63,609 nt of DNA from a virus. Below the pieces are notes generated by a model that was given only the letters and a program-made list of their open reading frames with translations, was not told the origin of the DNA and made no database searches. The DNA lies in IMG/VR virus record IMGVR_UViG_3300042892_001063, positions 1 through 63,609 of that record, one strand, 5' to 3'. This document shows, one piece after another, positions 1 through 63,609 of the stretch. Position 1 is the first letter of the stretch. Every line of letters starts with the position of its first letter. Position numbers and translations under genes: made by a program.

Positions 1-5
1 TTATC

Positions 6-35
6 CGACAACAAACGACTACAAACGACTACAAA
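6..35. repeat. Three 10-bp direct repeats (CGACTACAAA type)
   Basis: Units are 6-15 CGACAACAAA, 16-25 CGACTACAAA and 26-35 CGACTACAAA. On the minus strand each carries a GTCG core at 10-bp phasing, like the iteron array at 62617-62676. They lie in the divergent control region between the two transcription arms. Binding sites for a replication or regulatory protein are an inference. Confidence 0.6.
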
Positions 36-39
36 TGTA
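32..39 (-). promoter_or_regulatory. Possible leftward -7 box (TACATTTG)
   Basis: The plus strand reads CAAATGTA, so the minus strand has TACATTTG, which fits the Bacteroidetes -7 consensus TAnnTTTG. It would fire towards the late arm across the circle junction (first gene at 63194). No good -33 element is seen 19-22 bp away, so this is weak. Confidence 0.25.
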
Positions 40-367
40 AATTATTGAATTGGTTTATATATACATACGCGCGTGTATTACATTATTACGCAAATTTTGA
101 ATTTATAAGATACTTACAAAAGTTGCTTTATACGTGTCTAATATCTTACATCATTTAATATTAACATTTATTTGCAATCATAACTACTTCATTATCAACT
201 ACTTAATGACATTAAAAATATTAACTCTTAATATTATGTTAATTTATTAACTTTTGCCTTAAAATTGTATTTTTTTTAAATACCTGAAAATCAACACTTT
301 AATAAAATCAAACTGTTAATTTTATGTTAATATTTATTTTTGTAGTTTTTTTGTCTTAAAAAGTATT

Positions 368-375
368 TATATTTG
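368..375 (+). promoter_or_regulatory. Rightward -7 promoter box (TATATTTG)
   Basis: TATATTTG matches the Bacteroidetes TAnnTTTG consensus and lies about 85 bp before the first rightward gene. TTG-like elements upstream sit at 14 and 25 bp rather than the preferred 19, so only the -7 box is well supported. Confidence 0.45.
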
Positions 376-426
376 CTTCAGAATTGTACGAAAGACGTGT
401 AATTTAGGCAAATAGCCGACTTAATC

Positions 427-441
427 GCCTGATAATCAGGC
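427..441. promoter_or_regulatory. Palindrome GCCTGAT-A-ATCAGGC before first gene
   Basis: Perfect 7-bp arms (427-433 and 435-441) around one base lie in the leader of the first rightward gene, 17 bp before its ATG. With no loop it is a better operator than a hairpin. It may be the binding site of a phage or host repressor; this is inference. Confidence 0.5.
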
Positions 442-458
442 ATTTACATCAAAACATT

Positions 459-860
459 ATGAATAATTCAACAAAAAATGCAGTAAAATCAACTGTTAAC
501 AATTTAAAAGTAGTTAACAAAGCGGAACAAAAGTTATTAAGTGTACCAACGCCAAAGGTAAAAGCCCCAAAGATAGTAAAGGTAAAAGCCCCTAAAATAG
601 AACTACATAAGGCGTTACTTGACTGTAACCAATTAGACAAAGCTGAAAATTTCAGTTTGTCAGGAGCATTGAACCGCCTTAAAAAGCAAGTTCAAAAAAA
701 CCAAACTTACAAAGGTATTACGCCTGTTATACTTGATGAAGCTATGAAGTTTGACAATTTATTAAAAAACGTGTCCGCCCGTTGTATTGCTTCGCAAAGG
801 TTTACAGTTTACGCCTTAGGACTAGCCGTAAACAAGTACTTAAAAACCGCCTTAAAATAG
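459..860 (+). CDS. Lysine-rich early protein, unknown function
   Basis: This 133-aa protein is not recognised. The first 50 residues are basic and low in complexity, with a tandem KVKAPKI motif (about residues 31-48) reminiscent of histone-tail or DNA-binding extensions. The remainder (about 55-133) is predicted helical with a Lys/Leu pattern. It is the first gene of the rightward arm, behind a TATATTTG box and a palindromic operator candidate, with start context AACATTATG. A nucleic-acid-binding early protein is a guess from composition. A tRNA-like RNA fold begins 17 bases after its stop. Confidence 0.75.
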   Translation: MNNSTKNAVKSTVNNLKVVNKAEQKLLSVPTPKVKAPKIVKVKAPKIELHKALLDCNQLDKAENFSLSGALNRLKKQVQKNQTYKGITPVILDEAMKFDNLLKNVSARCIASQRFTVYALGLAVNKYLKTALK

Positions 861-876
861 GCGTTACCTGAATAAA

Positions 877-933
877 AACCCCGCTTACCTTAGTGAGAAT
901 AGCTAAGGGCAAAAATCGAACTTTTGCGGGGTT
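877..933 (+). ncRNA. tRNA-like three-way junction RNA
   Basis: AACCCCG (877-883) pairs fully with CGGGGTT (927-933) as a 7-bp acceptor-like stem. CAAAA (910-914) pairs with TTTTG (922-926) around ATCGAAC, which follows the T-loop pattern except at its first base. A single 6-bp hairpin, CCTTAG (888-893) with CTAAGG (903-908), occupies the place of the D and anticodon arms. It cannot be a working tRNA but has tRNA top-half geometry. A role as terminator, processing site or tRNA mimic is open; no U-run follows. Confidence 0.55.
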
Positions 934-941
934 CAAATATA

Positions 942-976
942 CCTTATTTTAGGTATAAAAAGCCCTTATTTTAGGT
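942..976. repeat. Tandem CCTTATTTTAGGT repeats, 22 bp apart
   Basis: Two identical 13-mers occupy 942-954 and 964-976. Their start-to-start distance of 22 bp is about two helical turns, so a protein bound to both would lie on one face of the DNA. They stand just after the tRNA-like fold and upstream of a long non-coding gap. An operator role is inferred. Confidence 0.55.
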
Positions 977-1049
977 GCTTATGTATAAACGGCAAAAATA
1001 TCTATTTTGATACGTTGTTTATATCGTTCATTGACTTATTGGAATTGAC

Positions 1050-1087
1050 TTTTACAAATGCAAACATAATTTGTTTACAAATGTAAC
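1050..1087. promoter_or_regulatory. Paired operator candidates (TTTACAAATG)
   Basis: The two copies TTTTACAAATGCAAAC (1050-1065) and GTTTACAAATGTAAC (1073-1087) are 23 bp apart and are imperfect versions of the perfect palindrome at 1249-1264. Shared 6-bp arms and near two-turn spacing suggest a dimeric repressor site. Confidence 0.45.
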
Positions 1088-1188
1088 GACTTGGAACACT
1101 ACGAAAGTACCATCATAAAATCGTATATAGTTACAGTATTGACAGTAATAGGTTCGCCTTAGTTGATATGTAGTGTATATAGTCAAGC

Positions 1189-1206
1189 CCGCTTGCAAGC
1201 GGTTTT
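1189..1206 (+). terminator. Palindromic hairpin with short T run
   Basis: CCGCTTGCAAGCGG (1189-1202) is a perfect 14-base palindrome followed by TTTT. With only four T residues and a tight loop it could be a weak intrinsic terminator or a protein-binding site. Confidence 0.35.
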
Positions 1207-1248
1207 AATATGCAAAAAAGTCAATTATGACTTAGACAAAATAGGTAT

Positions 1249-1264
1249 GTTTACAAATGTAAAC
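1249..1264. promoter_or_regulatory. Perfect inverted repeat GTTTAC-AAAT-GTAAAC
   Basis: Six-base arms flank a 4-base centre. This is the best copy of the element also found at 1050-1087, and a shorter version is at 31-40. It lies 120 bp before the early operon. Operator function is inferred from copy number and symmetry. Confidence 0.45.
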
Positions 1265-1283
1265 ACAAATATAAATAACAATA

Positions 1284-1306
1284 CCACCTTACATATAGTG
1301 AGGTGG
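1284..1306 (+). promoter_or_regulatory. Strong 9-bp RNA hairpin
   Basis: CCACCTTAC (1284-1292) pairs with GTGAGGTGG (1298-1306), with one G-T pair and loop ATATA. It stands five bases before the tRNA-like element at 1312 and upstream of the gene at 1385, with no T run behind it. It probably belongs to a structured leader. Confidence 0.5.
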
Positions 1307-1311
1307 AATAT

Positions 1312-1363
1312 TGTATGGTATAGCTATTGGAATAGTCAATGTGGTTCGATTCCACACTATACA
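1312..1363 (+). ncRNA. Minimal tRNA-like element lacking an anticodon arm
   Basis: TGTATGG (1312-1318) pairs with CTATACA (1357-1363) through one G-T pair. A textbook T arm, TGTGG-TTCGATT-CCACA (1340-1356), has the TTCRANY loop. Between them lies one short hairpin (CTAT/ATAG around TGGA) where D and anticodon arms should be, so the total is about 52 nt. The sequence after it, CACTAACTTTAAA, is repeated after the tRNA-like element at 8137, and in both cases a start codon follows shortly. It may be a degenerate tRNA or a leader structure. Confidence 0.5.
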
Positions 1364-1384
1364 CTAACTTTAAAATAAACCAAA

Positions 1385-1567
1385 ATGAGAACACGTATTG
1401 AAACCAAAGTAAATGTTGAAAGCGTAATTCAACAAATTGAAAATGAATTTACAGCCTATTCAAAGGCTGTCAAAACAGTAATGAAATTATACAATTTAGC
1501 GTACAAAGATGCTAAGCGTATGCTTGAAGCGAGAATAGAGTACAGACTAACCTTTAAAACTAATTAA
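1385..1567 (+). CDS. Small early protein, unknown function
   Basis: This 60-aa protein is charged and probably all-helical (VESVIQQIENEFTAY, then a basic helix with KDAKRMLEAR). It is not recognised. It starts 21 bases after the tRNA-like element and is followed after one base by the next gene, so it opens the main early operon. The basic C-terminal half could bind nucleic acid, but nothing specific shows this. Confidence 0.7.
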   Translation: MRTRIETKVNVESVIQQIENEFTAYSKAVKTVMKLYNLAYKDAKRMLEARIEYRLTFKTN

Positions 1568-1568
1568 G

Positions 1569-1790
1569 ATGAACACAACAATTAAAGAACAAATTGAATC
1601 TCAAAGTTGGAAAGGTTTGGGATATACTATTTATGTTATAGATTATTCTAAGTTTATTCAAGGATTAGAAACAGAAACCGAAGCAGAAAATAATGCTTAT
1701 ACATATTGGCAAACAAATAAAGGTATTGAATTTCAAGACGAGAGAAGTGAATTAGCTTATAATAATAATATAAAAATAAAAACAATATGA
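1569..1790 (+). CDS. Small acidic early protein, unknown function
   Basis: This 73-aa protein is not recognised. It contains aromatic residues (WKGLGYTIYVIDYSKF) followed by an acidic helix with ETETEAENN, and has a short basic end. The stop overlaps the start of the next gene as ATGA, so the two are translationally coupled in the early operon. Confidence 0.7.
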   Translation: MNTTIKEQIESQSWKGLGYTIYVIDYSKFIQGLETETEAENNAYTYWQTNKGIEFQDERSELAYNNNIKIKTI

Positions 1791-1906
1791 GAAACTTAAT
1801 CAATTTCGTAGTAGCGTCAATCACGCTGTTAACGGTGGACAATGCTGTAATGTGTATTGGAATAGTAGCAATAGTATTAATCAATATCAAATCAATAGTA
1901 AGATGA
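1787..1906 (+). CDS. Tiny membrane protein
   Basis: This 39-aa protein is one hydrophobic stretch with two possible short membrane segments (LINFVVASITLLTV and CIGIVAIVLINI). It overlaps the preceding and following genes as ATGA at both ends, which makes translation very likely. Host membrane interference or superinfection exclusion would fit, without direct evidence. Confidence 0.65.
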   Translation: MRNLINFVVASITLLTVDNAVMCIGIVAIVLINIKSIVR

Positions 1907-2190
1907 ATTATATAACACCAATTAAGAAACAATTAGACTCAAATATGCACGACCAATGCGTAATGTTTATGTTAATCGGAACACCTAGAGAAAGTCCAAG
2001 GTGGATGAACTTCGGAGATTTCAATATGGATACCAAAGTATTGACAATTCAAAGCACCCAACGAAGAGGAATATTCTTCAATGTTGAAACAGACTTTGAT
2101 TGGGTAGATTGCGAAGAGTTTTGGGTACAATTCAAGCTATATAGAACTAGTTTTTTAATAGATAACTATCCAACAATTAGTACATATTAA
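1903..2190 (+). CDS. Conserved-looking small protein, unknown function
   Basis: The 95-aa form starts at 1903, where ATGA overlaps the stop of the tiny membrane gene; an upstream ATG at 1852 in the same frame would run through that gene and is less likely. The sequence is rich in aromatic and acidic residues (PRWMNFGDFNMD, DFDWVDCEEFWVQF). It has no recognised domain. Confidence 0.65.
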   Translation: MNYITPIKKQLDSNMHDQCVMFMLIGTPRESPRWMNFGDFNMDTKVLTIQSTQRRGIFFNVETDFDWVDCEEFWVQFKLYRTSFLIDNYPTISTY

Positions 2191-2191
2191 T

Positions 2192-2419
2192 ATGGCACTT
2201 TACGAAATAGTTATAGGAAATCAGTCAGGAGATACTAATTATTCAGTATTGGTATTATCAAATCAACCTTTAGATGAGAAAAACGCTCACAATGTAGTAG
2301 GTATAGATGAGGGTTGGGGAGAATATATTGCATCAGTAAGTATAGCTATGGTGCGAACTAACTCTTACGATGAAGAAGAAGAAGAAGAATTAATGAACAT
2401 TAGAAACTTATTATTATGA
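2192..2419 (+). CDS. Small acidic protein, unknown function
   Basis: This 75-aa protein is not recognised. It begins one base after the previous stop. It has a run of glutamates (DEEEEEE) near the C-terminus and an ATGA overlap with the next gene. The acidic tail could mimic nucleic acid, but this is only a compositional remark. Confidence 0.65.
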   Translation: MALYEIVIGNQSGDTNYSVLVLSNQPLDEKNAHNVVGIDEGWGEYIASVSIAMVRTNSYDEEEEEELMNIRNLLL

Positions 2420-2754
2420 AATTTATAATAGACAGACCGATTGAAGGCTCATATTCAGAAGAAATAAAATTTGAGCAAACTCATAAATTCTTTAATATGG
2501 AAGACAAGGAAAGAGCCGAGAGAAATAGATTAAGATGGATTGAGCCCGATGAAACAGTTATATATGGTTGGATTGATGATGATGAAACTTGTCATAGAGT
2601 GTGTAGAAAAACAATTGAATGCATAGATGTTAACACGCTTGAGGAATTATATGCCATCACTAAAAGTAACGAGGGCAAAATAGTGTTCGGAACTAATAGA
2701 GGTCACGAAGGTATTGATGGGTGGATAGAGATATATGATGACTACAGAGAGTAA
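2416..2754 (+). CDS. Unknown acidic early protein
   Basis: This 112-aa protein is acidic (IEPDETVIYGWIDDDET). It has two cysteines and a histidine close together (CHRVCRKTIEC, about residues 66-76) that might hold a metal. It is coupled to the gene before by ATGA overlap. No family is recognised. Confidence 0.7.
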   Translation: MKFIIDRPIEGSYSEEIKFEQTHKFFNMEDKERAERNRLRWIEPDETVIYGWIDDDETCHRVCRKTIECIDVNTLEELYAITKSNEGKIVFGTNRGHEGIDGWIEIYDDYRE

Positions 2755-2758
2755 AGAT

Positions 2759-2914
2759 ATGCAAACAGAACTAACAGACATTAAGAAGTGGACAGATACC
2801 TATCTAAATCCACCAACAGTACAGGCGTGGAAAGATGCGTACGAGAAACTTAAAAAAGTCCACGATAAGTACGGCACAATAGAAATAAGTATAATCAAAT
2901 CATTAATCAATTAA
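2759..2914 (+). CDS. Small helical protein
   Basis: This 51-aa gene starts four bases after the previous stop and ends five bases before the next start, so it fills the gap exactly. The sequence (KKWTDTYLNPPTVQAWKDAY) is predicted helical with conserved-looking tryptophans. Its function is unknown. Confidence 0.6.
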   Translation: MQTELTDIKKWTDTYLNPPTVQAWKDAYEKLKKVHDKYGTIEISIIKSLIN

Positions 2915-2918
2915 CATT

Positions 2919-3320
2919 ATGGAAACAAAAACAATTCAATCGTGGAGACACAAAAAAGTACGTGTAAAAGAAGAGTATATTATTAAAGAAAGGCTTATAG
3001 ATGAAGACGCATCTACCTATGATGATGATGACAATATTATTGAAGAAGTGTATTATGAACAAGAGTATATAAAGTCCTATTGTGGACTTGGAAGTGTATT
3101 AAGAGGCAAAGAGCGAGATGTTTTTGAGGTAGCATCTGACTGTTATGGCGTTGACTTATATAGTTATCATTTTCAAAAATTTGATATAGATACACTACCT
3201 GAACCAACGCATCAAATAATATTAAGAGATAATGGATACCCATTTATGTGGGATACTAAGTACTTCGAGGTGGTAACGGCTGAAACAATTTATGTAACTG
3301 ACAAAGAATTTAATCAATAA
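2919..3320 (+). CDS. Unknown early protein
   Basis: This 133-aa protein is tyrosine- and aspartate-rich, with a stretch of acidic residues (DASTYDDDDNIIEE). It has start context AACATTATG, which recurs before several genes of this operon. No family is recognised. It is packed between genes with 4-base gaps. Confidence 0.7.
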   Translation: METKTIQSWRHKKVRVKEEYIIKERLIDEDASTYDDDDNIIEEVYYEQEYIKSYCGLGSVLRGKERDVFEVASDCYGVDLYSYHFQKFDIDTLPEPTHQIILRDNGYPFMWDTKYFEVVTAETIYVTDKEFNQ

Positions 3321-3324
3321 CATT

Positions 3325-3669
3325 ATGAACACACAAAACTTTTTAGATGCATTAGACAAATTAACTTTTGTCAAGTACGAAGACAAGACCCTGCATACGG
3401 CAGAGGGTTTTGAGATTAGCTATGAAATTGAATTAAATGGTGGTGCAATATCAAAGTATCCACTTGAATTCATATTCAGAGTAAGGAAAGACAACACACA
3501 CGTACAATCGTGGGGTTGTGAAGACAATGACGACAATATTATTGCTAACATTTGGTGGCAAAAGAAAGAGAGTTCGATGCATCAATTAGAGTATGATGCG
3601 AAAGACAAAAAGAAATGCGAATTAAAAGATGAATTTAAACGATTAACCGTTTATAAATTAGAACTATGA
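3325..3669 (+). CDS. Unknown early protein
   Basis: This 114-aa protein looks like a mixed alpha/beta domain with alternating hydrophobic strands (KYPLEFIFRVRKD). It overlaps the next gene by ATGA and has no recognised family. Start context is AACATTATG. Confidence 0.7.
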   Translation: MNTQNFLDALDKLTFVKYEDKTLHTAEGFEISYEIELNGGAISKYPLEFIFRVRKDNTHVQSWGCEDNDDNIIANIWWQKKESSMHQLEYDAKDKKKCELKDEFKRLTVYKLEL

Positions 3670-3878
3670 AAGACATTAAACATTATTCAGACCAAGAGCT
3701 AAGCCTCTTATTTTTTAACGATGAGTTTTTATATACGGAACTAATGAGAGCAGTCAGGAGAGCTGACTTTACTATTGTAAAAGAGTTATGCGATGAGTTT
3801 TTCATCTACACGAAAGACCAATTAGAGGACTTAGCCGACACATTCAACAATGAACTAATAGATTACGAACAAGAATAA
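3666..3878 (+). CDS. Unknown early protein
   Basis: This 70-aa protein is acidic and helical (HYSDQELSLLFFNDEFLYTEL), translationally coupled to the gene before by ATGA. No domain is recognised. The intergenic leader after it contains AACTATCACTCTATGG, one copy of a recurrent start context. Confidence 0.7.
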   Translation: MKDIKHYSDQELSLLFFNDEFLYTELMRAVRRADFTIVKELCDEFFIYTKDQLEDLADTFNNELIDYEQE

Positions 3879-3890
3879 AACTATCACTCT

Positions 3891-4193
3891 ATGGAAAAAG
3901 AATTTAGAATTTATAAGCATAAATTAATTTTAAACAAGGGAGACAAGCGAATACTCAAAAAGTATTTAAAGTATTACGCTGACAAATTAGAGGTAACTAA
4001 TTATAGTTTATCAGAAGACTTTATAGGGTGTACTCCTGCGGCAGATATGGAAAAATACTATATAGGTATGAGGTTTATGGTTGGGCAAATGCAGCACGAA
4101 TTAAATAATATTAAGACTGTTGGAGAACAACAGGAGATTGACAGGAAGTGGGATTTAATAAAGGATAGAAATATAATAGGAGAAGAACAATAA
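3891..4193 (+). CDS. Unknown early protein
   Basis: This 100-aa protein has a basic first half (KHKLILNKGDKRILKKYLKYY) and an acidic, helical second half. It is not recognised. The start is supported by the AACTATC-type leader directly upstream. Confidence 0.7.
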   Translation: MEKEFRIYKHKLILNKGDKRILKKYLKYYADKLEVTNYSLSEDFIGCTPAADMEKYYIGMRFMVGQMQHELNNIKTVGEQQEIDRKWDLIKDRNIIGEEQ

Positions 4194-4216
4194 TTATTAA
4201 CTAAATTTTTTACATT

Positions 4217-5431
4217 ATGACATTATCAGAATTAAGAATACTTTACGAAGTGTTCGACCAAGACAGAAGAAAAGTGGAACGTGCAATTGCAAGTATTGAC
4301 GAGGAGTTTGTAACCATTGACGAGGTAGAGCGTGAAGATTACTTTATATACGGAAAATTCATATACTCGTCTGACAACTATGTGAGTGACTACTATGGTA
4401 ATTTAGTAGAAAGAGACAATGCGTTTTGGTGTAGTGGATATGAAGAATACTTCAACATTGAGGATAGCGTGACCGTCTATGAGTATAGGAATGAAGATAG
4501 ATACAGTCGCAGATATGCCGAGCAGAACTGTGATTGGAACGAGTATCGTGGAGAATACTACGACCAAGAGGCATTGGCGGAACACGACCTTGTATATGTT
4601 GAAGATGCAGGGGAGATTATGAATGAAGATAGCGCATATTATCACGAAGAAGAAGGGAATTGGTACACATATCCTAGTGACAGACAGGAATACACACGAG
4701 GGTATCACGATGGTTCGTACCAATCAGTAAACTTTGACGGCAAGTCTAAGTATAAAATTGGCTATGAGATTGAGAAGGAAGACCAAAGGGTATTAGAATC
4801 TATTAACATTGAGGACTTCGAGCAAGAGACGGGGGGTGTATGGCGTAAAGAGAGAGACGGCAGTCTTAATGAAGGTACAGGCTACGAGTTAATCAGTCCT
4901 ACATTTGAGTTCAATATTGACAAAATATTTGAGCATATCGAGGGCAATAGTACATTGGTAAAACATATCAATGCAGAGATTTCAACACGATGCGGTGGAC
5001 ATATCCACTTATCAGAAGCGGGGTTATCAGGAGAGCAACTGTTTGATAAGGTCAAAGGTTATACGCCACTGTTCTACGCATTGTACTATGGTAGAGTTGA
5101 CAAAACATACTGTAAAGGTAAGGCTAACATTGACCTCAAGTGTGAGAACGAGAAGTACCAAGCAATTAAGATACATCATGACCGTATTGAGTTTAGGATT
5201 ATCAGCGCAGTACCAAACGTTAAGACATTGAAGTGGCGAACTAAGTTGTTGATGATGATTCTACAACACCCTACCAATGACATTATCAAAGCGTACTACA
5301 ATGTAGATACCAAGTTCACAAAAATACTTAAGCAAACCTACTCTGATGAGAAGTTGGTTGAGTTGAAAGAAAGATTTATAAAATTTACAAGACAATTCGA
5401 GGGAATAGATATTAATAACAATAAAAAATAA
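4217..5431 (+). CDS. Putative amidoligase (COOH-NH2 ligase fold)
   Basis: This 404-aa protein carries the signature of the phage/bacterial amidoligase family of the glutamine synthetase/GCS-like ligase fold: GYEIE (182-186), DGSL with GYELISP (214-228), CGGHIHLS (259-266) and HHDRIEFRI (320-328). Such enzymes form amide bonds between a carboxylate and an amine using ATP. Residues 1-170 are very rich in Tyr, Glu and Asp, with about three degenerate repeats (EYFNIEDS, EYYDQEAL, YYHEEEG). They resemble treble-clef/ribbon repeats that have lost most cysteines. The next gene, seven bases on, is a class II glutamine amidotransferase, a known partner that can supply ammonia. The target could be peptidoglycan or a protein; the sequence does not say. 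Confidence 0.85.
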   Translation: MTLSELRILYEVFDQDRRKVERAIASIDEEFVTIDEVEREDYFIYGKFIYSSDNYVSDYYGNLVERDNAFWCSGYEEYFNIEDSVTVYEYRNEDRYSRRYAEQNCDWNEYRGEYYDQEALAEHDLVYVEDAGEIMNEDSAYYHEEEGNWYTYPSDRQEYTRGYHDGSYQSVNFDGKSKYKIGYEIEKEDQRVLESINIEDFEQETGGVWRKERDGSLNEGTGYELISPTFEFNIDKIFEHIEGNSTLVKHINAEISTRCGGHIHLSEAGLSGEQLFDKVKGYTPLFYALYYGRVDKTYCKGKANIDLKCENEKYQAIKIHHDRIEFRIISAVPNVKTLKWRTKLLMMILQHPTNDIIKAYYNVDTKFTKILKQTYSDEKLVELKERFIKFTRQFEGIDINNNKK

Positions 5432-5437
5432 AACATT

Positions 5438-6256
5438 ATGTGCATAGCAATTTTAAACTGTAAAAAAGGTGGAAGACTACCTAAAAAACAAATTCAAAAC
5501 TCTTGGGATAACAATGATATGGGAGCAGGGCTTCTATGGAATAAAGATAACAAGTTAAATGTATTCAAAACGTATGAGTACGAAGAGTATATCGAGAAGT
5601 ATAACGAGCTGCGTGATGATAAGTCTATCGGGCATATTGTCCTACATTTCAGGATAGCCACAAGTGGATACAAAGGAGAGCATAACCTACACCCATTCCT
5701 TACCAATGATAACTTAGGGTTCGTACATAACGGAGTGATTAAGGGATTAGGTAATAAAACATTCTCAGATACGTATGAGTTCAACGATATGCTTAAGAAA
5801 TTCAGTCATAACTTCCTGACTTGTGATATGAGTAAGTTCTTCATATCAGAGTACATAGGGTATAGCAAGTTAATCTTCTTAGATAATAAAGACAAGTACA
5901 CCATTATCAACGAAGAGTTAGGCAAGTGGTCAAGTGGCAATTGGTACTCAAACGATTCGTATAAAGAATATAATGACTACTCGTACCACGGGAATGTTAA
6001 GGTAGCTAAGGGTGCTAACAATAGCGTTGACTTCTCAGCTAAGTGGGACGATATGGACGTATGGGATAGCCCTACGCCTAAGACATATACCTATGATGAT
6101 GAGGAGTTGTATGATGAGTGGGAGATATACGAATACTTATGCGACCTATACGGATTAGACCCTAACGATGAGTCCTCATTCAAGGAGATTGAGATATATA
6201 TGGACTTAAACGGAGCTAAAACTATTACTGAACTGTACGATACTATCGTACTTTAA
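5438..6256 (+). CDS. Class II glutamine amidotransferase-like protein
   Basis: This 272-aa protein begins MCIAIL, placing the Ntn-type catalytic cysteine at position 2. HFRIATSG (about 69-76) and FVHNGVI (about 94-100) match the substrate-binding Arg and oxyanion Asn-Gly of GATase type 2 domains. It would hydrolyse glutamine and pass ammonia to a ligase, here most likely the amidoligase just upstream. The C-terminal 60 residues are very acidic and look like an added binding segment. Operon pairing strongly supports joint function. Confidence 0.85.
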   Translation: MCIAILNCKKGGRLPKKQIQNSWDNNDMGAGLLWNKDNKLNVFKTYEYEEYIEKYNELRDDKSIGHIVLHFRIATSGYKGEHNLHPFLTNDNLGFVHNGVIKGLGNKTFSDTYEFNDMLKKFSHNFLTCDMSKFFISEYIGYSKLIFLDNKDKYTIINEELGKWSSGNWYSNDSYKEYNDYSYHGNVKVAKGANNSVDFSAKWDDMDVWDSPTPKTYTYDDEELYDEWEIYEYLCDLYGLDPNDESSFKEIEIYMDLNGAKTITELYDTIVL

Positions 6257-6273
6257 TTAAAACTATCATTATT

Positions 6274-6342
6274 ATGGAAACATTAATAGTTTTATGTGCG
6301 TACTTACTAGGTATATTCACAGGAATGAATTTAAAAAAATAA
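6274..6342 (+). CDS. Tiny membrane peptide
   Basis: This 22-aa peptide has one hydrophobic segment (LIVLCAYLLGIFTG) and a KK end. It begins behind the recurrent leader AACTATCATTATTATGG and ends five bases before the next ATG. Size makes it uncertain, but leader and packing favour translation. Confidence 0.45.
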   Translation: METLIVLCAYLLGIFTGMNLKK

Positions 6343-6347
6343 TAGTT

Positions 6348-6503
6348 ATGGAAAATGAAAATTATTATGTTGAGTTTACAGGAGAGTTTTATCAATCTGT
6401 ATTTCCAAAAAACGAATCAGACAAAAGTCAACTTCATACTACAAAGCAAGATGCTATAGATTATATAGTTCAAGAGAGTGGAGTATATCCAACAATACTT
6501 TAA
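6348..6503 (+). CDS. Small acidic protein, unknown function
   Basis: This 51-aa protein is read from the ATG at 6348; an earlier in-frame ATG at 6294 lies inside the tiny membrane gene and lacks a leader. The sequence is aromatic and acidic (NYYVEFTGEFYQSVF). No family is recognised. Confidence 0.55.
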   Translation: MENENYYVEFTGEFYQSVFPKNESDKSQLHTTKQDAIDYIVQESGVYPTIL

Positions 6504-6524
6504 TAATTAAAAACTATCATCATT

Positions 6525-6677
6525 ATGGAAGACGTAACCAAATTTTATGAGTGGCTCTTAAAAATTAAAAGCATTCATTTAGCAGACAATTACCGTATGA
6601 GCAAGGCGTTCGATACGGTATATCAAAACAGTGTTGAACCAATTAAAAGAGAACGGAAATGTACACTATCTACTTAG
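6525..6677 (+). CDS. Small basic helical protein
   Basis: This 50-aa gene starts behind the leader AACTATCATCATTATGG. It is helical (VTKFYEWLLKIKSIHLAD) with a basic end (KRERK). Its stop lies within the start of the next gene (overlap of 19 bases). Function is unknown. Confidence 0.6.
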   Translation: MEDVTKFYEWLLKIKSIHLADNYRMSKAFDTVYQNSVEPIKRERKCTLST

Positions 6678-6805
6678 AGTATAGAGGCAATAATGAGCTG
6701 CTGACAAAGGTCAGTGGCTTAGCCAAAGCAAGAGCAGTGTGTAACCAAATAGCCAACGACTGTGGAGATAACTTCATAGTGTGGTATAAAAAACTAAAAC
6801 AATGA
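6659..6805 (+). CDS. Small protein, unknown function
   Basis: This 48-aa protein (YTIYLEYRGNNELLTKVSG) ends as ATGA with the next gene. It resembles a short alpha/beta unit seen in small phage proteins but is not recognised. Overlaps on both sides support translation. Confidence 0.55.
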   Translation: MYTIYLEYRGNNELLTKVSGLAKARAVCNQIANDCGDNFIVWYKKLKQ

Positions 6806-7188
6806 CTAAAGAATTTATACCTTACGAACGAGCATTAGCTTTAAAAAAATTAGGATTTGATGAATCTTGCATAGGTTTTTATAATGTTAGAAGCCTTTTT
6901 GTACCTGATTATAAAGTAACTAAATTACAAATTGATAATTTAAGATTAGAAAAATGTTGTTTAGCGCCAACATTCGCACAAGCATTTAGATGGTTTAGAG
7001 AGAAGTATAATTTAGATAAAGTAATCTACCCAACGTTAGGAAGTGAAGGAAATTACTATATAAATATTTTTCAAAATTATAATAGTGATAATTCTTTGTA
7101 TTGGAATTGCTCCTATGAAACATTAGAAGAAGCAGAACTTGAATGTCTTAAAAAATTAATTGAGATATGCAACACACACAAACAGTAA
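6802..7188 (+). CDS. Conserved Bacteroidetes-phage protein, unknown function
   Basis: This 128-aa protein has the pattern ALALKKLGFDESCIGFY and, later, TFAQAFRWFREKYNLD. I recognise these from many hypothetical proteins in phages and prophages of Bacteroidetes. The role is unknown. It starts as ATGA overlap and overlaps the next gene slightly, so it is part of a coupled series. Confidence 0.75.
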   Translation: MTKEFIPYERALALKKLGFDESCIGFYNVRSLFVPDYKVTKLQIDNLRLEKCCLAPTFAQAFRWFREKYNLDKVIYPTLGSEGNYYINIFQNYNSDNSLYWNCSYETLEEAELECLKKLIEICNTHKQ

Positions 7189-7583
7189 CGCCTCACGGAG
7201 GATTTAACAAATCAGAACAGATGAAAGATAACAAATTAATAGCAGAGTTTATGGGGTTTCAACATACATCAATAGGTTGGTATGATGCAGAGGAATGCCT
7301 ACCTTTTAAATATGAAAATACATTTGACAACTTGAGATTTGATAAGGATTGGAATTGGTTGATTCCTGTGGTGGAAAAGATTGAGAGCACTAAATATTTT
7401 AATAGTGAAATTCAATTTTCAATTACTAAGTATGCAGTTAGTATTCAGTCAATAGATAAGAATGGTGTAATAATATCTCCTTGTATATTTTCAAAGCAAG
7501 GTACTTTTGCGGGTACAGAAAAAAGAAACGCTATATATATAGCCTGTGTAGAATTTATTAAATGGTATTATAAAAATGATTAA
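7167..7583 (+). CDS. Conserved Bacteroidetes-phage protein, unknown function
   Basis: The 138-aa reading starts at 7167; the internal ATG at 7221 (MKDNKLIAEFMGF) is an equally plausible start, because relatives of this family usually begin with that motif. The segment DKDWNWLIPVVEKIE (about 61-75) is typical of the family. Function is unknown. It overlaps the next gene by 8 bases. Confidence 0.7.
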   Translation: MQHTQTVTPHGGFNKSEQMKDNKLIAEFMGFQHTSIGWYDAEECLPFKYENTFDNLRFDKDWNWLIPVVEKIESTKYFNSEIQFSITKYAVSIQSIDKNGVIISPCIFSKQGTFAGTEKRNAIYIACVEFIKWYYKND

Positions 7584-7782
7584 AGTAACAGAAGACAATT
7601 TCGTTTGGAAAGTTCTAACCGAAAGTCAAGCCAAATTCATATTCATATCAGGAATATTTGAGTTATATTTGCTATTCGATGATGGCACAGATACCCTCAT
7701 TGAAAGCATTGAAGAGATAGGAGAAGCTACCAAAGAGGGAGCGCAATTAGTAATTGAAGTAGGATTTTATGAAAGTATATAG
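7576..7782 (+). CDS. Small acidic protein, unknown function
   Basis: This 68-aa protein has the look of a small beta-rich phage protein (DNFVWKVLTESQAKFIF, then DDGTDTLIESIEEI). It overlaps both neighbours (8 and 14 bases). No function is assigned. Confidence 0.65.
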   Translation: MIKVTEDNFVWKVLTESQAKFIFISGIFELYLLFDDGTDTLIESIEEIGEATKEGAQLVIEVGFYESI

Positions 7783-7993
7783 AGTAAGTACAACTGCGTA
7801 TGAAGAGGAGGACTTCTTCTTACATACAGAGATAACAGAACAGGAAATCATAGATGTAGTAACACCAATAGTTATGCGAGAACGTGATGGCTACGAGGAT
7901 TACGATAACGAATTATTACTTGATGCTTTAAGAAAGAAGTATTCAAGAAAAGCGATTGAGCTATATACAGAGTTCGATACGATTAAGATTTAG
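7769..7993 (+). CDS. Small acidic protein, unknown function
   Basis: This 74-aa protein is not recognised. It is acidic with a helical end (LLDALRKKYSRKAIELY). It is the last gene before a 234-base gap that holds structured RNA, so a transcript-processing or regulatory boundary may follow it. Confidence 0.65.
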   Translation: MKVYRVSTTAYEEEDFFLHTEITEQEIIDVVTPIVMRERDGYEDYDNELLLDALRKKYSRKAIELYTEFDTIKI

Positions 7994-8136
7994 AAGGGCG
8001 GCGGTTAAAAAATCCTTACTTATCGGTAATGTAGGTCGTTGTAATGCTATTGGTCAATTCAGTCGCTGCTCAGAGTTTACGCTCTACTCATAATACTGAA
8101 ATTACAATAAGATTGACTGATGGAAAGACATCAACA
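7994..8136 (+). ncRNA. Structured non-coding leader
   Basis: No gene is present. TTGTAAT (8039-8045) pairs with ATTACAA (8101-8107), and directly inside it TTCAGT (8058-8063) pairs with ACTGAA (8095-8100). The 3' strands are contiguous, so the two helices can stack with a 12-base bulge on the 5' side. A small AGAG/CTCT hairpin lies in the apex. It sits immediately before a tRNA-like element. A small RNA or leader is suggested. Confidence 0.4.
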
Positions 8137-8210
8137 GGGCATTTGGTGTAAGATATTGGTAACATTCCACTTATTAGGAGATAGGGGTTCGATTCCCCTA
8201 ATGCCCACTA
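8137..8210 (+). tRNA. Degenerate tRNA-like gene
   Basis: The acceptor stem GGGCATT (8137-8143) with AATGCCC (8200-8206) is perfect. The T arm AGGGG-TTCGATT-CCCCT (8183-8199) is textbook. The D arm GTGT/ACAT has the GG-containing loop. The anticodon arm is defective: only about four pairs (TTCC/GGAG) with an 8-base loop and almost no variable loop. If read as a tRNA the anticodon might be TAT (isoleucine), but this is unreliable. The 3' end reads A-CTA, not CCA. It shares its trailing sequence with the element at 1312. Confidence 0.45.
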
Positions 8211-8227
8211 ACTTTAAATTAAATCAA

Positions 8228-8488
8228 ATGGAACAGAATGAAACACTACAATCGTTTACGGCAAAAACATTAGATGCTATTGACGATGCAAAGAAGTTAT
8301 TAAGAGAGCATGGGTATTTTGTCGATAACTTATGGCAAACTTGTGACATCACAGACATTTGGGAATGTACAGAGGAACAGGCTCAGGAGTTATTATACAA
8401 GGCACTTACAAGTGAGTCAACAGTAGAGCAGATACACATTGCTGTTTGTTTTATGGCAGAAGATATGAACTTAAAAGAACTATCATAA
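8228..8488 (+). CDS. Small acidic protein, unknown function
   Basis: This 86-aa protein starts at 8228 behind TTAAATTAAATCAAATGG; an in-frame ATG at 8120 would read through the tRNA-like element and is rejected. The protein is acidic and helical (TAKTLDAIDDAKKLLREHG). No family is recognised. It stands directly after the tRNA-like sequence, as the gene at 1385 does. Confidence 0.65.
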   Translation: MEQNETLQSFTAKTLDAIDDAKKLLREHGYFVDNLWQTCDITDIWECTEEQAQELLYKALTSESTVEQIHIAVCFMAEDMNLKELS

Positions 8489-8490
8489 TT

Positions 8491-9285
8491 ATGAAAAACA
8501 TACACATATTACAACAAACAGATAAACCGAGTAGGTTACACGAATACGACTTCCTATCTCCAATGGGTTTATCAAAAGAACCTTTACAATGGAGATTGGG
8601 TAGAAACATCTACATCACTTCTGATGAAGAAATTAAAGAAGGAGATTGGTTTATAGATATTACTCTTACTAATAATGGTTTAATATATAAATCAGCAGGA
8701 TTTTCAAATTCTTTAGCGTATGAAGGTTGGGTAAAATCAACAACAAATATTATAAAAGAACCAAAAACTCAATGTAAAAAAATCATCCTAACAACAGACC
8801 AAGACTTAATCAAAGATAGTGTACAAGCTATTGATGATGAGTTTTTAGAATGGTTCATAAAAAATCCAAGTTGTGAGGAGGTTGAGGTTATTAAACATGT
8901 GGTAGATATGAGTATCTACGTGGATGATATTGAAAAGTGTAATGATACTAACTATGTAGAATACGAAATAATCATTCCAAAACAAGAATCTAAACAAGAA
9001 ACACTTGAAGAAGCTAAAAAACAACAGTTTAAGTATGATAACCTACAAGATGCTAAAGAAATTTCTTCACGCGTTAAAGTAGTTGAAACACTTGAAGAAG
9101 CTGCTGAAAGAATATATCCAAAAAACATTGTGAGTGATGGTTATGATACAAATTTTTTAGGTAGAGTTGGATTATATTTAGGTGCTAAATGGCAACAAGA
9201 TAAAATATGTGATTCAGAAGTAATACAAAGAATTAGAGGAACAAAATCAGATGCAGAAGCACGAAGAATTATTAGAACAATTTAA
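8491..9285 (+). CDS. Conserved phage protein of Bacteroidetes, unknown function
   Basis: This 264-aa protein starts at 8491 behind the leader AACTATCATAATTATG; an upstream ATG at 8446 lies inside the previous gene. The modules NIYITSDEEIKEGDW and KKIILTTDQDLIKD, followed by FLEWFIKNPSCEEVEV, are ones I know from many phage and prophage proteins of this host group. No activity is established. The C-terminal part is helical and charged. Confidence 0.75.
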   Translation: MKNIHILQQTDKPSRLHEYDFLSPMGLSKEPLQWRLGRNIYITSDEEIKEGDWFIDITLTNNGLIYKSAGFSNSLAYEGWVKSTTNIIKEPKTQCKKIILTTDQDLIKDSVQAIDDEFLEWFIKNPSCEEVEVIKHVVDMSIYVDDIEKCNDTNYVEYEIIIPKQESKQETLEEAKKQQFKYDNLQDAKEISSRVKVVETLEEAAERIYPKNIVSDGYDTNFLGRVGLYLGAKWQQDKICDSEVIQRIRGTKSDAEARRIIRTI

Positions 9286-9296
9286 AAAGAAATAAG

Positions 9297-9401
9297 ATGA
9301 AAGAAATATTAGAAGTTATAGTAATATTATTTTTTATAATTGGTGTTTTTACGATTGCAGGAATAGTAATAGAATATTTAGTAAACAAATTTAGCAAGTA
9401 A
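9297..9401 (+). CDS. Tiny membrane protein
   Basis: This 34-aa protein has one long hydrophobic segment (VIVILFFIIGVFTIAGIVI) and a basic end. It starts 12 bases after the previous gene and ends one base before the next. Its type recurs through the early arm. Function is unknown. Confidence 0.55.
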   Translation: MKEILEVIVILFFIIGVFTIAGIVIEYLVNKFSK

Positions 9402-9402
9402 A

Positions 9403-9486
9403 ATGAAAGAAGACGAAGTGCCGTATTATAAATGGTGTTACGGAAAGTTTATATTAGTAGGTTATGTAATAAAAGATAAAAAGTAA
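9403..9486 (+). CDS. Tiny protein, unknown function
   Basis: This 27-aa reading frame (KEDEVPYYKWCYGKF) fits exactly between its neighbours, four bases before the MazG-like gene. Its aromatic-rich composition is like other short early peptides here. It may be expressed; evidence is only packing. Confidence 0.4.
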   Translation: MKEDEVPYYKWCYGKFILVGYVIKDKK

Positions 9487-9489
9487 ATT

Positions 9490-9795
9490 ATGAAAGATTA
9501 TTTTGAATTAGAAGTTTGCGTAGAACAATGGGCAGAAGACAAAGGTATATTAGCTAAGGCTACACCTATGAAACAGGCAATGAAGACTCAAGAAGAGTTG
9601 ACTGAGTTGTGTAATGCTATCCTTGATAACGACAGGGAAGAGATTAAAGATGCTATTGGAGATATTGTGGTAACACTAATCATTCAAGCCAAGATGCAAG
9701 GTATGACTATCGAAGAATGTTTGAACGCTGCATACGATGTAATAAGTAAGCGAACAGGAGTTATGAGAAACGGACAGTTCGTAAAAGATAAGTAG
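9490..9795 (+). CDS. MazG-like nucleotide pyrophosphohydrolase
   Basis: This 101-aa protein has the all-alpha NTP pyrophosphohydrolase pattern: TQEELTELCNAI (about 33-44) and EEIKDAIGDIVVTLI (about 50-64), which supply the metal-binding EExxE and ExxD residues. Such enzymes cleave NTPs or dNTPs to monophosphates and pyrophosphate and in phages may clean nucleotide pools or lower host alarmone signals. Length is typical for a single-domain phage MazG. Confidence 0.8.
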   Translation: MKDYFELEVCVEQWAEDKGILAKATPMKQAMKTQEELTELCNAILDNDREEIKDAIGDIVVTLIIQAKMQGMTIEECLNAAYDVISKRTGVMRNGQFVKDK

Positions 9796-9797
9796 AT

Positions 9798-10190
9798 ATG
9801 AATAGTGGCTGCTTTAAAAAAGGAAACAAACCTTGGAACTTAGGGCTAAAGGGAATGCATCTCAGTCCTGATACAGAGTTCAAGAAAGGAGAAAGGTTTG
9901 GTAAAGAACACTATAGTTGGAAAGGCGGTGTTCAATTAGTTAAGAATGATTGTGCATATCTTTATGAAGGAATAAACAAACGAGTCAGAAGACCCAAAAA
10001 AGTATATGAAGATGCTAATGGAAAAATTCCTAAAGGTTGGATTATATACCACTTAGATAAAGATAAGGACAATGACCAATTGGATAATCTAATAACTATT
10101 CCAAGAGCGATACTTGTTAAAATAAACGCAAACAGAATGAACGCAAATTATTATGAAATTAAAAAAGCAGTAGAAGAATATGGAAGATAA
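9798..10190 (+). CDS. HNH homing endonuclease
   Basis: This 130-aa protein has KGNKPWNLGLKG (about 8-19), typical of NUMOD-like DNA-binding segments, and IIYHLDKDKDNDQLDNLI (about 82-99), the His and Asn residues of an HNH nuclease core, though the first His-His pair is reduced to Tyr-His. It cuts DNA in the family's known role as a selfish element. It lies between MazG-like genes, overlapping the next by 11 bases. Confidence 0.75.
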   Translation: MNSGCFKKGNKPWNLGLKGMHLSPDTEFKKGERFGKEHYSWKGGVQLVKNDCAYLYEGINKRVRRPKKVYEDANGKIPKGWIIYHLDKDKDNDQLDNLITIPRAILVKINANRMNANYYEIKKAVEEYGR

Positions 10191-10482
10191 AATAGTACAG
10201 TCAGTAGTTAATAAATACCAACAACGCTCAGCAGTTGGTCAAGAGAAGTATGGAGTTACATTAGAGCGTGATGATTTAAACTTCTTACAGTGGCTTACCC
10301 ACTTACAGGAAGAACTAATGGATGCATCGCTGTATATTGAGAAGCTAAAGTCAGAGTTAGAGAGTAGTCCTACTTTCCCCGATGGGCATGTCATAACAAA
10401 AGAGAGTTGGGATAACGCAAACAAGATTACACTAAATGGTTTTGTGTATGTAAAATTCACAGATTTAAAACTTTATAAATGA
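10180..10482 (+). CDS. MazG-like / all-alpha NTPase-related phage protein
   Basis: This 100-aa protein has KYQQRSAVGQEKYG (about 12-25) and LNFLQWLTHLQEELMDASLYIEKL (positions about 33-56), which includes the EExxD-like metal site of MazG-type folds. This is a common phage family usually annotated as hypothetical. Nucleotide hydrolysis is an inference. It follows a first MazG-like gene interrupted by the HNH gene. Confidence 0.6.
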   Translation: MEDKIVQSVVNKYQQRSAVGQEKYGVTLERDDLNFLQWLTHLQEELMDASLYIEKLKSELESSPTFPDGHVITKESWDNANKITLNGFVYVKFTDLKLYK

Positions 10483-10568
10483 AATACAAAGTTTACGGAG
10501 CATTAATGTGGTTGCTGTTTATAGCAATCATAACACTATCATTATTATTAATAACAAATACAATTTAA
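10479..10568 (+). CDS. Tiny membrane protein
   Basis: This 29-aa protein is one transmembrane segment (MWLLFIAIITLSLLLI). It starts as ATGA overlap with the gene before and ends one base before the next. Translation coupling supports it; function is unknown. Confidence 0.55.
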   Translation: MKYKVYGALMWLLFIAIITLSLLLITNTI

Positions 10569-10569
10569 A

Positions 10570-10914
10570 ATGACAATTCAAGACCAATTTAACTTAGAGT
10601 CAAGTAAAGAAAATCCAAACACTTTATTACTGTCAATACTGTCAAAAATATTAGACAGAGGTACAATTACTTTAGAAGAATGGAAATCATTAGGTAGGTT
10701 TATACCTAAAAAACAATTCCTTGACGAGAATCCAACAGGGGTAGTACTCGCATCTTGCGTAGAAGTAATACAATATCCGGGAGCACATTACATTCAAGTA
10801 ATGGAGTCAGGTACATTTAGATACAACTCAAAGATACATAGCAAAATACTTGACCAAGTTGAAGATATAGTATGGTTTTTAATATTTGAAAAACTTTGGT
10901 GTAATAAATGTTAG
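10570..10914 (+). CDS. Unknown early protein
   Basis: This 114-aa protein is not recognised. It has a helical N-terminal half and ends in a Cys pair (LWCNKC). It lies just upstream of an internal promoter and may be the last gene of its transcription unit. Confidence 0.65.
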   Translation: MTIQDQFNLESSKENPNTLLLSILSKILDRGTITLEEWKSLGRFIPKKQFLDENPTGVVLASCVEVIQYPGAHYIQVMESGTFRYNSKIHSKILDQVEDIVWFLIFEKLWCNKC

Positions 10915-10917
10915 AAA

Positions 10918-10951
10918 TTTGTATGGGATATGAATTTTTTTTGTATCTTTG
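10918..10951 (+). promoter_or_regulatory. Bacteroidetes-type promoter
   Basis: TTTG (10918-10921) and TATCTTTG (10944-10951) are separated by 22 bp, close to the TTTG-N19-TAnnTTTG pattern of Bacteroidetes primary promoters. The expected transcript start is near 10957, giving a short leader to the ATG at 10974. This promoter would drive the recombination and replication genes. Confidence 0.65.
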
Positions 10952-10973
10952 TACTTTAATTAAATCAAATCAA

Positions 10974-11276
10974 ATGAAAGAAGATGTATTCAATCAATAC
11001 GTTGGAAAGGTATTAGACCTATTCAATATGGACAGAGAAACCTTTTTCTCAAAGTCAAAACAAAGGCATATAGTAGATGCAAGACAGTTAGTTTACTACC
11101 TATGCCATAAAAGACAAATTAAGTCTATTATCATACAAAGATTTATGGAGAATAATGGCGTTTCTATATTCAATAATTCAATTGCTAACGGAGTAAAAAA
11201 CGTTGAGATTAAACTTGAAGAAGATAGAGATTACAAAATCATTATCAACGACATAGAGAAAGCAGTTTTTATATAA
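10974..11276 (+). CDS. DnaA domain IV-like DNA-binding protein
   Basis: This 100-aa protein is read from 10974, behind a promoter and the leader TAAATCAAATCAAATG; an ATG at 10908 would precede the promoter. KQRHIVDARQLVYYLCHKR (about 28-46) is the signature helix of the DnaA C-terminal DNA-binding domain, with the turn helices after it. It has no ATPase domain. Binding to the TGTCG iterons of this genome is a reasonable hypothesis. It opens the recombination operon. Confidence 0.65.
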   Translation: MKEDVFNQYVGKVLDLFNMDRETFFSKSKQRHIVDARQLVYYLCHKRQIKSIIIQRFMENNGVSIFNNSIANGVKNVEIKLEEDRDYKIIINDIEKAVFI

Positions 11277-11294
11277 TTAATCAAATCAAATCAA

Positions 11295-11966
11295 ATGGAA
11301 TTAAAACAATCGACATTCGAGAAATTGTCAGCTATCAATGTGAACGCAAAGGTAGAAAAGAAAAGCGGTCTAACTTATTTAAGTTGGAGTTATGCTTGGA
11401 GTGAAATAAAAAAGAATTGCCCTGATGCTTCTTATCAAATTAAGGGAGACCCTATTACTCAGAAGCCATACTTCTACGATGAGAATCTTGGGTATATGGT
11501 AATGACAGAGGTAACAGTCGAAGGTAAATCATTAGAGATGTGGCTACCTGTTATGGATGGAGCTAACAAAGCTATGAAAGCTACGCCATATAGCTACATT
11601 ACAAGATACGGAGAGAAGTCAGTAGAAGCCGCTACAATGTTTGACATCAACAAAACATTAATGAGATGCTTGGTTAAGAACCTTGCTATGTTTGGTATGG
11701 GTATTTATATCTATGCAGGAGAAGACTTGCCTGATACGCCAACTGAACCTACAGCTCCTGTTGCAGCAGCCAATCTAAAGAAAGAAGAAGCTACTGAATT
11801 ACCTCAACTTATTAAAGATACCGACAATTGGATTAATGTAGTTAAATACGTTACAGCTAATAAAGAGTTAGGTATGGAGAAAATCGGAACGCAGTTAAAT
11901 CGTAAATACAAAATCAGTCCTGCTCTTAAGAAAGAAATAGCAATCATCATAAAAACAACAGCATAA
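11295..11966 (+). CDS. Sak-type single-strand annealing protein (RAD52 superfamily)
   Basis: This 223-aa protein matches the Sak/DUF1071 family: LTYLSWSYAWSEIKK (about 26-40), MWLPVMDGANKAMK (about 82-95) and INKTLMRCLVKNLAMFGMG (about 116-134), then a flexible tail. The family anneals complementary single strands in phage recombination. The adjacent gene is a PDDEXK exonuclease, the usual partner. Start context is TCAAATCAAATCAAATGG. Length is normal for the family. Confidence 0.85.
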   Translation: MELKQSTFEKLSAINVNAKVEKKSGLTYLSWSYAWSEIKKNCPDASYQIKGDPITQKPYFYDENLGYMVMTEVTVEGKSLEMWLPVMDGANKAMKATPYSYITRYGEKSVEAATMFDINKTLMRCLVKNLAMFGMGIYIYAGEDLPDTPTEPTAPVAAANLKKEEATELPQLIKDTDNWINVVKYVTANKELGMEKIGTQLNRKYKISPALKKEIAIIIKTTA

Positions 11967-12712
11967 TGGCAGTAGTAAACGAACAGATACTTGATTTATT
12001 AAGAAACGATACTGAGTATTACTCAGGTATCGGAAAGAATTATTTATCCAACTCAGACATCGGAACATTATTAGAGAACCCGAAAGAGTTCGGTAAACCA
12101 CGTGAAGATAATAAAGCGTTTGCTGAAGGCAGATACTTTCATCAATCTATCTTAGAACCTGAGAAGATTAAAGATGTATTGTTTGTTGATGTAAGTACTC
12201 GAACTACTAAGGAATACAAAGAGTTCTGCATAGCTAACAAATTACCGTTCTGTTTGCTTAAAAAGGAAATAGATGAAGTCAAGGGTCTTGTAAAGATTAT
12301 CAACGGTAATATCGCATTTTTTGAGGAGATATATAAAGACGGTAATCAGTTTGAGGTTCCTGCTGTTGGAGAGATTCAAGGTATGATGTGGAAAGGCAAA
12401 GCAGACATCGTGACTAACGAATGTGTGATTGACTTGAAGACCACGAGTGATATACAAAAGTTCAAGTGGAACGCTAAGAAATATAATTACGATTCACAGT
12501 GCTACATATACCAAAAACTATTCGGTAAGCCTTTAGTATTCTACGTTATTGACAAAGTAACAGGTATCCTTGCGGTATTTAAACCAACTGAGGAATTTGT
12601 AAAAGGCGGCGAGGAAAAAGTAGCACGAGCTATTGATATGTATCAGAGATACTTCTCAGCCAATCCTTCAGACGACATTGACAATTATTACATTGATGAA
12701 TTTTTATATTAA
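11966..12712 (+). CDS. PDDEXK exonuclease, RecB/YqaJ-like
   Basis: This 248-aa protein has the nuclease core KGKADIV (about 144-150) followed by VIDLKTT (about 153-159), the D and D-x-K residues of PDDEXK enzymes, then YDSQCYIYQKLF as the distal Gln/Tyr motif. It is similar to the phage DUF3799-type exonucleases. It would resect double-strand ends to single strands for the annealing protein just upstream, whose last base it shares. Confidence 0.8.
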   Translation: MAVVNEQILDLLRNDTEYYSGIGKNYLSNSDIGTLLENPKEFGKPREDNKAFAEGRYFHQSILEPEKIKDVLFVDVSTRTTKEYKEFCIANKLPFCLLKKEIDEVKGLVKIINGNIAFFEEIYKDGNQFEVPAVGEIQGMMWKGKADIVTNECVIDLKTTSDIQKFKWNAKKYNYDSQCYIYQKLFGKPLVFYVIDKVTGILAVFKPTEEFVKGGEEKVARAIDMYQRYFSANPSDDIDNYYIDEFLY

Positions 12713-12717
12713 GAGAT

Positions 12718-12894
12718 ATGAAATATTTAATCAGCGTAGTACTTACGTTTCTATCAGTATTAGCCTTTATGAAACTATTATTCTTGTTAAATAAAGGCAA
12801 TACTATTGCGAATATTTTCGCTATAATCGGAATATTCCTATTGGGATATTTAATAATCAAAACAAAATTATTCACTCAAATTAAATCAAAATGA
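12718..12894 (+). CDS. Small two-helix membrane protein
   Basis: This 58-aa protein has two hydrophobic segments (YLISVVLTFLSVLAF and IFAIIGIFLLGYLII) joined by a short basic turn. It overlaps the SPFH gene as ATGA, so the two are made together; it could be a membrane partner of that lipoprotein. Function is unknown. Confidence 0.65.
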   Translation: MKYLISVVLTFLSVLAFMKLLFLLNKGNTIANIFAIIGIFLLGYLIIKTKLFTQIKSK

Positions 12895-13733
12895 AAAAAT
12901 TAGCATTAGCATTTTTAGTAGCAATTTCAGTAGCATCTTGCACAACAGCCGACTCATCAGAAGTGGCATTAGTAGTTGACCAAATCGGTAACGACAAAGG
13001 AGTTCCAAATATTCAAATGGAATCAGGATTCATATTCTATTTCCCGCCAACACAGGATGTATTTATGTATCCAACATCAGTTCAGCATAAAGTTTGGACC
13101 GCAGACAATCAAGAGGGTTCAGAAACAGATGAACATATTGACGTAACCTCATCAGATGGGGCTACATTCGGACTTGATGTATCTGTAAACTTACAACTTC
13201 AAAGAGCAAGGGCGTCAGAGTTGTTTATCAAGTATAGAGTTGATATGAATGATTTAATAGATACAAGAGTAAGAACTATTGTTAGAAAAGAACTTTTAGA
13301 TAACGCTGTTAATTTCGCATCAGATAGTTTGTTACAACATAGAAACGTGTACGAAGCAAACGTAACAAAGACATTAGCTTTATCATTAGAGAAAGAAGGT
13401 TTTACACTTAATAATATTGCAATTTTAAAGATGGCATTACCATCATCATACAAGAAAGCTATTGAAAGAAAGATTGCCGTGTTGCAAGAAACAGCAACAA
13501 TCATCTCTCAAACTAAACAGGCAGAGCAGACAGCATTGAAGAAAGTAGCATTAGCTAAAGGTAACTACGAGGCAGCACAATACGATGCCAAAACAAAAGA
13601 AATCTTATCACAACCTAAATTACTTGAGTTATACAGAGCAGAGACAGAAAGAGTATGGGCAAATAAAGGTAAGTCTCCTTATGGTTCTAATAATGTATTT
13701 GGAACAGCATCAGGTATTCTTTTAAATAAATAG
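12891..13733 (+). CDS. SPFH/band 7-like lipoprotein
   Basis: This 280-aa protein begins with a lipoprotein signal (MKKLALAFLVAISVASC, cleavage before Cys17). The middle (about 30-200) follows the SPFH/prohibitin pattern: beta strands, then a helix with VRTIVRKELLDNAV and ALPSSYKKAIERKIAV, then an Ala/Lys/Gln-rich coiled coil. Such proteins form membrane-associated rings. The lipid anchor would hold it in the cell envelope, facing the periplasm. A role in superinfection exclusion or membrane stabilisation is inference; it sits inside the recombination-replication operon, which is odd. Confidence 0.75.
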   Translation: MKKLALAFLVAISVASCTTADSSEVALVVDQIGNDKGVPNIQMESGFIFYFPPTQDVFMYPTSVQHKVWTADNQEGSETDEHIDVTSSDGATFGLDVSVNLQLQRARASELFIKYRVDMNDLIDTRVRTIVRKELLDNAVNFASDSLLQHRNVYEANVTKTLALSLEKEGFTLNNIAILKMALPSSYKKAIERKIAVLQETATIISQTKQAEQTALKKVALAKGNYEAAQYDAKTKEILSQPKLLELYRAETERVWANKGKSPYGSNNVFGTASGILLNK

Positions 13734-13735
13734 AT

Positions 13736-13846
13736 ATGTGGGATTTATTTTATAATTGGATAGCTCCAATCGGAATTACAGTTATGTTTCTTTTTATGAT
13801 AATTATGCTTATAGCTATCGTAAGAGATATGTATAATAATTATTAA
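13736..13846 (+). CDS. Tiny membrane protein
   Basis: This 36-aa protein has one hydrophobic segment (PIGITVMFLFMIIMLIAIV). It starts two bases after the SPFH gene. It may be a further component of a membrane cluster (12718-13846); no function is known. Confidence 0.55.
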   Translation: MWDLFYNWIAPIGITVMFLFMIIMLIAIVRDMYNNY

Positions 13847-13852
13847 CAATAC

Positions 13853-13906
13853 ACCAAGCATAGCTTTAATCTCAGGGAGTTATGCTTGGTTCAAATAGAC
13901 TGAGAT
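13853..13906 (+). promoter_or_regulatory. H-type RNA pseudoknot before SSB-like gene
   Basis: Stem 1 is ACCAAGCATA (13853-13862) with TATGCTTGGT (13881-13890), 10 perfect pairs. Its loop holds ATCTCAG (13869-13875), which pairs fully with CTGAGAT (13900-13906) downstream. Loop 1 is 6 nt, the inter-stem segment 5 nt and the last loop 9 nt. The start codon follows 20 bases later. T4 gene 32, also a single-strand DNA-binding protein gene, is known to be autoregulated through a leader pseudoknot; the parallel is inference. Confidence 0.7.
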
Positions 13907-13926
13907 AAACTAAATAAATTATTACA

Positions 13927-14244
13927 ATGGCACAAGACCAAGAAAAGATTTTTGCAGATGGATTCATCTTCAAAAGAAACGAGAAAGCACCTGACTTCGT
14001 AGTGGGTAGATTATCAATTAAAGTAGAAGATGCAATTGCATTTATGAAGAAACACGAGAAAAGCGGATGGGTAAACCTAAACGTAAAGACTGCTCGTAGT
14101 GGGAATTACTATATGGACTTGGATACTTTTCAAGCTAATGATAGTTCTCCTAAAGAAAGTGCTGTCGATAATTACAACAAAAAGGCAGAAACTAAACAAC
14201 AACCAACTATTCAAGAGGAGGAAGAAGAAGACCTCCCGTTTTAG
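13927..14244 (+). CDS. SSB-like single-stranded DNA-binding protein
   Basis: This 105-aa protein has a compact N-terminal region of strands (EKIFADGFIFKRNEKAPDF, then KSGWVNLNVKTARSGNYYMDL) compatible with an OB-type fold. It also has a flexible Gln/Lys linker and the acidic tip EEEEEDLPF (about 97-105), the hallmark by which SSB proteins recruit partners. It precedes the primase-helicase gene and follows the annealing and exonuclease genes. The upstream pseudoknot suggests translational autoregulation. A terminator follows. Confidence 0.75.
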   Translation: MAQDQEKIFADGFIFKRNEKAPDFVVGRLSIKVEDAIAFMKKHEKSGWVNLNVKTARSGNYYMDLDTFQANDSSPKESAVDNYNKKAETKQQPTIQEEEEEDLPF

Positions 14245-14269
14245 TAACTTACTGATTACTAATTAGTTA

Positions 14270-14299
14270 AAAGAGGAATGTAACAGTTCCTCTTTTTTT
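14270..14299 (+). terminator. Intrinsic terminator after SSB-like gene
   Basis: AAGAGGAA (14271-14278) pairs fully with TTCCTCTT (14287-14294) around an 8-base loop and runs into a T tract to 14299. This is a classic rho-independent terminator, ending the recombination operon. Confidence 0.85.
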
Positions 14300-14303
14300 A
14301 CCA

Positions 14304-14317
14304 ACGGTTCATACCGT
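14304..14317. promoter_or_regulatory. Short inverted repeat ACGGT-TTCA..ACCGT
   Basis: ACGGT (14304-14308) and ACCGT (14313-14317) are inverted around TCAT. It stands between a terminator and the primase-helicase gene, so an operator is possible. No clear promoter box was found in the rest of the 170-base gap, which is AT-rich. Confidence 0.3.
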
Positions 14318-14451
14318 AAATGACAATAAAATTTCCCTACTACTACTCTATAGAAATATATATATATTATTTTTTTTTAAAATAGAAAAAGAGAAAATAA
14401 TTGACATAAAAGACAGTAGTCCTGATTATCAATAAGTTAAGAAACAAAAAA

Positions 14452-14467
14452 CGACATAAAATCGACA
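14452..14467 (-). repeat. Two iteron-like TGTCG units before the primase-helicase gene
   Basis: On the minus strand TGTCG occurs at 14467-14463 and 14456-14452, 11 bp apart, as TGTCGATTTTATGTCG. This is the same core and spacing as the 62617-62676 array. The site ends five bases before the ATG at 14472. It could be an origin half-site or a repression site for the replication protein. Confidence 0.55.
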
Positions 14468-14471
14468 CGAG

Positions 14472-16901
14472 ATGACGCACACAGTAACAATCTTCCAAAA
14501 CATACGAGATACGGACACTCCGTTCTTCAGGGATGTTAATATAATACTTGAGAGAATCAAAGATGGTACAGGTGCTACCAAAGACATTGTCAAACGCATC
14601 AGACAAGAAAAAAATAAATCAGAACGTAATGAGATTAAGAAATTACTACCCGCTATTTGTTTCAGCGGTACGTTTAATAAAAGATTAGATAACGCATTGG
14701 ACCAACACTCAGGACTTGTATGTTTGGATTTTGATGGGTATTCAAAACAAAAAGAGTTATTGCAAGACAAAGAGACTATATCGAAAAACAAATATGTATT
14801 TTCAGTATTCATATCTCCTTCAGGTAATGGTTTAAAAGTATTGGTTAAGATTCCTGCTGATGCAGACAATCATACAAACTACTTCAATAGCTTAGAAAAG
14901 CATTTTAATAGCCCTTATTTCGACAAAACAAGTAAAAACCTTAGTCGAGTATGCTACGAGTCTTATGACCCTTTAATTCACGTTAATGAGAACTCTTCTG
15001 TTTGGGATATAATTGAAGAACCTGAATACGTTGAAGTAAATAGAGTTAGAGACCAAGCAACTATACCAATCTCAGATGAGAATAAAATTGTTGAGATACT
15101 TGTTAAGTGGTGGGAGAAGAAATATCCTATGCAAGAAGGTCAGCGTAATCACAATGCGTATATACTTGCTATGGCTTTCAATGATTTTGGTGTTAACAAA
15201 AGTCTTGCAGCTTATATCTTAAATCAATTTGCTACTGCTGACTTCTCAATTTCAGAGATAGCTATTACAATTGATTCAGCTTATAAGCATACTGCTAACT
15301 TCGGCACTAAGTATTATGAAGATGAGGAGCGTATCAATCAGATACGTGCAAAGCTAAGACGAGGTGTATCAAAAAAGGAAATTCGCTACCAACTGCAAGA
15401 CTCCAATTTGGATAGCGATACTATCGATGCTGTGCTAAATAAAGTTGAGGATGAAAATTCTAAAATGACATTTTGGACAAAGAACGATAAAGGAGTTATA
15501 AAAATAGAGCACATACTGTTCAAGCAATTCCTTGAGGACTCAGGCTTCTATAAGTTCTGTCCTGAAGGTAGTAGGAATTATGTATTTGTAAAGGTTACTA
15601 ACAATCTTATTGACCATACATCAGAGAAAGAGATTAAGGATTTTGTTCTTACACATTTGTTAGAGTTAGATGATTACAGTATATACAATTACTTCGCAGA
15701 CAATACGAGATACTTCAAGGATGATTTTTTATCAATGCTATCAACGATTGACATATACTTTATCGCAGATAAGAAAGACTCAGCGTACTTGTATTATAAA
15801 AACTGTGCTGTAAAGATTACTAAAGATGGTATCTTGATTATTGACTACTTAGACTTAGGTGGATATGTATGGAAAGACCACGTGATTGATAGGAACTTTA
15901 GTCTTTGTCCTGTTACAGGTAAATGTGATTTCAAACAGTTTATATCGAACATAAATGGCAACGATGAGAACAGGATAAAAACAATGGAGAGTACGATAGG
16001 ATTTCTTCAACACGGATACAAGAACTTATCTTTCTGTCCTGCTGTAATTCTAAACGATGAGGTTATTAGCGACAATCCTGAAGGAGGAACAGGAAAGGGA
16101 TTAGTTATGAACGCCCTTAGTAATATGAAGAAGCTCGTAGTAATTGACGGTAAGTCATTTAATTTTGAGAAGTCATTCCCTTATCAGTTGGTATCGGCAG
16201 ATACGCAGATACTTTGCTTTGATGATGTCAAGAAACATTTTGATTTCGAGAGACTGTTCAGTGTGATTACTGAGGGGTTGACATTAGAGAAGAAGAATAA
16301 AGACGCTATCAAGATACCATTCAACAAATCTCCAAAAGTTGCAATAACAACTAACTACGCAATCAAAGGTGCAGGGAACTCATTTGCGAGACGAAAATGG
16401 GAATTAGAACTACATCAGTATTACACATTAGATTTCACGCCAAGAGACGATTTTGGAAAGATGATGTTTGGAGATTGGAATGATGATGATTGGTGTGAGT
16501 TTGACAATTATATGATTGGGTGCTTGAGCTATTATCTTACTTACGGATTAGTTAAGTCTAAGTTTGTGAACTTAAAGATTAGACAGTTATCAGCAGAGAC
16601 TTGCCACGAGTTTATCGAGTGGGTTGGGTTGGTAGATAACAACGACAAAAGTACTGCGCTTCCTACAAATGTTAGACTATATAAGAACGAGTTGTACCAT
16701 ACGTTTGTCGATGAGTATCCTGACTACGGTTCAAGAGGTAAGATGACAATTAGTAGGACAAAGTTCTACAAATGGCTGATAGCTTATGCTATATACAAAG
16801 AAGGACTAATGCCTGAAGAGGACCGAGACCACTTGGGTAGATGGATAATTATTAAGAAGAGAGCAGATAACGAAACACAAATTCAATTAAATAAAGAATG
16901 A
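14472..16901 (+). CDS. Primase-helicase (VirE-N/BT4734-like plus SF3 helicase)
   Basis: This 809-aa protein has, at about residues 50-170, the VirE N-terminal/BT4734-like domain (GLVCLDFDGY, then VFISPSGNGLKVLVKI), a primase-like region. A PriCT-like helical segment follows at about 215-300. Residues 530-660 hold an SF3 helicase: GGTGKG Walker A (about 538-543), ILCFDDV Walker B (about 578-584), PKVAITTNY sensor (about 617-625) and Arg pair RRKW. The protein would unwind and prime at the origin; no DNA polymerase is encoded, so host Pol III would extend. Iteron units lie just upstream. Confidence 0.85.
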   Translation: MTHTVTIFQNIRDTDTPFFRDVNIILERIKDGTGATKDIVKRIRQEKNKSERNEIKKLLPAICFSGTFNKRLDNALDQHSGLVCLDFDGYSKQKELLQDKETISKNKYVFSVFISPSGNGLKVLVKIPADADNHTNYFNSLEKHFNSPYFDKTSKNLSRVCYESYDPLIHVNENSSVWDIIEEPEYVEVNRVRDQATIPISDENKIVEILVKWWEKKYPMQEGQRNHNAYILAMAFNDFGVNKSLAAYILNQFATADFSISEIAITIDSAYKHTANFGTKYYEDEERINQIRAKLRRGVSKKEIRYQLQDSNLDSDTIDAVLNKVEDENSKMTFWTKNDKGVIKIEHILFKQFLEDSGFYKFCPEGSRNYVFVKVTNNLIDHTSEKEIKDFVLTHLLELDDYSIYNYFADNTRYFKDDFLSMLSTIDIYFIADKKDSAYLYYKNCAVKITKDGILIIDYLDLGGYVWKDHVIDRNFSLCPVTGKCDFKQFISNINGNDENRIKTMESTIGFLQHGYKNLSFCPAVILNDEVISDNPEGGTGKGLVMNALSNMKKLVVIDGKSFNFEKSFPYQLVSADTQILCFDDVKKHFDFERLFSVITEGLTLEKKNKDAIKIPFNKSPKVAITTNYAIKGAGNSFARRKWELELHQYYTLDFTPRDDFGKMMFGDWNDDDWCEFDNYMIGCLSYYLTYGLVKSKFVNLKIRQLSAETCHEFIEWVGLVDNNDKSTALPTNVRLYKNELYHTFVDEYPDYGSRGKMTISRTKFYKWLIAYAIYKEGLMPEEDRDHLGRWIIIKKRADNETQIQLNKE

Positions 16902-16902
16902 T

Positions 16903-17079
16903 ATGGAAGAACCTAAAATTTACAGTCAAAAAGAAGTTCTAAAAAACATTAATATCTTCAGAGACAGAGAAGATGAGTTATTATTACAACGCAAAGAACT
17001 GAACAAAACATTATTCAAAGTAAGAAAGCAAAAAGAATATTGGAAAACATTAGATATTAGTCAACTAAAATTAATTTAA
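16903..17079 (+). CDS. Small coiled-coil protein
   Basis: This 58-aa protein is strongly helical and charged (FRDREDELLLQRKELNKTLF), likely a coiled coil. It starts one base after the helicase gene. It could be a replication accessory factor; function is unknown. Confidence 0.6.
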   Translation: MEEPKIYSQKEVLKNINIFRDREDELLLQRKELNKTLFKVRKQKEYWKTLDISQLKLI

Positions 17080-17081
17080 TT

Positions 17082-17204
17082 ATGTCAAGATATTTTAAAC
17101 CAATTACAAGAATTAAAAAAGTAATGGACTTCTACTACAAAAGAGGAGTCAATTCAGAGAGAGTTAATGAATTATATCGTAAAATTTTAAAAATAATAGA
17201 ATGA
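17082..17204 (+). CDS. Small basic protein
   Basis: This 40-aa protein is very basic (RYFKPITRIKKVMDFYYKRG) and overlaps the next gene as ATGA. Nucleic-acid binding is possible from charge alone. Confidence 0.55.
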   Translation: MSRYFKPITRIKKVMDFYYKRGVNSERVNELYRKILKIIE

Positions 17205-17359
17205 TATTATACAGACAGAAAAGCGAGAGCAAAGATGAGTACATTATCAGGTTTATGAATGATATTGATATGACCTTACAGCATCCTGATTTCAAGGAAC
17301 GCTATGAGGTTTGTATTTCAAATTTAAGATTAGAAAAACCAAAACGTAAAAGAATATGA
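17201..17359 (+). CDS. Small basic protein
   Basis: This 52-aa protein has a basic tail (EKPKRKRI). ATGA overlaps at both ends tie it to its neighbours. It is not recognised. Confidence 0.55.
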   Translation: MILYRQKSESKDEYIIRFMNDIDMTLQHPDFKERYEVCISNLRLEKPKRKRI

Positions 17360-17568
17360 AAGTAACAAAAGTACAGAGACTTCATCATCTATTAGATAGT
17401 TTAGAAGTGGAAGAAGGAATTAATATACGCAAGTATGTATTAGATAATTGGGGCAGGTTTGACCATTACACCAAGAGGTCATTTGATGTGGTTGTATGTA
17501 ACACAAAGAAGTTAATGCCGCATAAGAAGTTCGACTCACGTTCAAAAGAAATAATCAGAACACTATGA
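17356..17568 (+). CDS. Small basic protein, unknown function
   Basis: This 70-aa protein has many Lys, Arg and His (KVTKVQRLHHLLDSL, HYTKRSFDVVV). It is predicted helical and coupled by ATGA at both ends. No family is recognised. Confidence 0.65.
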   Translation: MKVTKVQRLHHLLDSLEVEEGINIRKYVLDNWGRFDHYTKRSFDVVVCNTKKLMPHKKFDSRSKEIIRTL

Positions 17569-17645
17569 AGAGACAATTGTTTAACATATTACTCAATGTA
17601 ATATACTTCGCAATAATAACACTAATTTTAGCATACACACTATGA
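17565..17645 (+). CDS. Tiny membrane protein
   Basis: This 26-aa protein is one hydrophobic helix (LLNVIYFAIITLILAY). ATGA overlaps on both sides support translation. Function is unknown. Confidence 0.5.
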   Translation: MKRQLFNILLNVIYFAIITLILAYTL

Positions 17646-17845
17646 CACCAAAAGAAAAAGCATTAGATTTAATGGATAGTTTTATCCAAAGAACTAGAAA
17701 CAAATGGGAATCATCAATGAGTTATAAACGGGCAAAACAATGTGCATTAATAGCAGTTGATGAGTTAATAAATGATAGATTAAATTCAAATATCCTTTAT
17801 CCATCATATTGGCAAGAAGTTAAACAAGAAATAGAAAAATTATGA
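17642..17845 (+). CDS. MTPKEKA-family small phage protein
   Basis: This 67-aa protein begins MTPKEKALDLMDSF and contains AKQCALIAVDEL (about 40-51), a pattern common to small proteins of Bacteroidetes phages. A diverged sister begins at 20029. Function is unknown. Confidence 0.7.
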   Translation: MTPKEKALDLMDSFIQRTRNKWESSMSYKRAKQCALIAVDELINDRLNSNILYPSYWQEVKQEIEKL

Positions 17846-18243
17846 AAAAGTTTAAATTAATAAAAGAGTATCCGGGCGGTCCTATATTAGGAACAGAAGT
17901 TGAAAAAAGAGACGATAAAATTTATATGGCTAATAGTTATCTTATTTTTAGACATAGCGTAGAGGACTATTCTGAGTTTTGGGAGGAGGTTGAAGATACT
18001 TGCTATATGGTTTCTTTAACTGATATGCCTTTTCATAATGCTTGGGAGCCAATTAAGATACCTGATATTAGAGTAGATACAGATATTAAAAAACACTTTA
18101 GTAGTAAAGAAGGAGCAAGAGATTTTATAATACAGTATAAACCTTGTTTATGTTTTAATGATGTAAGAGGTTTTGTAGGACATAATTTTTTTGGCTCAAC
18201 ATCTCACGAAAAATTATTTGAACTTGTAAAATCAAGAATATGA
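17842..18243 (+). CDS. Small phage protein, KLIKEYPG family
   Basis: This 133-aa protein begins KKFKLIKEYPGGPILGTEV, a motif common in these phages, followed by FWEEVED (about 52-58), and has a separate C-terminal half. A paralogue lies at 20245-20634. It may be a protein-interaction domain; function is unknown. ATGA overlaps at both ends. Confidence 0.7.
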   Translation: MKKFKLIKEYPGGPILGTEVEKRDDKIYMANSYLIFRHSVEDYSEFWEEVEDTCYMVSLTDMPFHNAWEPIKIPDIRVDTDIKKHFSSKEGARDFIIQYKPCLCFNDVRGFVGHNFFGSTSHEKLFELVKSRI

Positions 18244-18575
18244 ACAGTACACAAATGACACATATTGGAATGATAAATTCATTCAACATACTAACAGAAA
18301 AAGTATCTGTTGAGCAAGTTATAAACGCAGGAATAGGTGTATTCGCACACTTACCTGACGAGGAAGCCGCATTTGATAGCATTAACTTTATGATATTCTA
18401 TTTCAAAGAGATTGAGATGTACGAGAAGTGCGCACAACTAAAAGAGTATATAGCTAAGACATTCAACGAAGATGGAACGTATAAGGAAGAATGTTGTAAA
18501 TGTGATATGCCTGAGATTGATGAGTACGTTCCAAAAATAAAATGCTCACTATGCAATCAGAGACTCAAACGATAG
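18240..18575 (+). CDS. Protein with C-terminal zinc-ribbon
   Basis: This 111-aa protein has a helical N-terminal domain and a C-terminal four-cysteine site, CCKC (about 85-88) and CSLC (about 103-106), spaced like a zinc ribbon. It overlaps the SF2 helicase gene by 34 bases. It may be a nucleic-acid or helicase accessory factor. Confidence 0.65.
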   Translation: MNSTQMTHIGMINSFNILTEKVSVEQVINAGIGVFAHLPDEEAAFDSINFMIFYFKEIEMYEKCAQLKEYIAKTFNEDGTYKEECCKCDMPEIDEYVPKIKCSLCNQRLKR

Positions 18576-20032
18576 ACATACTTGAAAGGAATACAGGTTT
18601 CAATAATGAAGAGATGTGGAAGCAATGCGAGTTATTAAAGAGCGTTGTATTTCAAACTATTGAAACAAAGACAGGAAGGGGTAAAAATGTTAGAATAATA
18701 CAAAGCTTCAAACACAATACCCCTTCAGAGGTAAGAGACAGGATAGCTAATAGTTGTGAGCATTATAAGAAACTTCACGAGAAAGATATGGAAAGAAACA
18801 ATCAAATAGAGTTTAGGGATTATCAAAACGACATTATTAGAAAAGGAACAGACATACTAACTAAAAATGGATTTGTCTATCTCGCTATGGAAGTTCGTAC
18901 AGGTAAGACACTAACAAGTCTTGGGATAGCGGAAAGAATTAACAGTAGCAATGTATTGTTCTTAACAAAAAAGAAAGCAATAGGAAGTATAAAAACAGAT
19001 TACAATCTTTTAAATCCTCCATACGAACTTACCGTTACGAACTATGAAAGCATACATAAAATACCCGAATCAAAATGGGATTTAATTGTTTGTGATGAAG
19101 CTCATTCAATGGGTGCATTTGCTAAGCCAAGTAATAGAGCAGTTCAGGTTAAAGACTTAATTGCTAAATCAAAAGCGAATGTTATTCTCTTATCAGGCAC
19201 ACCTACTCCTGAGTCCTACTCTCAGATGTATCATCAAGTTTATGGAATACCTAAAAATCCTTTTAGAGAATTTAAGAATTTCTACAGATTTTGTGATAAA
19301 TTTGTAAATGTAAAAACTAAAATGATAAACGGATTGGTTATCAAAGATTATTCCGATGGTATGTATACTATAGTTCAGGAAATGGATTGCTTTACTATAA
19401 ATTATACTCAAGCAGAGGCGGGATTTGTCGCTACAACTACTGAAGAAATATTTGAGGTTGAGCTTAAAGAATCAACTTATAAGATGATTGCTAAACTAAA
19501 AAGAGAATTGGTCATTCAAGGAAAGGAAGAAGTTATTTTAGGAGATACACCTGTAAAATTGATGAGTAAGATACATCAATTATATTCAGGAACAGTAAAG
19601 TTTGAGAGTGGGAAGTCAATGGTTATTGATACCACAAAGGCTGAGTTTATTCAAGAACAATTTATGGGATGTCAAATTGGTATCTTCTATAAGTTTAAAG
19701 AAGAATTAGTAGCTTTACAGAAAATATTCGGAGATGAATTGACGACTGATTTAGATGAGTTCAATAATAGTTATAAGAATATTGCATTGCAGATTGTATC
19801 AGGTCGAGAAGGTATTAGTTTAAAGAAAGCAGACTACCTTGTGTATTACAACATAGACTTTAGCGCGACAAGCTATTGGCAAAGCAAAGACAGAATGACT
19901 ACCAAGGAGAGATTAGAGAACCAAGTGTTTTGGATATTTGCTAAAGGTGGTATCGAACAAGAGATTTATAAAGCAGTAACTAAGAAGAAGGACTACACAT
20001 TAGCCCACTTCAAAAAAGATTTTTATTTATGA
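18542..20032 (+). CDS. SF2 DNA helicase (DEAH/SNF2-like)
   Basis: This 496-aa protein has motif I EVRTGKT (about 116-122), motif II VCDEAHSMG (about 182-190), motif III LLSGTPTP (about 218-225) and a C-terminal helicase half with ISLKKADYLVYYN and SKDRMTT as motifs V-VI. It resembles phage SNF2-type translocases that remodel DNA during replication or recombination. An internal ATG at 18551 is an alternative start; the N-terminal end lies within the previous gene. Confidence 0.8.
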   Translation: MLTMQSETQTIDILERNTGFNNEEMWKQCELLKSVVFQTIETKTGRGKNVRIIQSFKHNTPSEVRDRIANSCEHYKKLHEKDMERNNQIEFRDYQNDIIRKGTDILTKNGFVYLAMEVRTGKTLTSLGIAERINSSNVLFLTKKKAIGSIKTDYNLLNPPYELTVTNYESIHKIPESKWDLIVCDEAHSMGAFAKPSNRAVQVKDLIAKSKANVILLSGTPTPESYSQMYHQVYGIPKNPFREFKNFYRFCDKFVNVKTKMINGLVIKDYSDGMYTIVQEMDCFTINYTQAEAGFVATTTEEIFEVELKESTYKMIAKLKRELVIQGKEEVILGDTPVKLMSKIHQLYSGTVKFESGKSMVIDTTKAEFIQEQFMGCQIGIFYKFKEELVALQKIFGDELTTDLDEFNNSYKNIALQIVSGREGISLKKADYLVYYNIDFSATSYWQSKDRMTTKERLENQVFWIFAKGGIEQEIYKAVTKKKDYTLAHFKKDFYL

Positions 20033-20229
20033 CACCAAAAGAAAAATATGTTGGAGCTTATTTAGATGGTTACTTTTCAGATAAAGAATTTAAACAGTAC
20101 GGAATAGAATATTTATCAGCTTTAAATATTGCTACAGAAAGAGCTGAAAAGAATTGGAAAATGTTTAAAAGAGCAAAAGTTCTTACAAAGAAAAGAACGA
20201 AAGAAATATTACAAGATAATAACTATTAA
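20029..20229 (+). CDS. MTPKEK-family small protein
   Basis: This 66-aa protein begins MTPKEKYVGAYLDGY and is a diverged sister of the protein at 17642. It is basic at the C-terminus. It starts as ATGA overlap with the helicase gene. Function is unknown. Confidence 0.65.
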   Translation: MTPKEKYVGAYLDGYFSDKEFKQYGIEYLSALNIATERAEKNWKMFKRAKVLTKKRTKEILQDNNY

Positions 20230-20244
20230 AAAAGATTTTTACTT

Positions 20245-20634
20245 ATGAAAGAAAATAAAAAATATAAGTTAATAAAAATATATCCGGGTTATGAAATACT
20301 CGGAGCTATTGCTTATCAATCAGGGGAGTATTATTATGTAGTAAATCCCGATAAAAGTATTAGTGAAAACTATATAAAACAGTTACCAAAAGTAATAGAA
20401 AATAATCCTGAATATTGGGAGTGGATAATTACAGAAAACAAATTACTTAATAAATATTTAGAAGCTACAAAAAAACCTTTTGCAGATATAGGTAGTATGT
20501 ATGACGTTGATATTGCAGAGAAATGTGTAGAAGTAGCAGATGAATTTGCTATTGGGTTTGCAGAGTGGATAACTCAAGCGGAATTACCTTTAGAAGAACT
20601 ATTAAAAACCTATAAAAAAGATTTTTACTTATGA
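20245..20634 (+). CDS. Small phage protein, KLIKIYPG family with FAIGFAEW module
   Basis: This 129-aa protein begins KKYKLIKIYPGYEILGAI, a paralogue of the one at 17842, and adds ADEFAIGFAEWI (about 99-110) and LEELLKTYKKDFYL at the end. The FAI-F-EW module recurs in the next two proteins, so a small family has been built by duplication and recombination. Function is unknown. Confidence 0.65.
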   Translation: MKENKKYKLIKIYPGYEILGAIAYQSGEYYYVVNPDKSISENYIKQLPKVIENNPEYWEWIITENKLLNKYLEATKKPFADIGSMYDVDIAEKCVEVADEFAIGFAEWITQAELPLEELLKTYKKDFYL

Positions 20635-20816
20635 CAAAATTAATATGGGAAGATTTTACACACATAGAAAAACAAAAGCAAGAAGAAAGAGATAATTTTG
20701 CTATTGACTTTCATCAATGGATGAGAGTAAATGACACTAAGGAAAACGCTGAGAAGTATTTTCACTATACAGATAAAGATATGTTAAATGCATTTAAAGA
20801 AGAAAAAGGATTATGA
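20631..20816 (+). CDS. Small protein with FAIDFHQW module
   Basis: This 61-aa protein carries RDNFAIDFHQWM (about 20-31), a version of the FAI-F-EW module seen on both sides of it. It is coupled by ATGA overlaps. Function is unknown. Confidence 0.65.
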   Translation: MTKLIWEDFTHIEKQKQEERDNFAIDFHQWMRVNDTKENAEKYFHYTDKDMLNAFKEEKGL

Positions 20817-21049
20817 CGCTAAATAAAAAATATTGTGCATTAATAGATAGCGATAGTGGATATGATAATCAATTATTAGCTGATTGTTGTGAGAATATAG
20901 CAGATGAATTTGCTATTGGATTTGCAGAGTGGATTGATAGTGATTTTTATCAAGGAGATGATGTTAATGAATATCATAAATCTATTATAGAATATAGAGA
21001 GGGTAAAATTTTTACAATAAAAGAACTATTAGAAATCTACAAAAAATAA
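20813..21049 (+). CDS. Small protein with FAIGFAEW module
   Basis: This 78-aa protein carries ADEFAIGFAEWI (about 29-40), the same words as in the protein at 20245, and ends FTIKELLEIYKK. It is a short form of the same family. Function is unknown. Confidence 0.65.
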   Translation: MTLNKKYCALIDSDSGYDNQLLADCCENIADEFAIGFAEWIDSDFYQGDDVNEYHKSIIEYREGKIFTIKELLEIYKK

Positions 21050-21055
21050 AAAAAA

Positions 21056-21166
21056 ATGGATTATCCACCCGAAGAAAAAGAGTATACTTGCAAGTATTGC
21101 GGAGAGGACTCAGAGAAAGAATTTTGTAGTAAAGAATGTGCGAAAGCATACAAATCAGATAATTGA
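21056..21166 (+). CDS. Tiny zinc-finger-like protein
   Basis: This 36-aa protein has CKYC (12-15) and CSKEC (24-28), a compact four-cysteine metal site of the kind seen in small phage regulators. It starts six bases after the previous stop and ends one base before the next start. DNA or protein binding is plausible. Confidence 0.6.
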   Translation: MDYPPEEKEYTCKYCGEDSEKEFCSKECAKAYKSDN

Positions 21167-21167
21167 T

Positions 21168-21446
21168 ATGAAAAATAAAATGGCAGGGGAACACCCATCG
21201 TACGACAAATTAGGTATGTCGGAAGAAAGAAGAAAGAAGAAGTTGGCTTATGATACCAAGTATCAGAACAGCCCGAAGAGGGTTAACTACCGTGAGAAAC
21301 TAAACAAAGCTAACCGTGATGCCGGAACTTACGGTAATGGAGATGGATTGGATATGAGCCATACAAAAGTTGGCGGTATGGTAAAAGAGAATATGATGTC
21401 CAACAGAGCGAGAAATGGTCAGAACGGAAAATCAAGTAAGAAATGA
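21168..21446 (+). CDS. Conserved basic phage protein, unknown function
   Basis: This 92-aa protein is read from 21168; an ATG at 21138 falls in the zinc-finger gene. KLAYDTKYQNSPKRVNYR and, later, GDGLDMSHTKVGG and RARNGQNGKSSKK recur in many phages of this host group. It is highly basic and polar. The role is unknown; DNA association is likely from composition. Confidence 0.7.
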   Translation: MKNKMAGEHPSYDKLGMSEERRKKKLAYDTKYQNSPKRVNYREKLNKANRDAGTYGNGDGLDMSHTKVGGMVKENMMSNRARNGQNGKSSKK

Positions 21447-21775
21447 TAAAATGTGTCTGTATAGATGCTGAGAATAAACCAAGTAAGATACCTCAGCACA
21501 AGTGGTTAGAAAAAGATAAAGAGTACACGTTGGCTTTTAGCATGACTGTGCTACCTCAAAAGCAATTGGCTTTCCAAGTTCAAGAGATTGACCTTGATGA
21601 TAGTTGTTCTCCCTTCTCGTGGTTCTTAGCGAGTCGATTTTCCTTTAAAAAAGAAGACTTAGATAAACTAATTGAGTTCATCAAGGAATGCAACCACATA
21701 ACATTCTCAGTTAATGAATTAATGAAAACAACTAAGGTAGATGAAAGAGAGTCAAATACAATCGAAAAAGATTAA
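21443..21775 (+). CDS. Unknown early protein
   Basis: This 110-aa protein seems to be a compact beta-rich domain (KDKEYTLAFSMTVLPQKQLAF). It overlaps the nuclease gene after it by 35 bases. No family is recognised. Confidence 0.65.
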   Translation: MIKCVCIDAENKPSKIPQHKWLEKDKEYTLAFSMTVLPQKQLAFQVQEIDLDDSCSPFSWFLASRFSFKKEDLDKLIEFIKECNHITFSVNELMKTTKVDERESNTIEKD

Positions 21776-21983
21776 GGAACTTGAAGCTCAGGGATATTAT
21801 GTTTTGAAGTTGATTAAAACCAACAAGAACGGTATACCTGATTTACTTGCTATTCCTAAAGACTCAAACGTTGAGTTTTATGAAGTCAAAGGACCGACAG
21901 GTAAGTTATCGAAGCTACAAGAGTACAGGATAAAAGAATTAACCGAACACGGAGTAAAAGCCGAAGTGTTTAAACCAATCTAA
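21741..21983 (+). CDS. VRR-NUC nuclease
   Basis: This 80-aa protein is a stand-alone VRR-NUC domain of the PDDEXK superfamily: KNGIPDLLAIP (about 29-39) gives the acidic residue and FYEVKGPTGKLSKLQEYR (about 46-63) the E-x-K and Gln helix. Stand-alone forms in phages are structure-specific nucleases, with Holliday junction cleavage shown for some. It would act in recombination or packaging. Confidence 0.8.
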   Translation: MKESQIQSKKIKELEAQGYYVLKLIKTNKNGIPDLLAIPKDSNVEFYEVKGPTGKLSKLQEYRIKELTEHGVKAEVFKPI

Positions 21984-21987
21984 TTAA

Positions 21988-22500
21988 ATGGAATTATCAT
22001 ATTACGAAACAACTGAGTCAGAAATAAATTCTCTAAAAGAGATAATAAATAATATGTTTAGCGTTGATTTGTCCGAGAATACAAGAGAAAGAAAATTAGT
22101 TGATGCCCGTAAAGTGTATTCAAAGGTATTACGAGATAGAGGACATACTTACGAACTAATAGCTAAATCTTTAAATAGAGACCACGCTACAATAATACAT
22201 TATATGTCAAGTATTGACTCTATACTTTTATATGATAAAAATTTAAGAGACAAGTATTTATCTTGTAAAAGCTTATTTCTTGAAGGAAAGGGAGAGCTTA
22301 TTCTTAATAGCAGAAAGAAAGATGTTGATTTATTTATGACTATAATTAGACTAAACGGAGAGCTTCAAGATGCTATTAAAGAAAAGAAGGAAATATTGAC
22401 TAAATTTGTAGATTATTTAGAACAATTTGAAAAAACAACAGGATATATACCTAATGTTCTTGATATTAAACGGAACATTTTACCAAAGTTTAATAGCTAA
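21988..22500 (+). CDS. DnaA domain IV-like replication protein
   Basis: This 170-aa protein contains RKLVDARKVYSKVLRDRGH (about 34-52) and SLNRDHATIIHYMSSI (about 60-75), the helix-turn-helix and signature of the DnaA DNA-binding domain. A helical C-terminal half (about 85-165) follows. There is no AAA+ domain. It is a candidate binder of the TGTCG iterons and origin recogniser or competitor of host DnaA. Confidence 0.75.
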   Translation: MELSYYETTESEINSLKEIINNMFSVDLSENTRERKLVDARKVYSKVLRDRGHTYELIAKSLNRDHATIIHYMSSIDSILLYDKNLRDKYLSCKSLFLEGKGELILNSRKKDVDLFMTIIRLNGELQDAIKEKKEILTKFVDYLEQFEKTTGYIPNVLDIKRNILPKFNS

Positions 22501-22503
22501 AAT

Positions 22504-22698
22504 ATGAAATCAATTTTAAATAGCGAAGACGAAAGAGCAGCTCGTATTGCTTATAGAGTAAATGAATACCATATATCATTAGCAAATGTATATGAGAATT
22601 TAGTTGACCGTGATTTTAAAATGGTAAGAAAAGAAACTCAGTTTCTAATTGTAGAATTAAGATTGATACTAAAATCAATAGAAGAAGATGACTTTTGA
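22504..22698 (+). CDS. Small helical protein
   Basis: This 64-aa protein is predicted helical and charged (EDERAARIAYRVNEYHISL). It starts three bases after the DnaA-like gene and overlaps the next by 11 bases. Function is unknown. Confidence 0.65.
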   Translation: MKSILNSEDERAARIAYRVNEYHISLANVYENLVDRDFKMVRKETQFLIVELRLILKSIEEDDF

Positions 22699-23101
22699 AA
22701 CAGAGCAGGACTTAAAAAGAGAACAAAAAGCTATAACTACATTCGTAAATACATTCGGAGGTTCATTCCAAAAGCTTGACCCTCAAGATATTGACTACAA
22801 AGTATTTGATAAAGAAGGTAAACTAATTGCATACGCTGAGGTAAAAGGAAGGATACGAACGCTATATGATGCCTATCCATTACCAATAGCAGCAAGGAAA
22901 GTCCTTAAACTTTCAGACAAGAGATTGGCTCCTGTAGTGATATGGTCTTGTGAAGATGGTATAATCTACGGTAGGGTTGAGAAATTAAAAGGAGAAATCA
23001 AGTGGGGTGGTCGTACCCCACGTGATAATTCCTTTAATGATTTAGAGCTTATGATATTCTATGATAAACAAAAGTCATTGAAGTATGTTAGATTTATCTA
23101 A
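22688..23101 (+). CDS. PDDEXK-type nuclease-like protein
   Basis: This 137-aa protein has DIDYKVFDKEG (about 34-44) and IAYAEVKGR (about 48-56), the D and E-x-K arrangement of a restriction-like nuclease fold. A family assignment beyond that is not clear. It is the last rightward gene; its stop codon overlaps the stop of the giant leftward virion gene. Confidence 0.65.
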   Translation: MTFETEQDLKREQKAITTFVNTFGGSFQKLDPQDIDYKVFDKEGKLIAYAEVKGRIRTLYDAYPLPIAARKVLKLSDKRLAPVVIWSCEDGIIYGRVEKLKGEIKWGGRTPRDNSFNDLELMIFYDKQKSLKYVRFI

Positions 23102-26100
23102 TCCTTATCATCTCTTTTTTTACGCTCTTTAATTTTAGCATTTGCTTTTTTCTCTCTTTCCTTAATCCTTTCATACATAGTACCTTCTCCGAAATTTCTT
23201 TCATATAATTTAGGATTAGTCTTCTTCATTTGTTCTTTACTTTCGTAACTACCTAGCAATTGCTCTTCTAAAGTTTTTTGATACACATCTTTCATCATAG
23301 ACTTTCTAATTTCTTTATAAAGAGGTACGAGACCTAAATTTCCTAATACTTCTAATGGTATTCTTCTACTTATTTCTTTTTCTCGTCTTTCTATAGCATC
23401 AGCCTCTTTTTTCTCAGGCTCAAATGCTTTCTTTAAGACAAGGTCAGTAGTTTTTATAGCAGGACCAAAAGACCCTGTCATATTTTTAAGCAAATCAAAA
23501 GCTCCTGTTTGTACTCCTTTTTTCTCAGGAGGTATAACTGAATACTGTAACGCATCTTTATACGGGTCATATTCTCCTGTTCTCAAGTCTTCAAGATATT
23601 CTTTATTAACTTCTTCCAATCCGTAATTAATAATAGTCTTACTTACGTTTCCAAAATCCCTACCAAATAACATAGAGGTAAATGTTGATGCTAATGCCTG
23701 ACCCACAGATTGAGCTGCTGATTTTTCATCTTCTTCTTCTTCGTCATCAAATATTAATCCTATAATACCTCCTCCTAATACTTTTATTAATAAACTATAT
23801 ACAGTCATACGAGTGGCAACAGCTCCTAATAAAGCAACTCCTTGTCTTCTTGTTAATGAACCATTACCCATAGCAGCATATATGCCTGTTCTTGCAGTAA
23901 CATATTCATATACCATAAATCTAGTCATAAAATTATTAAAGTTATTAAATGCTTTTATAGTAATGCTTTGGTCAGGCTTGCTTGTCCCTTTAAGTATTCC
24001 GGTAAAAGCATTGTTACTTGCTCCTGTTATTACCGACCTTTCGTCAGCAATATTTTTAGCTTCTTCAATAGCTTTTTTGTTTTCATTCATATAAGCCTCA
24101 TCATTCGCTGCAATTTTTTTAAAATCTATTTCATTTCCTGTTATTTTTTTGAAATTAAAAGCAAATGAGCCAAACCATATAGGTCTCATAATTACCTTAT
24201 CAGGAGTAGATATTAAAACATCTGCTGTTAACTCAACTGCATTAACATATTTCTTACCTGTTCTGTTCCAAATCTGTTCTATTTTATTTACAATAGGATT
24301 TTTAGACTTACCTCCTTTTATACCGCTTGCTTGACTTAATATATTGGTATCAATCATTCTTCCTGATAAAGTATCTGTTGGAAAAATTCTATTAGTCTCC
24401 TTACTATTTACATTATTCATTATAGCAGGAGCATCATCAGACATAGTTACATCATTATATTTTGTTCCTTCGGTAAATGAACTTGGGTCGCTAATAAGAA
24501 CAAATCCTACGTTTGATAGAAGTTCTGATGCAAATCTACCTGTTCCTGCAAGAACAGCTCTATATCCTTGCTTACTGATATAATCAACAACATCATCTCC
24601 AATAGATGTTTCCATATAACTATTGGTTATTAAGTTGCTAACAGACTCCTCAAATGCATTATTTATAGCATTTACTATTTGTCTTTTCTCTTTAGGTAAT
24701 TTTCCTTTACTTTCTAAATTAGAAATTGTTCTATTAATAGTCTTACGAGCAGTACGAATAGGCTCTGTTAAATGGTAATCCATCAATACAAACTTGGCTC
24801 CACGCTGAGCAGAAGCAAATACATCAAAATTTAAAGGAGATACTTTTCCTGTTCTCTCTATTAATGATTTTGCTTTTGTAGATGGCTTTAATGAATTATT
24901 ATATTGGTCAGCAAAAGACTGTCCCGATGCCATATCAGTTGGCTTATATTCGTGCAAAACATTTAAGTGTACATAATTATTTAAAGGGTTAATTTTTTGA
25001 CCTCTAATAATAGCAGCGGTATATTCAGCCTTGTCCTTTAATGATTCATTTGTATTGCGAATTACTTCAAGAGCATTTTTTTCAGCAGAATTAAATGAAT
25101 TATATAATTTTTCATTATCAATATTACCATCTGAATTAGTATAATCATCATATATTTTTTGCAATTTTTCAGCATCACGTTCTCCAAATTTAGACTTACC
25201 TGCCTCAATATGTTTTATTGTGGCTTTTAAATAGGCTGCCGCAGGATTTACTTGTTTGTTATCAGTATTAGAATCGTACTCAAGCTGAACCATATATGTC
25301 ATCATCTTAAACTTTGACATTAATGTTGCATCAGGATTAAGACCATGTGATTTCGCAACTCTTTCTTCTGCTTTCTCTAATATACCTCTTACGTTTTTTA
25401 ATTGTGAAGTAAACTTAGATTCTGCTTCAGCGGCTTTTTCTAATATTGAATTAAATATATCCTTTGTTTTAAAGTCTCCTAATACTTGGTCTATATTGAA
25501 CAAAGGATTTCTCCTTATCATCTCTAATATAGCATCTTTCTTTGTTAGCAAAGACTTTGCTTTAGCATATAATTTAGATATAGGTAACGGTTTTGATTTA
25601 TCTACAGCAGACTCTAAAACTTTAGAGTTATTGATAGCATTTATTTTCTCAACTACCAATTGAGTATAATGAGGTAAATAACCGTTATTTATATTATCAA
25701 TTACTTTTAGTAGATTTTTAATCTCTACATTTGTTAGTTCATTGATAGCGTCTCCTTTTACTAAAGCATTTAGTTCTTTTGCCTTTTCACGTTCATCTCT
25801 TGTATCAAGTTCACTAAAGTTAACTGTAGATTTTTTTACTTCTTTAATAAGTATTTCTTTTTCTACTTGAACTTCTTCTTCAGTTAATTTTGTTTTTTCT
25901 ACTTGAGGAGCAATATTACTTTTGTATTTAGTCATTAATTCCAATTCATCAGAATCTATCTCTCCTTGTTTAAGCATTTCTTTTATAGAAGCTGAATAGT
26001 CTAATTTTCCATCTTTAAATACTTTGTTTTCTGAATTATTAAACCTATCGGCTAACTCATCAGATAGCGATTGCTCATTGTTTATTTCGTCAAGTATGGC

Positions 26101-29100
26101 TTGTACATCTTTAATAGTTTTTGATTTCTCTTCAAGAGTAAGAACAGACTCTCTTTTGCCAAACATATTTACTAAATCCAAATATTTACCAAGATATGCA
26201 TCAGGTATTAATGTTGGATTAATACTAAATAATCTTTGTAATGGACCAACTAAACCATCTGCTATTCCTAATTTTGTAACAATGTTTTTCTTAGCGGTTT
26301 TTAATCTACCTTTAGCAATATCAATTTTATTAACATAGTCAGCATCGGCAAAAACTTTTGTCATATAATCAACAAAGCTAGATACAGACGCATCGTTAAG
26401 CACATTTACCTTACTAAATTTAACAAGTATATTTGTTAATTGAGTAGATGTAATTTTACCTGATTCTTTTAATTCTTTAATATCTTTAGTCAATTGTTGA
26501 CTTGCTAATTTAAAAGCTTTAACAGATTCTCTTGCACCTTTAGCAGTATCTTTAATTTGTTTTACAAGAGCAGCTTTCTCAGTCATTGTTATCTTAGCAA
26601 TATCTTTCAGCTTACCGAATAACCTATTCACAGATGGAGCTGACTTCTCCTTTAGACCAAACTCTTTACGAGTAGCTCTAACTAAAGCTTCTTTCTGAAT
26701 ATCATCTGCCTCAATATATTCTTTTGATTTTTCAAGAGTTTTTATTGCTGCATCAATTGTTTGTGCAGGTTTTTCAGCAGGAGCTACTTCAGTAGGTTTA
26801 GATTCTGTAAAAGTTACTTTTTGAGCAGGAGTTACTTCGATAGATTTCTCAGTAGGAGCTACTTCAGTAGGTTTAGCTTCCTCTCTTAAAAAAGTATTCT
26901 CTTTTAACGGATTATCTTTAATATCTTTCTCTAAAAGGTTTATATCATTCTTATACCTATCTATAGATTCTAAATCATTCTCAGCTCCTCTTTCTTCTAA
27001 GAAATCAACTAAATCTTTTTGACTTTTTAAAGCTGCTTCTCTTGGGTCTTTATTAAACTCTTCAGAATATTCGTAATTGTCTTTGTCTTTTTCTTTCTGT
27101 TCTATTTCATCATAAATCAAATCATTTACTCTTTGATTATTTTCTATATCTTGAGTTTTATTATCAAAATCTTCTAACTCTTTTTTCTTTTTATTATACT
27201 CTTCTATAGCTAAATCAGTATCTTCAGCTCTTGATATATTTTTCTTAGACTCATAAGCATCATCTTCTAATTTACTTCTTTCGTCTGAATTTTTTCTTTT
27301 TCTTGGCTGTTCATTCTCTAAAGCTGAAGGTCTATTCTCTGCATTAAATTCATCTACCTTAGCCTTTCTTCTTTCATAGTCAATTTCCCATTGTTCTTTA
27401 ACAGGTTTAGCTTCAGCAACTACTTCTTCCGGTTTCTCAGTAGGAGTTACCTCAGTAGGTTTCTCAGTTACGGTAGGTTGTACTTCAGGAGTTGTTTCTT
27501 GAGTAGGTTTTTCTTGAAGATGAAAATCAGCTAATGATTTTGCCATAGTAACTTTTACGAATGGTTCTCCATTATTTTCTCCTTTAGATGAAATTTTATC
27601 TTTAAATATTTCAGGAACTTCATTTTCGTTTTTATATTCAAATGTTACAACATTACCTTCATTTATATCTTTAAATTGTTGTTCTACACTTGGCTCTTTT
27701 ATTTCTTTCGGTTTCTCAGTAGTGATAGTTTCTTCAGGCTTCTCTAAAGCTTTTAATTTTTCATTAAAAATAGAATCTATATCATCAAGCTCATCTTTAG
27801 ATAGCTCAGAGCCTTTTCTTTCTGTGCTTGTTTCTATAAACTTCTGTTTCGCATCAGCGATTTCTTTTTCTGTGGTAGTTCCTTCAGGTTTGGCGTTTCC
27901 TTCGCCCACTCCTTGCAATCCCATTTCGGGTTGTTCTGTGCGTAGCACGCTTTCATCTGTTGTTGGCTTTTGAACGGCATCTTGTTCTGTTTTAATTGTT
28001 TCTAATTCTTTTAACGCTTTTTCTGTTCTTTCAACTAAACGTTTATCAAATTCACTTTCAGGATTTTCTTTTAAATCTTTTTTTGCTATCTCTAAAGTTT
28101 TTTCAATATATTTTCTTTTATCAGCAAAATATTCATTAGCTGATTCTTTTTCCCAACTATAGCTTTTTTCATTTTCAAGAATTTTTTTATTATAATCATC
28201 TAAACGTGATATTTCAGAATCTACCTCATCTTCTTGAATAGTAGGAGTTTCAGCGACAACCGTTTCGATAACTGCTTCGTCTTGTAATTGGTTTTCTTGA
28301 ATATCTTTGATTTGGTTTCTTAGTAGAGAAGCTTTATCCTTACCTGTTTGAGTTTTATTTCCTTCTAAATTTTGTAATTCTTTTTCTAATTCAGTAATAG
28401 CATTTAAACTTGGCTCATTAAGGTCAGGGTTAGCTTTTTTAACTTCTTGTTTAATTGTATTTGTAACTACTTTATCTTGTATTTTAAACATTCTTCCTTC
28501 GTAGTCATTGTTTATTACAATATCTGTAGCGTGTAACTCCTCAGGAGTCATTGTTTCTATTAAGTTATCAATATCACTTGCAGTTACCTTTTCTCCGTTC
28601 ACTTTATATGAAGGCTTCGCAAATCTAGCTTGAATAGTTGACCTAACACCACCCGGTAATTCAGCAAGACCTTCAAGTGCTATCTCAGATACATCCATAT
28701 CTTGACCTGTAGCCGCTCTTGCAGTAGCCTCTCCTGCTGAACCTCCTAATGCTTCAATAGCAGAACCCGCTGCTGTTGATTTTATAACAGCTTGTTTTGT
28801 TGCGGCTCCTACAGCTGATTTAGCAGCTGATTTTGATAATATTTTAGCACCAACACCTGACGCTAACTTTCCTGTAAGAGCATCTACAGTACCTATTATT
28901 ACGCCTCTTGCGATAGCTTTATTTCTAATTGATTGTAATTTTTCAGGGTCTTCAAGAATAGCTTTTACATTTTCCTTAGTAAGTTCTTTTCCTTTTAATT
29001 CATCTGTTAAAAGTTCTCCAAAAGTAGAACCTGCTTCAACAACAGTACTTGCTAAACCAAAAGCGTATGGTACTGCTGATGCCGCTCCTGATATAGCTCC

Positions 29101-29895
29101 CGGAATAGCTCCTGCTCCCAAAAACTCAGGAGTTACGGCGGCTCCCGTAATTGCTCCGTAAGTAGCTCCTGCTCCAATAGCAGAGCCTGCTGCTTTTAAT
29201 GCATCAGTATTTGTAGCCATTGAAGTTAAAGAACTTGCAAGAACCTCAGGTATTATACTTGGATTATTAGCTAATCCTTTTATAACTCCCCAAAATCCTT
29301 TACCTTCTCCCTCGTAAATTTTAGTGTAATCCTGCATTTCAGCAGATGGTTTCATTTGTTGAGCATTTTTATTTGCTTCAATAAATTTTTGAATTTGTTC
29401 AGGAGTTGCTTTATGTCCTTTTAATAACAATTTATCTGCGGTTTCAGCAACATTTCCTTGCCTGTATCCCGAAGCAACACTTCGAGCCATATCATCAACA
29501 AAGTCTCCTATTCCTAACGGAACAACGCTATCAAATCCTCTTAATACATTTCCAAAACTACCCGTGAAGTAATCTTCTTCTTCGGTTTCCTTAGTAGGTG
29601 CAGGCGTAGCCAATGAACCATCTGCCACAGGTAATTCCGTAGTACCTATTTTCTGTTGCTGAGGTATGTTTGATACCGAAGAACCTTTTTTTTTTACTTG
29701 AGGCTGAGCACCAATACCCATTAATGATTTATAATCATCAATGCTTTTACTATATCCTTGATTTGAAAATGCTTTATAAGAGTCATTCAATGCTTCAGGA
29801 TTAGTGTTAATTAGTTTTTTAAATTCATCAATGCTTTTAGTATATCCTTGAGATACAAATACATTATACGAGTCTTGGATTGCTTCTTCGTTCAT
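23098..29895 (-). CDS. Giant internal virion/ejection protein
   Basis: This 2265-aa protein is the last gene of the late arm. It begins with two copies of a short repeat (SYNVFVSQGYTKSIDEFKKL and SYKAFSNQGYSKSIDDYKSL), then a Gly/Ala-rich hydrophobic region (about 215-300), a long Glu/Lys/Pro-Thr linker with KPTEVTPTEKP-type repeats (about 600-1030), and long helical stretches. Near the C-terminus is a hydrophobic segment (MTVYSLLIKVLGGGIIGLIF). Size, place after the two smaller internal proteins and composition fit a gp16-like ejection protein. No RNA polymerase DxDGD motif or clear lytic transglycosylase motif was seen. Confidence 0.75.
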   Translation of the reverse strand: MNEEAIQDSYNVFVSQGYTKSIDEFKKLINTNPEALNDSYKAFSNQGYSKSIDDYKSLMGIGAQPQVKKKGSSVSNIPQQQKIGTTELPVADGSLATPAPTKETEEEDYFTGSFGNVLRGFDSVVPLGIGDFVDDMARSVASGYRQGNVAETADKLLLKGHKATPEQIQKFIEANKNAQQMKPSAEMQDYTKIYEGEGKGFWGVIKGLANNPSIIPEVLASSLTSMATNTDALKAAGSAIGAGATYGAITGAAVTPEFLGAGAIPGAISGAASAVPYAFGLASTVVEAGSTFGELLTDELKGKELTKENVKAILEDPEKLQSIRNKAIARGVIIGTVDALTGKLASGVGAKILSKSAAKSAVGAATKQAVIKSTAAGSAIEALGGSAGEATARAATGQDMDVSEIALEGLAELPGGVRSTIQARFAKPSYKVNGEKVTASDIDNLIETMTPEELHATDIVINNDYEGRMFKIQDKVVTNTIKQEVKKANPDLNEPSLNAITELEKELQNLEGNKTQTGKDKASLLRNQIKDIQENQLQDEAVIETVVAETPTIQEDEVDSEISRLDDYNKKILENEKSYSWEKESANEYFADKRKYIEKTLEIAKKDLKENPESEFDKRLVERTEKALKELETIKTEQDAVQKPTTDESVLRTEQPEMGLQGVGEGNAKPEGTTTEKEIADAKQKFIETSTERKGSELSKDELDDIDSIFNEKLKALEKPEETITTEKPKEIKEPSVEQQFKDINEGNVVTFEYKNENEVPEIFKDKISSKGENNGEPFVKVTMAKSLADFHLQEKPTQETTPEVQPTVTEKPTEVTPTEKPEEVVAEAKPVKEQWEIDYERRKAKVDEFNAENRPSALENEQPRKRKNSDERSKLEDDAYESKKNISRAEDTDLAIEEYNKKKKELEDFDNKTQDIENNQRVNDLIYDEIEQKEKDKDNYEYSEEFNKDPREAALKSQKDLVDFLEERGAENDLESIDRYKNDINLLEKDIKDNPLKENTFLREEAKPTEVAPTEKSIEVTPAQKVTFTESKPTEVAPAEKPAQTIDAAIKTLEKSKEYIEADDIQKEALVRATRKEFGLKEKSAPSVNRLFGKLKDIAKITMTEKAALVKQIKDTAKGARESVKAFKLASQQLTKDIKELKESGKITSTQLTNILVKFSKVNVLNDASVSSFVDYMTKVFADADYVNKIDIAKGRLKTAKKNIVTKLGIADGLVGPLQRLFSINPTLIPDAYLGKYLDLVNMFGKRESVLTLEEKSKTIKDVQAILDEINNEQSLSDELADRFNNSENKVFKDGKLDYSASIKEMLKQGEIDSDELELMTKYKSNIAPQVEKTKLTEEEVQVEKEILIKEVKKSTVNFSELDTRDEREKAKELNALVKGDAINELTNVEIKNLLKVIDNINNGYLPHYTQLVVEKINAINNSKVLESAVDKSKPLPISKLYAKAKSLLTKKDAILEMIRRNPLFNIDQVLGDFKTKDIFNSILEKAAEAESKFTSQLKNVRGILEKAEERVAKSHGLNPDATLMSKFKMMTYMVQLEYDSNTDNKQVNPAAAYLKATIKHIEAGKSKFGERDAEKLQKIYDDYTNSDGNIDNEKLYNSFNSAEKNALEVIRNTNESLKDKAEYTAAIIRGQKINPLNNYVHLNVLHEYKPTDMASGQSFADQYNNSLKPSTKAKSLIERTGKVSPLNFDVFASAQRGAKFVLMDYHLTEPIRTARKTINRTISNLESKGKLPKEKRQIVNAINNAFEESVSNLITNSYMETSIGDDVVDYISKQGYRAVLAGTGRFASELLSNVGFVLISDPSSFTEGTKYNDVTMSDDAPAIMNNVNSKETNRIFPTDTLSGRMIDTNILSQASGIKGGKSKNPIVNKIEQIWNRTGKKYVNAVELTADVLISTPDKVIMRPIWFGSFAFNFKKITGNEIDFKKIAANDEAYMNENKKAIEEAKNIADERSVITGASNNAFTGILKGTSKPDQSITIKAFNNFNNFMTRFMVYEYVTARTGIYAAMGNGSLTRRQGVALLGAVATRMTVYSLLIKVLGGGIIGLIFDDEEEEDEKSAAQSVGQALASTFTSMLFGRDFGNVSKTIINYGLEEVNKEYLEDLRTGEYDPYKDALQYSVIPPEKKGVQTGAFDLLKNMTGSFGPAIKTTDLVLKKAFEPEKKEADAIERREKEISRRIPLEVLGNLGLVPLYKEIRKSMMKDVYQKTLEEQLLGSYESKEQMKKTNPKLYERNFGEGTMYERIKEREKKANAKIKERKKRDDKD

Positions 29896-29904
29896 ATTTT
29901 TATT

Positions 29905-31728
29905 TTAGTATTTTGAACCTACTCCTTTATTGGATGCAGCAGGTTGATTAGTTTTACCTCCTTTTAATCTTTGCTCCTCTACAATCTTTTGTTGTAATTT
30001 AATAAAATCTTCTAATCCTAAAGCTGAAGCAGATGCAGTATTTGCACTTCTTTTTGTTTTAACAATATATTTTTTACCCGTAGGAGAAGTAACTTCAACT
30101 TCATTTCCAAAACGTCCTCCTATATCTTTTGCACTAAATCCTTCAGGTATCGCATTGTTAATATCTTCAACTGCATCTTGAGAAGGTTTTGCTAATACAT
30201 CAGTAGATAAAGTAAATTCTTTAATCGTAGTTCCTCTAACAAATGTTTTATCATTAAACTTAGCTCCTTTTTTGTAAGAACCTCTATCTAATGATTTACT
30301 TACATCTAATTGACCCGCCAACAATGGACCTGCTGAAGCTATAAAGTCTTCTTGAGTTCGAGGCTTTCCTTTACTATCTATAAAGCTTATACTTTCTTTA
30401 TTTCCATTAGGAAGAACAACAGTTATTCCTGTAGGAGTTCTTATTATATCTTCAAATAATATTTCTCCTTTAGCATTCTTTAGTCCTTTGAAATAATCTT
30501 TAGCAGAACCCGCTTGATTTTCATCTCCATACCATAATTTACCAATCATATTAGTAGCTGTATCAGCATCTTTTTCTTCAGCAGGTTTAGTTTCGTATTT
30601 CTTCTTTACTTTTGCTACTGTTTCTGCTGATTCTGATAACTGTCCTGTAGTGCTTATTTTTTTCTCTTCGTCTAACTTGAGTATAATCTGATTTTTAACA
30701 AAGTCATTAGCCTCTTTCTTCATTCTTTCATAATTAGCACCTGTTTCGTCAAGGTCCATTCTATGTGTAGCCTGATTAATCTTAACAAGTATTTTGTTAG
30801 TATTCGCCTTAGCTTCATCACTATTATATGTAAAATCATCTGAACCATACTTAGCTAAATCTTCAGTAATAACACCCATAAGATTATATGAATTAGAAGG
30901 ACCTCCAATTCTTGAAGCTACCATATCATCAATAGCTTTATTAAAATTATTTGCTATTTCTTTAACTACAGGGTCTTTTATTGAAGCTAAATAAGTAGGT
31001 CCTAAATATTCAGATATAGTACCTGCTCCTACTGTAGTTGCAGCTTGATACACTACTGCTTTTTTATCTCCAAATCTTTCAACCATTGCGGTAGTTTCTT
31101 TATCAGTATAAAAACTTTGGATAGGTTGAGCTAACATACCTAAAAGAACATTTGACGTAGCTATATTTTTTCCCATTACTTTAACAGTTTTACCGTCAAT
31201 TATTTTATCTTCTAATAAGCCAAAATTTATTTCTCCTGTAGGAGAATTTACATTAATACTTAAGTTAGATAAATCTACCATTTTTTCAACAAAACTTCCT
31301 TGAAATATATTTGCTGCTGATTGTAAACTACCATTTGCTATACCATCCAATGTAGTTTTTTTTGCTTTTTGAAGTTCCGGAGCTACTTTAAATAGATTAT
31401 TTGTACCATCTAATTGGTTTTGTCTTTTCAAGGTATAGTCCCTTACGCTCATGTCTCCTCTTATAAGTAAATCGTAATCAATCTTTGTTTGTTCAATTAA
31501 ATCGTGAGCAAATTGATTTATTTTTGAATTTACACTTTGGTCAACTCCTTGAGGGGAGTTCATTAAGTTATTTAAAGTTTCTCTTTGTGCTTGAGCTAAA
31601 GCATCTTTCTTTTCTTGACGCACACGGTTTACTTCTAAAAGCATTCCACTTGCTTGCGCTCCAACCTCAGCCCAATTTATTTGGGAGTCTGCATCTCTCT
31701 CTGCATATTTATAGTAAGTACCTGCCAT
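29905..31728 (-). CDS. Internal virion protein
   Basis: This 607-aa protein is rich in Ala, Lys and Asn, with a helical N-terminal third (VGAQASGMLLEVNRVRQEKK) and no enzyme motif seen. It stands between a 234-aa and a 2265-aa internal protein, the gp14-gp15-gp16 order of podoviruses. It probably forms part of the ejected core. Assignment rests on order, size and composition. Confidence 0.65.
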   Translation of the reverse strand: MAGTYYKYAERDADSQINWAEVGAQASGMLLEVNRVRQEKKDALAQAQRETLNNLMNSPQGVDQSVNSKINQFAHDLIEQTKIDYDLLIRGDMSVRDYTLKRQNQLDGTNNLFKVAPELQKAKKTTLDGIANGSLQSAANIFQGSFVEKMVDLSNLSINVNSPTGEINFGLLEDKIIDGKTVKVMGKNIATSNVLLGMLAQPIQSFYTDKETTAMVERFGDKKAVVYQAATTVGAGTISEYLGPTYLASIKDPVVKEIANNFNKAIDDMVASRIGGPSNSYNLMGVITEDLAKYGSDDFTYNSDEAKANTNKILVKINQATHRMDLDETGANYERMKKEANDFVKNQIILKLDEEKKISTTGQLSESAETVAKVKKKYETKPAEEKDADTATNMIGKLWYGDENQAGSAKDYFKGLKNAKGEILFEDIIRTPTGITVVLPNGNKESISFIDSKGKPRTQEDFIASAGPLLAGQLDVSKSLDRGSYKKGAKFNDKTFVRGTTIKEFTLSTDVLAKPSQDAVEDINNAIPEGFSAKDIGGRFGNEVEVTSPTGKKYIVKTKRSANTASASALGLEDFIKLQQKIVEEQRLKGGKTNQPAASNKGVGSKY

Positions 31729-31735
31729 AATTTAT

Positions 31736-32440
31736 TTATCTTATTATATTTCCAAAAGCATCATATTGTGGGAACATTGGTTGAGTGTTCGGCATAGTAG
31801 CTACAGGTTTAGCAGGGGTCATATTAACCATTGGAGCGGAAGTAAGCCCCCCTTCAGGCATTACTGATTCTACGGCGTTATTCCCGCTTTTGAAGAATAA
31901 AGGCATCATAGATAATCCTTGTTGAGCTGTGCTAATAGCTCCTTGTATTCCTTGAGCTGTTTGTGCAGTTGCTGCTTCCTCAGCATTACGGGCAGCTAAT
32001 TGAGCACCTTCAGCTTCTCCTAAATCTAATTGAACGCCTAAGTCTCTTAAACGACTTTCTTCTGCAATTCTCTTATTTTCAATGTCAGTCATCTCAGCAC
32101 CCATAGCTGTTCTTATCCCTGCTTGAGCTTCGTTCTGAGCCATCATAACTTTACCCGCAGTTGCTTCAGCTCCTCTATCAGATTCTTGACCTGCCTGAAT
32201 AGCCTGAGCACCTTGAGAAAGCAAAGCTTCTCTTTGCAATTCATAAGGCTCTTTCTTTATAGCCATTTCATCAGTAAAATTTATCTCAAGTTTTTTACGT
32301 GCCTCTGCCATTGCCGCAGATGCTGCCGCCTCTGCTTGTCTTTGTTTTGTTTTTTGCTGTCCTGCCTGTATAAATGAATTTGCTGTTGATGCTGCTGAAA
32401 GAGCTAATCCTCCTATTGCTACTGCTGTTACTACTCCCAT
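31736..32440 (-). CDS. Internal virion protein / ejection complex
   Basis: This 234-aa protein has a small-residue hydrophobic N-terminus (AVAIGGLALSAASTANSF), then a long Ala/Gln/Glu helical region (AEAAASAAMAEARKKLE), and a proline-rich end. This pattern is typical of gp14-like proteins that insert into the host envelope on infection. Its place before the 607-aa protein agrees. Confidence 0.7.
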   Translation of the reverse strand: MGVVTAVAIGGLALSAASTANSFIQAGQQKTKQRQAEAAASAAMAEARKKLEINFTDEMAIKKEPYELQREALLSQGAQAIQAGQESDRGAEATAGKVMMAQNEAQAGIRTAMGAEMTDIENKRIAEESRLRDLGVQLDLGEAEGAQLAARNAEEAATAQTAQGIQGAISTAQQGLSMMPLFFKSGNNAVESVMPEGGLTSAPMVNMTPAKPVATMPNTQPMFPQYDAFGNIIR

Positions 32441-32441
32441 A

Positions 32442-32852
32442 TTATAATATTTTTATCATTTCACTTGTATATCCATCTCCTTTAGACCAACCTAAATCTT
32501 CGTAGGTTTTAATAAGGCTTTTGTTTTTAATTAAAGCGTATCCGTATTTACTTCCTGTATTTTTACAAATATTTGTAAGAGACTCTATTAGTAATTTAAT
32601 AGCTTCTCTTCTTTTATCTTTTATTCTGTACTCCTTGTTAGATATAATCCAATCTACCCAAGCAACACTTGAGTTAGTCATATATATAAAACCTGCACAA
32701 ATTGGCGTATCTCCATCATAAACTATAACCCCTCCTTTACCATTATCAGGTAAAAAATCTTTTGCAGGTGGCTCCCAATTCCATTGTTTCCACCATTCCA
32801 CAAGAATTTCTTCGTAGTCAGTATCGTAAAGATGTCTAATTTCTAATTCCAT
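32442..32852 (-). CDS. GNAT-like acetyltransferase fold protein
   Basis: This 136-aa protein has the pattern of a small GNAT fold with EILVEWWKQWNWEPP, then GVIVYDGDTPICAGFIY and WVDWIISNKEYR; it recurs in tail gene clusters of aquatic phages. The acetyl-CoA pyrophosphate loop is not obvious, so catalysis is uncertain. It starts seven bases beyond a TATCTTTG box, so its transcript may be nearly leaderless. Confidence 0.65.
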   Translation of the reverse strand: MELEIRHLYDTDYEEILVEWWKQWNWEPPAKDFLPDNGKGGVIVYDGDTPICAGFIYMTNSSVAWVDWIISNKEYRIKDKRREAIKLLIESLTNICKNTGSKYGYALIKNKSLIKTYEDLGWSKGDGYTSEMIKIL

Positions 32853-32859
32853 ATTGATA

Positions 32860-32867
32860 CAAAGATA
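32860..32867 (-). promoter_or_regulatory. Late -7 promoter box (TATCTTTG)
   Basis: The plus strand reads CAAAGATA, giving TATCTTTG on the minus strand, a perfect TAnnTTTG box. It ends seven bases before the GNAT-like gene start. No good -33 element is seen, as for most boxes of this arm. Confidence 0.5.
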
Positions 32868-32873
32868 TTAAAT

Positions 32874-33653
32874 TTAAGGGAAACTTTTCATTACATTAGT
32901 TTGAACAGAGAATAATTCTATTTTACTTGAAGAATTATTTGAAAGAGTAAAGGTACAATAATGTCCTAATACTCCGTGTGATTCAGCTACAGAATTTTTA
33001 ATATACAAGAAATAAGCGTCTTGAGTAGCTATAGGTGTAGTTACATATCCCGGTACTGTTGTGTTTATTGTCAATTGGTTTAACCCACTTGGATAATCAA
33101 CATTTACAGCAGTTACTTGACCTGCAAGTAAAGGCGTAGTTGAAGGAGATACAAAGAAATATAGCAAATCTCCAATGCTAATAATATTACCTATAGCTAT
33201 AAGAGGGTTAATTGAGAACTTAACCGTAGTTCCTGATATAACTTGATAGCTTCTTCCGATACCATTCACACTTCTAAGAGAAAGTTGCCCTATTGAATTG
33301 TTTCTTACAAATGCATAATAAGCAGCTTCTTTCTTCTCGAACCAAGATTGCTCTATATATCCTGAATATTGCAAATCAGTCTCTAACGTAACGCCCCAAG
33401 CAGCATCTCCTTGTAGATTAATGGTTTTAAATAGTTTATTCTCAAGGGCAGCATTATTAAATACGCTCTGTAGCGTAGATGGTGTATATTGTCCATAGAA
33501 TGTATTTCGAGCTTCATTTACGTTATGTCTATAAATATTTCCTCCTTTAAAAGTGTAAAAATAATTATTCATTCCAATCATCCAATCAGGATAATAAGAA
33601 TAAAAAGATACCCAACCGGCAACTCCTTCGCTATATGATAGTGTGTAATTCAT
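32874..33653 (-). CDS. Tail/virion structural protein
   Basis: This 259-aa protein begins LSYSEGVAGWVSFYSYYPDW and has NYFYTFKGGNIYRHN (about 30-44). I know this pattern from tail-associated proteins of podovirus-like phages of Bacteroidetes and marine hosts. It is beta-rich. It lies behind the large tail protein genes. The exact location in the virion is not known. Confidence 0.7.
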   Translation of the reverse strand: MNYTLSYSEGVAGWVSFYSYYPDWMIGMNNYFYTFKGGNIYRHNVNEARNTFYGQYTPSTLQSVFNNAALENKLFKTINLQGDAAWGVTLETDLQYSGYIEQSWFEKKEAAYYAFVRNNSIGQLSLRSVNGIGRSYQVISGTTVKFSINPLIAIGNIISIGDLLYFFVSPSTTPLLAGQVTAVNVDYPSGLNQLTINTTVPGYVTTPIATQDAYFLYIKNSVAESHGVLGHYCTFTLSNNSSSKIELFSVQTNVMKSFP

Positions 33654-33663
33654 AATTTTAATA

Positions 33664-34605
33664 TTAAGAAGGTGTAGAACAACCTACTATTGCTACTACA
33701 ATTCCATTTACAATTTGCAATACTTGATTTGGAACTGCTACATTACTTGTCATATAATACCCATCTGCTAAAGCAAATTCCCCATTAGCATCTGTAAATA
33801 CATAATCATAAAGACCTACATATACATCAATTGTACTATGTACTTTTGCAAAATAAAATGTATTTGGCATAGATGCTCCACAAAGTATTGTAGATGAAGG
33901 AAATACATTTGAAGAAATAAAACTTGGCAATGCTACAGGGCAATAAATTTCAATATCAAATCCTGTGCCCGAACAAGGACCAATCATCTCAATAAAAACA
34001 TTGTTTGGAGTTGCGCTTGGCTTTGGTATTACCATAACGCATTGACCCGGAGCAGAATATGAAGATAGTGAAACATCTCCCGGATATACAATAACCGATT
34101 GAGTATTTCCTGTATTTACAAATTCTATTCCGTTATATAGCTTTTCAACTAAATCCGGAAATAAAGTAGTACCACCTGACATACCACAATCAGCTAATAA
34201 ATCTCCTACAATGGTAAAATTACCATAATTTGAACTTTGATGAAGTCCATCTACAGGAGAGCTTAATTTATTATAAACAACTCCATCATAAGTAGCTCTT
34301 ATTCCGTCAGGCACTGCTTGTGGGTTGAATATAATAATTATAGCGCCTGTATTTAAACTTCCTGCATCTAAATTTATTTGATAAATTCCTTCAACGCCCG
34401 AAGCACTAATAGTTTCTCCACAAGGCGTTCCACAAGTCTCGCAATCTTCTTGAGGTAATAATATACCGCTTGATTGCTGTCTTGTAATTGTTCCGAATTT
34501 ATAAAATCCATCAGGAGCTATATATTCTAAGTTTATATCTAAATATACAGATGCAGCTACATCAAATGTATCTGCGTCTATATAATATGTTGCATTTATT
34601 GCCAT
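33664..34605 (-). CDS. Tail-associated protein with Cys-rich module
   Basis: This 313-aa protein is beta-rich and has the N-terminal module YYIDADTF... DGFYKFG...GILLPQEDCETCGTPC (about 6-66), also found near the C-terminus of the 1614-aa protein upstream. The cysteines may form disulfides or bind metal. Several short repeats follow. A tail tip or adhesion role is inferred. Confidence 0.6.
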   Translation of the reverse strand: MAINATYYIDADTFDVAASVYLDINLEYIAPDGFYKFGTITRQQSSGILLPQEDCETCGTPCGETISASGVEGIYQINLDAGSLNTGAIIIIFNPQAVPDGIRATYDGVVYNKLSSPVDGLHQSSNYGNFTIVGDLLADCGMSGGTTLFPDLVEKLYNGIEFVNTGNTQSVIVYPGDVSLSSYSAPGQCVMVIPKPSATPNNVFIEMIGPCSGTGFDIEIYCPVALPSFISSNVFPSSTILCGASMPNTFYFAKVHSTIDVYVGLYDYVFTDANGEFALADGYYMTSNVAVPNQVLQIVNGIVVAIVGCSTPS

Positions 34606-34618
34606 ATTTTTTATTTAA

Positions 34619-37600
34619 TTATGTTATACAGTCGCAAGAGTCATATACTATTATTATTTCTTCTTCACTAAAAGGACTTCCTATTGAACAATAAGAAGCA
34701 TTTGTTGCTGATGCAGCTAATGTATTCGTATTTAATATACCATTTTCATCATAAAATGACACATTAATTTGAAATGCATTTGGATTACTTACAAGATATA
34801 AATTATAAGGCGTAGTACAAGTAGTCTCACAATAACAACAAACATCTATAGCATCAATTCCAAAACACAAAGATACAGCAACAGCGCAAGGCGTACAAGC
34901 TTGCTGAGGTAATAAAATCCCATCTACTAATTCTCTAACAATTCCATTTGCTGAATAAAATCCATTTGCTGCAAATGTATCTAAATCTGAAGAAGTCCAA
35001 ACCGAAGTAGCTGAATTTATTTCAGCATCTAAATAATATGAACCAACGGTACAATCACAACAAGCATCAACTCTTGTAGTTCCGTAACATAAATCAGTTG
35101 GTATAGCAACTCTAAAATCCCAAATCAAATAAAGATTATCCCCATTAACACTTGCGGGAACTGTAAAGTCTGCATGGTAAGAAGGTGTTGAGCCTAAATT
35201 AGGAGTAGCTATTGAAGATGAAGCCAATAAGGTCTGAATACCTATATTGGTATTTGGATATAATATATTACTTCTATTGTATCTAAATTTATAATTAGAA
35301 GGAATAAATACGAAATCATCAGGAAATATAGTATTTGATATAAGACTCATAGTACTAAATTCAGGAGGAAATCCTCCTTCTCCTGCAAATCCTGATGTTA
35401 TATTATATCTTGACACAAGAGGACTTGCTGTTCCGCTTCCAAATAAAACCAAGTTTGATAAAAGAGGACCTATAAATAATCCGTTTGTATATCTGTACTG
35501 AGTATGAACTGTTTCTCCTGCTTGGGAGTTATTTGTTAAAACAACTTCAACTATGTTTAATGCCTCAGCGTTACAACACTCAGCATTAACAGACACAACC
35601 ATATCCCCTGTATATTTAAGAGTTATTTGTGCGGTTTCAACAGATACATTATTTTTATTAAATGTAATTTGACCATCAGTATTTATAGGGGTTGATGTTA
35701 CTTGAGTTCCATTATAATCTACAATAACCTCAAGAGTTTTACCTGATTCTATACTTGAGAATATCCAACTTACATTAGTAAATCCAACAGTAGGACCTAA
35801 GTCAACACAATATACTTGTTCTTTGTATTCTTCGTTAGTTACGGATAAAGTAAATGTTTGAGAAGTACCACAAGCCAAACATTGAGGATTGATAGGTAGT
35901 TGCTCCGCATTCATAGACAATACATACTCGTTCATATACGGGTCAAACCCGCCGAGCTTTTGATAATTAAACGAATCATTGAATTTATCTCTAAACCAAG
36001 TTCTCATATTTTGATTAGATACTGCAATTAATTGTTCGTTTTGGCTTTCTCCTCCCTTTAATTGTATAACTGAACCACGTTTTGCATCAGTAAAGAATCT
36101 GTCAAATCCCCATTGAACATAACTTTCAGGGTTAAAACTGATACCGTACTTTTCAGTACGTGCTATTTGAGTTCCTAAGACTTCAGGAGTAGCTGTAATG
36201 ATACCTCCGGAACTTGCGTCTGATAATAAATTTTTACCCGCTAAAACGTAAGATATTTTATCTTCTTGTAAAGTCAGTACATCTGTATTCCTACCATCTA
36301 ACAACATTATACTTCCAAAAGATGCCTCGCAATGTTTGTAATTAGATAAACCTTTATTAAATTCGTTAAGTCTATTTATGTTACTTTCTCCATTGTATAT
36401 ACCGCTATAAGTAATATCTGAGAATTTATCAGCAGATTTATAATCTTGAGCAGCAACAGTAGTTACTCTTTCTCCAAAATTAAAAGACCTTCCAAGTAAT
36501 GAATCACGTATCTTATAGCTCTCTGCTCCATTTCCAAAGGCATAACAATTATAGAAACCTGTATCTATTATAGCGGAAATGCCGCCTATAATATCTTGGT
36601 TTTGAATATTACCTTCGTGATTACCCTCTGAATCAATAGCAAGAGATAAATTATTTTCAAAGAATATATCAGGCAATGCATCAGATGGTTGAGTTTCCCA
36701 TATAATCGTATTGATTGCTCTAAATACTTGAACATTCATATCTATGAAATACCTTCTAAAATTAGCCCCTGCTCCTGAACAAGCCCATCCTGCGGTATAG
36801 CTAAGCCAAAGCCTATTAGTAGTATTATCTCTATTAAATCTAAGATATTGTGTATTGAATTGACAACTTGGAGCACCTAATCCCGTCTGAAATTCAAGCG
36901 TTGCTCCTCCGCATACTGTAATTACAGGATTATCTAACGTTGAAGCTATATTATCTCCAACAAACCAATCATACATATTGTCATAATCTCTTGATGCTGT
37001 ATATGTGGCTTCCCATAAAGTTCCGTTACATTCACACTTACTTCTACCGCCTGCTCGGTCTCCTTTTGCGTAAAATTTTACTCTACTACCTGAAGGAATA
37101 GAGTAATCTTCGTATGTCCAAAGAGGATGCAAAGGGTCATATCCTACTTCTCTTGTAAGGTTCATAGGATATTGTATTACACCACAAGTAGTTCGATTTG
37201 AAATACTTGTATAATCAGAAAACATTCCCGGTTGTATAGTGGCATTTGGGTCAACTACAAGGTTAAATGTACTTGGATTCATTTTTATATAAAGACCCGC
37301 AAGTACTGTTGTATTCTCTTTTGGGACAATAAAGTCGGCAGCTTGAGATACTTTTTCAAGAACTGTAGCGTAAGCACAGTTTTGACTTGGACCCGATGTA
37401 TCTGCTTTTACAATTAACCTATCTCCTTCTTCAACCTTTCTCATATTATCTCCTTCAAGAAGAAACCAAACATCGTTTGTATCAGGGTCTGTAAAGAATA
37501 TATTTGAATAAATAGTTTCGTAATTTTCAGCATCAGGTTTAATTACAAACTTATATCTTGTAGCCCATTCAGGAGGGCGTTGTTCAAAAGGTATGGTTAT

Positions 37601-39463
37601 TTGAATTGAATTTTTATTTGCAGAAGCTCCACAAGGAACAAATTGAGTATTATAAGGACTAACTAACGCTGTAGTTGACCTATTAAATTCATCCATATAT
37701 ACTATTCCAATCTCATATCCTCTATTACTATGTAAACTTGAAGGATTAGATATTTTTTGATATGTAGCGGCAGCAAATAAATAATCATAGTATTCAAATA
37801 CTCTTTGAGTTGGAGTTACTATGTTATCAACATACTCCATTGCAGGTACTTGCAAACCTATTAATTGACTTGATGGAGTTGTTATTATTTTAAATGGTTG
37901 TAAAATAGCGTTTATTCCACTTCCAAATTTAGTAAGAGTGTCTAAATTATTTGGTAATAAACAATTTAATTGGTCTGTAAAAGTTGTTCCATCACAAGCG
38001 GTACTTAAAGGTTGAATATTAGCAATAGTTCCAATTGCTTGAGCAAATTCAGTACTTGTAGCTAACGCATATACTGATGAATAATTTGTAGTTAAATAAA
38101 ATACAAAATCTAAATCTAAAGCATCGGTAGTTTCAACAGGAAAAGGAAGTGCTCCTGTAAACTGAGAGTGCTGAATACTTAAAGTAATTGTTATAGAAGA
38201 ACCTGCTATTAATTCTTTATCAGTTAAATCAATATATAAAATAGAATCTGCAATTGATAAACCCGTAGATGAAGGGTCTATATTATATACCCCTGCTTCA
38301 TAAGTATCTTCAATAGACGATTGACCTATAGCTTCAGAAGTTAAAGATGTTGTATATTCAAGTTTTACTGCGCTTCCATTTTTATCAATTAAATCATATC
38401 CTTCAATATAATTTCCATACATTAATCTATTACCCATTATCGTTTGAGCTTTAGCATAGCGAGGTACATTATCGTAAAGCCTTAAAATTTCAGCTTCATT
38501 TAAAACAGTAAATATTTTACTATTATTAAAAGAAAATTGTTCTATATTATTATTTCCAATACCTAAATTGGCTTTGTTTAATTTCTCTATAATTTTAATT
38601 ATATTCTTGTTTGACTCTTTAAACAATAAATCAATACCAACAACGAGTGGTCCTCCTGAATTATAGTTTATTATAGCAGTATTGCAAGAATTAACCATAC
38701 CTTCATTAAGCATACTATTTATACTAAACTCAAAAGGCTTTGGTATAAATGCGGGTTCAGACCATTGTGATGTAGCGGAGTATTCTCCATCTATATACTT
38801 ATATCTATATGCAAAAGATATAAATCTTGTTTCTAAAAAGTTCTCTTGACCATTAGTTATAATTGGCGTAACAGAAGGGGATTCTGTAGGAGGTTTTTTT
38901 ATTACAAGTAAAGATTCGGCACTTACTTGGTCGATATTTCCAATTGGATTAGGGTATCTATTTCCAATTGGATTTATATTAAAGTATCTTGGAGCATTAT
39001 AGTCATCAGTAAAAAATATTAAATTTTCAATAAGATTTACCCCTGTTATAAGATAAGTAGGATTAAAGTTTAATGTGGTATCTATACCGCCTCCGTTATC
39101 TATACTGATAACGTGGTATGTTAATATAGTTGTTAATATATTGTAAGATACAATTAAATCAAGCTTACCTGTATCTCCAACAGTAAATTCAGGGTCGTGA
39201 ACAAACCAATATATAGTTTCGTTAGCACTATTGTCTATAGCTCCTATACATCTTGCATATTGACTAAGAGGAGTTCCATCAATATATTTTAAAGCGGTTA
39301 GAGGAAGATTCCCCATTGTGTTGGTAATAACTCCTACTTCAGCTTTTTCAGTAGAACCCATTCTAACATTCATAGCATCAACATACTCGCCATCAGGTAA
39401 TAACCGTTGGTCTGTAACTTTGTTCATTCTTCCCGCTAAAAAATTTCTTGAGAAATTTGCCAT
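34619..39463 (-). CDS. Large tail/stabilisation protein
   Basis: This 1614-aa protein begins NFSRNFLAGRMNKVTDQRLL with PDGEYVDAMNVRMG (about 24-37), the start of the tail/stabilisation proteins of podovirus-like phages. It is mostly beta-sheet, with propeller-like repeats, and probably forms the tail nozzle or hub. The last 200 residues are Cys-rich (CDCTVGSYYLDAE, GILLPQQACTPC, CCYCETTC) and share a module with the next gene. It directly follows the two connector genes. Confidence 0.75.
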   Translation of the reverse strand: MANFSRNFLAGRMNKVTDQRLLPDGEYVDAMNVRMGSTEKAEVGVITNTMGNLPLTALKYIDGTPLSQYARCIGAIDNSANETIYWFVHDPEFTVGDTGKLDLIVSYNILTTILTYHVISIDNGGGIDTTLNFNPTYLITGVNLIENLIFFTDDYNAPRYFNINPIGNRYPNPIGNIDQVSAESLLVIKKPPTESPSVTPIITNGQENFLETRFISFAYRYKYIDGEYSATSQWSEPAFIPKPFEFSINSMLNEGMVNSCNTAIINYNSGGPLVVGIDLLFKESNKNIIKIIEKLNKANLGIGNNNIEQFSFNNSKIFTVLNEAEILRLYDNVPRYAKAQTIMGNRLMYGNYIEGYDLIDKNGSAVKLEYTTSLTSEAIGQSSIEDTYEAGVYNIDPSSTGLSIADSILYIDLTDKELIAGSSITITLSIQHSQFTGALPFPVETTDALDLDFVFYLTTNYSSVYALATSTEFAQAIGTIANIQPLSTACDGTTFTDQLNCLLPNNLDTLTKFGSGINAILQPFKIITTPSSQLIGLQVPAMEYVDNIVTPTQRVFEYYDYLFAAATYQKISNPSSLHSNRGYEIGIVYMDEFNRSTTALVSPYNTQFVPCGASANKNSIQITIPFEQRPPEWATRYKFVIKPDAENYETIYSNIFFTDPDTNDVWFLLEGDNMRKVEEGDRLIVKADTSGPSQNCAYATVLEKVSQAADFIVPKENTTVLAGLYIKMNPSTFNLVVDPNATIQPGMFSDYTSISNRTTCGVIQYPMNLTREVGYDPLHPLWTYEDYSIPSGSRVKFYAKGDRAGGRSKCECNGTLWEATYTASRDYDNMYDWFVGDNIASTLDNPVITVCGGATLEFQTGLGAPSCQFNTQYLRFNRDNTTNRLWLSYTAGWACSGAGANFRRYFIDMNVQVFRAINTIIWETQPSDALPDIFFENNLSLAIDSEGNHEGNIQNQDIIGGISAIIDTGFYNCYAFGNGAESYKIRDSLLGRSFNFGERVTTVAAQDYKSADKFSDITYSGIYNGESNINRLNEFNKGLSNYKHCEASFGSIMLLDGRNTDVLTLQEDKISYVLAGKNLLSDASSGGIITATPEVLGTQIARTEKYGISFNPESYVQWGFDRFFTDAKRGSVIQLKGGESQNEQLIAVSNQNMRTWFRDKFNDSFNYQKLGGFDPYMNEYVLSMNAEQLPINPQCLACGTSQTFTLSVTNEEYKEQVYCVDLGPTVGFTNVSWIFSSIESGKTLEVIVDYNGTQVTSTPINTDGQITFNKNNVSVETAQITLKYTGDMVVSVNAECCNAEALNIVEVVLTNNSQAGETVHTQYRYTNGLFIGPLLSNLVLFGSGTASPLVSRYNITSGFAGEGGFPPEFSTMSLISNTIFPDDFVFIPSNYKFRYNRSNILYPNTNIGIQTLLASSSIATPNLGSTPSYHADFTVPASVNGDNLYLIWDFRVAIPTDLCYGTTRVDACCDCTVGSYYLDAEINSATSVWTSSDLDTFAANGFYSANGIVRELVDGILLPQQACTPCAVAVSLCFGIDAIDVCCYCETTCTTPYNLYLVSNPNAFQINVSFYDENGILNTNTLAASATNASYCSIGSPFSEEEIIIVYDSCDCIT

Positions 39464-39464
39464 A

Positions 39465-40388
39465 TTATTTGATTATCTTGTCCATACCTCTTAAATTCAT
39501 TAAGAGTCTTCCCGGATGAATATTACTAATTCTTATTTTTGCATTTCTTAATAATGCAGTTCTATCTTTTCTTGCACGTGCAACTACATATTCTTGGACA
39601 TTAAATTTAGAATTTAATATTTCATATTTAATTGCAGCATAAATATATTGCTCGAATAATTTATTTACAGTAATCAATGAGTTATCCCCACCTTCCATAC
39701 CATCAGATACATATTCAAGAATACAAAGCTCTCCTGCCATACTTGAATCAAAATTTATAACTCCTGCTTTCTTGTCAATTTTAAAAGTAGGGTTAAAATT
39801 TGCTGTCTCTGTATTTAAACCAAATGCTGTATTGATTCCATAATCAAAATACCACATACCTTCAAAATACCAACCTTCTGAACCGTGAAATTGATTTCCT
39901 TGATTAAGATAGATGCTCTTTTTTAATTTAGTTAATCTATCGTAGTCAATATCAGAGTATTGTGGTCTAAGAATATTCCCATTTTGGTCAAACAAAATAT
40001 TTCCTTGTTGGTCCTGTAGATATGCATTAGAAGATATTGCTTGAATATTCTCTGTCAATGGTCTCAACCAACCATCTTTGTATAAAGAAATACGAACCCA
40101 ATTCACATAATCCGATGGAAGTACATATCGTAAAGAATCAGCCACGCTTAACTCTAATACCTTGATTTCCTTGAACGCATCATAATTAAGCTCTTGTATC
40201 GCACGTTTTGCGTGAAATATTACTTTATAGCGTTCCTCATTATTTACTAATGAATGGTTTCCTGAGTACATTAATAAAAAATTATTAACTACATCATCTA
40301 AACTGACATATTGGTATGAACCCCAATTTGCATCTTGTGGGGTAGCTCCATTATTGTCATAATATTCGTATTGTGATATGTATGCCAT
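39465..40388 (-). CDS. Head-tail connector (tail tubular A-like) protein
   Basis: This 307-aa protein has the pattern RYKVIFHAKRAIQELNYDAF (about 53-72) and LRYVLPSDYVNWVRI (about 86-100), typical of the gatekeeper/connector proteins placed between adaptor and tail nozzle genes. Its order (capsid, adaptor, this, nozzle) agrees. It ends one base before the nozzle gene. Confidence 0.7.
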   Translation of the reverse strand: MAYISQYEYYDNNGATPQDANWGSYQYVSLDDVVNNFLLMYSGNHSLVNNEERYKVIFHAKRAIQELNYDAFKEIKVLELSVADSLRYVLPSDYVNWVRISLYKDGWLRPLTENIQAISSNAYLQDQQGNILFDQNGNILRPQYSDIDYDRLTKLKKSIYLNQGNQFHGSEGWYFEGMWYFDYGINTAFGLNTETANFNPTFKIDKKAGVINFDSSMAGELCILEYVSDGMEGGDNSLITVNKLFEQYIYAAIKYEILNSKFNVQEYVVARARKDRTALLRNAKIRISNIHPGRLLMNLRGMDKIIK

Positions 40389-40400
40389 TTTTTATTATTT

Positions 40401-41351
40401 TTATTGTTGAACACTAAATGTAGGCTGCTCGTGTGCTTGTTGAGTCATACCAAACTGAGTAATCTCCATTTCACGAATTTCAATACCACAGTATTCTAAC
40501 ATCTTCGTTACTAATTTATATCCATCTTCGTTTGGTAACTCAAAGTCTTGATAATCAGGTTGTGATTGGTCAAATACAGGTTCTCCATTTGCCAATGTAA
40601 TGTAAGTCCATTTTGGAGTTTTTGGAAATCTAAAATACACTGCCTCAACTTTACCTTTTGCATTTATTGTGTTTGGATATAATTTAAGTGTCTGACCCTC
40701 CATAGTATATGACGGATAAAATTCAGAAGGACTTGTAAGAGATGATGCGTTTAGCATTGTTATTTTACCAACACTTACTTTGTCAGCTTCTTTTGAAGCA
40801 CTTGAGTAGATGTTATACGCCTGACTTGTGACAAGAAAAATATCCGAGCTTAAAGTTAAAGATGTATTTGAAATGATGTTTACGATGGTAGCTATTTTAC
40901 CTGTAGTTTCGTTTACTACAATATCTCCAACAGATAATCCATCGGATAAAAAAGTAGCGGTAGCATCATTTAACGTATTTAAAACCACAGTTCCATTAAC
41001 TCCTGATGTCAATTTTTTTGTATGACAAAGTAATTTAAGTATGTAATAAGAGTCATTTCCAACTGTAGTTAATGTAGGTACAGAGTATATGTTACCTCCT
41101 AAGTGAGCTAAGTAATCTGTTTTTAAAAAAGTCTCTAATGTTTCAGCAATAGGACTTTCAATATCAGCGTAGTCAGTTCCTGAGCTACGTGCATTTTCTG
41201 CATTTATAGTTTTATTGTAACTGCTATAATATTCTTCATATAATTCCATTTGTGCATTTGCAGCAATCAAATTAAAATCTGATGGAGAAATATATCCATA
41301 ATTGTTCTTATTCAATATAGATAACACCGCATTTCTAACTTCGTTTATCAT
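40401..41351 (-). CDS. Head-tail adaptor/neck protein
   Basis: This 316-aa protein is read from 41351; the longer frame to 41414 would run through the promoter box at 41366. Helical N-terminus (EVRNAVLSILNKNNYGYISPSDFN) and beta middle match neck adaptor proteins of the same phages. It is preceded by a strong terminator and its own promoter. Confidence 0.65.
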   Translation of the reverse strand: MINEVRNAVLSILNKNNYGYISPSDFNLIAANAQMELYEEYYSSYNKTINAENARSSGTDYADIESPIAETLETFLKTDYLAHLGGNIYSVPTLTTVGNDSYYILKLLCHTKKLTSGVNGTVVLNTLNDATATFLSDGLSVGDIVVNETTGKIATIVNIISNTSLTLSSDIFLVTSQAYNIYSSASKEADKVSVGKITMLNASSLTSPSEFYPSYTMEGQTLKLYPNTINAKGKVEAVYFRFPKTPKWTYITLANGEPVFDQSQPDYQDFELPNEDGYKLVTKMLEYCGIEIREMEITQFGMTQQAHEQPTFSVQQ

Positions 41352-41365
41352 TTCAAATCTTTTTA

Positions 41366-41373
41366 CAAATATA
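41366..41373 (-). promoter_or_regulatory. Late -7 promoter box (TATATTTG)
   Basis: The plus strand reads CAAATATA, giving TATATTTG on the minus strand. It lies 15 bases upstream of the adaptor gene start and just after a terminator, so a new transcript likely begins here. Confidence 0.5.
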
Positions 41374-41375
41374 GT

Positions 41376-41405
41376 AAAAAAAAAGCACAGAACTAAATCT
41401 GTGCT
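41376..41405 (-). terminator. Intrinsic terminator
   Basis: On the minus strand AGCACAG (41405-41399) pairs with CTGTGCT (41390-41384), followed by a run of about eight T. It ends the transcript from the 247-aa gene before the adaptor promoter. Confidence 0.8.
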
Positions 41406-41429
41406 AATTTTCAAATAATATGTTTTTAC

Positions 41430-42173
41430 TTATCGTTGTATGTTTGCTTCTAACATTTTTAGAGAGTCAATACCTTCATCACTTGATAAAAAGTGACCCG
41501 CTGTTTCATAAGGGTCTTCCCCGTATGGAATAGAAATCATTTTCTTTCTATTTGTTGGAGTATTAAACCAAACCTCTCTATCGTTATTACGTAATCCTAA
41601 TAATTTTTCCTCAAAGAATAATCTGATTTTTGCTTGGTATTGCAATTCAGGGTCATTCAATGTAGTCAGGAATCCTCTTGGGTCATTTTTAGCAAACACT
41701 AATATATCTCGTTTTAATTCTGCTGTTGAAATTGTTGAAGGGTCTTTACCAAACATCACTCTAGTAAGAGTTTCAACTTGCTCAAGAGAAAGTTTTCTCG
41801 CCTCAACTAACGCATCAATTTCAAGGTCTAAATCCTCTACTTCTGAAGCTGCATCTTTCTCCTCATCTACCTCAACAAAAACTCTCCCGTTCAAAGGATG
41901 ATAATGTAAGAAAGCTTGTAGTGCAGGATTTGTTCTTGGAACAGCTAAAAAGCCATCTTCAAAAATAATTGGCTCAATGATTGCATTACCATCTTGTTCG
42001 TCTTCAAATGGAGACTTTTGATTTATTGCATATCTAAGAGCACGGTTTTCATTCTTTTTTTCATCATACCACATTAGGGGGAATCGTGGATTATTTCTTG
42101 CCGCTAAGCTATATGAAAGCGGACTACCTATTGTCAATCTATATACTTTATCTACTGAAACTATTGTTGCCAT
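41430..42173 (-). CDS. Conserved virion-cluster protein
   Basis: This 247-aa protein is acidic and helical in the middle (EVEDLDLEIDALVEARKL), with a beta start (VDKVYRLTIGSPLSYSLAARN). It lies directly after the major capsid gene, insulated by terminators on both sides. It may be a head completion or decoration factor; the family is known to me only as hypothetical. Confidence 0.65.
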   Translation of the reverse strand: MATIVSVDKVYRLTIGSPLSYSLAARNNPRFPLMWYDEKKNENRALRYAINQKSPFEDEQDGNAIIEPIIFEDGFLAVPRTNPALQAFLHYHPLNGRVFVEVDEEKDAASEVEDLDLEIDALVEARKLSLEQVETLTRVMFGKDPSTISTAELKRDILVFAKNDPRGFLTTLNDPELQYQAKIRLFFEEKLLGLRNNDREVWFNTPTNRKKMISIPYGEDPYETAGHFLSSDEGIDSLKMLEANIQR

Positions 42174-42208
42174 TTTATTATAATTTAATTTGATTTAATT
42201 GTTTTTTT

Positions 42209-42245
42209 TAAAAAAATATAGAGAGGAACACTGATGTCCCTCTCT
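42209..42245 (-). terminator. Intrinsic terminator after major capsid gene
   Basis: On the minus strand AGAGAGG (42245-42239) pairs with CCTCTCT (42226-42220), then ATATTTTTTT follows. This is a clear rho-independent terminator that would enrich capsid transcript over downstream tail genes. Confidence 0.85.
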
Positions 42246-42262
42246 TATATTTAAACTATCTA

Positions 42263-43681
42263 CTATCCGTAACGGAATAATACGAAGTTATTTGCACCAA
42301 GAGTACATACACATCTTTCAGATAAGAAGTTAACCTCCATTGCATCCAAGTCGCTTGTGGCAGCACCACCCGCAGAACCTGTAATCCAAGTTTTGTATCT
42401 TCTATCCTCAGCCTCAGATGCACGGTATCTCACGTGTAAGAAAGGTCGTTTTGCGTTTTTACCCATAATTTGGTCATACACTGAAGTAGAACCGGCAGGA
42501 ACCATAAGACCTGTAATTGTACCTGTCGCAGTACCTGCGGTAGTATTCAATCCACCTCTCATAGTTGGGTCATTTAGATATTTCCAATCAGATTTGTAGA
42601 AATCATAACCTCTACGGAATCCTGTGAAACCTAAATTAAGAGCCATATTCACATCATTATCGAATAAACCATAAGATGCAGCACCTGAAGCAGAAGTTCC
42701 ATTGTACCCGTTCAAAGTAGCCAACATATTGTCAATGTCGAAACTTAAACCTCTATTTACGAAAACAACGTTTTCTTCAATAGCTCCTTGTTTGTCCAAA
42801 CGAGAAACGATAGAATCCCAATCAGATAAAGAAGTTGGTGTACCACCACCCCATACGTTACCTCTGTTGTTTACAACATAGAAGATACCTTGAGACCCGA
42901 TGTAACCTGCTGTTTGAGCACCACCACCTGTAGCGGCAGGAACTGCTTCAATCATTGCAGTTTCGATGTAGTCTTCAAAACGTAAACGAGTTTCGTGCTC
43001 TGATTTCAAATACCACAAGTAACCTGTAGCACCGTTCTCAGTAGTAACTTCAACCCATCCGATTTGAGCCATATCAGACCCATTAACCGCATATTTATCT
43101 TTTAAGATAATAGGGTTGTTGCTGTAGATGTCATCTTCAGCTTCCAAAGAACCAACCATTCCGTTAGTACCTTTTTTGAACTCAGAACCATAAATGAATA
43201 CAGTACAAGCAGTAGATACAGCAAAAGATTGTCCTGTTGCCTCGTAGTAAGCTACTGTGAAAGTAGTTGCTGAAGGAACCGCAGTAACGATTGCTTTGTT
43301 GAAAACACCTGATGCATTGTTTTGAATCATTAATGTTTGTCCAACTCTAATTGCGATGTAAGTAACACCTGAATCAGCTACCGTAAAAGTTGCTGTGTTA
43401 GCGTTAATTGCTCCCGCAGAAGTACAGCTTGTGTACTTAATGTGAAGACGACCTTGTTCTGCCCATTTGATTTGGTCAGAGTTAGAAGGCATCTCTGCAC
43501 CTACCATTCTCAAGAATGATGCGATGGTTCTATTACCATAACGCTCGAACTCTTTTTCGTAAGTATCAGGAAGATACTGATTCAAAAAGTTAAAGTTGGT
43601 AATATAGTTTGTCTGTAACGCTACTTGCTCCGCTGACGGTTGTAATGCATAAGTAGGCGTTCCTAATAAGCCATTTGCCAT
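42263..43681 (-). CDS. Major capsid protein (HK97-like)
   Basis: This 472-aa protein lies after portal and scaffold genes and has the expected length. NFLNQYLPDTYEKEFERYG (about 33-51) and later DIYSNNPIILKDKY and GYLWYLKSEHETRLRFEDYIE match the capsid proteins of crAss-like and related podoviruses. A strong terminator follows, as expected for the most abundant protein. HK97 fold is inferred from family. Confidence 0.8.
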   Translation of the reverse strand: MANGLLGTPTYALQPSAEQVALQTNYITNFNFLNQYLPDTYEKEFERYGNRTIASFLRMVGAEMPSNSDQIKWAEQGRLHIKYTSCTSAGAINANTATFTVADSGVTYIAIRVGQTLMIQNNASGVFNKAIVTAVPSATTFTVAYYEATGQSFAVSTACTVFIYGSEFKKGTNGMVGSLEAEDDIYSNNPIILKDKYAVNGSDMAQIGWVEVTTENGATGYLWYLKSEHETRLRFEDYIETAMIEAVPAATGGGAQTAGYIGSQGIFYVVNNRGNVWGGGTPTSLSDWDSIVSRLDKQGAIEENVVFVNRGLSFDIDNMLATLNGYNGTSASGAASYGLFDNDVNMALNLGFTGFRRGYDFYKSDWKYLNDPTMRGGLNTTAGTATGTITGLMVPAGSTSVYDQIMGKNAKRPFLHVRYRASEAEDRRYKTWITGSAGGAATSDLDAMEVNFLSERCVCTLGANNFVLFRYG

Positions 43682-43703
43682 TTTAATTAATTTTTAATTG
43701 TTT

Positions 43704-44831
43704 TTAAACTCTTTTTATACTGCGAATTTTTAGACCTTTACCCGAATCAGGATTTATCGCTTTTACCTGCATTCCATCCGTTGATTTTGTAACTTGAGGA
43801 ACTCTGTTTTCAGACATTTGAATATTTTTAATGCCTTTCATAGTACCCTCTGTCGCATCTGCTTGCCCTTGTTCATAAAAGAACTTTGCAAACCTCTCAG
43901 GATTCATAGCTACAGCTAATGACCTATGATAACCTGACGCATCTTTAATCAACCCTTGCTCATCTAAAAACTTGTTAATAAAGTTTGCAGGTGTGGCTTG
44001 AGCTTTCTTAAGTTCGTTGGCATCTCCGGGATTGAAAGTGATTCGTTTATCATTAACATTGAACTCAAAACCTTTGAACTCTCCGCTAAATACTTCATCA
44101 GACTTTTGGTTAAACCAACTTCTTTTTCTTTCATTCTCTTCTTCAACAGTCTTCGCTTGCTTAGTATATTGCTTATAGCTTTCATAAATTTCTTTTTCCT
44201 CATCAGGAACAAATGCGGTACTTGACTCAAGTGGCACTTTATACTGTTCTTTTTGATTATTAAAAAATTTCTTTGCTTCAGCAACAGCCTTTTTAGTTGT
44301 AATCTTAATTCTTTTAATATGCGTATCATCATCGATGTCTTCATCGTAACGATAATCATCCATCAAAGAATCAATATCATCTTCATCAAGCCCCTCTTGA
44401 GTGGCTGATAAATAACTTTTAAGTAACTTTTCAGGTTCCATAGAATCAAAATCTTTTTTAAGACTTAAAAAATCCTCGAACCCCCTTCCGGTTTCTTTTT
44501 TATATTTCATATAAGCAGCCACATCTTCAGGTAAAGCCTCAGCTTCCTGTCTCTCTGACATTAACTCATCAAATGAATTAATTTTCTTATTATATCTTTT
44601 TCCAATATATGAAAGAACTTGGTCATCATCTAACTCAGGAGCTTTATATTCTTCTTGAACTTGAACAGATTCTTGAACTTGAATAGGTTCTTCAATTTGA
44701 ATTTGAATAGGCTCTTTACCTTGTTCTCTAACATCTTGAAATTGTTGCTCGTGTTTATCAAGTAATTCTTGTTCAACTTGAGCAGTACCTTTTTCTTCTA
44801 TACCATCTAATACTCTGACTTTCATTTCCAT
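43704..44831 (-). CDS. Probable scaffolding protein
   Basis: This 375-aa protein is very acidic and helical, with Gln/Glu/Val repeats (EPIQIQIEEPIQVQES) near residues 40-60 and a basic C-terminal end. Composition, position between portal and capsid, and size fit a scaffold. Start is supported by the context TCAAATCAAATGG and an upstream TAGCTTTG box; the second ATG two codons on is an alternative. Confidence 0.7.
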   Translation of the reverse strand: MEMKVRVLDGIEEKGTAQVEQELLDKHEQQFQDVREQGKEPIQIQIEEPIQVQESVQVQEEYKAPELDDDQVLSYIGKRYNKKINSFDELMSERQEAEALPEDVAAYMKYKKETGRGFEDFLSLKKDFDSMEPEKLLKSYLSATQEGLDEDDIDSLMDDYRYDEDIDDDTHIKRIKITTKKAVAEAKKFFNNQKEQYKVPLESSTAFVPDEEKEIYESYKQYTKQAKTVEEENERKRSWFNQKSDEVFSGEFKGFEFNVNDKRITFNPGDANELKKAQATPANFINKFLDEQGLIKDASGYHRSLAVAMNPERFAKFFYEQGQADATEGTMKGIKNIQMSENRVPQVTKSTDGMQVKAINPDSGKGLKIRSIKRV

Positions 44832-44873
44832 TTGATTTGATTTTAATTTGATTTAATTTTTTACAAAGCTATA

Positions 44874-44881
44874 CAATTTTT
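44874..44881 (-). promoter_or_regulatory. Late -7 promoter box (TAGCTTTG)
   Basis: The plus strand reads CAAAGCTA, giving TAGCTTTG on the minus strand, 43 bases before the scaffold gene start. It would add transcription for scaffold and capsid. Confidence 0.5.
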
Positions 44882-44890
44882 TTGACATTA

Positions 44891-47326
44891 TTAACGTGGC
44901 TCAAATTCAGATAAATCAAAGCCATCTAAACTATCTTCGTTTGATTCAAAATTCAATGGTGGAAGGTTGTTTTTACGTTGGTCTATTAATTTCGATTGCT
45001 CTGTATTTTGTTGACTAATACGCTTAGCCTTAGCTACTTCTCTATCTTGCTCACGTTTATCTAACGTACCCATTTCCATTCCGTGAAGCTTCTCGTTATA
45101 CATAAACTCTTCAGCCATTAAATGTGATTTTAACTCAGCTTGAACTTGCATAATCTTAATATCATACTCAGCCTCCATCTGTTTTAACTGCATTTTTGTC
45201 TGCAATTCAGCTTGCATTTTCTGTATAGCAGTCTGTCCTGCCATTTGTTGAGATTGTAATTGCTGCTGAGCCATCATAGCTTGTTTTTGCATTTCCATTT
45301 TTTCTTCTCTATCTTGCTTCTTAACTCTTTTTTGTTTTAACAATTGATTTGCAAGTTTAAGATTTCTGATTTCACGAATATCAATAGCGTCTTCAAGATT
45401 AATATCTCCTTTAGATAAAGCCATTTGAATGTTTCCTTCAAGTTGTGCTTTTTGCTCTTCGTCAGGCGCAACTTCAATAAATATACCAAAGTCATAAATA
45501 TAAAGGTCTGCTATATCTTTCAATATAGAAACATTATATTTACCTATCTGATTAATAAATTCATCTTTAAAATCAGAGTATTCTAAAATATCTCCAATTC
45601 TATAAGTCAATGCTTCTGCCATTGAACGATAAATATATAAACCACCCTCAAGTATATGACGAGTAGCTGTGTTTGAATTTAAAGCTGCTAACTTCTGTAA
45701 TCCAACTAATGAATTAGGGTCAGGAGTCGAGCCATCTCTTGCTTCATTAAGTCCTGTTACAGTTCTAATCATATCCATATAGTGATTATAATTAGCTATA
45801 AGCATTTGTGTCTTACCTGTTCCTGCATTAGAACTTAATTGAGTAATAGGTATTTTAGCATTATTAAAATCCCCATCCCCTGTAAAACTTCTACCGATAA
45901 CAGAACCTGTTTGGAAGTATAGTCTTAGAGCATCTTCAGGATTATATGCTGCTCCATTGCCTAAGTCAACTTCATTAAGCCCGTCTGCATCAATAAACAC
46001 ACCATCAGGTACAACACGATTAATTACTTGTTGCAGTTTTAAATGCGTAATTTGAATAAGGTCAGCAAAAGGTATCATTCTACGAACTGTAGATTCAATA
46101 GCTCCTTTATACATACGAGGTGCTGATGCGATGTAATTTGGCAATGCGTGTTGAGTAGCTGATTTTGGTCTTACCATATTCTCAGACAATCTCCATTGTA
46201 AAAGTATATTAGTTCCCATAACCATAATTCCTTCGTACCAAACATCGATAGTCTTTTCAATCTTTTCAAAATTACCTTCTTCCATCATCTCGCTTGGAGG
46301 ATTGAAAGTATCGTCTTTTGCTATAAGTCGAGAGCCACCATTATCAAGTATCTTTTTCTTGTAAACTATTTTCTTAGTAGTCTTGTAGTTAAAATACATT
46401 AATGTACAAGTATCTCTTGAGAATACACTATTCTCATAAAATTGAGCTACATTAAAATAATCATACCAACCTTGACTATATTGAGTAATTTCTTGTAAAT
46501 CGTCTTTTGTAAGATTTTGGTCAATCTTCATTAATTCAGTAATCGCCATAGTTTTGATTTCTCCCCAATAGAAACAATCTCTAAAGTAAGGGTCTTCAGT
46601 ATAACTATATACTACATTTGCAGGGTCAACATAAGAAATCTTAACTCCTGTTCCTTGAAGAAACTCGTGCTTTGCTATAGATATACCGAGAACAGTGGCA
46701 TCATAATCAAGTCTTTTACGAATATCATCGTAATGATTTTCATCAAACATTGTATTTATGGCAGTCTCTTCAGCAATCTCAATTGCAGGTTTATAATTAA
46801 GCTGCATATACAATGATAATTCTTCATCTGTTTCAGGAAGTTTATCAGGGTCCATTGTAAAGGCATTAACTCCCGACTTTTCTTTTATGATTTTTAATTC
46901 AGGTTTTGCAAGCATTTGACCTTCAATTGAATCTTGATACTTACTTCTTTTAGATTGAGACATAGCGTCTTGCGCATATACCTTAACTTTAAATAATCTA
47001 TCAGACATTCCATTAACAACAATGTCAACGAACTTAGGGATAACAGGAACCGGAGTCCAATCTAAATTTAGATATGATAAATCTCCATCAATAGCCAATT
47101 CATTTTTATATTTAGCAACTGATTGCTCTCCTCTTGCATAAAGTCTAAGTCTGTGAAATTCTTTCCATTGACCATAATATCTACAATTATTTCCATCCTT
47201 TCTAAACCATTCGTAAGAAATTGCATTTCCCACTAACAAACCAAACTCCTGAGATGCTTTTTCTGTATCAGTAGCTAATTGGCTTGGGAAAGAAGCTGCC
47301 TTTATGTCTATTACTATATTCTTCAT
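44891..47326 (-). CDS. Portal protein
   Basis: This 811-aa protein follows terminase and a homing endonuclease. It has the mostly helical organisation of large podovirus portals (NYKPAIEIAEETAINTMF, then NYNHYMDMIRTVTGLNEARDG). Residues about 680-790 form a Met/Gln-rich coiled coil (MAQQQLQSQQMAGQTAIQKM). The coiled extension could form the long portal barrel. Order and size make the call fairly firm. Confidence 0.75.
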   Translation of the reverse strand: MKNIVIDIKAASFPSQLATDTEKASQEFGLLVGNAISYEWFRKDGNNCRYYGQWKEFHRLRLYARGEQSVAKYKNELAIDGDLSYLNLDWTPVPVIPKFVDIVVNGMSDRLFKVKVYAQDAMSQSKRSKYQDSIEGQMLAKPELKIIKEKSGVNAFTMDPDKLPETDEELSLYMQLNYKPAIEIAEETAINTMFDENHYDDIRKRLDYDATVLGISIAKHEFLQGTGVKISYVDPANVVYSYTEDPYFRDCFYWGEIKTMAITELMKIDQNLTKDDLQEITQYSQGWYDYFNVAQFYENSVFSRDTCTLMYFNYKTTKKIVYKKKILDNGGSRLIAKDDTFNPPSEMMEEGNFEKIEKTIDVWYEGIMVMGTNILLQWRLSENMVRPKSATQHALPNYIASAPRMYKGAIESTVRRMIPFADLIQITHLKLQQVINRVVPDGVFIDADGLNEVDLGNGAAYNPEDALRLYFQTGSVIGRSFTGDGDFNNAKIPITQLSSNAGTGKTQMLIANYNHYMDMIRTVTGLNEARDGSTPDPNSLVGLQKLAALNSNTATRHILEGGLYIYRSMAEALTYRIGDILEYSDFKDEFINQIGKYNVSILKDIADLYIYDFGIFIEVAPDEEQKAQLEGNIQMALSKGDINLEDAIDIREIRNLKLANQLLKQKRVKKQDREEKMEMQKQAMMAQQQLQSQQMAGQTAIQKMQAELQTKMQLKQMEAEYDIKIMQVQAELKSHLMAEEFMYNEKLHGMEMGTLDKREQDREVAKAKRISQQNTEQSKLIDQRKNNLPPLNFESNEDSLDGFDLSEFEPR

Positions 47327-47329
47327 ATT

Positions 47330-47992
47330 TTATATGTGTTTCCAAGTTTTTCTATTAACAATACATAGTATGTTAGTTTTAGATACATTAAAAATTTTAC
47401 ATAATTTTCTTGAACTAATTTTTTTATTATGTAACGTTCTAATTTCTAAAACATCTGAATCAGTTAATTTTGAAGATAAACTATTTTCTCCTCTATTAGC
47501 AGACTCTTTCATTTTTTCTTTTGTTTCTTCAGATGCTTTCTTACCCCAATTAATATTCTTTTCTCCTAATTGAGCTTCAGACATTTTCTTTTTTGTTTCT
47601 TCAGAAACTTTTTTTCCTTTATGAAATTTAGATATTGTATTTCTATGTTCTTCCGATATGATTTTTCCTATATTCGGAATGCTCATTTTTATTTTAGCTT
47701 CTTCTGTATGCTTTATTCCCAATACTCCATCTCCTCCTAAAGTAATATTACATAATGTTCCGCCATCTATTTTTCTTTTATGTAAGGATATAAATTCAAT
47801 TTCCTTTTGTTTAGCATATTCATATTCTATTTCATCAAATAAAATTTCTACTTCATAATCAGTTTTACCAATTATATTATTCCAATGAATATTTCTATGC
47901 GTTTTAGAATATGCTCTTTTAATATCTTTTGCTATTCCTATATAAAATGGAACATTTAAGTCTTTTCTTATGTGCCTATATACGTATGCCAT
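47330..47992 (-). CDS. GIY-YIG homing endonuclease with NUMOD3 repeats
   Basis: This 220-aa protein begins AYVYRHIRKDLNVPFYIGIAKD, a GIY-YIG core with diverged first motif. Repeated NUMOD3 segments follow (EEAKIKMSIPNIGKIIS, EETKKKMSEAQLGEKNINWG) and a C-terminal helix-turn-helix (SSRKLCKIFNVSKTNIL). Such proteins cut near their own insertion site. It shares one base with the terL stop and ends four bases before the portal start, a precise insertion. Confidence 0.85.
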   Translation of the reverse strand: MAYVYRHIRKDLNVPFYIGIAKDIKRAYSKTHRNIHWNNIIGKTDYEVEILFDEIEYEYAKQKEIEFISLHKRKIDGGTLCNITLGGDGVLGIKHTEEAKIKMSIPNIGKIISEEHRNTISKFHKGKKVSEETKKKMSEAQLGEKNINWGKKASEETKEKMKESANRGENSLSSKLTDSDVLEIRTLHNKKISSRKLCKIFNVSKTNILCIVNRKTWKHI

Positions 47993-50238
47993 TATTTAAT
48001 TAATTGACTTGTTGAACCATCATTAGAATACCTTGCGAAGTTAATACTTATTTTTGAATCTTTTTTCTCCGGCATATATAAATGCTTCTGATTAGCCATA
48101 ATAGCTAATCCTGAGCTAATAGATGCATCGAATTTGGTTCTATCGTTAATATCAAACTTTGCCCAATCTTCTAATGTTCTTGTAAACGGCATTGTGCCCA
48201 TAGCATCACTATCTCTATAGTCTCCTGTGAAATCTATACCCACATATTTCTCTATGTAAGATTCAATTGCAGAAGCGTGAGATTGTTTAACATCTTCAGA
48301 AGAGTTAGGTATCCCTCCAAGTTCTCGTTCTGTTTTTGATAATTTGTTATATTGCTTGTCGGGTCTATTAAGACAATACTGTCTGTACCCTCTATTTTTA
48401 AAATGATACAATAATCGAGGTTTATTGTTTTCAATTAGAATTGGCATACCATAGAACACACACGCCATCAAGACCTCCTCAAAGAATATCTCCGCAGTTT
48501 GTGGTCTTGCAATATATTCTAAGAAAAATTCATTTGAAGGAGCGTCATCCATATTAAATTTAGTAAGTCCGTGTAAAGAACCATTTGAACCTCTACCTCC
48601 AACTACTGCTGATATATCATAACTATCGCAACCAAATGACCCAATGTGTTCATTGCCGGGGCATTTCATTCCATTTCTTGAGTGTACGTTATTTTGTAAG
48701 TGTTTTGCAGGAGTCCAACTAACTCTAAACCTTCCCCTTGTATCAGGAGTAAATATAACAGTAGTATCTTTCATACCATCTTTCCAATGAAATGAACCAC
48801 GAGTAATATAATGTTCTTTTATCAAACTATCATTGTAGTCAATCTGTTGGTATATTTTTGTAAGGTTAAATAGAGATTGCTTACTTTCATCTCTAAATGC
48901 GTGAGACGTAGTTCTTGGAAACTGTCTGTAATACTCATTTAATGCGTCAGCATCATTTTTAAGGGAGTCAACTTCATTTTGCCAATAGTCAATAGCTCCA
49001 TCTTTAATCATTATATCGTCTATACCTAAAATTGGGGCTTCAGGCTTTGTAAATACGGGCATACCATATTTATCTATAAATCCTTCCATATTCCATTCCA
49101 TAGGAATAAATAAAGCATACAGTCCGCTTTTTGTTTGTCCATTAGCATTTCTTTTAGTGGCTGATGAATCCTCAAATATATCTTTATAATTTTGACCCCC
49201 TTTAGATAATGCATTTGATGTTGAACCCATCATACACTTACCAATGATTTTAGAACCTAAACGCAAACAAGTTTTAGTTACTCGCCAATTCTCTTTAATA
49301 TTTTGAGGCTTAGTCCATTTTGCACTCTCATCGTGAGCTAAGAATAATAATTTTTCTCCATCATAAGAGTTATCATCTGTATTCTTCCAATCTATTGATG
49401 TATCTAATCCTTCGATAATATCAGACTCTATGTCAAACATATTTTTCTTAGTAATCTTTGATGCAGGTATTCTATAAGATAATTCTGTCTTAGGTTTATC
49501 CATACCATCCATAATAGGCTTAAAGAAAAAAGGCAATCTACTGTTAATAGGAACTACCTTATCTGTAAACATTTTTTTAGCATCAGGTCCTGTTTTTGAT
49601 AAGATACCAACCCTCGCATCTTTTGCAAGAGTTCCTATATTAATACATTCTGAAGACGACATAAATGAAAATCCTGAACGTCTAATCTTTAGATATATCA
49701 TTCCAAAACTTCTCGAATCTGCTTTGCACGCTTCCCAAAAAATCCAAAAGATTCTATTAGCTTCACGAAAGTCAGGATACCCCACATCGATACTTGACCA
49801 TTGAAGGTACATATAGTGAGAGCCTGTTATGTAGGTAGGAGTTCCATTATTCATAAACCAAAAACCTGATTCTCTATAGTCAAATTCTTGTTCTATATAA
49901 TCAACCCACATATTTTTAAATTCAGCGGGCATTTCATTCCATTGAAAAATTGATTGTATTCTTGAAAGCTGTTTCGGTAAAGGTTCTCTTTCCCAATATT
50001 GCTTTGGTTTTGAAGCGTCTCTTTTATAACAATCTTTAGGGGTTTTAGGTAAAGCAACGTAAATACCTGATATGTTAAGTATCTCTCCAATCTCTCCTGT
50101 CTTTGATATTACTATTACATCATATTGGTCGTTATATCCATACAACCAAGACTTATTACTGTTTTTAGCGGTAATAGAACCTTTAGGTATATAGTTTTCA
50201 GCTATAGTGTATATGCTATTTTGACCTTCTTTCTGCAA
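47992..50238 (-). CDS. terL: Terminase large subunit
   Basis: This 748-aa protein packages DNA into the head. KIRRSGFSFMSSSE (about 170-183) occupies the Walker A place but lacks the usual GK[ST]; KLLFLAHDESAKW (about 294-306) is Walker B with the catalytic Glu; GSTSN (about 344-348) is the coupling motif. The nuclease half has GCDSYDIS (about 536-543) and later VGIDFTGDYRD. It overlaps the upstream small gene by 23 bases. Confidence 0.85.
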   Translation of the reverse strand: MQKEGQNSIYTIAENYIPKGSITAKNSNKSWLYGYNDQYDVIVISKTGEIGEILNISGIYVALPKTPKDCYKRDASKPKQYWEREPLPKQLSRIQSIFQWNEMPAEFKNMWVDYIEQEFDYRESGFWFMNNGTPTYITGSHYMYLQWSSIDVGYPDFREANRIFWIFWEACKADSRSFGMIYLKIRRSGFSFMSSSECINIGTLAKDARVGILSKTGPDAKKMFTDKVVPINSRLPFFFKPIMDGMDKPKTELSYRIPASKITKKNMFDIESDIIEGLDTSIDWKNTDDNSYDGEKLLFLAHDESAKWTKPQNIKENWRVTKTCLRLGSKIIGKCMMGSTSNALSKGGQNYKDIFEDSSATKRNANGQTKSGLYALFIPMEWNMEGFIDKYGMPVFTKPEAPILGIDDIMIKDGAIDYWQNEVDSLKNDADALNEYYRQFPRTTSHAFRDESKQSLFNLTKIYQQIDYNDSLIKEHYITRGSFHWKDGMKDTTVIFTPDTRGRFRVSWTPAKHLQNNVHSRNGMKCPGNEHIGSFGCDSYDISAVVGGRGSNGSLHGLTKFNMDDAPSNEFFLEYIARPQTAEIFFEEVLMACVFYGMPILIENNKPRLLYHFKNRGYRQYCLNRPDKQYNKLSKTERELGGIPNSSEDVKQSHASAIESYIEKYVGIDFTGDYRDSDAMGTMPFTRTLEDWAKFDINDRTKFDASISSGLAIMANQKHLYMPEKKDSKISINFARYSNDGSTSQLIK

Positions 50239-50500
50239 ACCCTTGTTTTGTATTAGTTATACCTCCTCCTTTTTCAGCTAAATCTAAACTTTCTCTTTCA
50301 GATTCTATTCTATTAAGAATCTCGAATGCGTCAAAGATAGCCAATTTCTTTGTAGCCGCTGCATTTTTTAGTTTATCAGCAGACAAGTCATCTCCTTCCA
50401 TATCAGGATTTAAGATTGATTCTTCTGCTACTTTTATAAGTTCTAATACTGCTTTATGTCCCGCAGCAATAATCTTTAATTTTGTTTCTCTATTCGTCAT
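50216..50500 (-). CDS. Candidate small terminase subunit
   Basis: This 94-aa protein is helical (TNRETKLKIIAAGHKAVLEL) and acidic in the middle, directly upstream of terL, overlapping it by 23 bases. Position and size suggest TerS, but no helix-turn-helix is obvious. Confidence rests on location. Confidence 0.5.
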   Translation of the reverse strand: MTNRETKLKIIAAGHKAVLELIKVAEESILNPDMEGDDLSADKLKNAAATKKLAIFDAFEILNRIESERESLDLAEKGGGITNTKQGFAERRSK

Positions 50501-50504
50501 AATG

Positions 50505-51071
50505 CTATCTATAAAACATTACATATACCATTCTACCTTCTTTCCAACCTGTATTTGGATATTTACTATGAAAATAATTAGAAGGATACATAAGGGCACG
50601 ATTTGGTCTATAACCTACTACGGAGTGTAAATCCCAATTATCTAAATTATTTGCTTCGTCTAAAAGAAACCTATCAGCCTCTTCATTAGAAACATCTAAT
50701 GGCATTTCATAACCTACGTCTTTGTGTCTCCAAAAAGCGGTTCCGTGAAGTCCTTCTTTTGTTGATGGAGATATATATAGCACAAGTGCTCTTTCGGGTC
50801 TAATATCGCCTACTTTTGAGTCTGCGTGGATTCTCCAATCGGTATCGAACTCTTCAGTTGCCACTCTAAAGAATCCTAACAAACATTCTCTCTGTACTCC
50901 ATCTATAGCAGATAGCTTTCCAACAATATATTCGTCAAAGTCTTTATTGCTATACTGCACCCAAAACCTCTTATCTCCCACTTCAACTTCTTGAAATTGA
51001 TTGTGGAATAAATTATCATAAACCTCTTGATAAACATTCGGTTCCAAAAAATCATCTACAATATTTATCAT
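50505..51071 (-). CDS. 2OG-Fe(II) oxygenase
   Basis: This 188-aa protein has the H-x-D pair His82/Asp84 (RIHADS), the distal His168 (YFHSKYP) and Arg180, the iron and 2-oxoglutarate ligands of the superfamily. Beta-helix context (RALVLYISPS, GTAFWRH) agrees. Such genes are common in aquatic phages; the substrate could be protein, DNA or a metabolite. It overlaps the upstream gene by four bases. Confidence 0.8.
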   Translation of the reverse strand: MINIVDDFLEPNVYQEVYDNLFHNQFQEVEVGDKRFWVQYSNKDFDEYIVGKLSAIDGVQRECLLGFFRVATEEFDTDWRIHADSKVGDIRPERALVLYISPSTKEGLHGTAFWRHKDVGYEMPLDVSNEEADRFLLDEANNLDNWDLHSVVGYRPNRALMYPSNYFHSKYPNTGWKEGRMVYVMFYR

Positions 51072-51631
51072 AGCTTCATTGTTATTTGATGTTCATACAT
51101 ACGATATAGTTTTTCTCCGTCAACAGTAAATTCATATTCACTATCAGGAGTAAAACAAATAAAGTCATCTTTTTTAATTCCTTTACTTAATAGATATTCG
51201 TTTGGATAAACCATCTGTCCCATTAAAGGCTCTTCGGTACAAAATTTCTCTATATAATAATCTGTAGCAGAAATTGGTCTTACAAAGCAATACTTATCAT
51301 AAGCATTCCAAGTGTCGCCTTTCTTATACATAAAGAATTGGTCTGTCTCTATAAAGAATAAGTCATCTCTAAAAAAGCTTTTTCCGCTTTTTTGACGACC
51401 TCTCATATCGTTGTAGTATTTAAATGCATTATGATGCACTAAAAGAGTGTCTCCTATTGAGATAGGACCGGTGTACCCTACGGGAAGTTCGACAACTTCA
51501 GCATATCTATTAGAAAACTTATGGTCTTCCTCTGAGGTACTAACTATAAAGTCAGTACCACCTATGTCTCTTGTATTATCGTAACGCTTCCCATTCATAG
51601 GCTTTGCTATAAAGTAGAATGGAGATTTCAT
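51068..51631 (-). CDS. Conserved aquatic-phage protein, beta-barrel type
   Basis: This 187-aa protein has VELPVGYTGPISIGDTLLVHHN (about 47-68, GDTLLVHHN being the core) and GKSFFRDDLFF (about 83-93). The strand-turn pattern recalls GroES-like barrels and the family is frequent in marine and freshwater phages. No activity is established. It overlaps the 2OG oxygenase by ATGA. Confidence 0.6.
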   Translation of the reverse strand: MKSPFYFIAKPMNGKRYDNTRDIGGTDFIVSTSEEDHKFSNRYAEVVELPVGYTGPISIGDTLLVHHNAFKYYNDMRGRQKSGKSFFRDDLFFIETDQFFMYKKGDTWNAYDKYCFVRPISATDYYIEKFCTEEPLMGQMVYPNEYLLSKGIKKDDFICFTPDSEYEFTVDGEKLYRMYEHQITMKL

Positions 51632-51858
51632 TAAAAGTCTATATTAAATTCGATTGAAATTGGAACTGTAAAGGTAAACTCTTTCCACAAGACTACCTCT
51701 TCTTTTTTATTAATAATGTAAATTAATATAGCTCCTGTCTCAGAATGTCTTTTAATATGATGAATCTCGTTTGAATCTCCAAGTATTTTTTGACCAACTA
51801 TATAGTGCATTGCACCGCTTTTATAGTCAGGTCCGATTGATATTTTTCTTATATCCAT
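51631..51858 (-). CDS. Small beta-rich protein
   Basis: This 75-aa protein (RKISIGPDYKSGAMHYIVGQ) looks like a small beta domain and is not recognised. Its start is supported by the leader TTAAATCAAATGG. It is coupled by one base to the next gene. Confidence 0.6.
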   Translation of the reverse strand: MDIRKISIGPDYKSGAMHYIVGQKILGDSNEIHHIKRHSETGAILIYIINKKEEVVLWKEFTFTVPISIEFNIDF

Positions 51859-51870
51859 TTGATTTAATTA

Positions 51871-52032
51871 TTATTCTTTATTATAAAAAGTTCTACTTTC
51901 AAAATCAAAATAAGGATTTTCAAAATATTCAGTTAATAATTCATCTATTGTAATTTCATTTTCTAACAAGTGCACTTCTACCCTTGCTGAATATAAAAAT
52001 TCGCCTGTAATTTTATTTATAATTGTTTTCAT
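51871..52032 (-). CDS. Small acidic protein behind tail fibre gene
   Basis: This 53-aa protein begins KTIINKITGEFLYSARV and ends with an acidic, aromatic stretch (LLTEYFENPYFDF). It starts directly at the end of the tail fibre gene with no gap. It could be a fibre assembly factor; this is inferred from position only. Confidence 0.55.
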   Translation of the reverse strand: MKTIINKITGEFLYSARVEVHLLENEITIDELLTEYFENPYFDFESRTFYNKE

Positions 52033-54747
52033 TTATTGAAATGTTAGATTAATCCCCTGTTGCGTGAACACATTTGTTGCTAAAGTCGGTATTACCATGA
52101 CTATTATATATTGGTCAATTGTTATATCAAAAGGGATACTAGAAAAAGCTACTGTTGAAGAAATATAATCAGTATAGCCTCCACCTGAAATATTTAAGCA
52201 TTTTAAATTTGAATCCTCTAAAAAATATGTTCTTTGAACATTACTAAAAACTGCTGTTAAGGCGCTACTAATTGTACCTGTTAATGGAACAGCTCCGGTT
52301 AAACTAGATATTGAGTTTCTATAAAATTTTAATGCCCAAGTCGCAGATGCTCCTTCTTTTGTAACCATTAAACTATTCAAATTTATTATTTTATCAGTGG
52401 GTTTTATGGTATTTGCAGGGATTAAATAAGACGACATTAGAGTATTCCCTATTGTCCCTGTGGTAATTATTTTCGTGCTGTCTAAAATTAACGTTTTAAC
52501 ACTGCTATTTAATTGTGTTTGTATTGGGCTAGTAACTCCTTTAACATAACTTAATTCAGTTAATGAAGGATATGTTGCGGTATCTAATGACTGAACGTTT
52601 TTACTAGCATCTAATGCTAATAACTGTGATGCAGTTAATGAACTTAATATTGGTGCGGTTGAAAATGTTTTTGCTCCCGCAAATGTTTGCCCGTTTATAG
52701 TTACTAATCCTCTCGCAGTTTCCGATGCTGATGGCAAATTGAATGTATGTGTTTCAAGTGCACTATTGATATTAAAATCTGTTCCTGAAGTTCCTACTGC
52801 TAAATATTGATTATTAGAAGTTAACCCATTAATCGCAGAAATTCCTGACGAAAAAGTAGTAATTATTTGGCACAAATGACCATCCTCAGTATGTAACGTA
52901 GCTGTTCTTCCACCTGAATTATTAACTATATAAACCCTAACAGCTAATCTATCTGTTAATAACAATGTAGTTGTAGGCACTGCTAAAGATGATAAATATA
53001 AATCAAGCGTAGTACCTCCGCTTATTGTTTCAGGAGCTAAAGACCCATTTGCAATACTTGTAAATACAGCCCCGTCATATTTTAAAAGTTCAACGTAAAA
53101 TTTAGGAGTCCCTCCGCTTGATGACATTGAAAAAAACATCTCAAAGTTCCAAGCACCTCCGGGTATCTCAAGTCTATTTGGATTACCTGCGTCTGTTAAA
53201 AATTGTGCAATTAATCCATTACCTGTTAAACTAAAATCAGTACCCGTTCCAATTACCGCAGCGTTTGACATTTGCTTGTAAGTGGCAACTGACGCAGCAA
53301 CTGAACCATTTAGATAATAGAACACAGATGAACCTCCACCCCCACTTGTTGGAAAAGTCGCTAACTGTCCATCTCCTCTAATATATTGAGAAGCTGTTCC
53401 TGCTCCTGTTATTGCAAATGTTCCTGATGTTGTAATAGAACTCGGTGTAACACTAAATGCAGGAGGCACAGTAATACCTATAGAAGTTACAGCCGTAGTT
53501 AGGTATGTATTTGTATCCAATGCAAATGTACCCACTGCTGTCATTTTAACAAATGGTGTGCCACTTGACCAAATTGGATAATTTAATGCTCCCCAAGTAC
53601 CTATAGTTGGAATGTCGTCAGTAGTTGCGATTGTATAAGTCCCTGCCGCTTTATTAGGAAACTCTAATTGTATATTATTGGTAAGAGAACTTATTCTTAT
53701 AGCTCCATAAGCATTTAGCCTTGCTAATCTTATATACCCTCCTAAATTATCAGCAACTCCGGCATCTAATGTTACAGCACCGATGTTTACCCCGTCATGG
53801 TAGGTCACTGTTATTTCCGAGTCATTTATATCTATATTATTGACCGTAGCATCTTCAATGCTAGTTAAATATATCCCCTCAGAACCATAGTCCGCATTAA
53901 AACTATGTCCTGTCGTAGGGGAATTTAATGTATAATTTGAATACAAAGAACCTAATGTATTTGTACTTAAATAATCTCCGTAAGGCTCAGTATTATCTAA
54001 AATTATACTATTAGTAGTGGTATTTCCTGCGTCAGTTACTTGTTGAAGATTTTGACTACCTCCACCTGTAGTAACAGAGCCGTCAGCCATTAAATACTGT
54101 AAATTTGTTCCTCCTGATTTTATAAATGAAGTTGCAGTTACATTACCTATTAAATTAATATCATTAGTAGCTGTATTACCAACAGACAGTACATCTGCTA
54201 ATCCCGGTGTTGTTGCAAAAGGATTATCAGCCCAAACAATACCTGTTGCTGACTTAGTAAGAACTTGACCCAAATTGCCTAAACTTGGTTTTTCGTCTTG
54301 TATATTATTTGGAGATATTAAAGTCGAATAAATAGTACCTGCAAGATTAATATCTTGAGTAGCTGAATTTCCTTGGTCAAGAACTGATTGAAGATTACTT
54401 ATAGGTAAGTCAACCCAATTTATACTTGAGGTTCCTTTACTTAGAAATTGAAATGTCGTTCCTTGACTTCCGCTTGTATCCTCAATATTATCAGGTTTTA
54501 TTAATGTAGCATCAATAGTACCTACTAATGTAATGTTTTGAGTAGCAGTATTTCCCGTATCAAGAACAGCCTGCAACGATGCCGCAGGGAAGTTTGAAGA
54601 GAATAACTGCAACAACTCCCCTAACGAGAAGTTTTTTGTCGCAAGGGGAGTAGGAGAGGGAACAGGTCTAATAGCTTCTGTACCTATCAGCCTATCGCTT
54701 AATTGTAAAGGAACATCCGCTGATGGATAAGTAGATATTTTTGCCAT
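52033..54747 (-). CDS. Tail fibre / receptor-binding protein
   Basis: This 904-aa protein begins MAKISTYPSADVPLQLSDRL, the same start as the 87-aa protein upstream, probably a virion-anchoring peptide. Four beta-repeats of the type GNTATQNITLVGTI begin near residues 58, 119, 183 and 234. A long Thr/Ser/Gly-rich shaft follows, then a beta-sandwich region (about 470-640) with LLTDRLAVRVYIVNNSGGRT seen in many phage fibres. It would bind the host surface. Confidence 0.75.
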   Translation of the reverse strand: MAKISTYPSADVPLQLSDRLIGTEAIRPVPSPTPLATKNFSLGELLQLFSSNFPAASLQAVLDTGNTATQNITLVGTIDATLIKPDNIEDTSGSQGTTFQFLSKGTSSINWVDLPISNLQSVLDQGNSATQDINLAGTIYSTLISPNNIQDEKPSLGNLGQVLTKSATGIVWADNPFATTPGLADVLSVGNTATNDINLIGNVTATSFIKSGGTNLQYLMADGSVTTGGGSQNLQQVTDAGNTTTNSIILDNTEPYGDYLSTNTLGSLYSNYTLNSPTTGHSFNADYGSEGIYLTSIEDATVNNIDINDSEITVTYHDGVNIGAVTLDAGVADNLGGYIRLARLNAYGAIRISSLTNNIQLEFPNKAAGTYTIATTDDIPTIGTWGALNYPIWSSGTPFVKMTAVGTFALDTNTYLTTAVTSIGITVPPAFSVTPSSITTSGTFAITGAGTASQYIRGDGQLATFPTSGGGGSSVFYYLNGSVAASVATYKQMSNAAVIGTGTDFSLTGNGLIAQFLTDAGNPNRLEIPGGAWNFEMFFSMSSSGGTPKFYVELLKYDGAVFTSIANGSLAPETISGGTTLDLYLSSLAVPTTTLLLTDRLAVRVYIVNNSGGRTATLHTEDGHLCQIITTFSSGISAINGLTSNNQYLAVGTSGTDFNINSALETHTFNLPSASETARGLVTINGQTFAGAKTFSTAPILSSLTASQLLALDASKNVQSLDTATYPSLTELSYVKGVTSPIQTQLNSSVKTLILDSTKIITTGTIGNTLMSSYLIPANTIKPTDKIINLNSLMVTKEGASATWALKFYRNSISSLTGAVPLTGTISSALTAVFSNVQRTYFLEDSNLKCLNISGGGYTDYISSTVAFSSIPFDITIDQYIIVMVIPTLATNVFTQQGINLTFQ

Positions 54748-54765
54748 TTCATTTTATCTTAATTA

Positions 54766-55029
54766 TTAAACAACAATTCTAACTTCTCCGGTAGCTGTTT
54801 TGTATATTGAATCGACAGCAAGACCACCGGTTATAGCAGCAGCATTATCTGCGTATGTAGAAAGAGTACATCCTACTATTGTAACAAATTGTCCTGTAGT
54901 TGTAGCAAGAGTAATAATGTCTGAAATAAGATAATTCTTAGTCATTAATAAATCACTAATATCTGTTCCAATAACATAATCTCCTAAAGAAGGAGGAGTT
55001 GGTTGTGGGTATGTACTAATCTTAGCCAT
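54766..55029 (-). CDS. Small tail protein sharing the fibre N-terminus
   Basis: This 87-aa protein begins MAKISTYPQPTPPSLGDYVIGT, matching the tail fibre start (MAKISTYP, then IGT). The rest is a short beta region. It is either a fibre-anchoring partner or a remnant of a duplicated fibre gene. Confidence 0.65.
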   Translation of the reverse strand: MAKISTYPQPTPPSLGDYVIGTDISDLLMTKNYLISDIITLATTTGQFVTIVGCTLSTYADNAAAITGGLAVDSIYKTATGEVRIVV

Positions 55030-55030
55030 T

Positions 55031-55372
55031 TTAGTTTAAAGTTAAAAGATATAAAATCTTATCTATTAATGCAAGCATCTCATCCATAATGTTTTGTAAC
55101 TCTGATGGATAATTTGTTCTTTCTGAATCAATTGTTGAACGTAACTCTTTTAAATGCGAAGTAGCGTCTAATAACTTAGACTCAGGAATAACTATCTCGA
55201 CTCTTTTATTTCTACCGAAGTAAGCTTCAGTAAATTTGTCAGTCAAATCAAGGATTCCATCATAATAAGCATTTAATGCTTTATGTTCTGCAAACGATGT
55301 TGTTTGAAGATGAGCGATGTGCATTGCATCTCTTGATTGGAACAATGTTCCGATAAATTTTCCCGGTGTCAT
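55031..55372 (-). CDS. Conserved phage protein, helical bundle
   Basis: This 113-aa protein has IGTLFQSRDAMHIAHLQTTS (about 7-26) and HKALNAYYDGILDLTDKF (about 30-47), a pattern I know from phage proteins with a ferritin-like four-helix look. The role is unknown. It ends one base before the small tail gene. Confidence 0.65.
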   Translation of the reverse strand: MTPGKFIGTLFQSRDAMHIAHLQTTSFAEHKALNAYYDGILDLTDKFTEAYFGRNKRVEIVIPESKLLDATSHLKELRSTIDSERTNYPSELQNIMDEMLALIDKILYLLTLN

Positions 55373-55374
55373 AT

Positions 55375-55611
55375 CTATTCTGTTTTATGTGTTACCTCTC
55401 CTGTTTGAATGTTAATAACTGCATCAGCACCGTACTTCTCAACTAATTGTTGTTCGTGAGCTGTAAATTTAGCTTTTAACTCTTCGATGTGGCGTACTAT
55501 GTTTAGTTTTTGCAACTCAACATCTCCGATAGCCATTTTTGCTTTGTTGAACTCTGCGTTCAATTCTTGAATTGTTGTTAATTCTTCCTGTGATACTTGT
55601 GTGTTTGACAT
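55375..55611 (-). CDS. Coiled-coil protein
   Basis: This 78-aa protein has a long heptad-like helix (QELNAEFNKAKMAIGDVELQ) and a short polar end. The start is behind an AT-rich leader and a TATCTTTG box 33 bases upstream. Function unknown; assembly chaperone is possible. Confidence 0.65.
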   Translation of the reverse strand: MSNTQVSQEELTTIQELNAEFNKAKMAIGDVELQKLNIVRHIEELKAKFTAHEQQLVEKYGADAVINIQTGEVTHKTE

Positions 55612-55643
55612 TTTAATTTAATTTTATTTGATTATTAATTATA

Positions 55644-55651
55644 CAAAGATA
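55644..55651 (-). promoter_or_regulatory. Late -7 promoter box (TATCTTTG)
   Basis: CAAAGATA on the plus strand gives TATCTTTG on the minus strand, 33 bases before the coiled-coil gene start. It would start the tail fibre and terminase transcript. Confidence 0.55.
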
Positions 55652-55659
55652 TGAAAAAA

Positions 55660-55815
55660 CTATGTTAACTTGTGAGCAAACATTTTAATAAGCGTACTTG
55701 GGCTTATAAATTTACAAACTAATCTCAAAAAGAATCCTGCATTTGTAGTGCTTTGACTTTCTGAATATTTAACTGCTACTTCATCTAATGCGTTTTTAAT
55801 TTCGTATGGTATCAT
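55660..55815 (-). CDS. Small protein after endolysin
   Basis: This 51-aa protein (IPYEIKNALDEVAVKYSESQ) has a moderately hydrophobic C-terminal half (GFFLRLVCKFISPSTLIKMF). It starts one base after the endolysin stop. It could be a small lysis accessory (spanin-like or membrane) protein; evidence is only position and hydrophobicity. Confidence 0.55.
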   Translation of the reverse strand: MIPYEIKNALDEVAVKYSESQSTTNAGFFLRLVCKFISPSTLIKMFAHKLT

Positions 55816-55816
55816 A

Positions 55817-56242
55817 TTATTTAATTGTTAAAATTTGTTTTCTATTTTTTTCTTTTGAATTATAAGAAACGTGAACCCAAGCAGGATTATTTTCGTTTCC
55901 AAATTCCCATATTAATTGGTCAAAGTCTAAATTCTCTTTTATATAATCGAAAATCATTTTATTGGTAACTTTACCGGTTCCCTGAATGTCTATGGCTTGA
56001 CCTTTACAATGTTGCGAAGTTTTAGAGCCTCCAACAGCATTATTTAAAAGTAAACATCTAAAAAAACTTGATACTCTCAATGGTGTGCCAAAATGTTCTC
56101 TTACAGCATCGAAAACTCGAATACCGACTAATTGCATACAAATCAATTCTTTTTCGTTAGGAACGTTTAAAATAGCTTTTCTTGTAGCCGTTTGACTTGT
56201 TACGGCTTCTTCGTAACTAATGTATTTTGATATATTTTTCAT
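55817..56242 (-). CDS. Endolysin, peptidase M15-type
   Basis: This 141-aa protein has the zinc site of M15/VanY-type peptidases: His78 (SQHCKGQ), Asp85 (AIDI) and His124 (WVHVSY), with SSFFR ahead. These cut peptide cross-links of peptidoglycan. It overlaps the holin-like gene by ATGA, a normal lysis cassette. No signal peptide, so it needs the holin. Confidence 0.85.
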   Translation of the reverse strand: MKNISKYISYEEAVTSQTATRKAILNVPNEKELICMQLVGIRVFDAVREHFGTPLRVSSFFRCLLLNNAVGGSKTSQHCKGQAIDIQGTGKVTNKMIFDYIKENLDFDQLIWEFGNENNPAWVHVSYNSKEKNRKQILTIK

Positions 56243-56706
56243 GGTTTATCTATTGTTTTTAATGTCTGATTAATAATACCTAACATACCTCTTCGTAGAG
56301 CGGATAATAACATTGATATTATATCGAAATTCTTTACTATTTTTTTTGTCTTAATAACATAAAAATTTGTAATTATTGACAAACCTTCAGATACAACTAA
56401 AATTCTTAAAACAGAATCTAATATAGGAGTAAAGTCATAGGTCTTTGAAATGCCTTTGCCTACTAAAGCTAAGGTCATTGGTATCAGCAATACTAATATC
56501 TTACTACATAAACCAAAGAATAATAATTTAAAGCTAAAATCTTCGCTAATAATAAATGATTTTATAATACCTGAGACAGTATCGATAAACATTAATATCG
56601 TTAAAATTTTTACAATGTCGGTATCAATATTTAAAAAAACAAAAACCAAATATAGAGTTGTTTTTATTTCATTCAAATGATTATATATAGTTTCTTTAAT
56701 ATTCAT
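56239..56706 (-). CDS. Holin, phage holin 4 (Cph1-like) family
   Basis: This 155-aa protein has three to four membrane segments (TTLYLVFVFLNI, VKILTILMFIDTVSGIIKSF, LCSKILVLLIPMTLALVG, LRILVVSEGLSIITNFYV). ILMFIDTVSGIIK matches the family core. It would form lesions releasing the endolysin encoded next. Neighbour order supports the call. Confidence 0.8.
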   Translation of the reverse strand: MNIKETIYNHLNEIKTTLYLVFVFLNIDTDIVKILTILMFIDTVSGIIKSFIISEDFSFKLLFFGLCSKILVLLIPMTLALVGKGISKTYDFTPILDSVLRILVVSEGLSIITNFYVIKTKKIVKNFDIISMLLSALRRGMLGIINQTLKTIDKP

Positions 56707-56784
56707 TATCTACTTTGCCTATTATAGGCTTTATGTAATTCTTACTTGATTTTAATATACTCTTTATTTTTTAACTTTGACATT

Positions 56785-57300
56785 TTACCAAAGAGCAAGT
56801 ATTTCTCCGTCAGCAAATTCAGTATCCGTTTTCCAAACTTTTTTAGTTTGTATTACAAATAATCCAAGTTCTACTTTTGGAATTGTTATTTCATCTTGTC
56901 CTATTGTTGTTATGTGTAGTGAAGTTGAAGCACTTGAACCGATATACAATAAGCATCCTTGATTTCCTTGACCTGTAGTAGGTCCTTCTTGATATATAAT
57001 ATAATTATCTCCTGATACTATTATATCGGCATTTAATAACAAAGTATCTTTGTCAATGACTTCTACAATTGTGGCAGCTGTTTGTGATGAGATATTATAA
57101 ACAACATCTCCAACGTTTACTAAGTACTGTCTTCCACCAATTACAGGGTTAACAAAAAAAACAATATTATCATCTATTAATTCGTTTGTACTAGTATTTG
57201 TAGATGTTCCTGATGCTAAAGCAGTAGGGTATGGAACATTACAGTTGTCTGAAGGTATTACCTTTAATGCTCTCGTTGGGTTAAATTTTGTACTTGACAT
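56785..57300 (-). CDS. Beta-rich virion-cluster protein
   Basis: This 171-aa protein begins STKFNPTRALKVIPSDNCNV and is beta-rich with alternating Thr/Ser/Val. The start RALKVIPSDN is common in small structural proteins of these phages. A decoration or neck-associated role is possible, unproven. Confidence 0.6.
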   Translation of the reverse strand: MSSTKFNPTRALKVIPSDNCNVPYPTALASGTSTNTSTNELIDDNIVFFVNPVIGGRQYLVNVGDVVYNISSQTAATIVEVIDKDTLLLNADIIVSGDNYIIYQEGPTTGQGNQGCLLYIGSSASTSLHITTIGQDEITIPKVELGLFVIQTKKVWKTDTEFADGEILALW

Positions 57301-57302
57301 AA

Positions 57303-57512
57303 TTAGTTTATTTTATATAATGTTTTATTAATTATTAAATTTTGTTTATAAAATGTTCTATTGATAAAAGAAGTTGGATTATTAGCAGCAGCCTTTCGAC
57401 CTTCGCATCCACAATCTATATCTATAGCCTCAGAAATAGTATCAACTATTTTTTTAATACCCGTTGCTTTAGTAAACTTTTCAATTGTATCTCCTAAACC
57501 TTGTGATTTCAT
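57303..57512 (-). CDS. Small protein with CGC motif
   Basis: This 69-aa protein has GLGDTIEKFTKATGIKKIVD (about 5-24) and DCGCEGRK (about 33-40), a pattern frequent in small proteins of Bacteroidetes and marine phages. The cysteines may bind metal. Function is unknown. A TATCTTTA box ends five bases upstream of the ATG. Confidence 0.65.
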   Translation of the reverse strand: MKSQGLGDTIEKFTKATGIKKIVDTISEAIDIDCGCEGRKAAANNPTSFINRTFYKQNLIINKTLYKIN

Positions 57513-57516
57513 TTTG

Positions 57517-57524
57517 TAAAGATA
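57517..57524 (-). promoter_or_regulatory. Near-consensus -7 box (TATCTTTA)
   Basis: TAAAGATA on the plus strand gives TATCTTTA, one mismatch from consensus, ending five bases before the ATG of the CGC protein. If active the transcript would be leaderless. Confidence 0.35.
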
Positions 57525-57755
57525 TTACTTTTTTTTATTTTTTTGAACAGGTAATTTACTAACATTTCCTTTTAAGAATTTCATCTTACCGTCCAATGAT
57601 TTTTTAGACTCGTATTGCTTTGCTTTTTCAATTACTTTTTCTTGCGCAAGCATTTTTGGAGTCGGCTTTTTTCCCGAACCTTTAGCGGCTCTAATGTTAT
57701 CATAAAGACCTCTTTGAGACACAGAGCCATCTTTTCTTTTTATCATTTCTTTCAT
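57525..57755 (-). CDS. Small basic conserved phage protein
   Basis: This 76-aa protein is very basic, with RGLYDNIRAAKGSGKKPTPK (about 15-34), widely seen in phages. DNA packaging or virion DNA binding is possible from charge. It shares one base with the gene upstream. Confidence 0.65.
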   Translation of the reverse strand: MKEMIKRKDGSVSQRGLYDNIRAAKGSGKKPTPKMLAQEKVIEKAKQYESKKSLDGKMKFLKGNVSKLPVQKNKKK

Positions 57756-58045
57756 TAGTACTTTCCTTTACGATTACTTGGATTACTTGTAGTAGAACCT
57801 CCCGGACCTGCCCATAGATTTTTACACGCCCAATATCTTGCGCTTAATTTGTCATTAGCTGTACTGCAACTATGTCTTGCTTTAAAACTCTTACGAGCTG
57901 CATCGCTATAATTATTTCCATAACCTTTTGCTCCAAAATGAATTAGTTTTTCTTTTCCATTTGAGCAAGCCTTTACCATTTTTTTCTTCCCGGGTCTATC
58001 TGAAGAAACCGGTTTGTTACATTGCATTTTTGATTTATCCGCCAT
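57755..58045 (-). CDS. Conserved Cys-containing basic phage protein
   Basis: This 96-aa protein has KLIHFGAKGYGNNYSDAARK (about 33-52) and SFKARHSCSTANDKLSARYW (about 53-72), a highly conserved pattern in many aquatic phages and large viruses. Four cysteines and a histidine could bind zinc. Role unknown; nuclease-related or packaging roles have not been shown. Confidence 0.7.
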   Translation of the reverse strand: MADKSKMQCNKPVSSDRPGKKKMVKACSNGKEKLIHFGAKGYGNNYSDAARKSFKARHSCSTANDKLSARYWACKNLWAGPGGSTTSNPSNRKGKY

Positions 58046-58049
58046 AACT

Positions 58050-58080
58050 TAAAATATAAAAGGGGTAACTTAATACCCCA
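58050..58080 (-). terminator. Probable intrinsic terminator
   Basis: On the minus strand GGGGTA (58079-58074) pairs with TACCCC (58067-58062) with a 6-base loop, followed by TTTTATATTTT. It would end the upstream transcript of the small DTPL-family genes. Confidence 0.6.
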
Positions 58081-58087
58081 TATTTAT

Positions 58088-58243
58088 TTATTGTCTAAAT
58101 GCTCTTGAAGCATTTCCCGGAGCTTCCTTTTCAGGAACAGCTACGTTTAGTGATACAGGAGTAACTTCTTCAGCTACTACTACTATGTCCACTATTGTTT
58201 CGTCAATAGTGACATCTTTTGCTTTTGCTTTTGCTTTTGCCAT
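58088..58243 (-). CDS. Small MAKAK-type protein
   Basis: This 51-aa protein begins MAKAKAKAKDVTIDETIV, then is acidic and Val-rich. It belongs by start and place to a run of short proteins with Lys/Ala starts. Function is unknown. Confidence 0.6.
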   Translation of the reverse strand: MAKAKAKAKDVTIDETIVDIVVVAEEVTPVSLNVAVPEKEAPGNASRAFRQ

Positions 58244-58253
58244 TTTCCTTTAT

Positions 58254-58454
58254 TTAACAAATGTTTCCGTAAGGATTAGCTTTTTTAAGTCCTGTTCCTG
58301 ATGCGCCGCTAAGAACTCTTTTAGAAGTTCCTTTGCTACCACCTAACATACTTCCGGTCTCTTTAATTAAACCATTAGTACCATTACCACCGGTGCTTGG
58401 CATCTGCATACGAGATGAACCCGGTAAATTCGGAGTGTCTTTTTCTTTAGCCAT
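58254..58454 (-). CDS. Small Gly/Ser-rich protein of the DTPL group
   Basis: This 66-aa protein begins MAKEKDTPNLPGSSRMQMPS, close to the start of its neighbour (TPDLPASSRLKMPTS), and continues with a Gly/Ser/Thr-rich body. It shares one base with the gene upstream. It is a member of a tandem group with a common N-terminal peptide. Confidence 0.65.
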   Translation of the reverse strand: MAKEKDTPNLPGSSRMQMPSTGGNGTNGLIKETGSMLGGSKGTSKRVLSGASGTGLKKANPYGNIC

Positions 58455-58618
58455 TACTTCTTTTTGATTGCTGTTTTTACAATTCCTTTTAAAGCTCCTT
58501 TTACTGCCCCTTTGACAGCTCCTTTAATTGCTCCTTTAATTGCAGGTTTTGCTGCTGATGTTGGCATCTTCAATCTTGATGATGCAGGTAAATCCGGTGT
58601 TGCTTTTGCTTTTGCCAT
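58454..58618 (-). CDS. Cationic KGA-repeat peptide
   Basis: This 54-aa protein begins MAKAKATPDLPASSRLKMPT, then has about five repeats of KGA-I/V (AIKGAIKGAVKGAVKGALKG) and ends IKKK. The repeat gives a Lys every four residues, an amphipathic helix with histone-tail or membrane-active character. Packed between neighbours and sharing their N-terminal peptide, it is likely a virion or DNA-binding peptide (inference). Confidence 0.65.
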   Translation of the reverse strand: MAKAKATPDLPASSRLKMPTSAAKPAIKGAIKGAVKGAVKGALKGIVKTAIKKK

Positions 58619-58643
58619 TTTAATTTAGTGTTTGTGTTAATTA

Positions 58644-58886
58644 TTATTTTCCTGTTGTGGATGCAAACGATGCCAATCCATACAATTTTCCATCTGATTG
58701 ATTAGTTTTTTCTTTACTTCTTTCAGCTCTTGACGCATTAAGTTTAGCGTTTGATGCGGCTATAGATTTTTGCCTTGCCGAACTTCTCGCGTCAATATCA
58801 GCTAATGCTGATTTTAAATCAGTTATCGGTGCGATAGCATCAGGACTTTTAGATAACGGAGTATCTCTATCTTCTTCTTTTTTCAT
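58644..58886 (-). CDS. Small helical protein of the DTPL group
   Basis: This 80-aa protein begins KKEEDRDTPLSKSPDAIAPI, matching the DTPL peptide of its neighbours, then is Ala/Ser/Arg-rich and helical (ARSSARQKSIAASNAKLNAS). Function unknown. Confidence 0.65.
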   Translation of the reverse strand: MKKEEDRDTPLSKSPDAIAPITDLKSALADIDARSSARQKSIAASNAKLNASRAERSKEKTNQSDGKLYGLASFASTTGK

Positions 58887-58887
58887 A

Positions 58888-59415
58888 TTAACAAGTTTTA
58901 CAAGATGTGTCTTTATTTTTACTACTTGACATTACACCTTTTGAAGAAGTGCTTTTTGCTTTAGCTGCGTTTTCATTAGCTCTTTCTTGGATTCTTTTTC
59001 TGTAAGTATCAAATGATTCACTTTCTGATTTATTCTTTTTGTAATCCTCTATTTTATTTTCAATAACTTTTTCTTTCTGAGTAGTTGGAGTAAATTTATT
59101 CTCAGCTTTCATAAGAGGAGCTTTAATTTCTTCTTTCTTAGCCCCTGCTGCTTTAGGAATAGGAGCTGATGTAATCTCTCTTGAACCTGAAGTTGCTGAT
59201 TTAAACGACGAGCTTTTAGCAGGTGCATCTGAACTTCTACTTAATCTATGTAAAGACGAAGGAGGTGCATTTGATTTACTTGAACCACTCCAAGATTGTC
59301 TGTATGTTATAGCTCCTGTATCAGGGTCAACACTTTGAGTTCTTTTTATTGGCGGGTCTATTTTTGCATCAGGTGTAGCTGCTAACGGAGTATCAGGTCT
59401 TTGATTAATTGCCAT
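58888..59415 (-). CDS. Disordered Ser/Lys-rich protein of the DTPL group
   Basis: This 175-aa protein begins AINQRPDTPLAATPDAK and is then Ser/Thr/Lys/Pro-rich and probably disordered, ending KDTSCKTC. The peptide RPDTPLA-TP is shared with the gene upstream. A virion cargo or tail-linked role is inferred. Confidence 0.65.
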   Translation of the reverse strand: MAINQRPDTPLAATPDAKIDPPIKRTQSVDPDTGAITYRQSWSGSSKSNAPPSSLHRLSRSSDAPAKSSSFKSATSGSREITSAPIPKAAGAKKEEIKAPLMKAENKFTPTTQKEKVIENKIEDYKKNKSESESFDTYRKRIQERANENAAKAKSTSSKGVMSSSKNKDTSCKTC

Positions 59416-59417
59416 AA

Positions 59418-59627
59418 TTATTGTTGTTGTTGGTTATCAATTAGCTGAGTAGGTTGTGCTTGAGGCATACTTTCTCTTGAAAGCCTTCCTATCTGTTGTA
59501 TAGCAGCATCAGCAGTTGCTTGATACTTACTAATAGGTTGAGAGGGTGCTTGACCCATGGGTTGTAATCCTGAATTAACAGGAGTGGGTTCAGGTGTATT
59601 CGCCAATGGCGTATCAGGTCTTTGCAT
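59418..59627 (-). CDS. Small Pro/Gln-rich protein of the DTPL group
   Basis: The 69-aa protein is read from 59627 (MQRPDTPLANTPEPTP); a start at 59681 would lie beyond the promoter box. It is Pro/Gln-rich with a Gln tail. It is the first gene behind the divergent promoter at 59649-59666. Confidence 0.65.
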   Translation of the reverse strand: MQRPDTPLANTPEPTPVNSGLQPMGQAPSQPISKYQATADAAIQQIGRLSRESMPQAQPTQLIDNQQQQ

Positions 59628-59656
59628 TGTTATTTGATTTTTAATTAATAACTTTG
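59627..59656 (+). promoter_or_regulatory. Rightward promoter of the winged-helix gene
   Basis: TTG (59627-59629), a 19-bp gap, then TAACTTTG (59649-59656) fit the Bacteroidetes promoter exactly. The ATG at 59682 follows about 25 bases later. Confidence 0.65.
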
Positions 59657-59658
59657 TA

Positions 59659-59666
59659 CAAATGTA
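59659..59666 (-). promoter_or_regulatory. Leftward -7 box of the DTPL gene cluster (TACATTTG)
   Basis: The plus strand reads CAAATGTA. A CAAA on the plus strand 22 bp further right (59689-59692) gives a TTTG -33 element for the minus strand. The box lies three bases from the rightward -7 box, so both polymerases cannot bind together. Confidence 0.5.
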
Positions 59667-59681
59667 TAAAAAAAAATTCAA

Positions 59682-60122
59682 ATGAAATCAAATCTTGATG
59701 ATTACCTAAAATATTGGAGAGTGATTCGTAAATTTGCTCAAGTACAATACAAACTAACTCAGTGTGACTTAGATATGTTATTGTTCTTATACTCTGAAAA
59801 GTATTTCGGAAGAGATAAGTTTGATGAGTTTGATAAACTTCTTGGGTGGGATGTAATGCGGTTCCAAAGACTTGTAAGGGAAGAATGGATTGTGAAGTTT
59901 AGAAACCAAGTTGGTAAAAGAAAAGCTTTGTATAAACTTACTCATAAAGCTGAGTCTATGATTCAATCTGTTTACAGAAAACTAAGCGGGGAAGAAATCC
60001 CCGTTAGCTCTGTTGGTAATAGAATATTTATGAAGAACGTACCCTACACAGATAAGGTTTATCGTGATATGATTATTGAGATGAATAAAATTATAAAACA
60101 ACAACGACATCCCGTTCTGTGA
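59682..60122 (+). CDS. Winged-helix / MarR-like regulator
   Basis: This 146-aa protein has the order of a winged helix: helices in CDLDMLLFLYSEKYF (about 28-42) and FDKLLGWDVMRFQRLVREEW (about 50-69), then a wing (KRKALYKLTHKAESMI, about 79-94). It is the only rightward gene in the late arm and shares a divergent promoter with the DTPL cluster. A late-gene switch or autoregulator is inferred. Its 3' end overlaps groES tail to tail by 32 bases. Confidence 0.65.
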   Translation: MKSNLDDYLKYWRVIRKFAQVQYKLTQCDLDMLLFLYSEKYFGRDKFDEFDKLLGWDVMRFQRLVREEWIVKFRNQVGKRKALYKLTHKAESMIQSVYRKLSGEEIPVSSVGNRIFMKNVPYTDKVYRDMIIEMNKIIKQQRHPVL

Positions 60123-60348
60123 TAATCGTGTATTGTTTATCATCAATCAACATTGTAAATCCGTGTCCTTTATCGTAGTAGATGTCATCATCTTTCTTGA
60201 TGTCAGGCACATCTGTTCCTGATGCTATAACTATACCGCGCTTGTAACGCATTTGATTTACATCTTCTCCTGATAGAATCAATCCTGATTCTGTTTTTAA
60301 CTCTTCATCAATTGTCTTGATGACTATAAATTTACCTATGGGTTGCAT
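60091..60348 (-). CDS. groES: GroES co-chaperonin
   Basis: This 85-aa protein has the GroES barrel: GKFIVIKTIDEE start, the mobile loop with hydrophobic LIL (residues 23-25) in SGLILSGED, then YKRGIVIASG and DDDIYYDKGHG. It caps the GroEL chamber. It is slightly shorter than bacterial GroES (about 95 aa). The first bases overlap the small UVR-like gene. It accompanies a GroEL gene four genes upstream. Confidence 0.85.
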   Translation of the reverse strand: MQPIGKFIVIKTIDEELKTESGLILSGEDVNQMRYKRGIVIASGTDVPDIKKDDDIYYDKGHGFTMLIDDKQYTIITERDVVVVL

Positions 60349-60470
60349 ATCTTTTCTTTTATTAATTTAATTACTTCTCTAACTTTTGCGGCTCTCTCGT
60401 AGTCTTTTGCGATTACATATTTTGTCTTTAGGTTTTCCAAAGATTCTAATATTGCATTAAGAGTGCTCAT
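60336..60470 (-). CDS. Small UVR-motif-like protein
   Basis: This 44-aa protein is an alpha-helical hairpin (LENLKTKYVIAKDYERAAKV then REVIKLIKEK), like the UVR motif of UvrB/UvrC and McsA/ClpC. It overlaps groES by 13 bases and the gene upstream by 14 bases. Protein-protein contact in a chaperone context is plausible. Confidence 0.5.
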   Translation of the reverse strand: MSTLNAILESLENLKTKYVIAKDYERAAKVREVIKLIKEKICNP

Positions 60471-60708
60471 AACCAATATTCCTTAAATTCTTAATAAATT
60501 TCTTCTTGTCTCCATCTTTGGGCTTAAGTAATACATCTACGAAGCCATCGTTGCGACTTTGTAAAACTGTAGTCTCAAACTCTCTGAATATCGGGAAGTT
60601 ATTTAACATCTCATTACACTGCTCAAGTGTATGGCTGTAATTCTTTCCAATTCCTGCTACTTCAACTGTCGCGTAATCAATCCCTCTTATCATAATTTTT
60701 CGATTCAT
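60457..60708 (-). CDS. Unknown small protein between groEL and groES
   Basis: This 83-aa protein is a mixed alpha/beta unit (EVAGIGKNYSHTLEQCNEML) with a basic end (DGDKKKFIKNLRNIG). It is not recognised. It is tightly packed in the chaperonin operon. Confidence 0.65.
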   Translation of the reverse strand: MNRKIMIRGIDYATVEVAGIGKNYSHTLEQCNEMLNNFPIFREFETTVLQSRNDGFVDVLLKPKDGDKKKFIKNLRNIGYEHS

Positions 60709-60898
60709 CTTTCCAATTTAGCCAAAATCCAATAGCAACAATAATGTTCATTCCCATAGATGCTACTATCTCATAAAAATCCTCGTAGATATTTACTGTT
60801 AGGTGTACGTGTCCTACCATCCAAAATGGTATTGATAGGTTACACGCCACCCATATTACAGTAAATCGTATGAACTCCTTAGTCCTGAGCTTGCTCAT
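60677..60898 (-). CDS. Small two-helix membrane protein
   Basis: This 73-aa protein, read from 60898, has two membrane segments (FTVIWVACNLSIPFWMVG and MGMNIIVAIGFWLNW). It overlaps the groEL end by 20 bases and the next gene by 32. It could be a second holin or a membrane partner of the chaperonin genes; this is open. Confidence 0.6.
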   Translation of the reverse strand: MSKLRTKEFIRFTVIWVACNLSIPFWMVGHVHLTVNIYEDFYEIVASMGMNIIVAIGFWLNWKDESKNYDKRD

Positions 60899-62495
60899 AA
60901 GTACGTGCCAACGTAATTGTAGCATCAGTGCTTAGGATTGTTACAGCTACACTCACTGCATTTTGTAGTGCAGAACGTGTTACTTTAAGTGGGTCAATTA
61001 CTCCCATCTTAATCAAGTCTCCAAACTCTTTTGTTTTTAAATTGTAACCTTGACCCTCAGCGATACCATCTTTATAAATATCCTCTGCTTTTAGTCCTGC
61101 ATTTGCAAGTATCTGTAAGAACGGCGCCATAAGTGCTACCTTTAAAATTGCAATTGCTGCACTATACTCAGCACTTTTATTTACATCTGTAAACAAAGCA
61201 GCTGACTCCTCAAGTAATGCTTTACCTGCTCCGGGAAGAATCCCTTCCTCAAGCGCAGACCTTACTGCACAAACAGCATCATCAACCCTGTCATACAACT
61301 CTTTTTGCTCCAAGTCAGTTTGACCTCCTACGAATATCACACCAATTCCACCTGTAAGCGAAGCAATTCTCTCTAACAAGAAATCCTTCTCTGCTTTCTT
61401 AGTTGCCATCTTGTGTGAGTCCCATAATTGAGACACTCTCTCGTCAATAACTTTTTGGTCTAATTTCAATCCTGACTTGATGATAACAGTCTTGTCTTTG
61501 CTAACAATTATTTTAGCTGCATGACCTAAGTCCCCGTAGTTTATAATACTCAAATCATCTCCTGTTTTCTCACTGAAGTATGTCGCGCCAACACTAATTG
61601 CTATGTCGTGCATTAGCTCGTGTTGCTTGTACCCGAATGCCGGCGGCGCAACGACGCATATCTTCGCGTTCCCTTTTACTACATTTGCAGCAAAAGTATT
61701 TATCACGTTCGTGTTACACGGAGAAATGATTAGAAGTTTTTTACCCTCTGTGATAATTGGTTTCAATACGTTCTCAATCTGAAGGATATTACTAATCTCC
61801 ATATCAGCAACTAATACCATCACATCCTCGAACACACACTCGTCTTTCTTTTGGTCATTGATGAACATCGGACTTAAGTACCCTCTGTCAAATTTCAATC
61901 CCAATGTGGTCTCAGCGTAAGTCTCATCGTTCTGACTTTTCTCAACTGTAACAATTCCTGTTTTACCAACGTCTTTGTAAACCTCAGAGATAATCTTACC
62001 AATCTCTTTGTCATTGTTTGCAGATATAGTAGCTACATCAACTAACATTGTACTCGTAACTCTCTTGCTACGTTTTCTCAACTTATCCACCACCTTGTCG
62101 CTAATGTCCACTATGCTTCTCAAAACCTCTGTCCGGTTCATCTCAGGAGTTATAAACTCAAGTCCGCCAAGTACTAATCCTTCAGTCAAAACAATCGCTG
62201 TAGTTGTACCGTCTCCTGCTGATGAAGCTGTTTTGTCTGCCGCTTCTTTCATCATCTTAACCGCAAGGTTCTCAGATGGGTCAAATAGGTCAATAGCTTT
62301 AGCAACAGTTACCCCATCTTTGGTTACAGTAATTCCGTGCGTGTGGTTCGGACTCTCAATTAGCACTGTATTCCCTCCGGGACCCAACGTACTCTTCACA
62401 GCCTTTGACATTTTCACTACGCCACTGACTAATTTTTTCCTTCCTTGCTCTCCAAAGAACAAATCTTTAGGGGAATAACCTTGATTTTCTAACAT
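60879..62495 (-). CDS. groEL: GroEL chaperonin
   Basis: This 538-aa protein is a full-length group I chaperonin: STLGPGGNTVLIE (about 36-47), KDGVTVAK (59-66), GDGTTTA (94-100) and the DDAVCAVRSALEEG region holding the late Asp. It folds proteins with ATP and GroES. The usual GGM tail is missing; it ends TYEQAQD. Start context is TCAAATCAAATG with a TATATTTG box 27 bases upstream. Folding of capsid or tail proteins is the likely task. Confidence 0.9.
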   Translation of the reverse strand: MLENQGYSPKDLFFGEQGRKKLVSGVVKMSKAVKSTLGPGGNTVLIESPNHTHGITVTKDGVTVAKAIDLFDPSENLAVKMMKEAADKTASSAGDGTTTAIVLTEGLVLGGLEFITPEMNRTEVLRSIVDISDKVVDKLRKRSKRVTSTMLVDVATISANNDKEIGKIISEVYKDVGKTGIVTVEKSQNDETYAETTLGLKFDRGYLSPMFINDQKKDECVFEDVMVLVADMEISNILQIENVLKPIITEGKKLLIISPCNTNVINTFAANVVKGNAKICVVAPPAFGYKQHELMHDIAISVGATYFSEKTGDDLSIINYGDLGHAAKIIVSKDKTVIIKSGLKLDQKVIDERVSQLWDSHKMATKKAEKDFLLERIASLTGGIGVIFVGGQTDLEQKELYDRVDDAVCAVRSALEEGILPGAGKALLEESAALFTDVNKSAEYSAAIAILKVALMAPFLQILANAGLKAEDIYKDGIAEGQGYNLKTKEFGDLIKMGVIDPLKVTRSALQNAVSVAVTILSTDATITLARTYEQAQD

Positions 62496-62521
62496 TTGAT
62501 TTGATTTTTAATTGTTATATG

Positions 62522-62529
62522 CAAATATA
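62522..62529 (-). promoter_or_regulatory. Late -7 promoter box of groEL (TATATTTG)
   Basis: CAAATATA on the plus strand gives TATATTTG on the minus strand, 27 bases before the groEL start. It lies between iterons and gene, so iteron binding could affect groEL expression. Confidence 0.55.
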
Positions 62530-62616
62530 ATACAATTAATTCTAATTAATACCATATTTACAAAAGAATTTGCGATAGCAGTGCAAATAACTTTTAGTGT
62601 AGATTGTAGGGGTAAA

Positions 62617-62676
62617 TGTCGATTTGTGACGATTTATGACGATTTATGTCGAAAAATGTCGGTTTATGTCGGTTTA
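62617..62676. repeat. Six 10-bp iterons, consensus TGTCGATTTA
   Basis: Consecutive units are TGTCGATTTG, TGACGATTTA, TGACGATTTA, TGTCGAAAAA, TGTCGGTTTA and TGTCGGTTTA. The exact 10-bp period puts all cores on one face of the helix. Tandem binding of a replication initiator is the natural reading; the DnaA domain IV-like proteins of this phage are candidates. Confidence 0.75.
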
Positions 62677-62881
62677 AAACCACGTTAAGTACAGTAAACA
62701 TTGGAAATATGTCGAAATGTGATTTTATTTTTTTATACTCTCTCTCTATAAATACTACTCCTTTCCTTTTTTATTAGAACCTATTCTCTTCTTTTTTTTG
62801 ACATTTTCGACATTAAAAGAATAAAGTATTAATAAAGAGATAGTTACAAAAATCAAGTCGTCGCAAAAACGTCGTAAAACC

Positions 62882-62901
62882 TAGTCGATTATGTCGATTA
62901 T
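62882..62901. repeat. Two further iteron units
   Basis: TAGTCGATTA (62882-62891) and TGTCGATTAT (62892-62901) repeat the iteron core with 10-bp spacing; GTCG cores also occur at 62857 and 62871. They extend the candidate origin towards the terminator. Confidence 0.6.
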
Positions 62902-62913
62902 TAATAAAAAGAA

Positions 62914-62934
62914 ACCCCATAGAGTATATGGGGT
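62914..62934. terminator. Bidirectional intrinsic terminator
   Basis: ACCCCATA (62914-62921) pairs with TATGGGGT (62927-62934). T-rich tails lie on both sides, so it can work for either strand. It ends the leftward transcript of the gene at 62958. Confidence 0.75.
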
Positions 62935-62957
62935 GTTTTTCTTTATGTGGATTTTTG

Positions 62958-63194
62958 TTATTTACAAGACTCTCCCATATCGGAAGACATCTCTCCAAGT
63001 GAAAAAGCAGTAGCCATAGTAGAGATTTTCTCTGCTCTATAAACAGCTTTTCTCAATTGTGCGGCTTGTGCAATTCCCGTTTGTCCATCAGGTCGGTTGT
63101 TAATCAACATACCGTCTTTAACAGTTAATCCATTTAGAGAACCTGCGTTCTTCTGTTGGTAGATACTGTTCTTTAAATTTAAAGGTTGTTTCAT
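62958..63194 (-). CDS. First leftward gene, unknown function
   Basis: This 78-aa protein is polar (PLNLKNSIYQQKNAGSLNGL) with an Ala-rich helix (QAAQLRKAVYRAEKIST). No family is recognised. It is alone between a promoter box and a terminator, directly beside the contig junction and iteron region. A regulator or replication accessory is possible. Confidence 0.6.
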   Translation of the reverse strand: MKQPLNLKNSIYQQKNAGSLNGLTVKDGMLINNRPDGQTGIAQAAQLRKAVYRAEKISTMATAFSLGEMSSDMGESCK

Positions 63195-63219
63195 CTTGTT
63201 CGATTTTTAAAGTGAAGGA

Positions 63220-63227
63220 CAAAGATA
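63220..63227 (-). promoter_or_regulatory. Leftward -7 promoter box (TATCTTTG)
   Basis: CAAAGATA on the plus strand gives TATCTTTG, 26 bases before the gene at 63194. No good -33 box at the expected distance. Confidence 0.5.
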
Positions 63228-63482
63228 GTAATTTATTAGGTTAGGGTAGTGTTTGGGTAGTATACCCATTTGACAGCGAGCCACCGTCACAGAAAGTCGT
63301 TATTTTTCGAGGGGGTGGGGTTCTGTTTTTAGCAGTTTACGCCCGTTTTTTTGGCTTTTTAGTACGCTACATTGTAATGCCTTGCATTGCTTCGCCTTAT
63401 ACGTTGGTGTCCTATTGCTTCGCTTCATAGCTTCGCCCGTTGCTTCGCCTTCGTTGCTTCGTTGCAATATGTCGCCTTGTAA
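63228..63482. other. Non-coding junction region with GCTTCG cluster
   Basis: No gene is visible. Five GCTTCG hexamers lie at 63389, 63417, 63430, 63442 and 63456, several as TTGCTTCGCC, in a GC-richer patch unlike the rest of the genome. G tracts occur at about 63311-63319. It could be a packaging or recombination site; nothing proves it. Confidence 0.5.
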
Positions 63483-63609
63483 TTATCCGACAACAAACGA
63501 CTACAAACGACTACAAATGTAAATTATTGAATTGGTTTATATATACATACGCGCGTGTATTACATTATTACGCAAATTTTGAATTTATAAGATACTTACA
63601 AAAGTTGCT
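63483..63609. repeat. Terminal redundancy, right copy
   Basis: Identical to bases 1-127. It should be counted once when the genome is closed. Confidence 0.9.

Follow-up and report, generated by a model that had tools for sequence, protein, structure and literature searches.

Does a phage unrelated to T4 control the synthesis of a single-stranded-DNA-binding protein (SSB) through a pseudoknot in the leader of its mRNA? The question is raised by a viral DNA of 63,609 nt (the whole stretch analysed, here called the window), in which an earlier note, made from the letters alone, had placed an H-type pseudoknot in front of an SSB-like gene and supposed convergent autoregulation in a Bacteroidetes phage. 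For gene 32 of T4 and RB69, translational self-repression via a leader pseudoknot is established; in T4 the pseudoknot nucleates binding of gp32, which extends from there across UUAAA/UAAA repeats as well as the ribosome binding site (PMC535899, PMC3014915). A 2010 review regarded T4-type gene 32 as possibly the sole viral pseudoknot serving translational autoregulation (PMC3014915), and no later viral case was found in the open-licence literature.

The H-type pseudoknot lies at 13853-13906 of the plus strand, upstream of the SSB-like gene, exactly where it had been described: ten and seven perfect pairs interlock, and the ATG at 13927 follows 20 nt past the end of stem 2 (Table 1). The ten pairs, ACCAAGCAUA (13853-13862) with UAUGCUUGGU (13881-13890), are all Watson-Crick; the full stem 1 is longer than had been noted, as the RNAfold structure (minimum free energy -21.9 kcal/mol, z -2.5) comprises 15 pairs, the upper five of which (13863-13867 with 13876-13880) include G-U. 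The loop closed by this stem consists of the eight bases AAUCUCAG, and within it 13869-13875 form seven pairs with 13900-13906. From 5' to 3' the RNA thus runs through the first arm of stem 1, a lone A, the first arm of stem 2, the second arm of stem 1, a nine-nt loop and the second arm of stem 2. Between the pseudoknot and the AUG of the window the mean unpaired probability is 0.80. In a pseudoknot scan requiring stem 2 and a stem 1, the window's leader outscored all 1000 dinucleotide shuffles, and in a second scan it reached 48.4, as against a maximum of 36.8 among 396 shuffles of homologous leaders; a chance origin is untenable because related phages show covariation.

Table 1. The leader pseudoknot and the genes around it (positions in the window)
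Feature	Position	Strand	Basis or remark
Sak-type single-strand annealing protein	11295..11966	+	SSAP_Sak, E 4.2e-49
PD-(D/E)XK exonuclease	11966..12712	+	DUF3799, E 1.4e-21; phrog_412 exonuclease VIII
SPFH/Band 7 lipoprotein gene	12891..13733	+	Band_7, E 2.3e-17; phrog_200, E 6.8e-40
36-aa membrane-type small ORF	13736..13846	+	ends 6 nt before stem 1; sequence
Stem 1, 5' arm	13853..13867	+	15 nt; sequence, RNAfold, covariation in 14/15 pairs
Loop 1, single A	13868..13868	+	position 16 of the window's copy; invariant across the alignment of copies
Stem 2, 5' arm AUCUCAG	13869..13875	+	all 7 pairs covary; pairing complete out of sample
Stem 1, 3' arm	13876..13890	+	abuts the 5' arm of stem 2, no loop 2; sequence, RNAfold, covariation
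Loop 3 UCAAAUAGA	13891..13899	+	9 nt; sequence
Stem 2, 3' arm CUGAGAU	13900..13906	+	sequence, covariation
A/U-rich, largely unpaired stretch before the start codon	13907..13926	+	20 nt
SSB-like protein, 105 aa	13927..14244	+	sequence, homologues, core structure prediction
Acidic C-terminal tip EEEEEDLPF, codons	14215..14241	+	sequence; tip kept in 96/101 long relatives
Primase/helicase-like protein, BT4734-like N-terminal domain	14472..16901	+	sequence searches

Homologues of the 105-aa protein were gathered from viral contigs and their leaders compared; dozens of contigs from related phages have the same element ahead of this gene. Among 39 distinct leaders in an unfitted MAFFT alignment, 92.4% of the pair cells hold standard pairs, as against 26-50% after sliding the partners by 1-3 columns, and 19 of the 22 pairs show changes on both sides. 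With 66 distinct copies, all seven pairs of stem 2 and 14 of the 15 pairs of stem 1 covary (21/22); variants of stem 2 such as GCCUCAG/CUGAGGC, GUCCCAA/UUGGGAC, GGUAUGG/CCAUACC, GGCGUAG/CUACGCC and GCCCUAA/UUAGGGC, among others, retain the pairing. The arms of stem 2 are 24 nt apart in 43 of 64 copies, loop 3 ends in AAAUAGA or AAACAGA in 54 of 64, and the distance from stem 2 to the ATG is 17-24 nt in the relatives, 20 being commonest. One U-G pair of stem 1 is kept in 66/66 copies, and many further G-U pairs occur, which indicates that the element acts as plus-strand RNA, that is, in the mRNA strand.

The set of 66 was picked in part for pairing in stem 2, which carries a risk of circularity; for this reason a covariance model of stem 1 only (R1) was built and run on contigs outside its building set. 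It returned 15 full-length matches, 14 strong and one marginal (E 0.026), of which 14 hold a complete stem 2 at the model positions, while in the fifteenth, L213, stem 2 is complete after a shift of one base (GCCUCGG/CCGAGGC, read by eye). Stem 2 of L041 is likewise complete with a one-base shift (GCCAUGG/CCAUGGC; by eye, confirmed by the second scan), and no case of a broken stem 2 was met among the out-of-sample copies. Compensatory change in both stems of homologous leaders, the check proposed beforehand, was thus strongly borne out by the 39- and 66-sequence sets and by the unused contigs; the pseudoknot in the leader of the SSB-like gene is genuine, and many related phages conserve it strictly.

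Across 34 genomes or records, R1 gave a strong match in each of the 24 that bear the element and none below E 0.05 in those that lack it. The element is present in a single copy in 23 of these 24, the exception being L121 with a second strong copy, and every copy examined precedes the SSB-like gene apart from this one orphan duplicate. The orphan (L121:1170-1226) is near-identical to the window's pseudoknot and lies after a Dam-type-methylase-like gene and before a 13-aa ORF and a tRNA-like sequence. A strict pattern of the element matched 33 viral stretches, 26 of them in contigs already known for the leader element, and the other seven all precede the same gene; in 84,980 bacterial and archaeal species genomes it had zero matches. 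Rfam yielded no family at the gathering threshold and nothing credible at permissive ones. In the protein tree the element bearers (69 of 108 proteins) all fall within an inner group, and the parsimony count is 8 changes; a single gain with several later losses is possible from this tree, many forks of which are unresolved. A broader scan found pseudoknots of the same topology with other loops in more divergent relatives (e.g. L253, L314, L316 and L379), and the class may, judging from these sequences, be broader or have originated repeatedly. In the leaders L054-L075, which precede tip-less 68-aa homologues in other phages, the place of the pseudoknot before the ATG is taken by a G+C-rich hairpin that has a T run, together with a Shine-Dalgarno-like sequence.

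Many copies begin 4-9 nt past an upstream stop codon or immediately adjoin a tRNA-like 3' end. A 16-bp palindrome, GTGTCTTYRAAGACAC, is found in 10-12 copies per genome in L004, L005, L013, L020, L028, L040, L050, L163 and L180 (genomes G001, G002, G005, G007, G010, G013, G014, G027 and G022, in the same order) and often lies directly 5' of their pseudoknot; the window and several other relatives do not contain it. In one phage contig a tmRNA gene (L047:1881-2243; Rfam, 97.7 bits) precedes the SSB-like gene by about 250 bp.

The protein encoded downstream has the acidic tip of SSB type that had been pointed out (EEEEEDLPF): of 101 long relatives, 96 carry [VILM]PF at the very C-terminus, and in 90 the last ten residues include three or more acidic ones. 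Sequence searches of Pfam, NCBIfam, PHROG and PDB gave no reliable family identification, and weak PHROG matches to SSBs were restricted to the C-terminal part including the tip. A poor full-length structure prediction (pLDDT 57) was replaced by one of the core (pLDDT 88), which has the order beta-beta-alpha-beta-beta; this core matched no PDB entry at E <= 0.001, its only matches being three unnamed viral models. The classical OB-fold SSB domain (PF00436) had no match in 22 genomes or records, window included, the protein itself having no Pfam match. The tip and the neighbouring genes thus agree with the identity that the earlier note had given to the protein, while an SSB family match and a known fold are absent; it is called SSB-like here because reliable family matches and matches to solved structures are both missing, and it is likely a single-stranded-DNA-binding protein.

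The Sak and exonuclease genes upstream are recombination genes, and the Sak gene occurs in 21 of the 22 genomes or records searched, window included. The primase/helicase-like protein is closest to proteins from phages of Flavobacterium and other Bacteroidota, which supports the earlier assignment to a Bacteroidetes phage. Between exonuclease and SSB-like gene, the window holds the Band 7 gene and the 36-aa ORF (12891-13846), the latter without a family match in Pfam or PHROG; relatives have tRNA-like genes, the palindrome or nothing in this gap, which has the look of a cargo site. At 14271-14299, a short way past the SSB-like gene, a hairpin (AAGAGGAA/UUCCUCUU) is followed by a T run, terminator-like by eye and not called by the scan; L121 has a similar hairpin and T run. 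A GroEL-like chaperonin gene is encoded on the minus strand at 60879-62495 (phrog_5725, E 2.6e-131).

With respect to function, transcription attenuation is rejected, there being no terminator-like structure between the element and the ATG, and so is frameshifting, the pseudoknot lying between ORFs and having stops in its loops. A promoter-like match at 13900-13928, overlapping the start codon, was no better than chance. Control after transcription is favoured because the element starts near an upstream stop codon or tRNA-like 3' end and no terminator-like site precedes the AUG; on the same grounds the controlled step would be translation or mRNA stability.

By analogy with T4 gp32, autogenous repression is proposed: the leader would be a translational operator through which the SSB-like protein represses itself, a reading to which we give slightly better than an even chance. 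Protein in excess over the available single-stranded DNA would bind the pseudoknot, recognising it through its shape together with the invariant A of loop 1 and the AAYAGA of loop 3; it would then spread onto the adjoining unpaired A/U-rich stretch and block ribosome binding, and its level would thereby track the demand in replication and recombination. What is observed is the conserved structure; that the protein binds it and represses translation we infer from T4. The operator reading is supported by the covariation in both stems, the out-of-sample stem 2 and the fixed distance to the AUG; by the tie of a nearly always single-copy element to one gene; by the SSB tip, the recombination neighbours and the lack of an OB-fold SSB elsewhere in the searched genomes; and by a layout that is that of the T4 gene 32 leader, where repression is established. 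It is weakened because the protein has no reliable SSB family match and a predicted fold unlike any solved structure; also counted against it are relatives of the same protein family without the element, and A/U-rich leaders in relatives without the pseudoknot as well (81% A+U, against an average of 85% between pseudoknot and start codon where the element is present).

Stem 1 starts 0-3 nt past a tRNA-like 3' end in many relatives, and maturation of the tRNA would leave the pseudoknot at the 5' end of the mRNA, where a rigid structure might stop nucleases once the RNA upstream of it, in many cases a tRNA, has been removed by cleavage, so that the SSB-like mRNA persists. As an element of mRNA stability or processing the pseudoknot is nevertheless unlikely, since other copies lie a few nt past a stop codon with no tRNA, and a plain hairpin would suffice, yet stem 2, loops and AUG distance are all conserved. 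The conserved unpaired nucleotides do suggest some binding partner, and the timing of SSB-like protein synthesis could then lie with an RNA-binding protein of the host, a ribosomal protein or a different phage protein; we consider this rather improbable, as the tie of an almost always single-copy element to the SSB-like gene is most simply explained by autogenous control.

A ribosome that ends translation of the upstream ORF could reach the 5' arm of stem 1 in the window and several relatives, and the pseudoknot might, with no regulator involved, passively insulate the start site from upstream translation or keep the initiation region open; copies preceded by a tRNA have, however, no ribosome directly upstream, and insulation needs no invariant loop nucleotides, which leaves this account little probability. 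Riboswitch and self-cleaving classes include compact H-type pseudoknots whose A-rich loops are conserved, and the loop AAAUAG recalls pistol ribozymes. That the element is a small-molecule riboswitch or a self-cleaving RNA is nonetheless very improbable, given the Rfam result and the region downstream, which holds no further helix, just the A/U-rich stretch; the single gene context also speaks against a metabolite class.

If the operator reading is borne out, pseudoknot-mediated SSB autoregulation would recur in a second phage case with an unrelated protein, many natural variants would be at hand for learning how an SSB recognises its own mRNA among other single strands, and a small protein family without known fold would be flagged as likely SSB. 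The wider proposal, to which we give a little less than an even chance, is that autogenous operators of phage SSBs evolved independently a second time, as a class in which a pseudoknot RNA family, comprising that of the window's phage family and of divergent relatives with different loops, lets a small SSB whose fold is unrecognised repress its own translation.

Among known systems, the STAXI motif, a candidate structured RNA, likewise forms a pseudoknot near SSB genes, but it comes in two or three tandem repeats, frequently has UUCG loops and is associated with various DNA-handling genes (PMC2864571). The element described here has one copy in the window and nearly all relatives, no UUCG and one gene; by its sequence it is a pseudoknot without an Rfam family and distinct from the tandem-repeated STAXI. 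In the autogenous ribosomal-protein operator of E. coli rpsO/S15, which belongs to a different gene class, the ribosome-binding arrangement is a different, overlapping one. This system resembles the present one in having a leader pseudoknot for translational self-repression and is named as a parallel in PMC3014915.

The gene 32 operator of T4, T2 and RB69 is, like the element here, an H-type pseudoknot before a phage SSB gene, the SSB function being presumptive in the present case. In the T4 record the leader reads UGCC-A-GCUAUGA-GGUA-AAGUG-UCAUAGC, followed by 39 A/U-rich nt to the AUG; this pairing is our own reading and agrees with the pseudoknot in PMC535899. Stem 1 has, on that reading, about 4 pairs in T4 and up to 15 here, the distance to the AUG is 39 nt as against 20, and a conserved AAYAGA in loop 3 is particular to the element here. 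The 105-aa protein with its beta-beta-alpha-beta-beta core has no Pfam or PHROG match to gp32, the phages here are related to those of Bacteroidota, and repression is proven for T4/RB69 only. For H-type pseudoknots in general, a one-nt loop 1 that crosses a seven-pair stem 2 is geometrically favourable, and the resemblance to T4 may for that reason be in part physical necessity. Of the shared logic that had been supposed, the layout holds: the parts come in one order in both leaders, loop 1 is a single A, stem 2 has seven pairs, loop 2 is absent, and the RNA up to the AUG is unstructured, A/U-rich and contains UAAA-like units. It is by analogy with this operator that autoregulation is suggested here.
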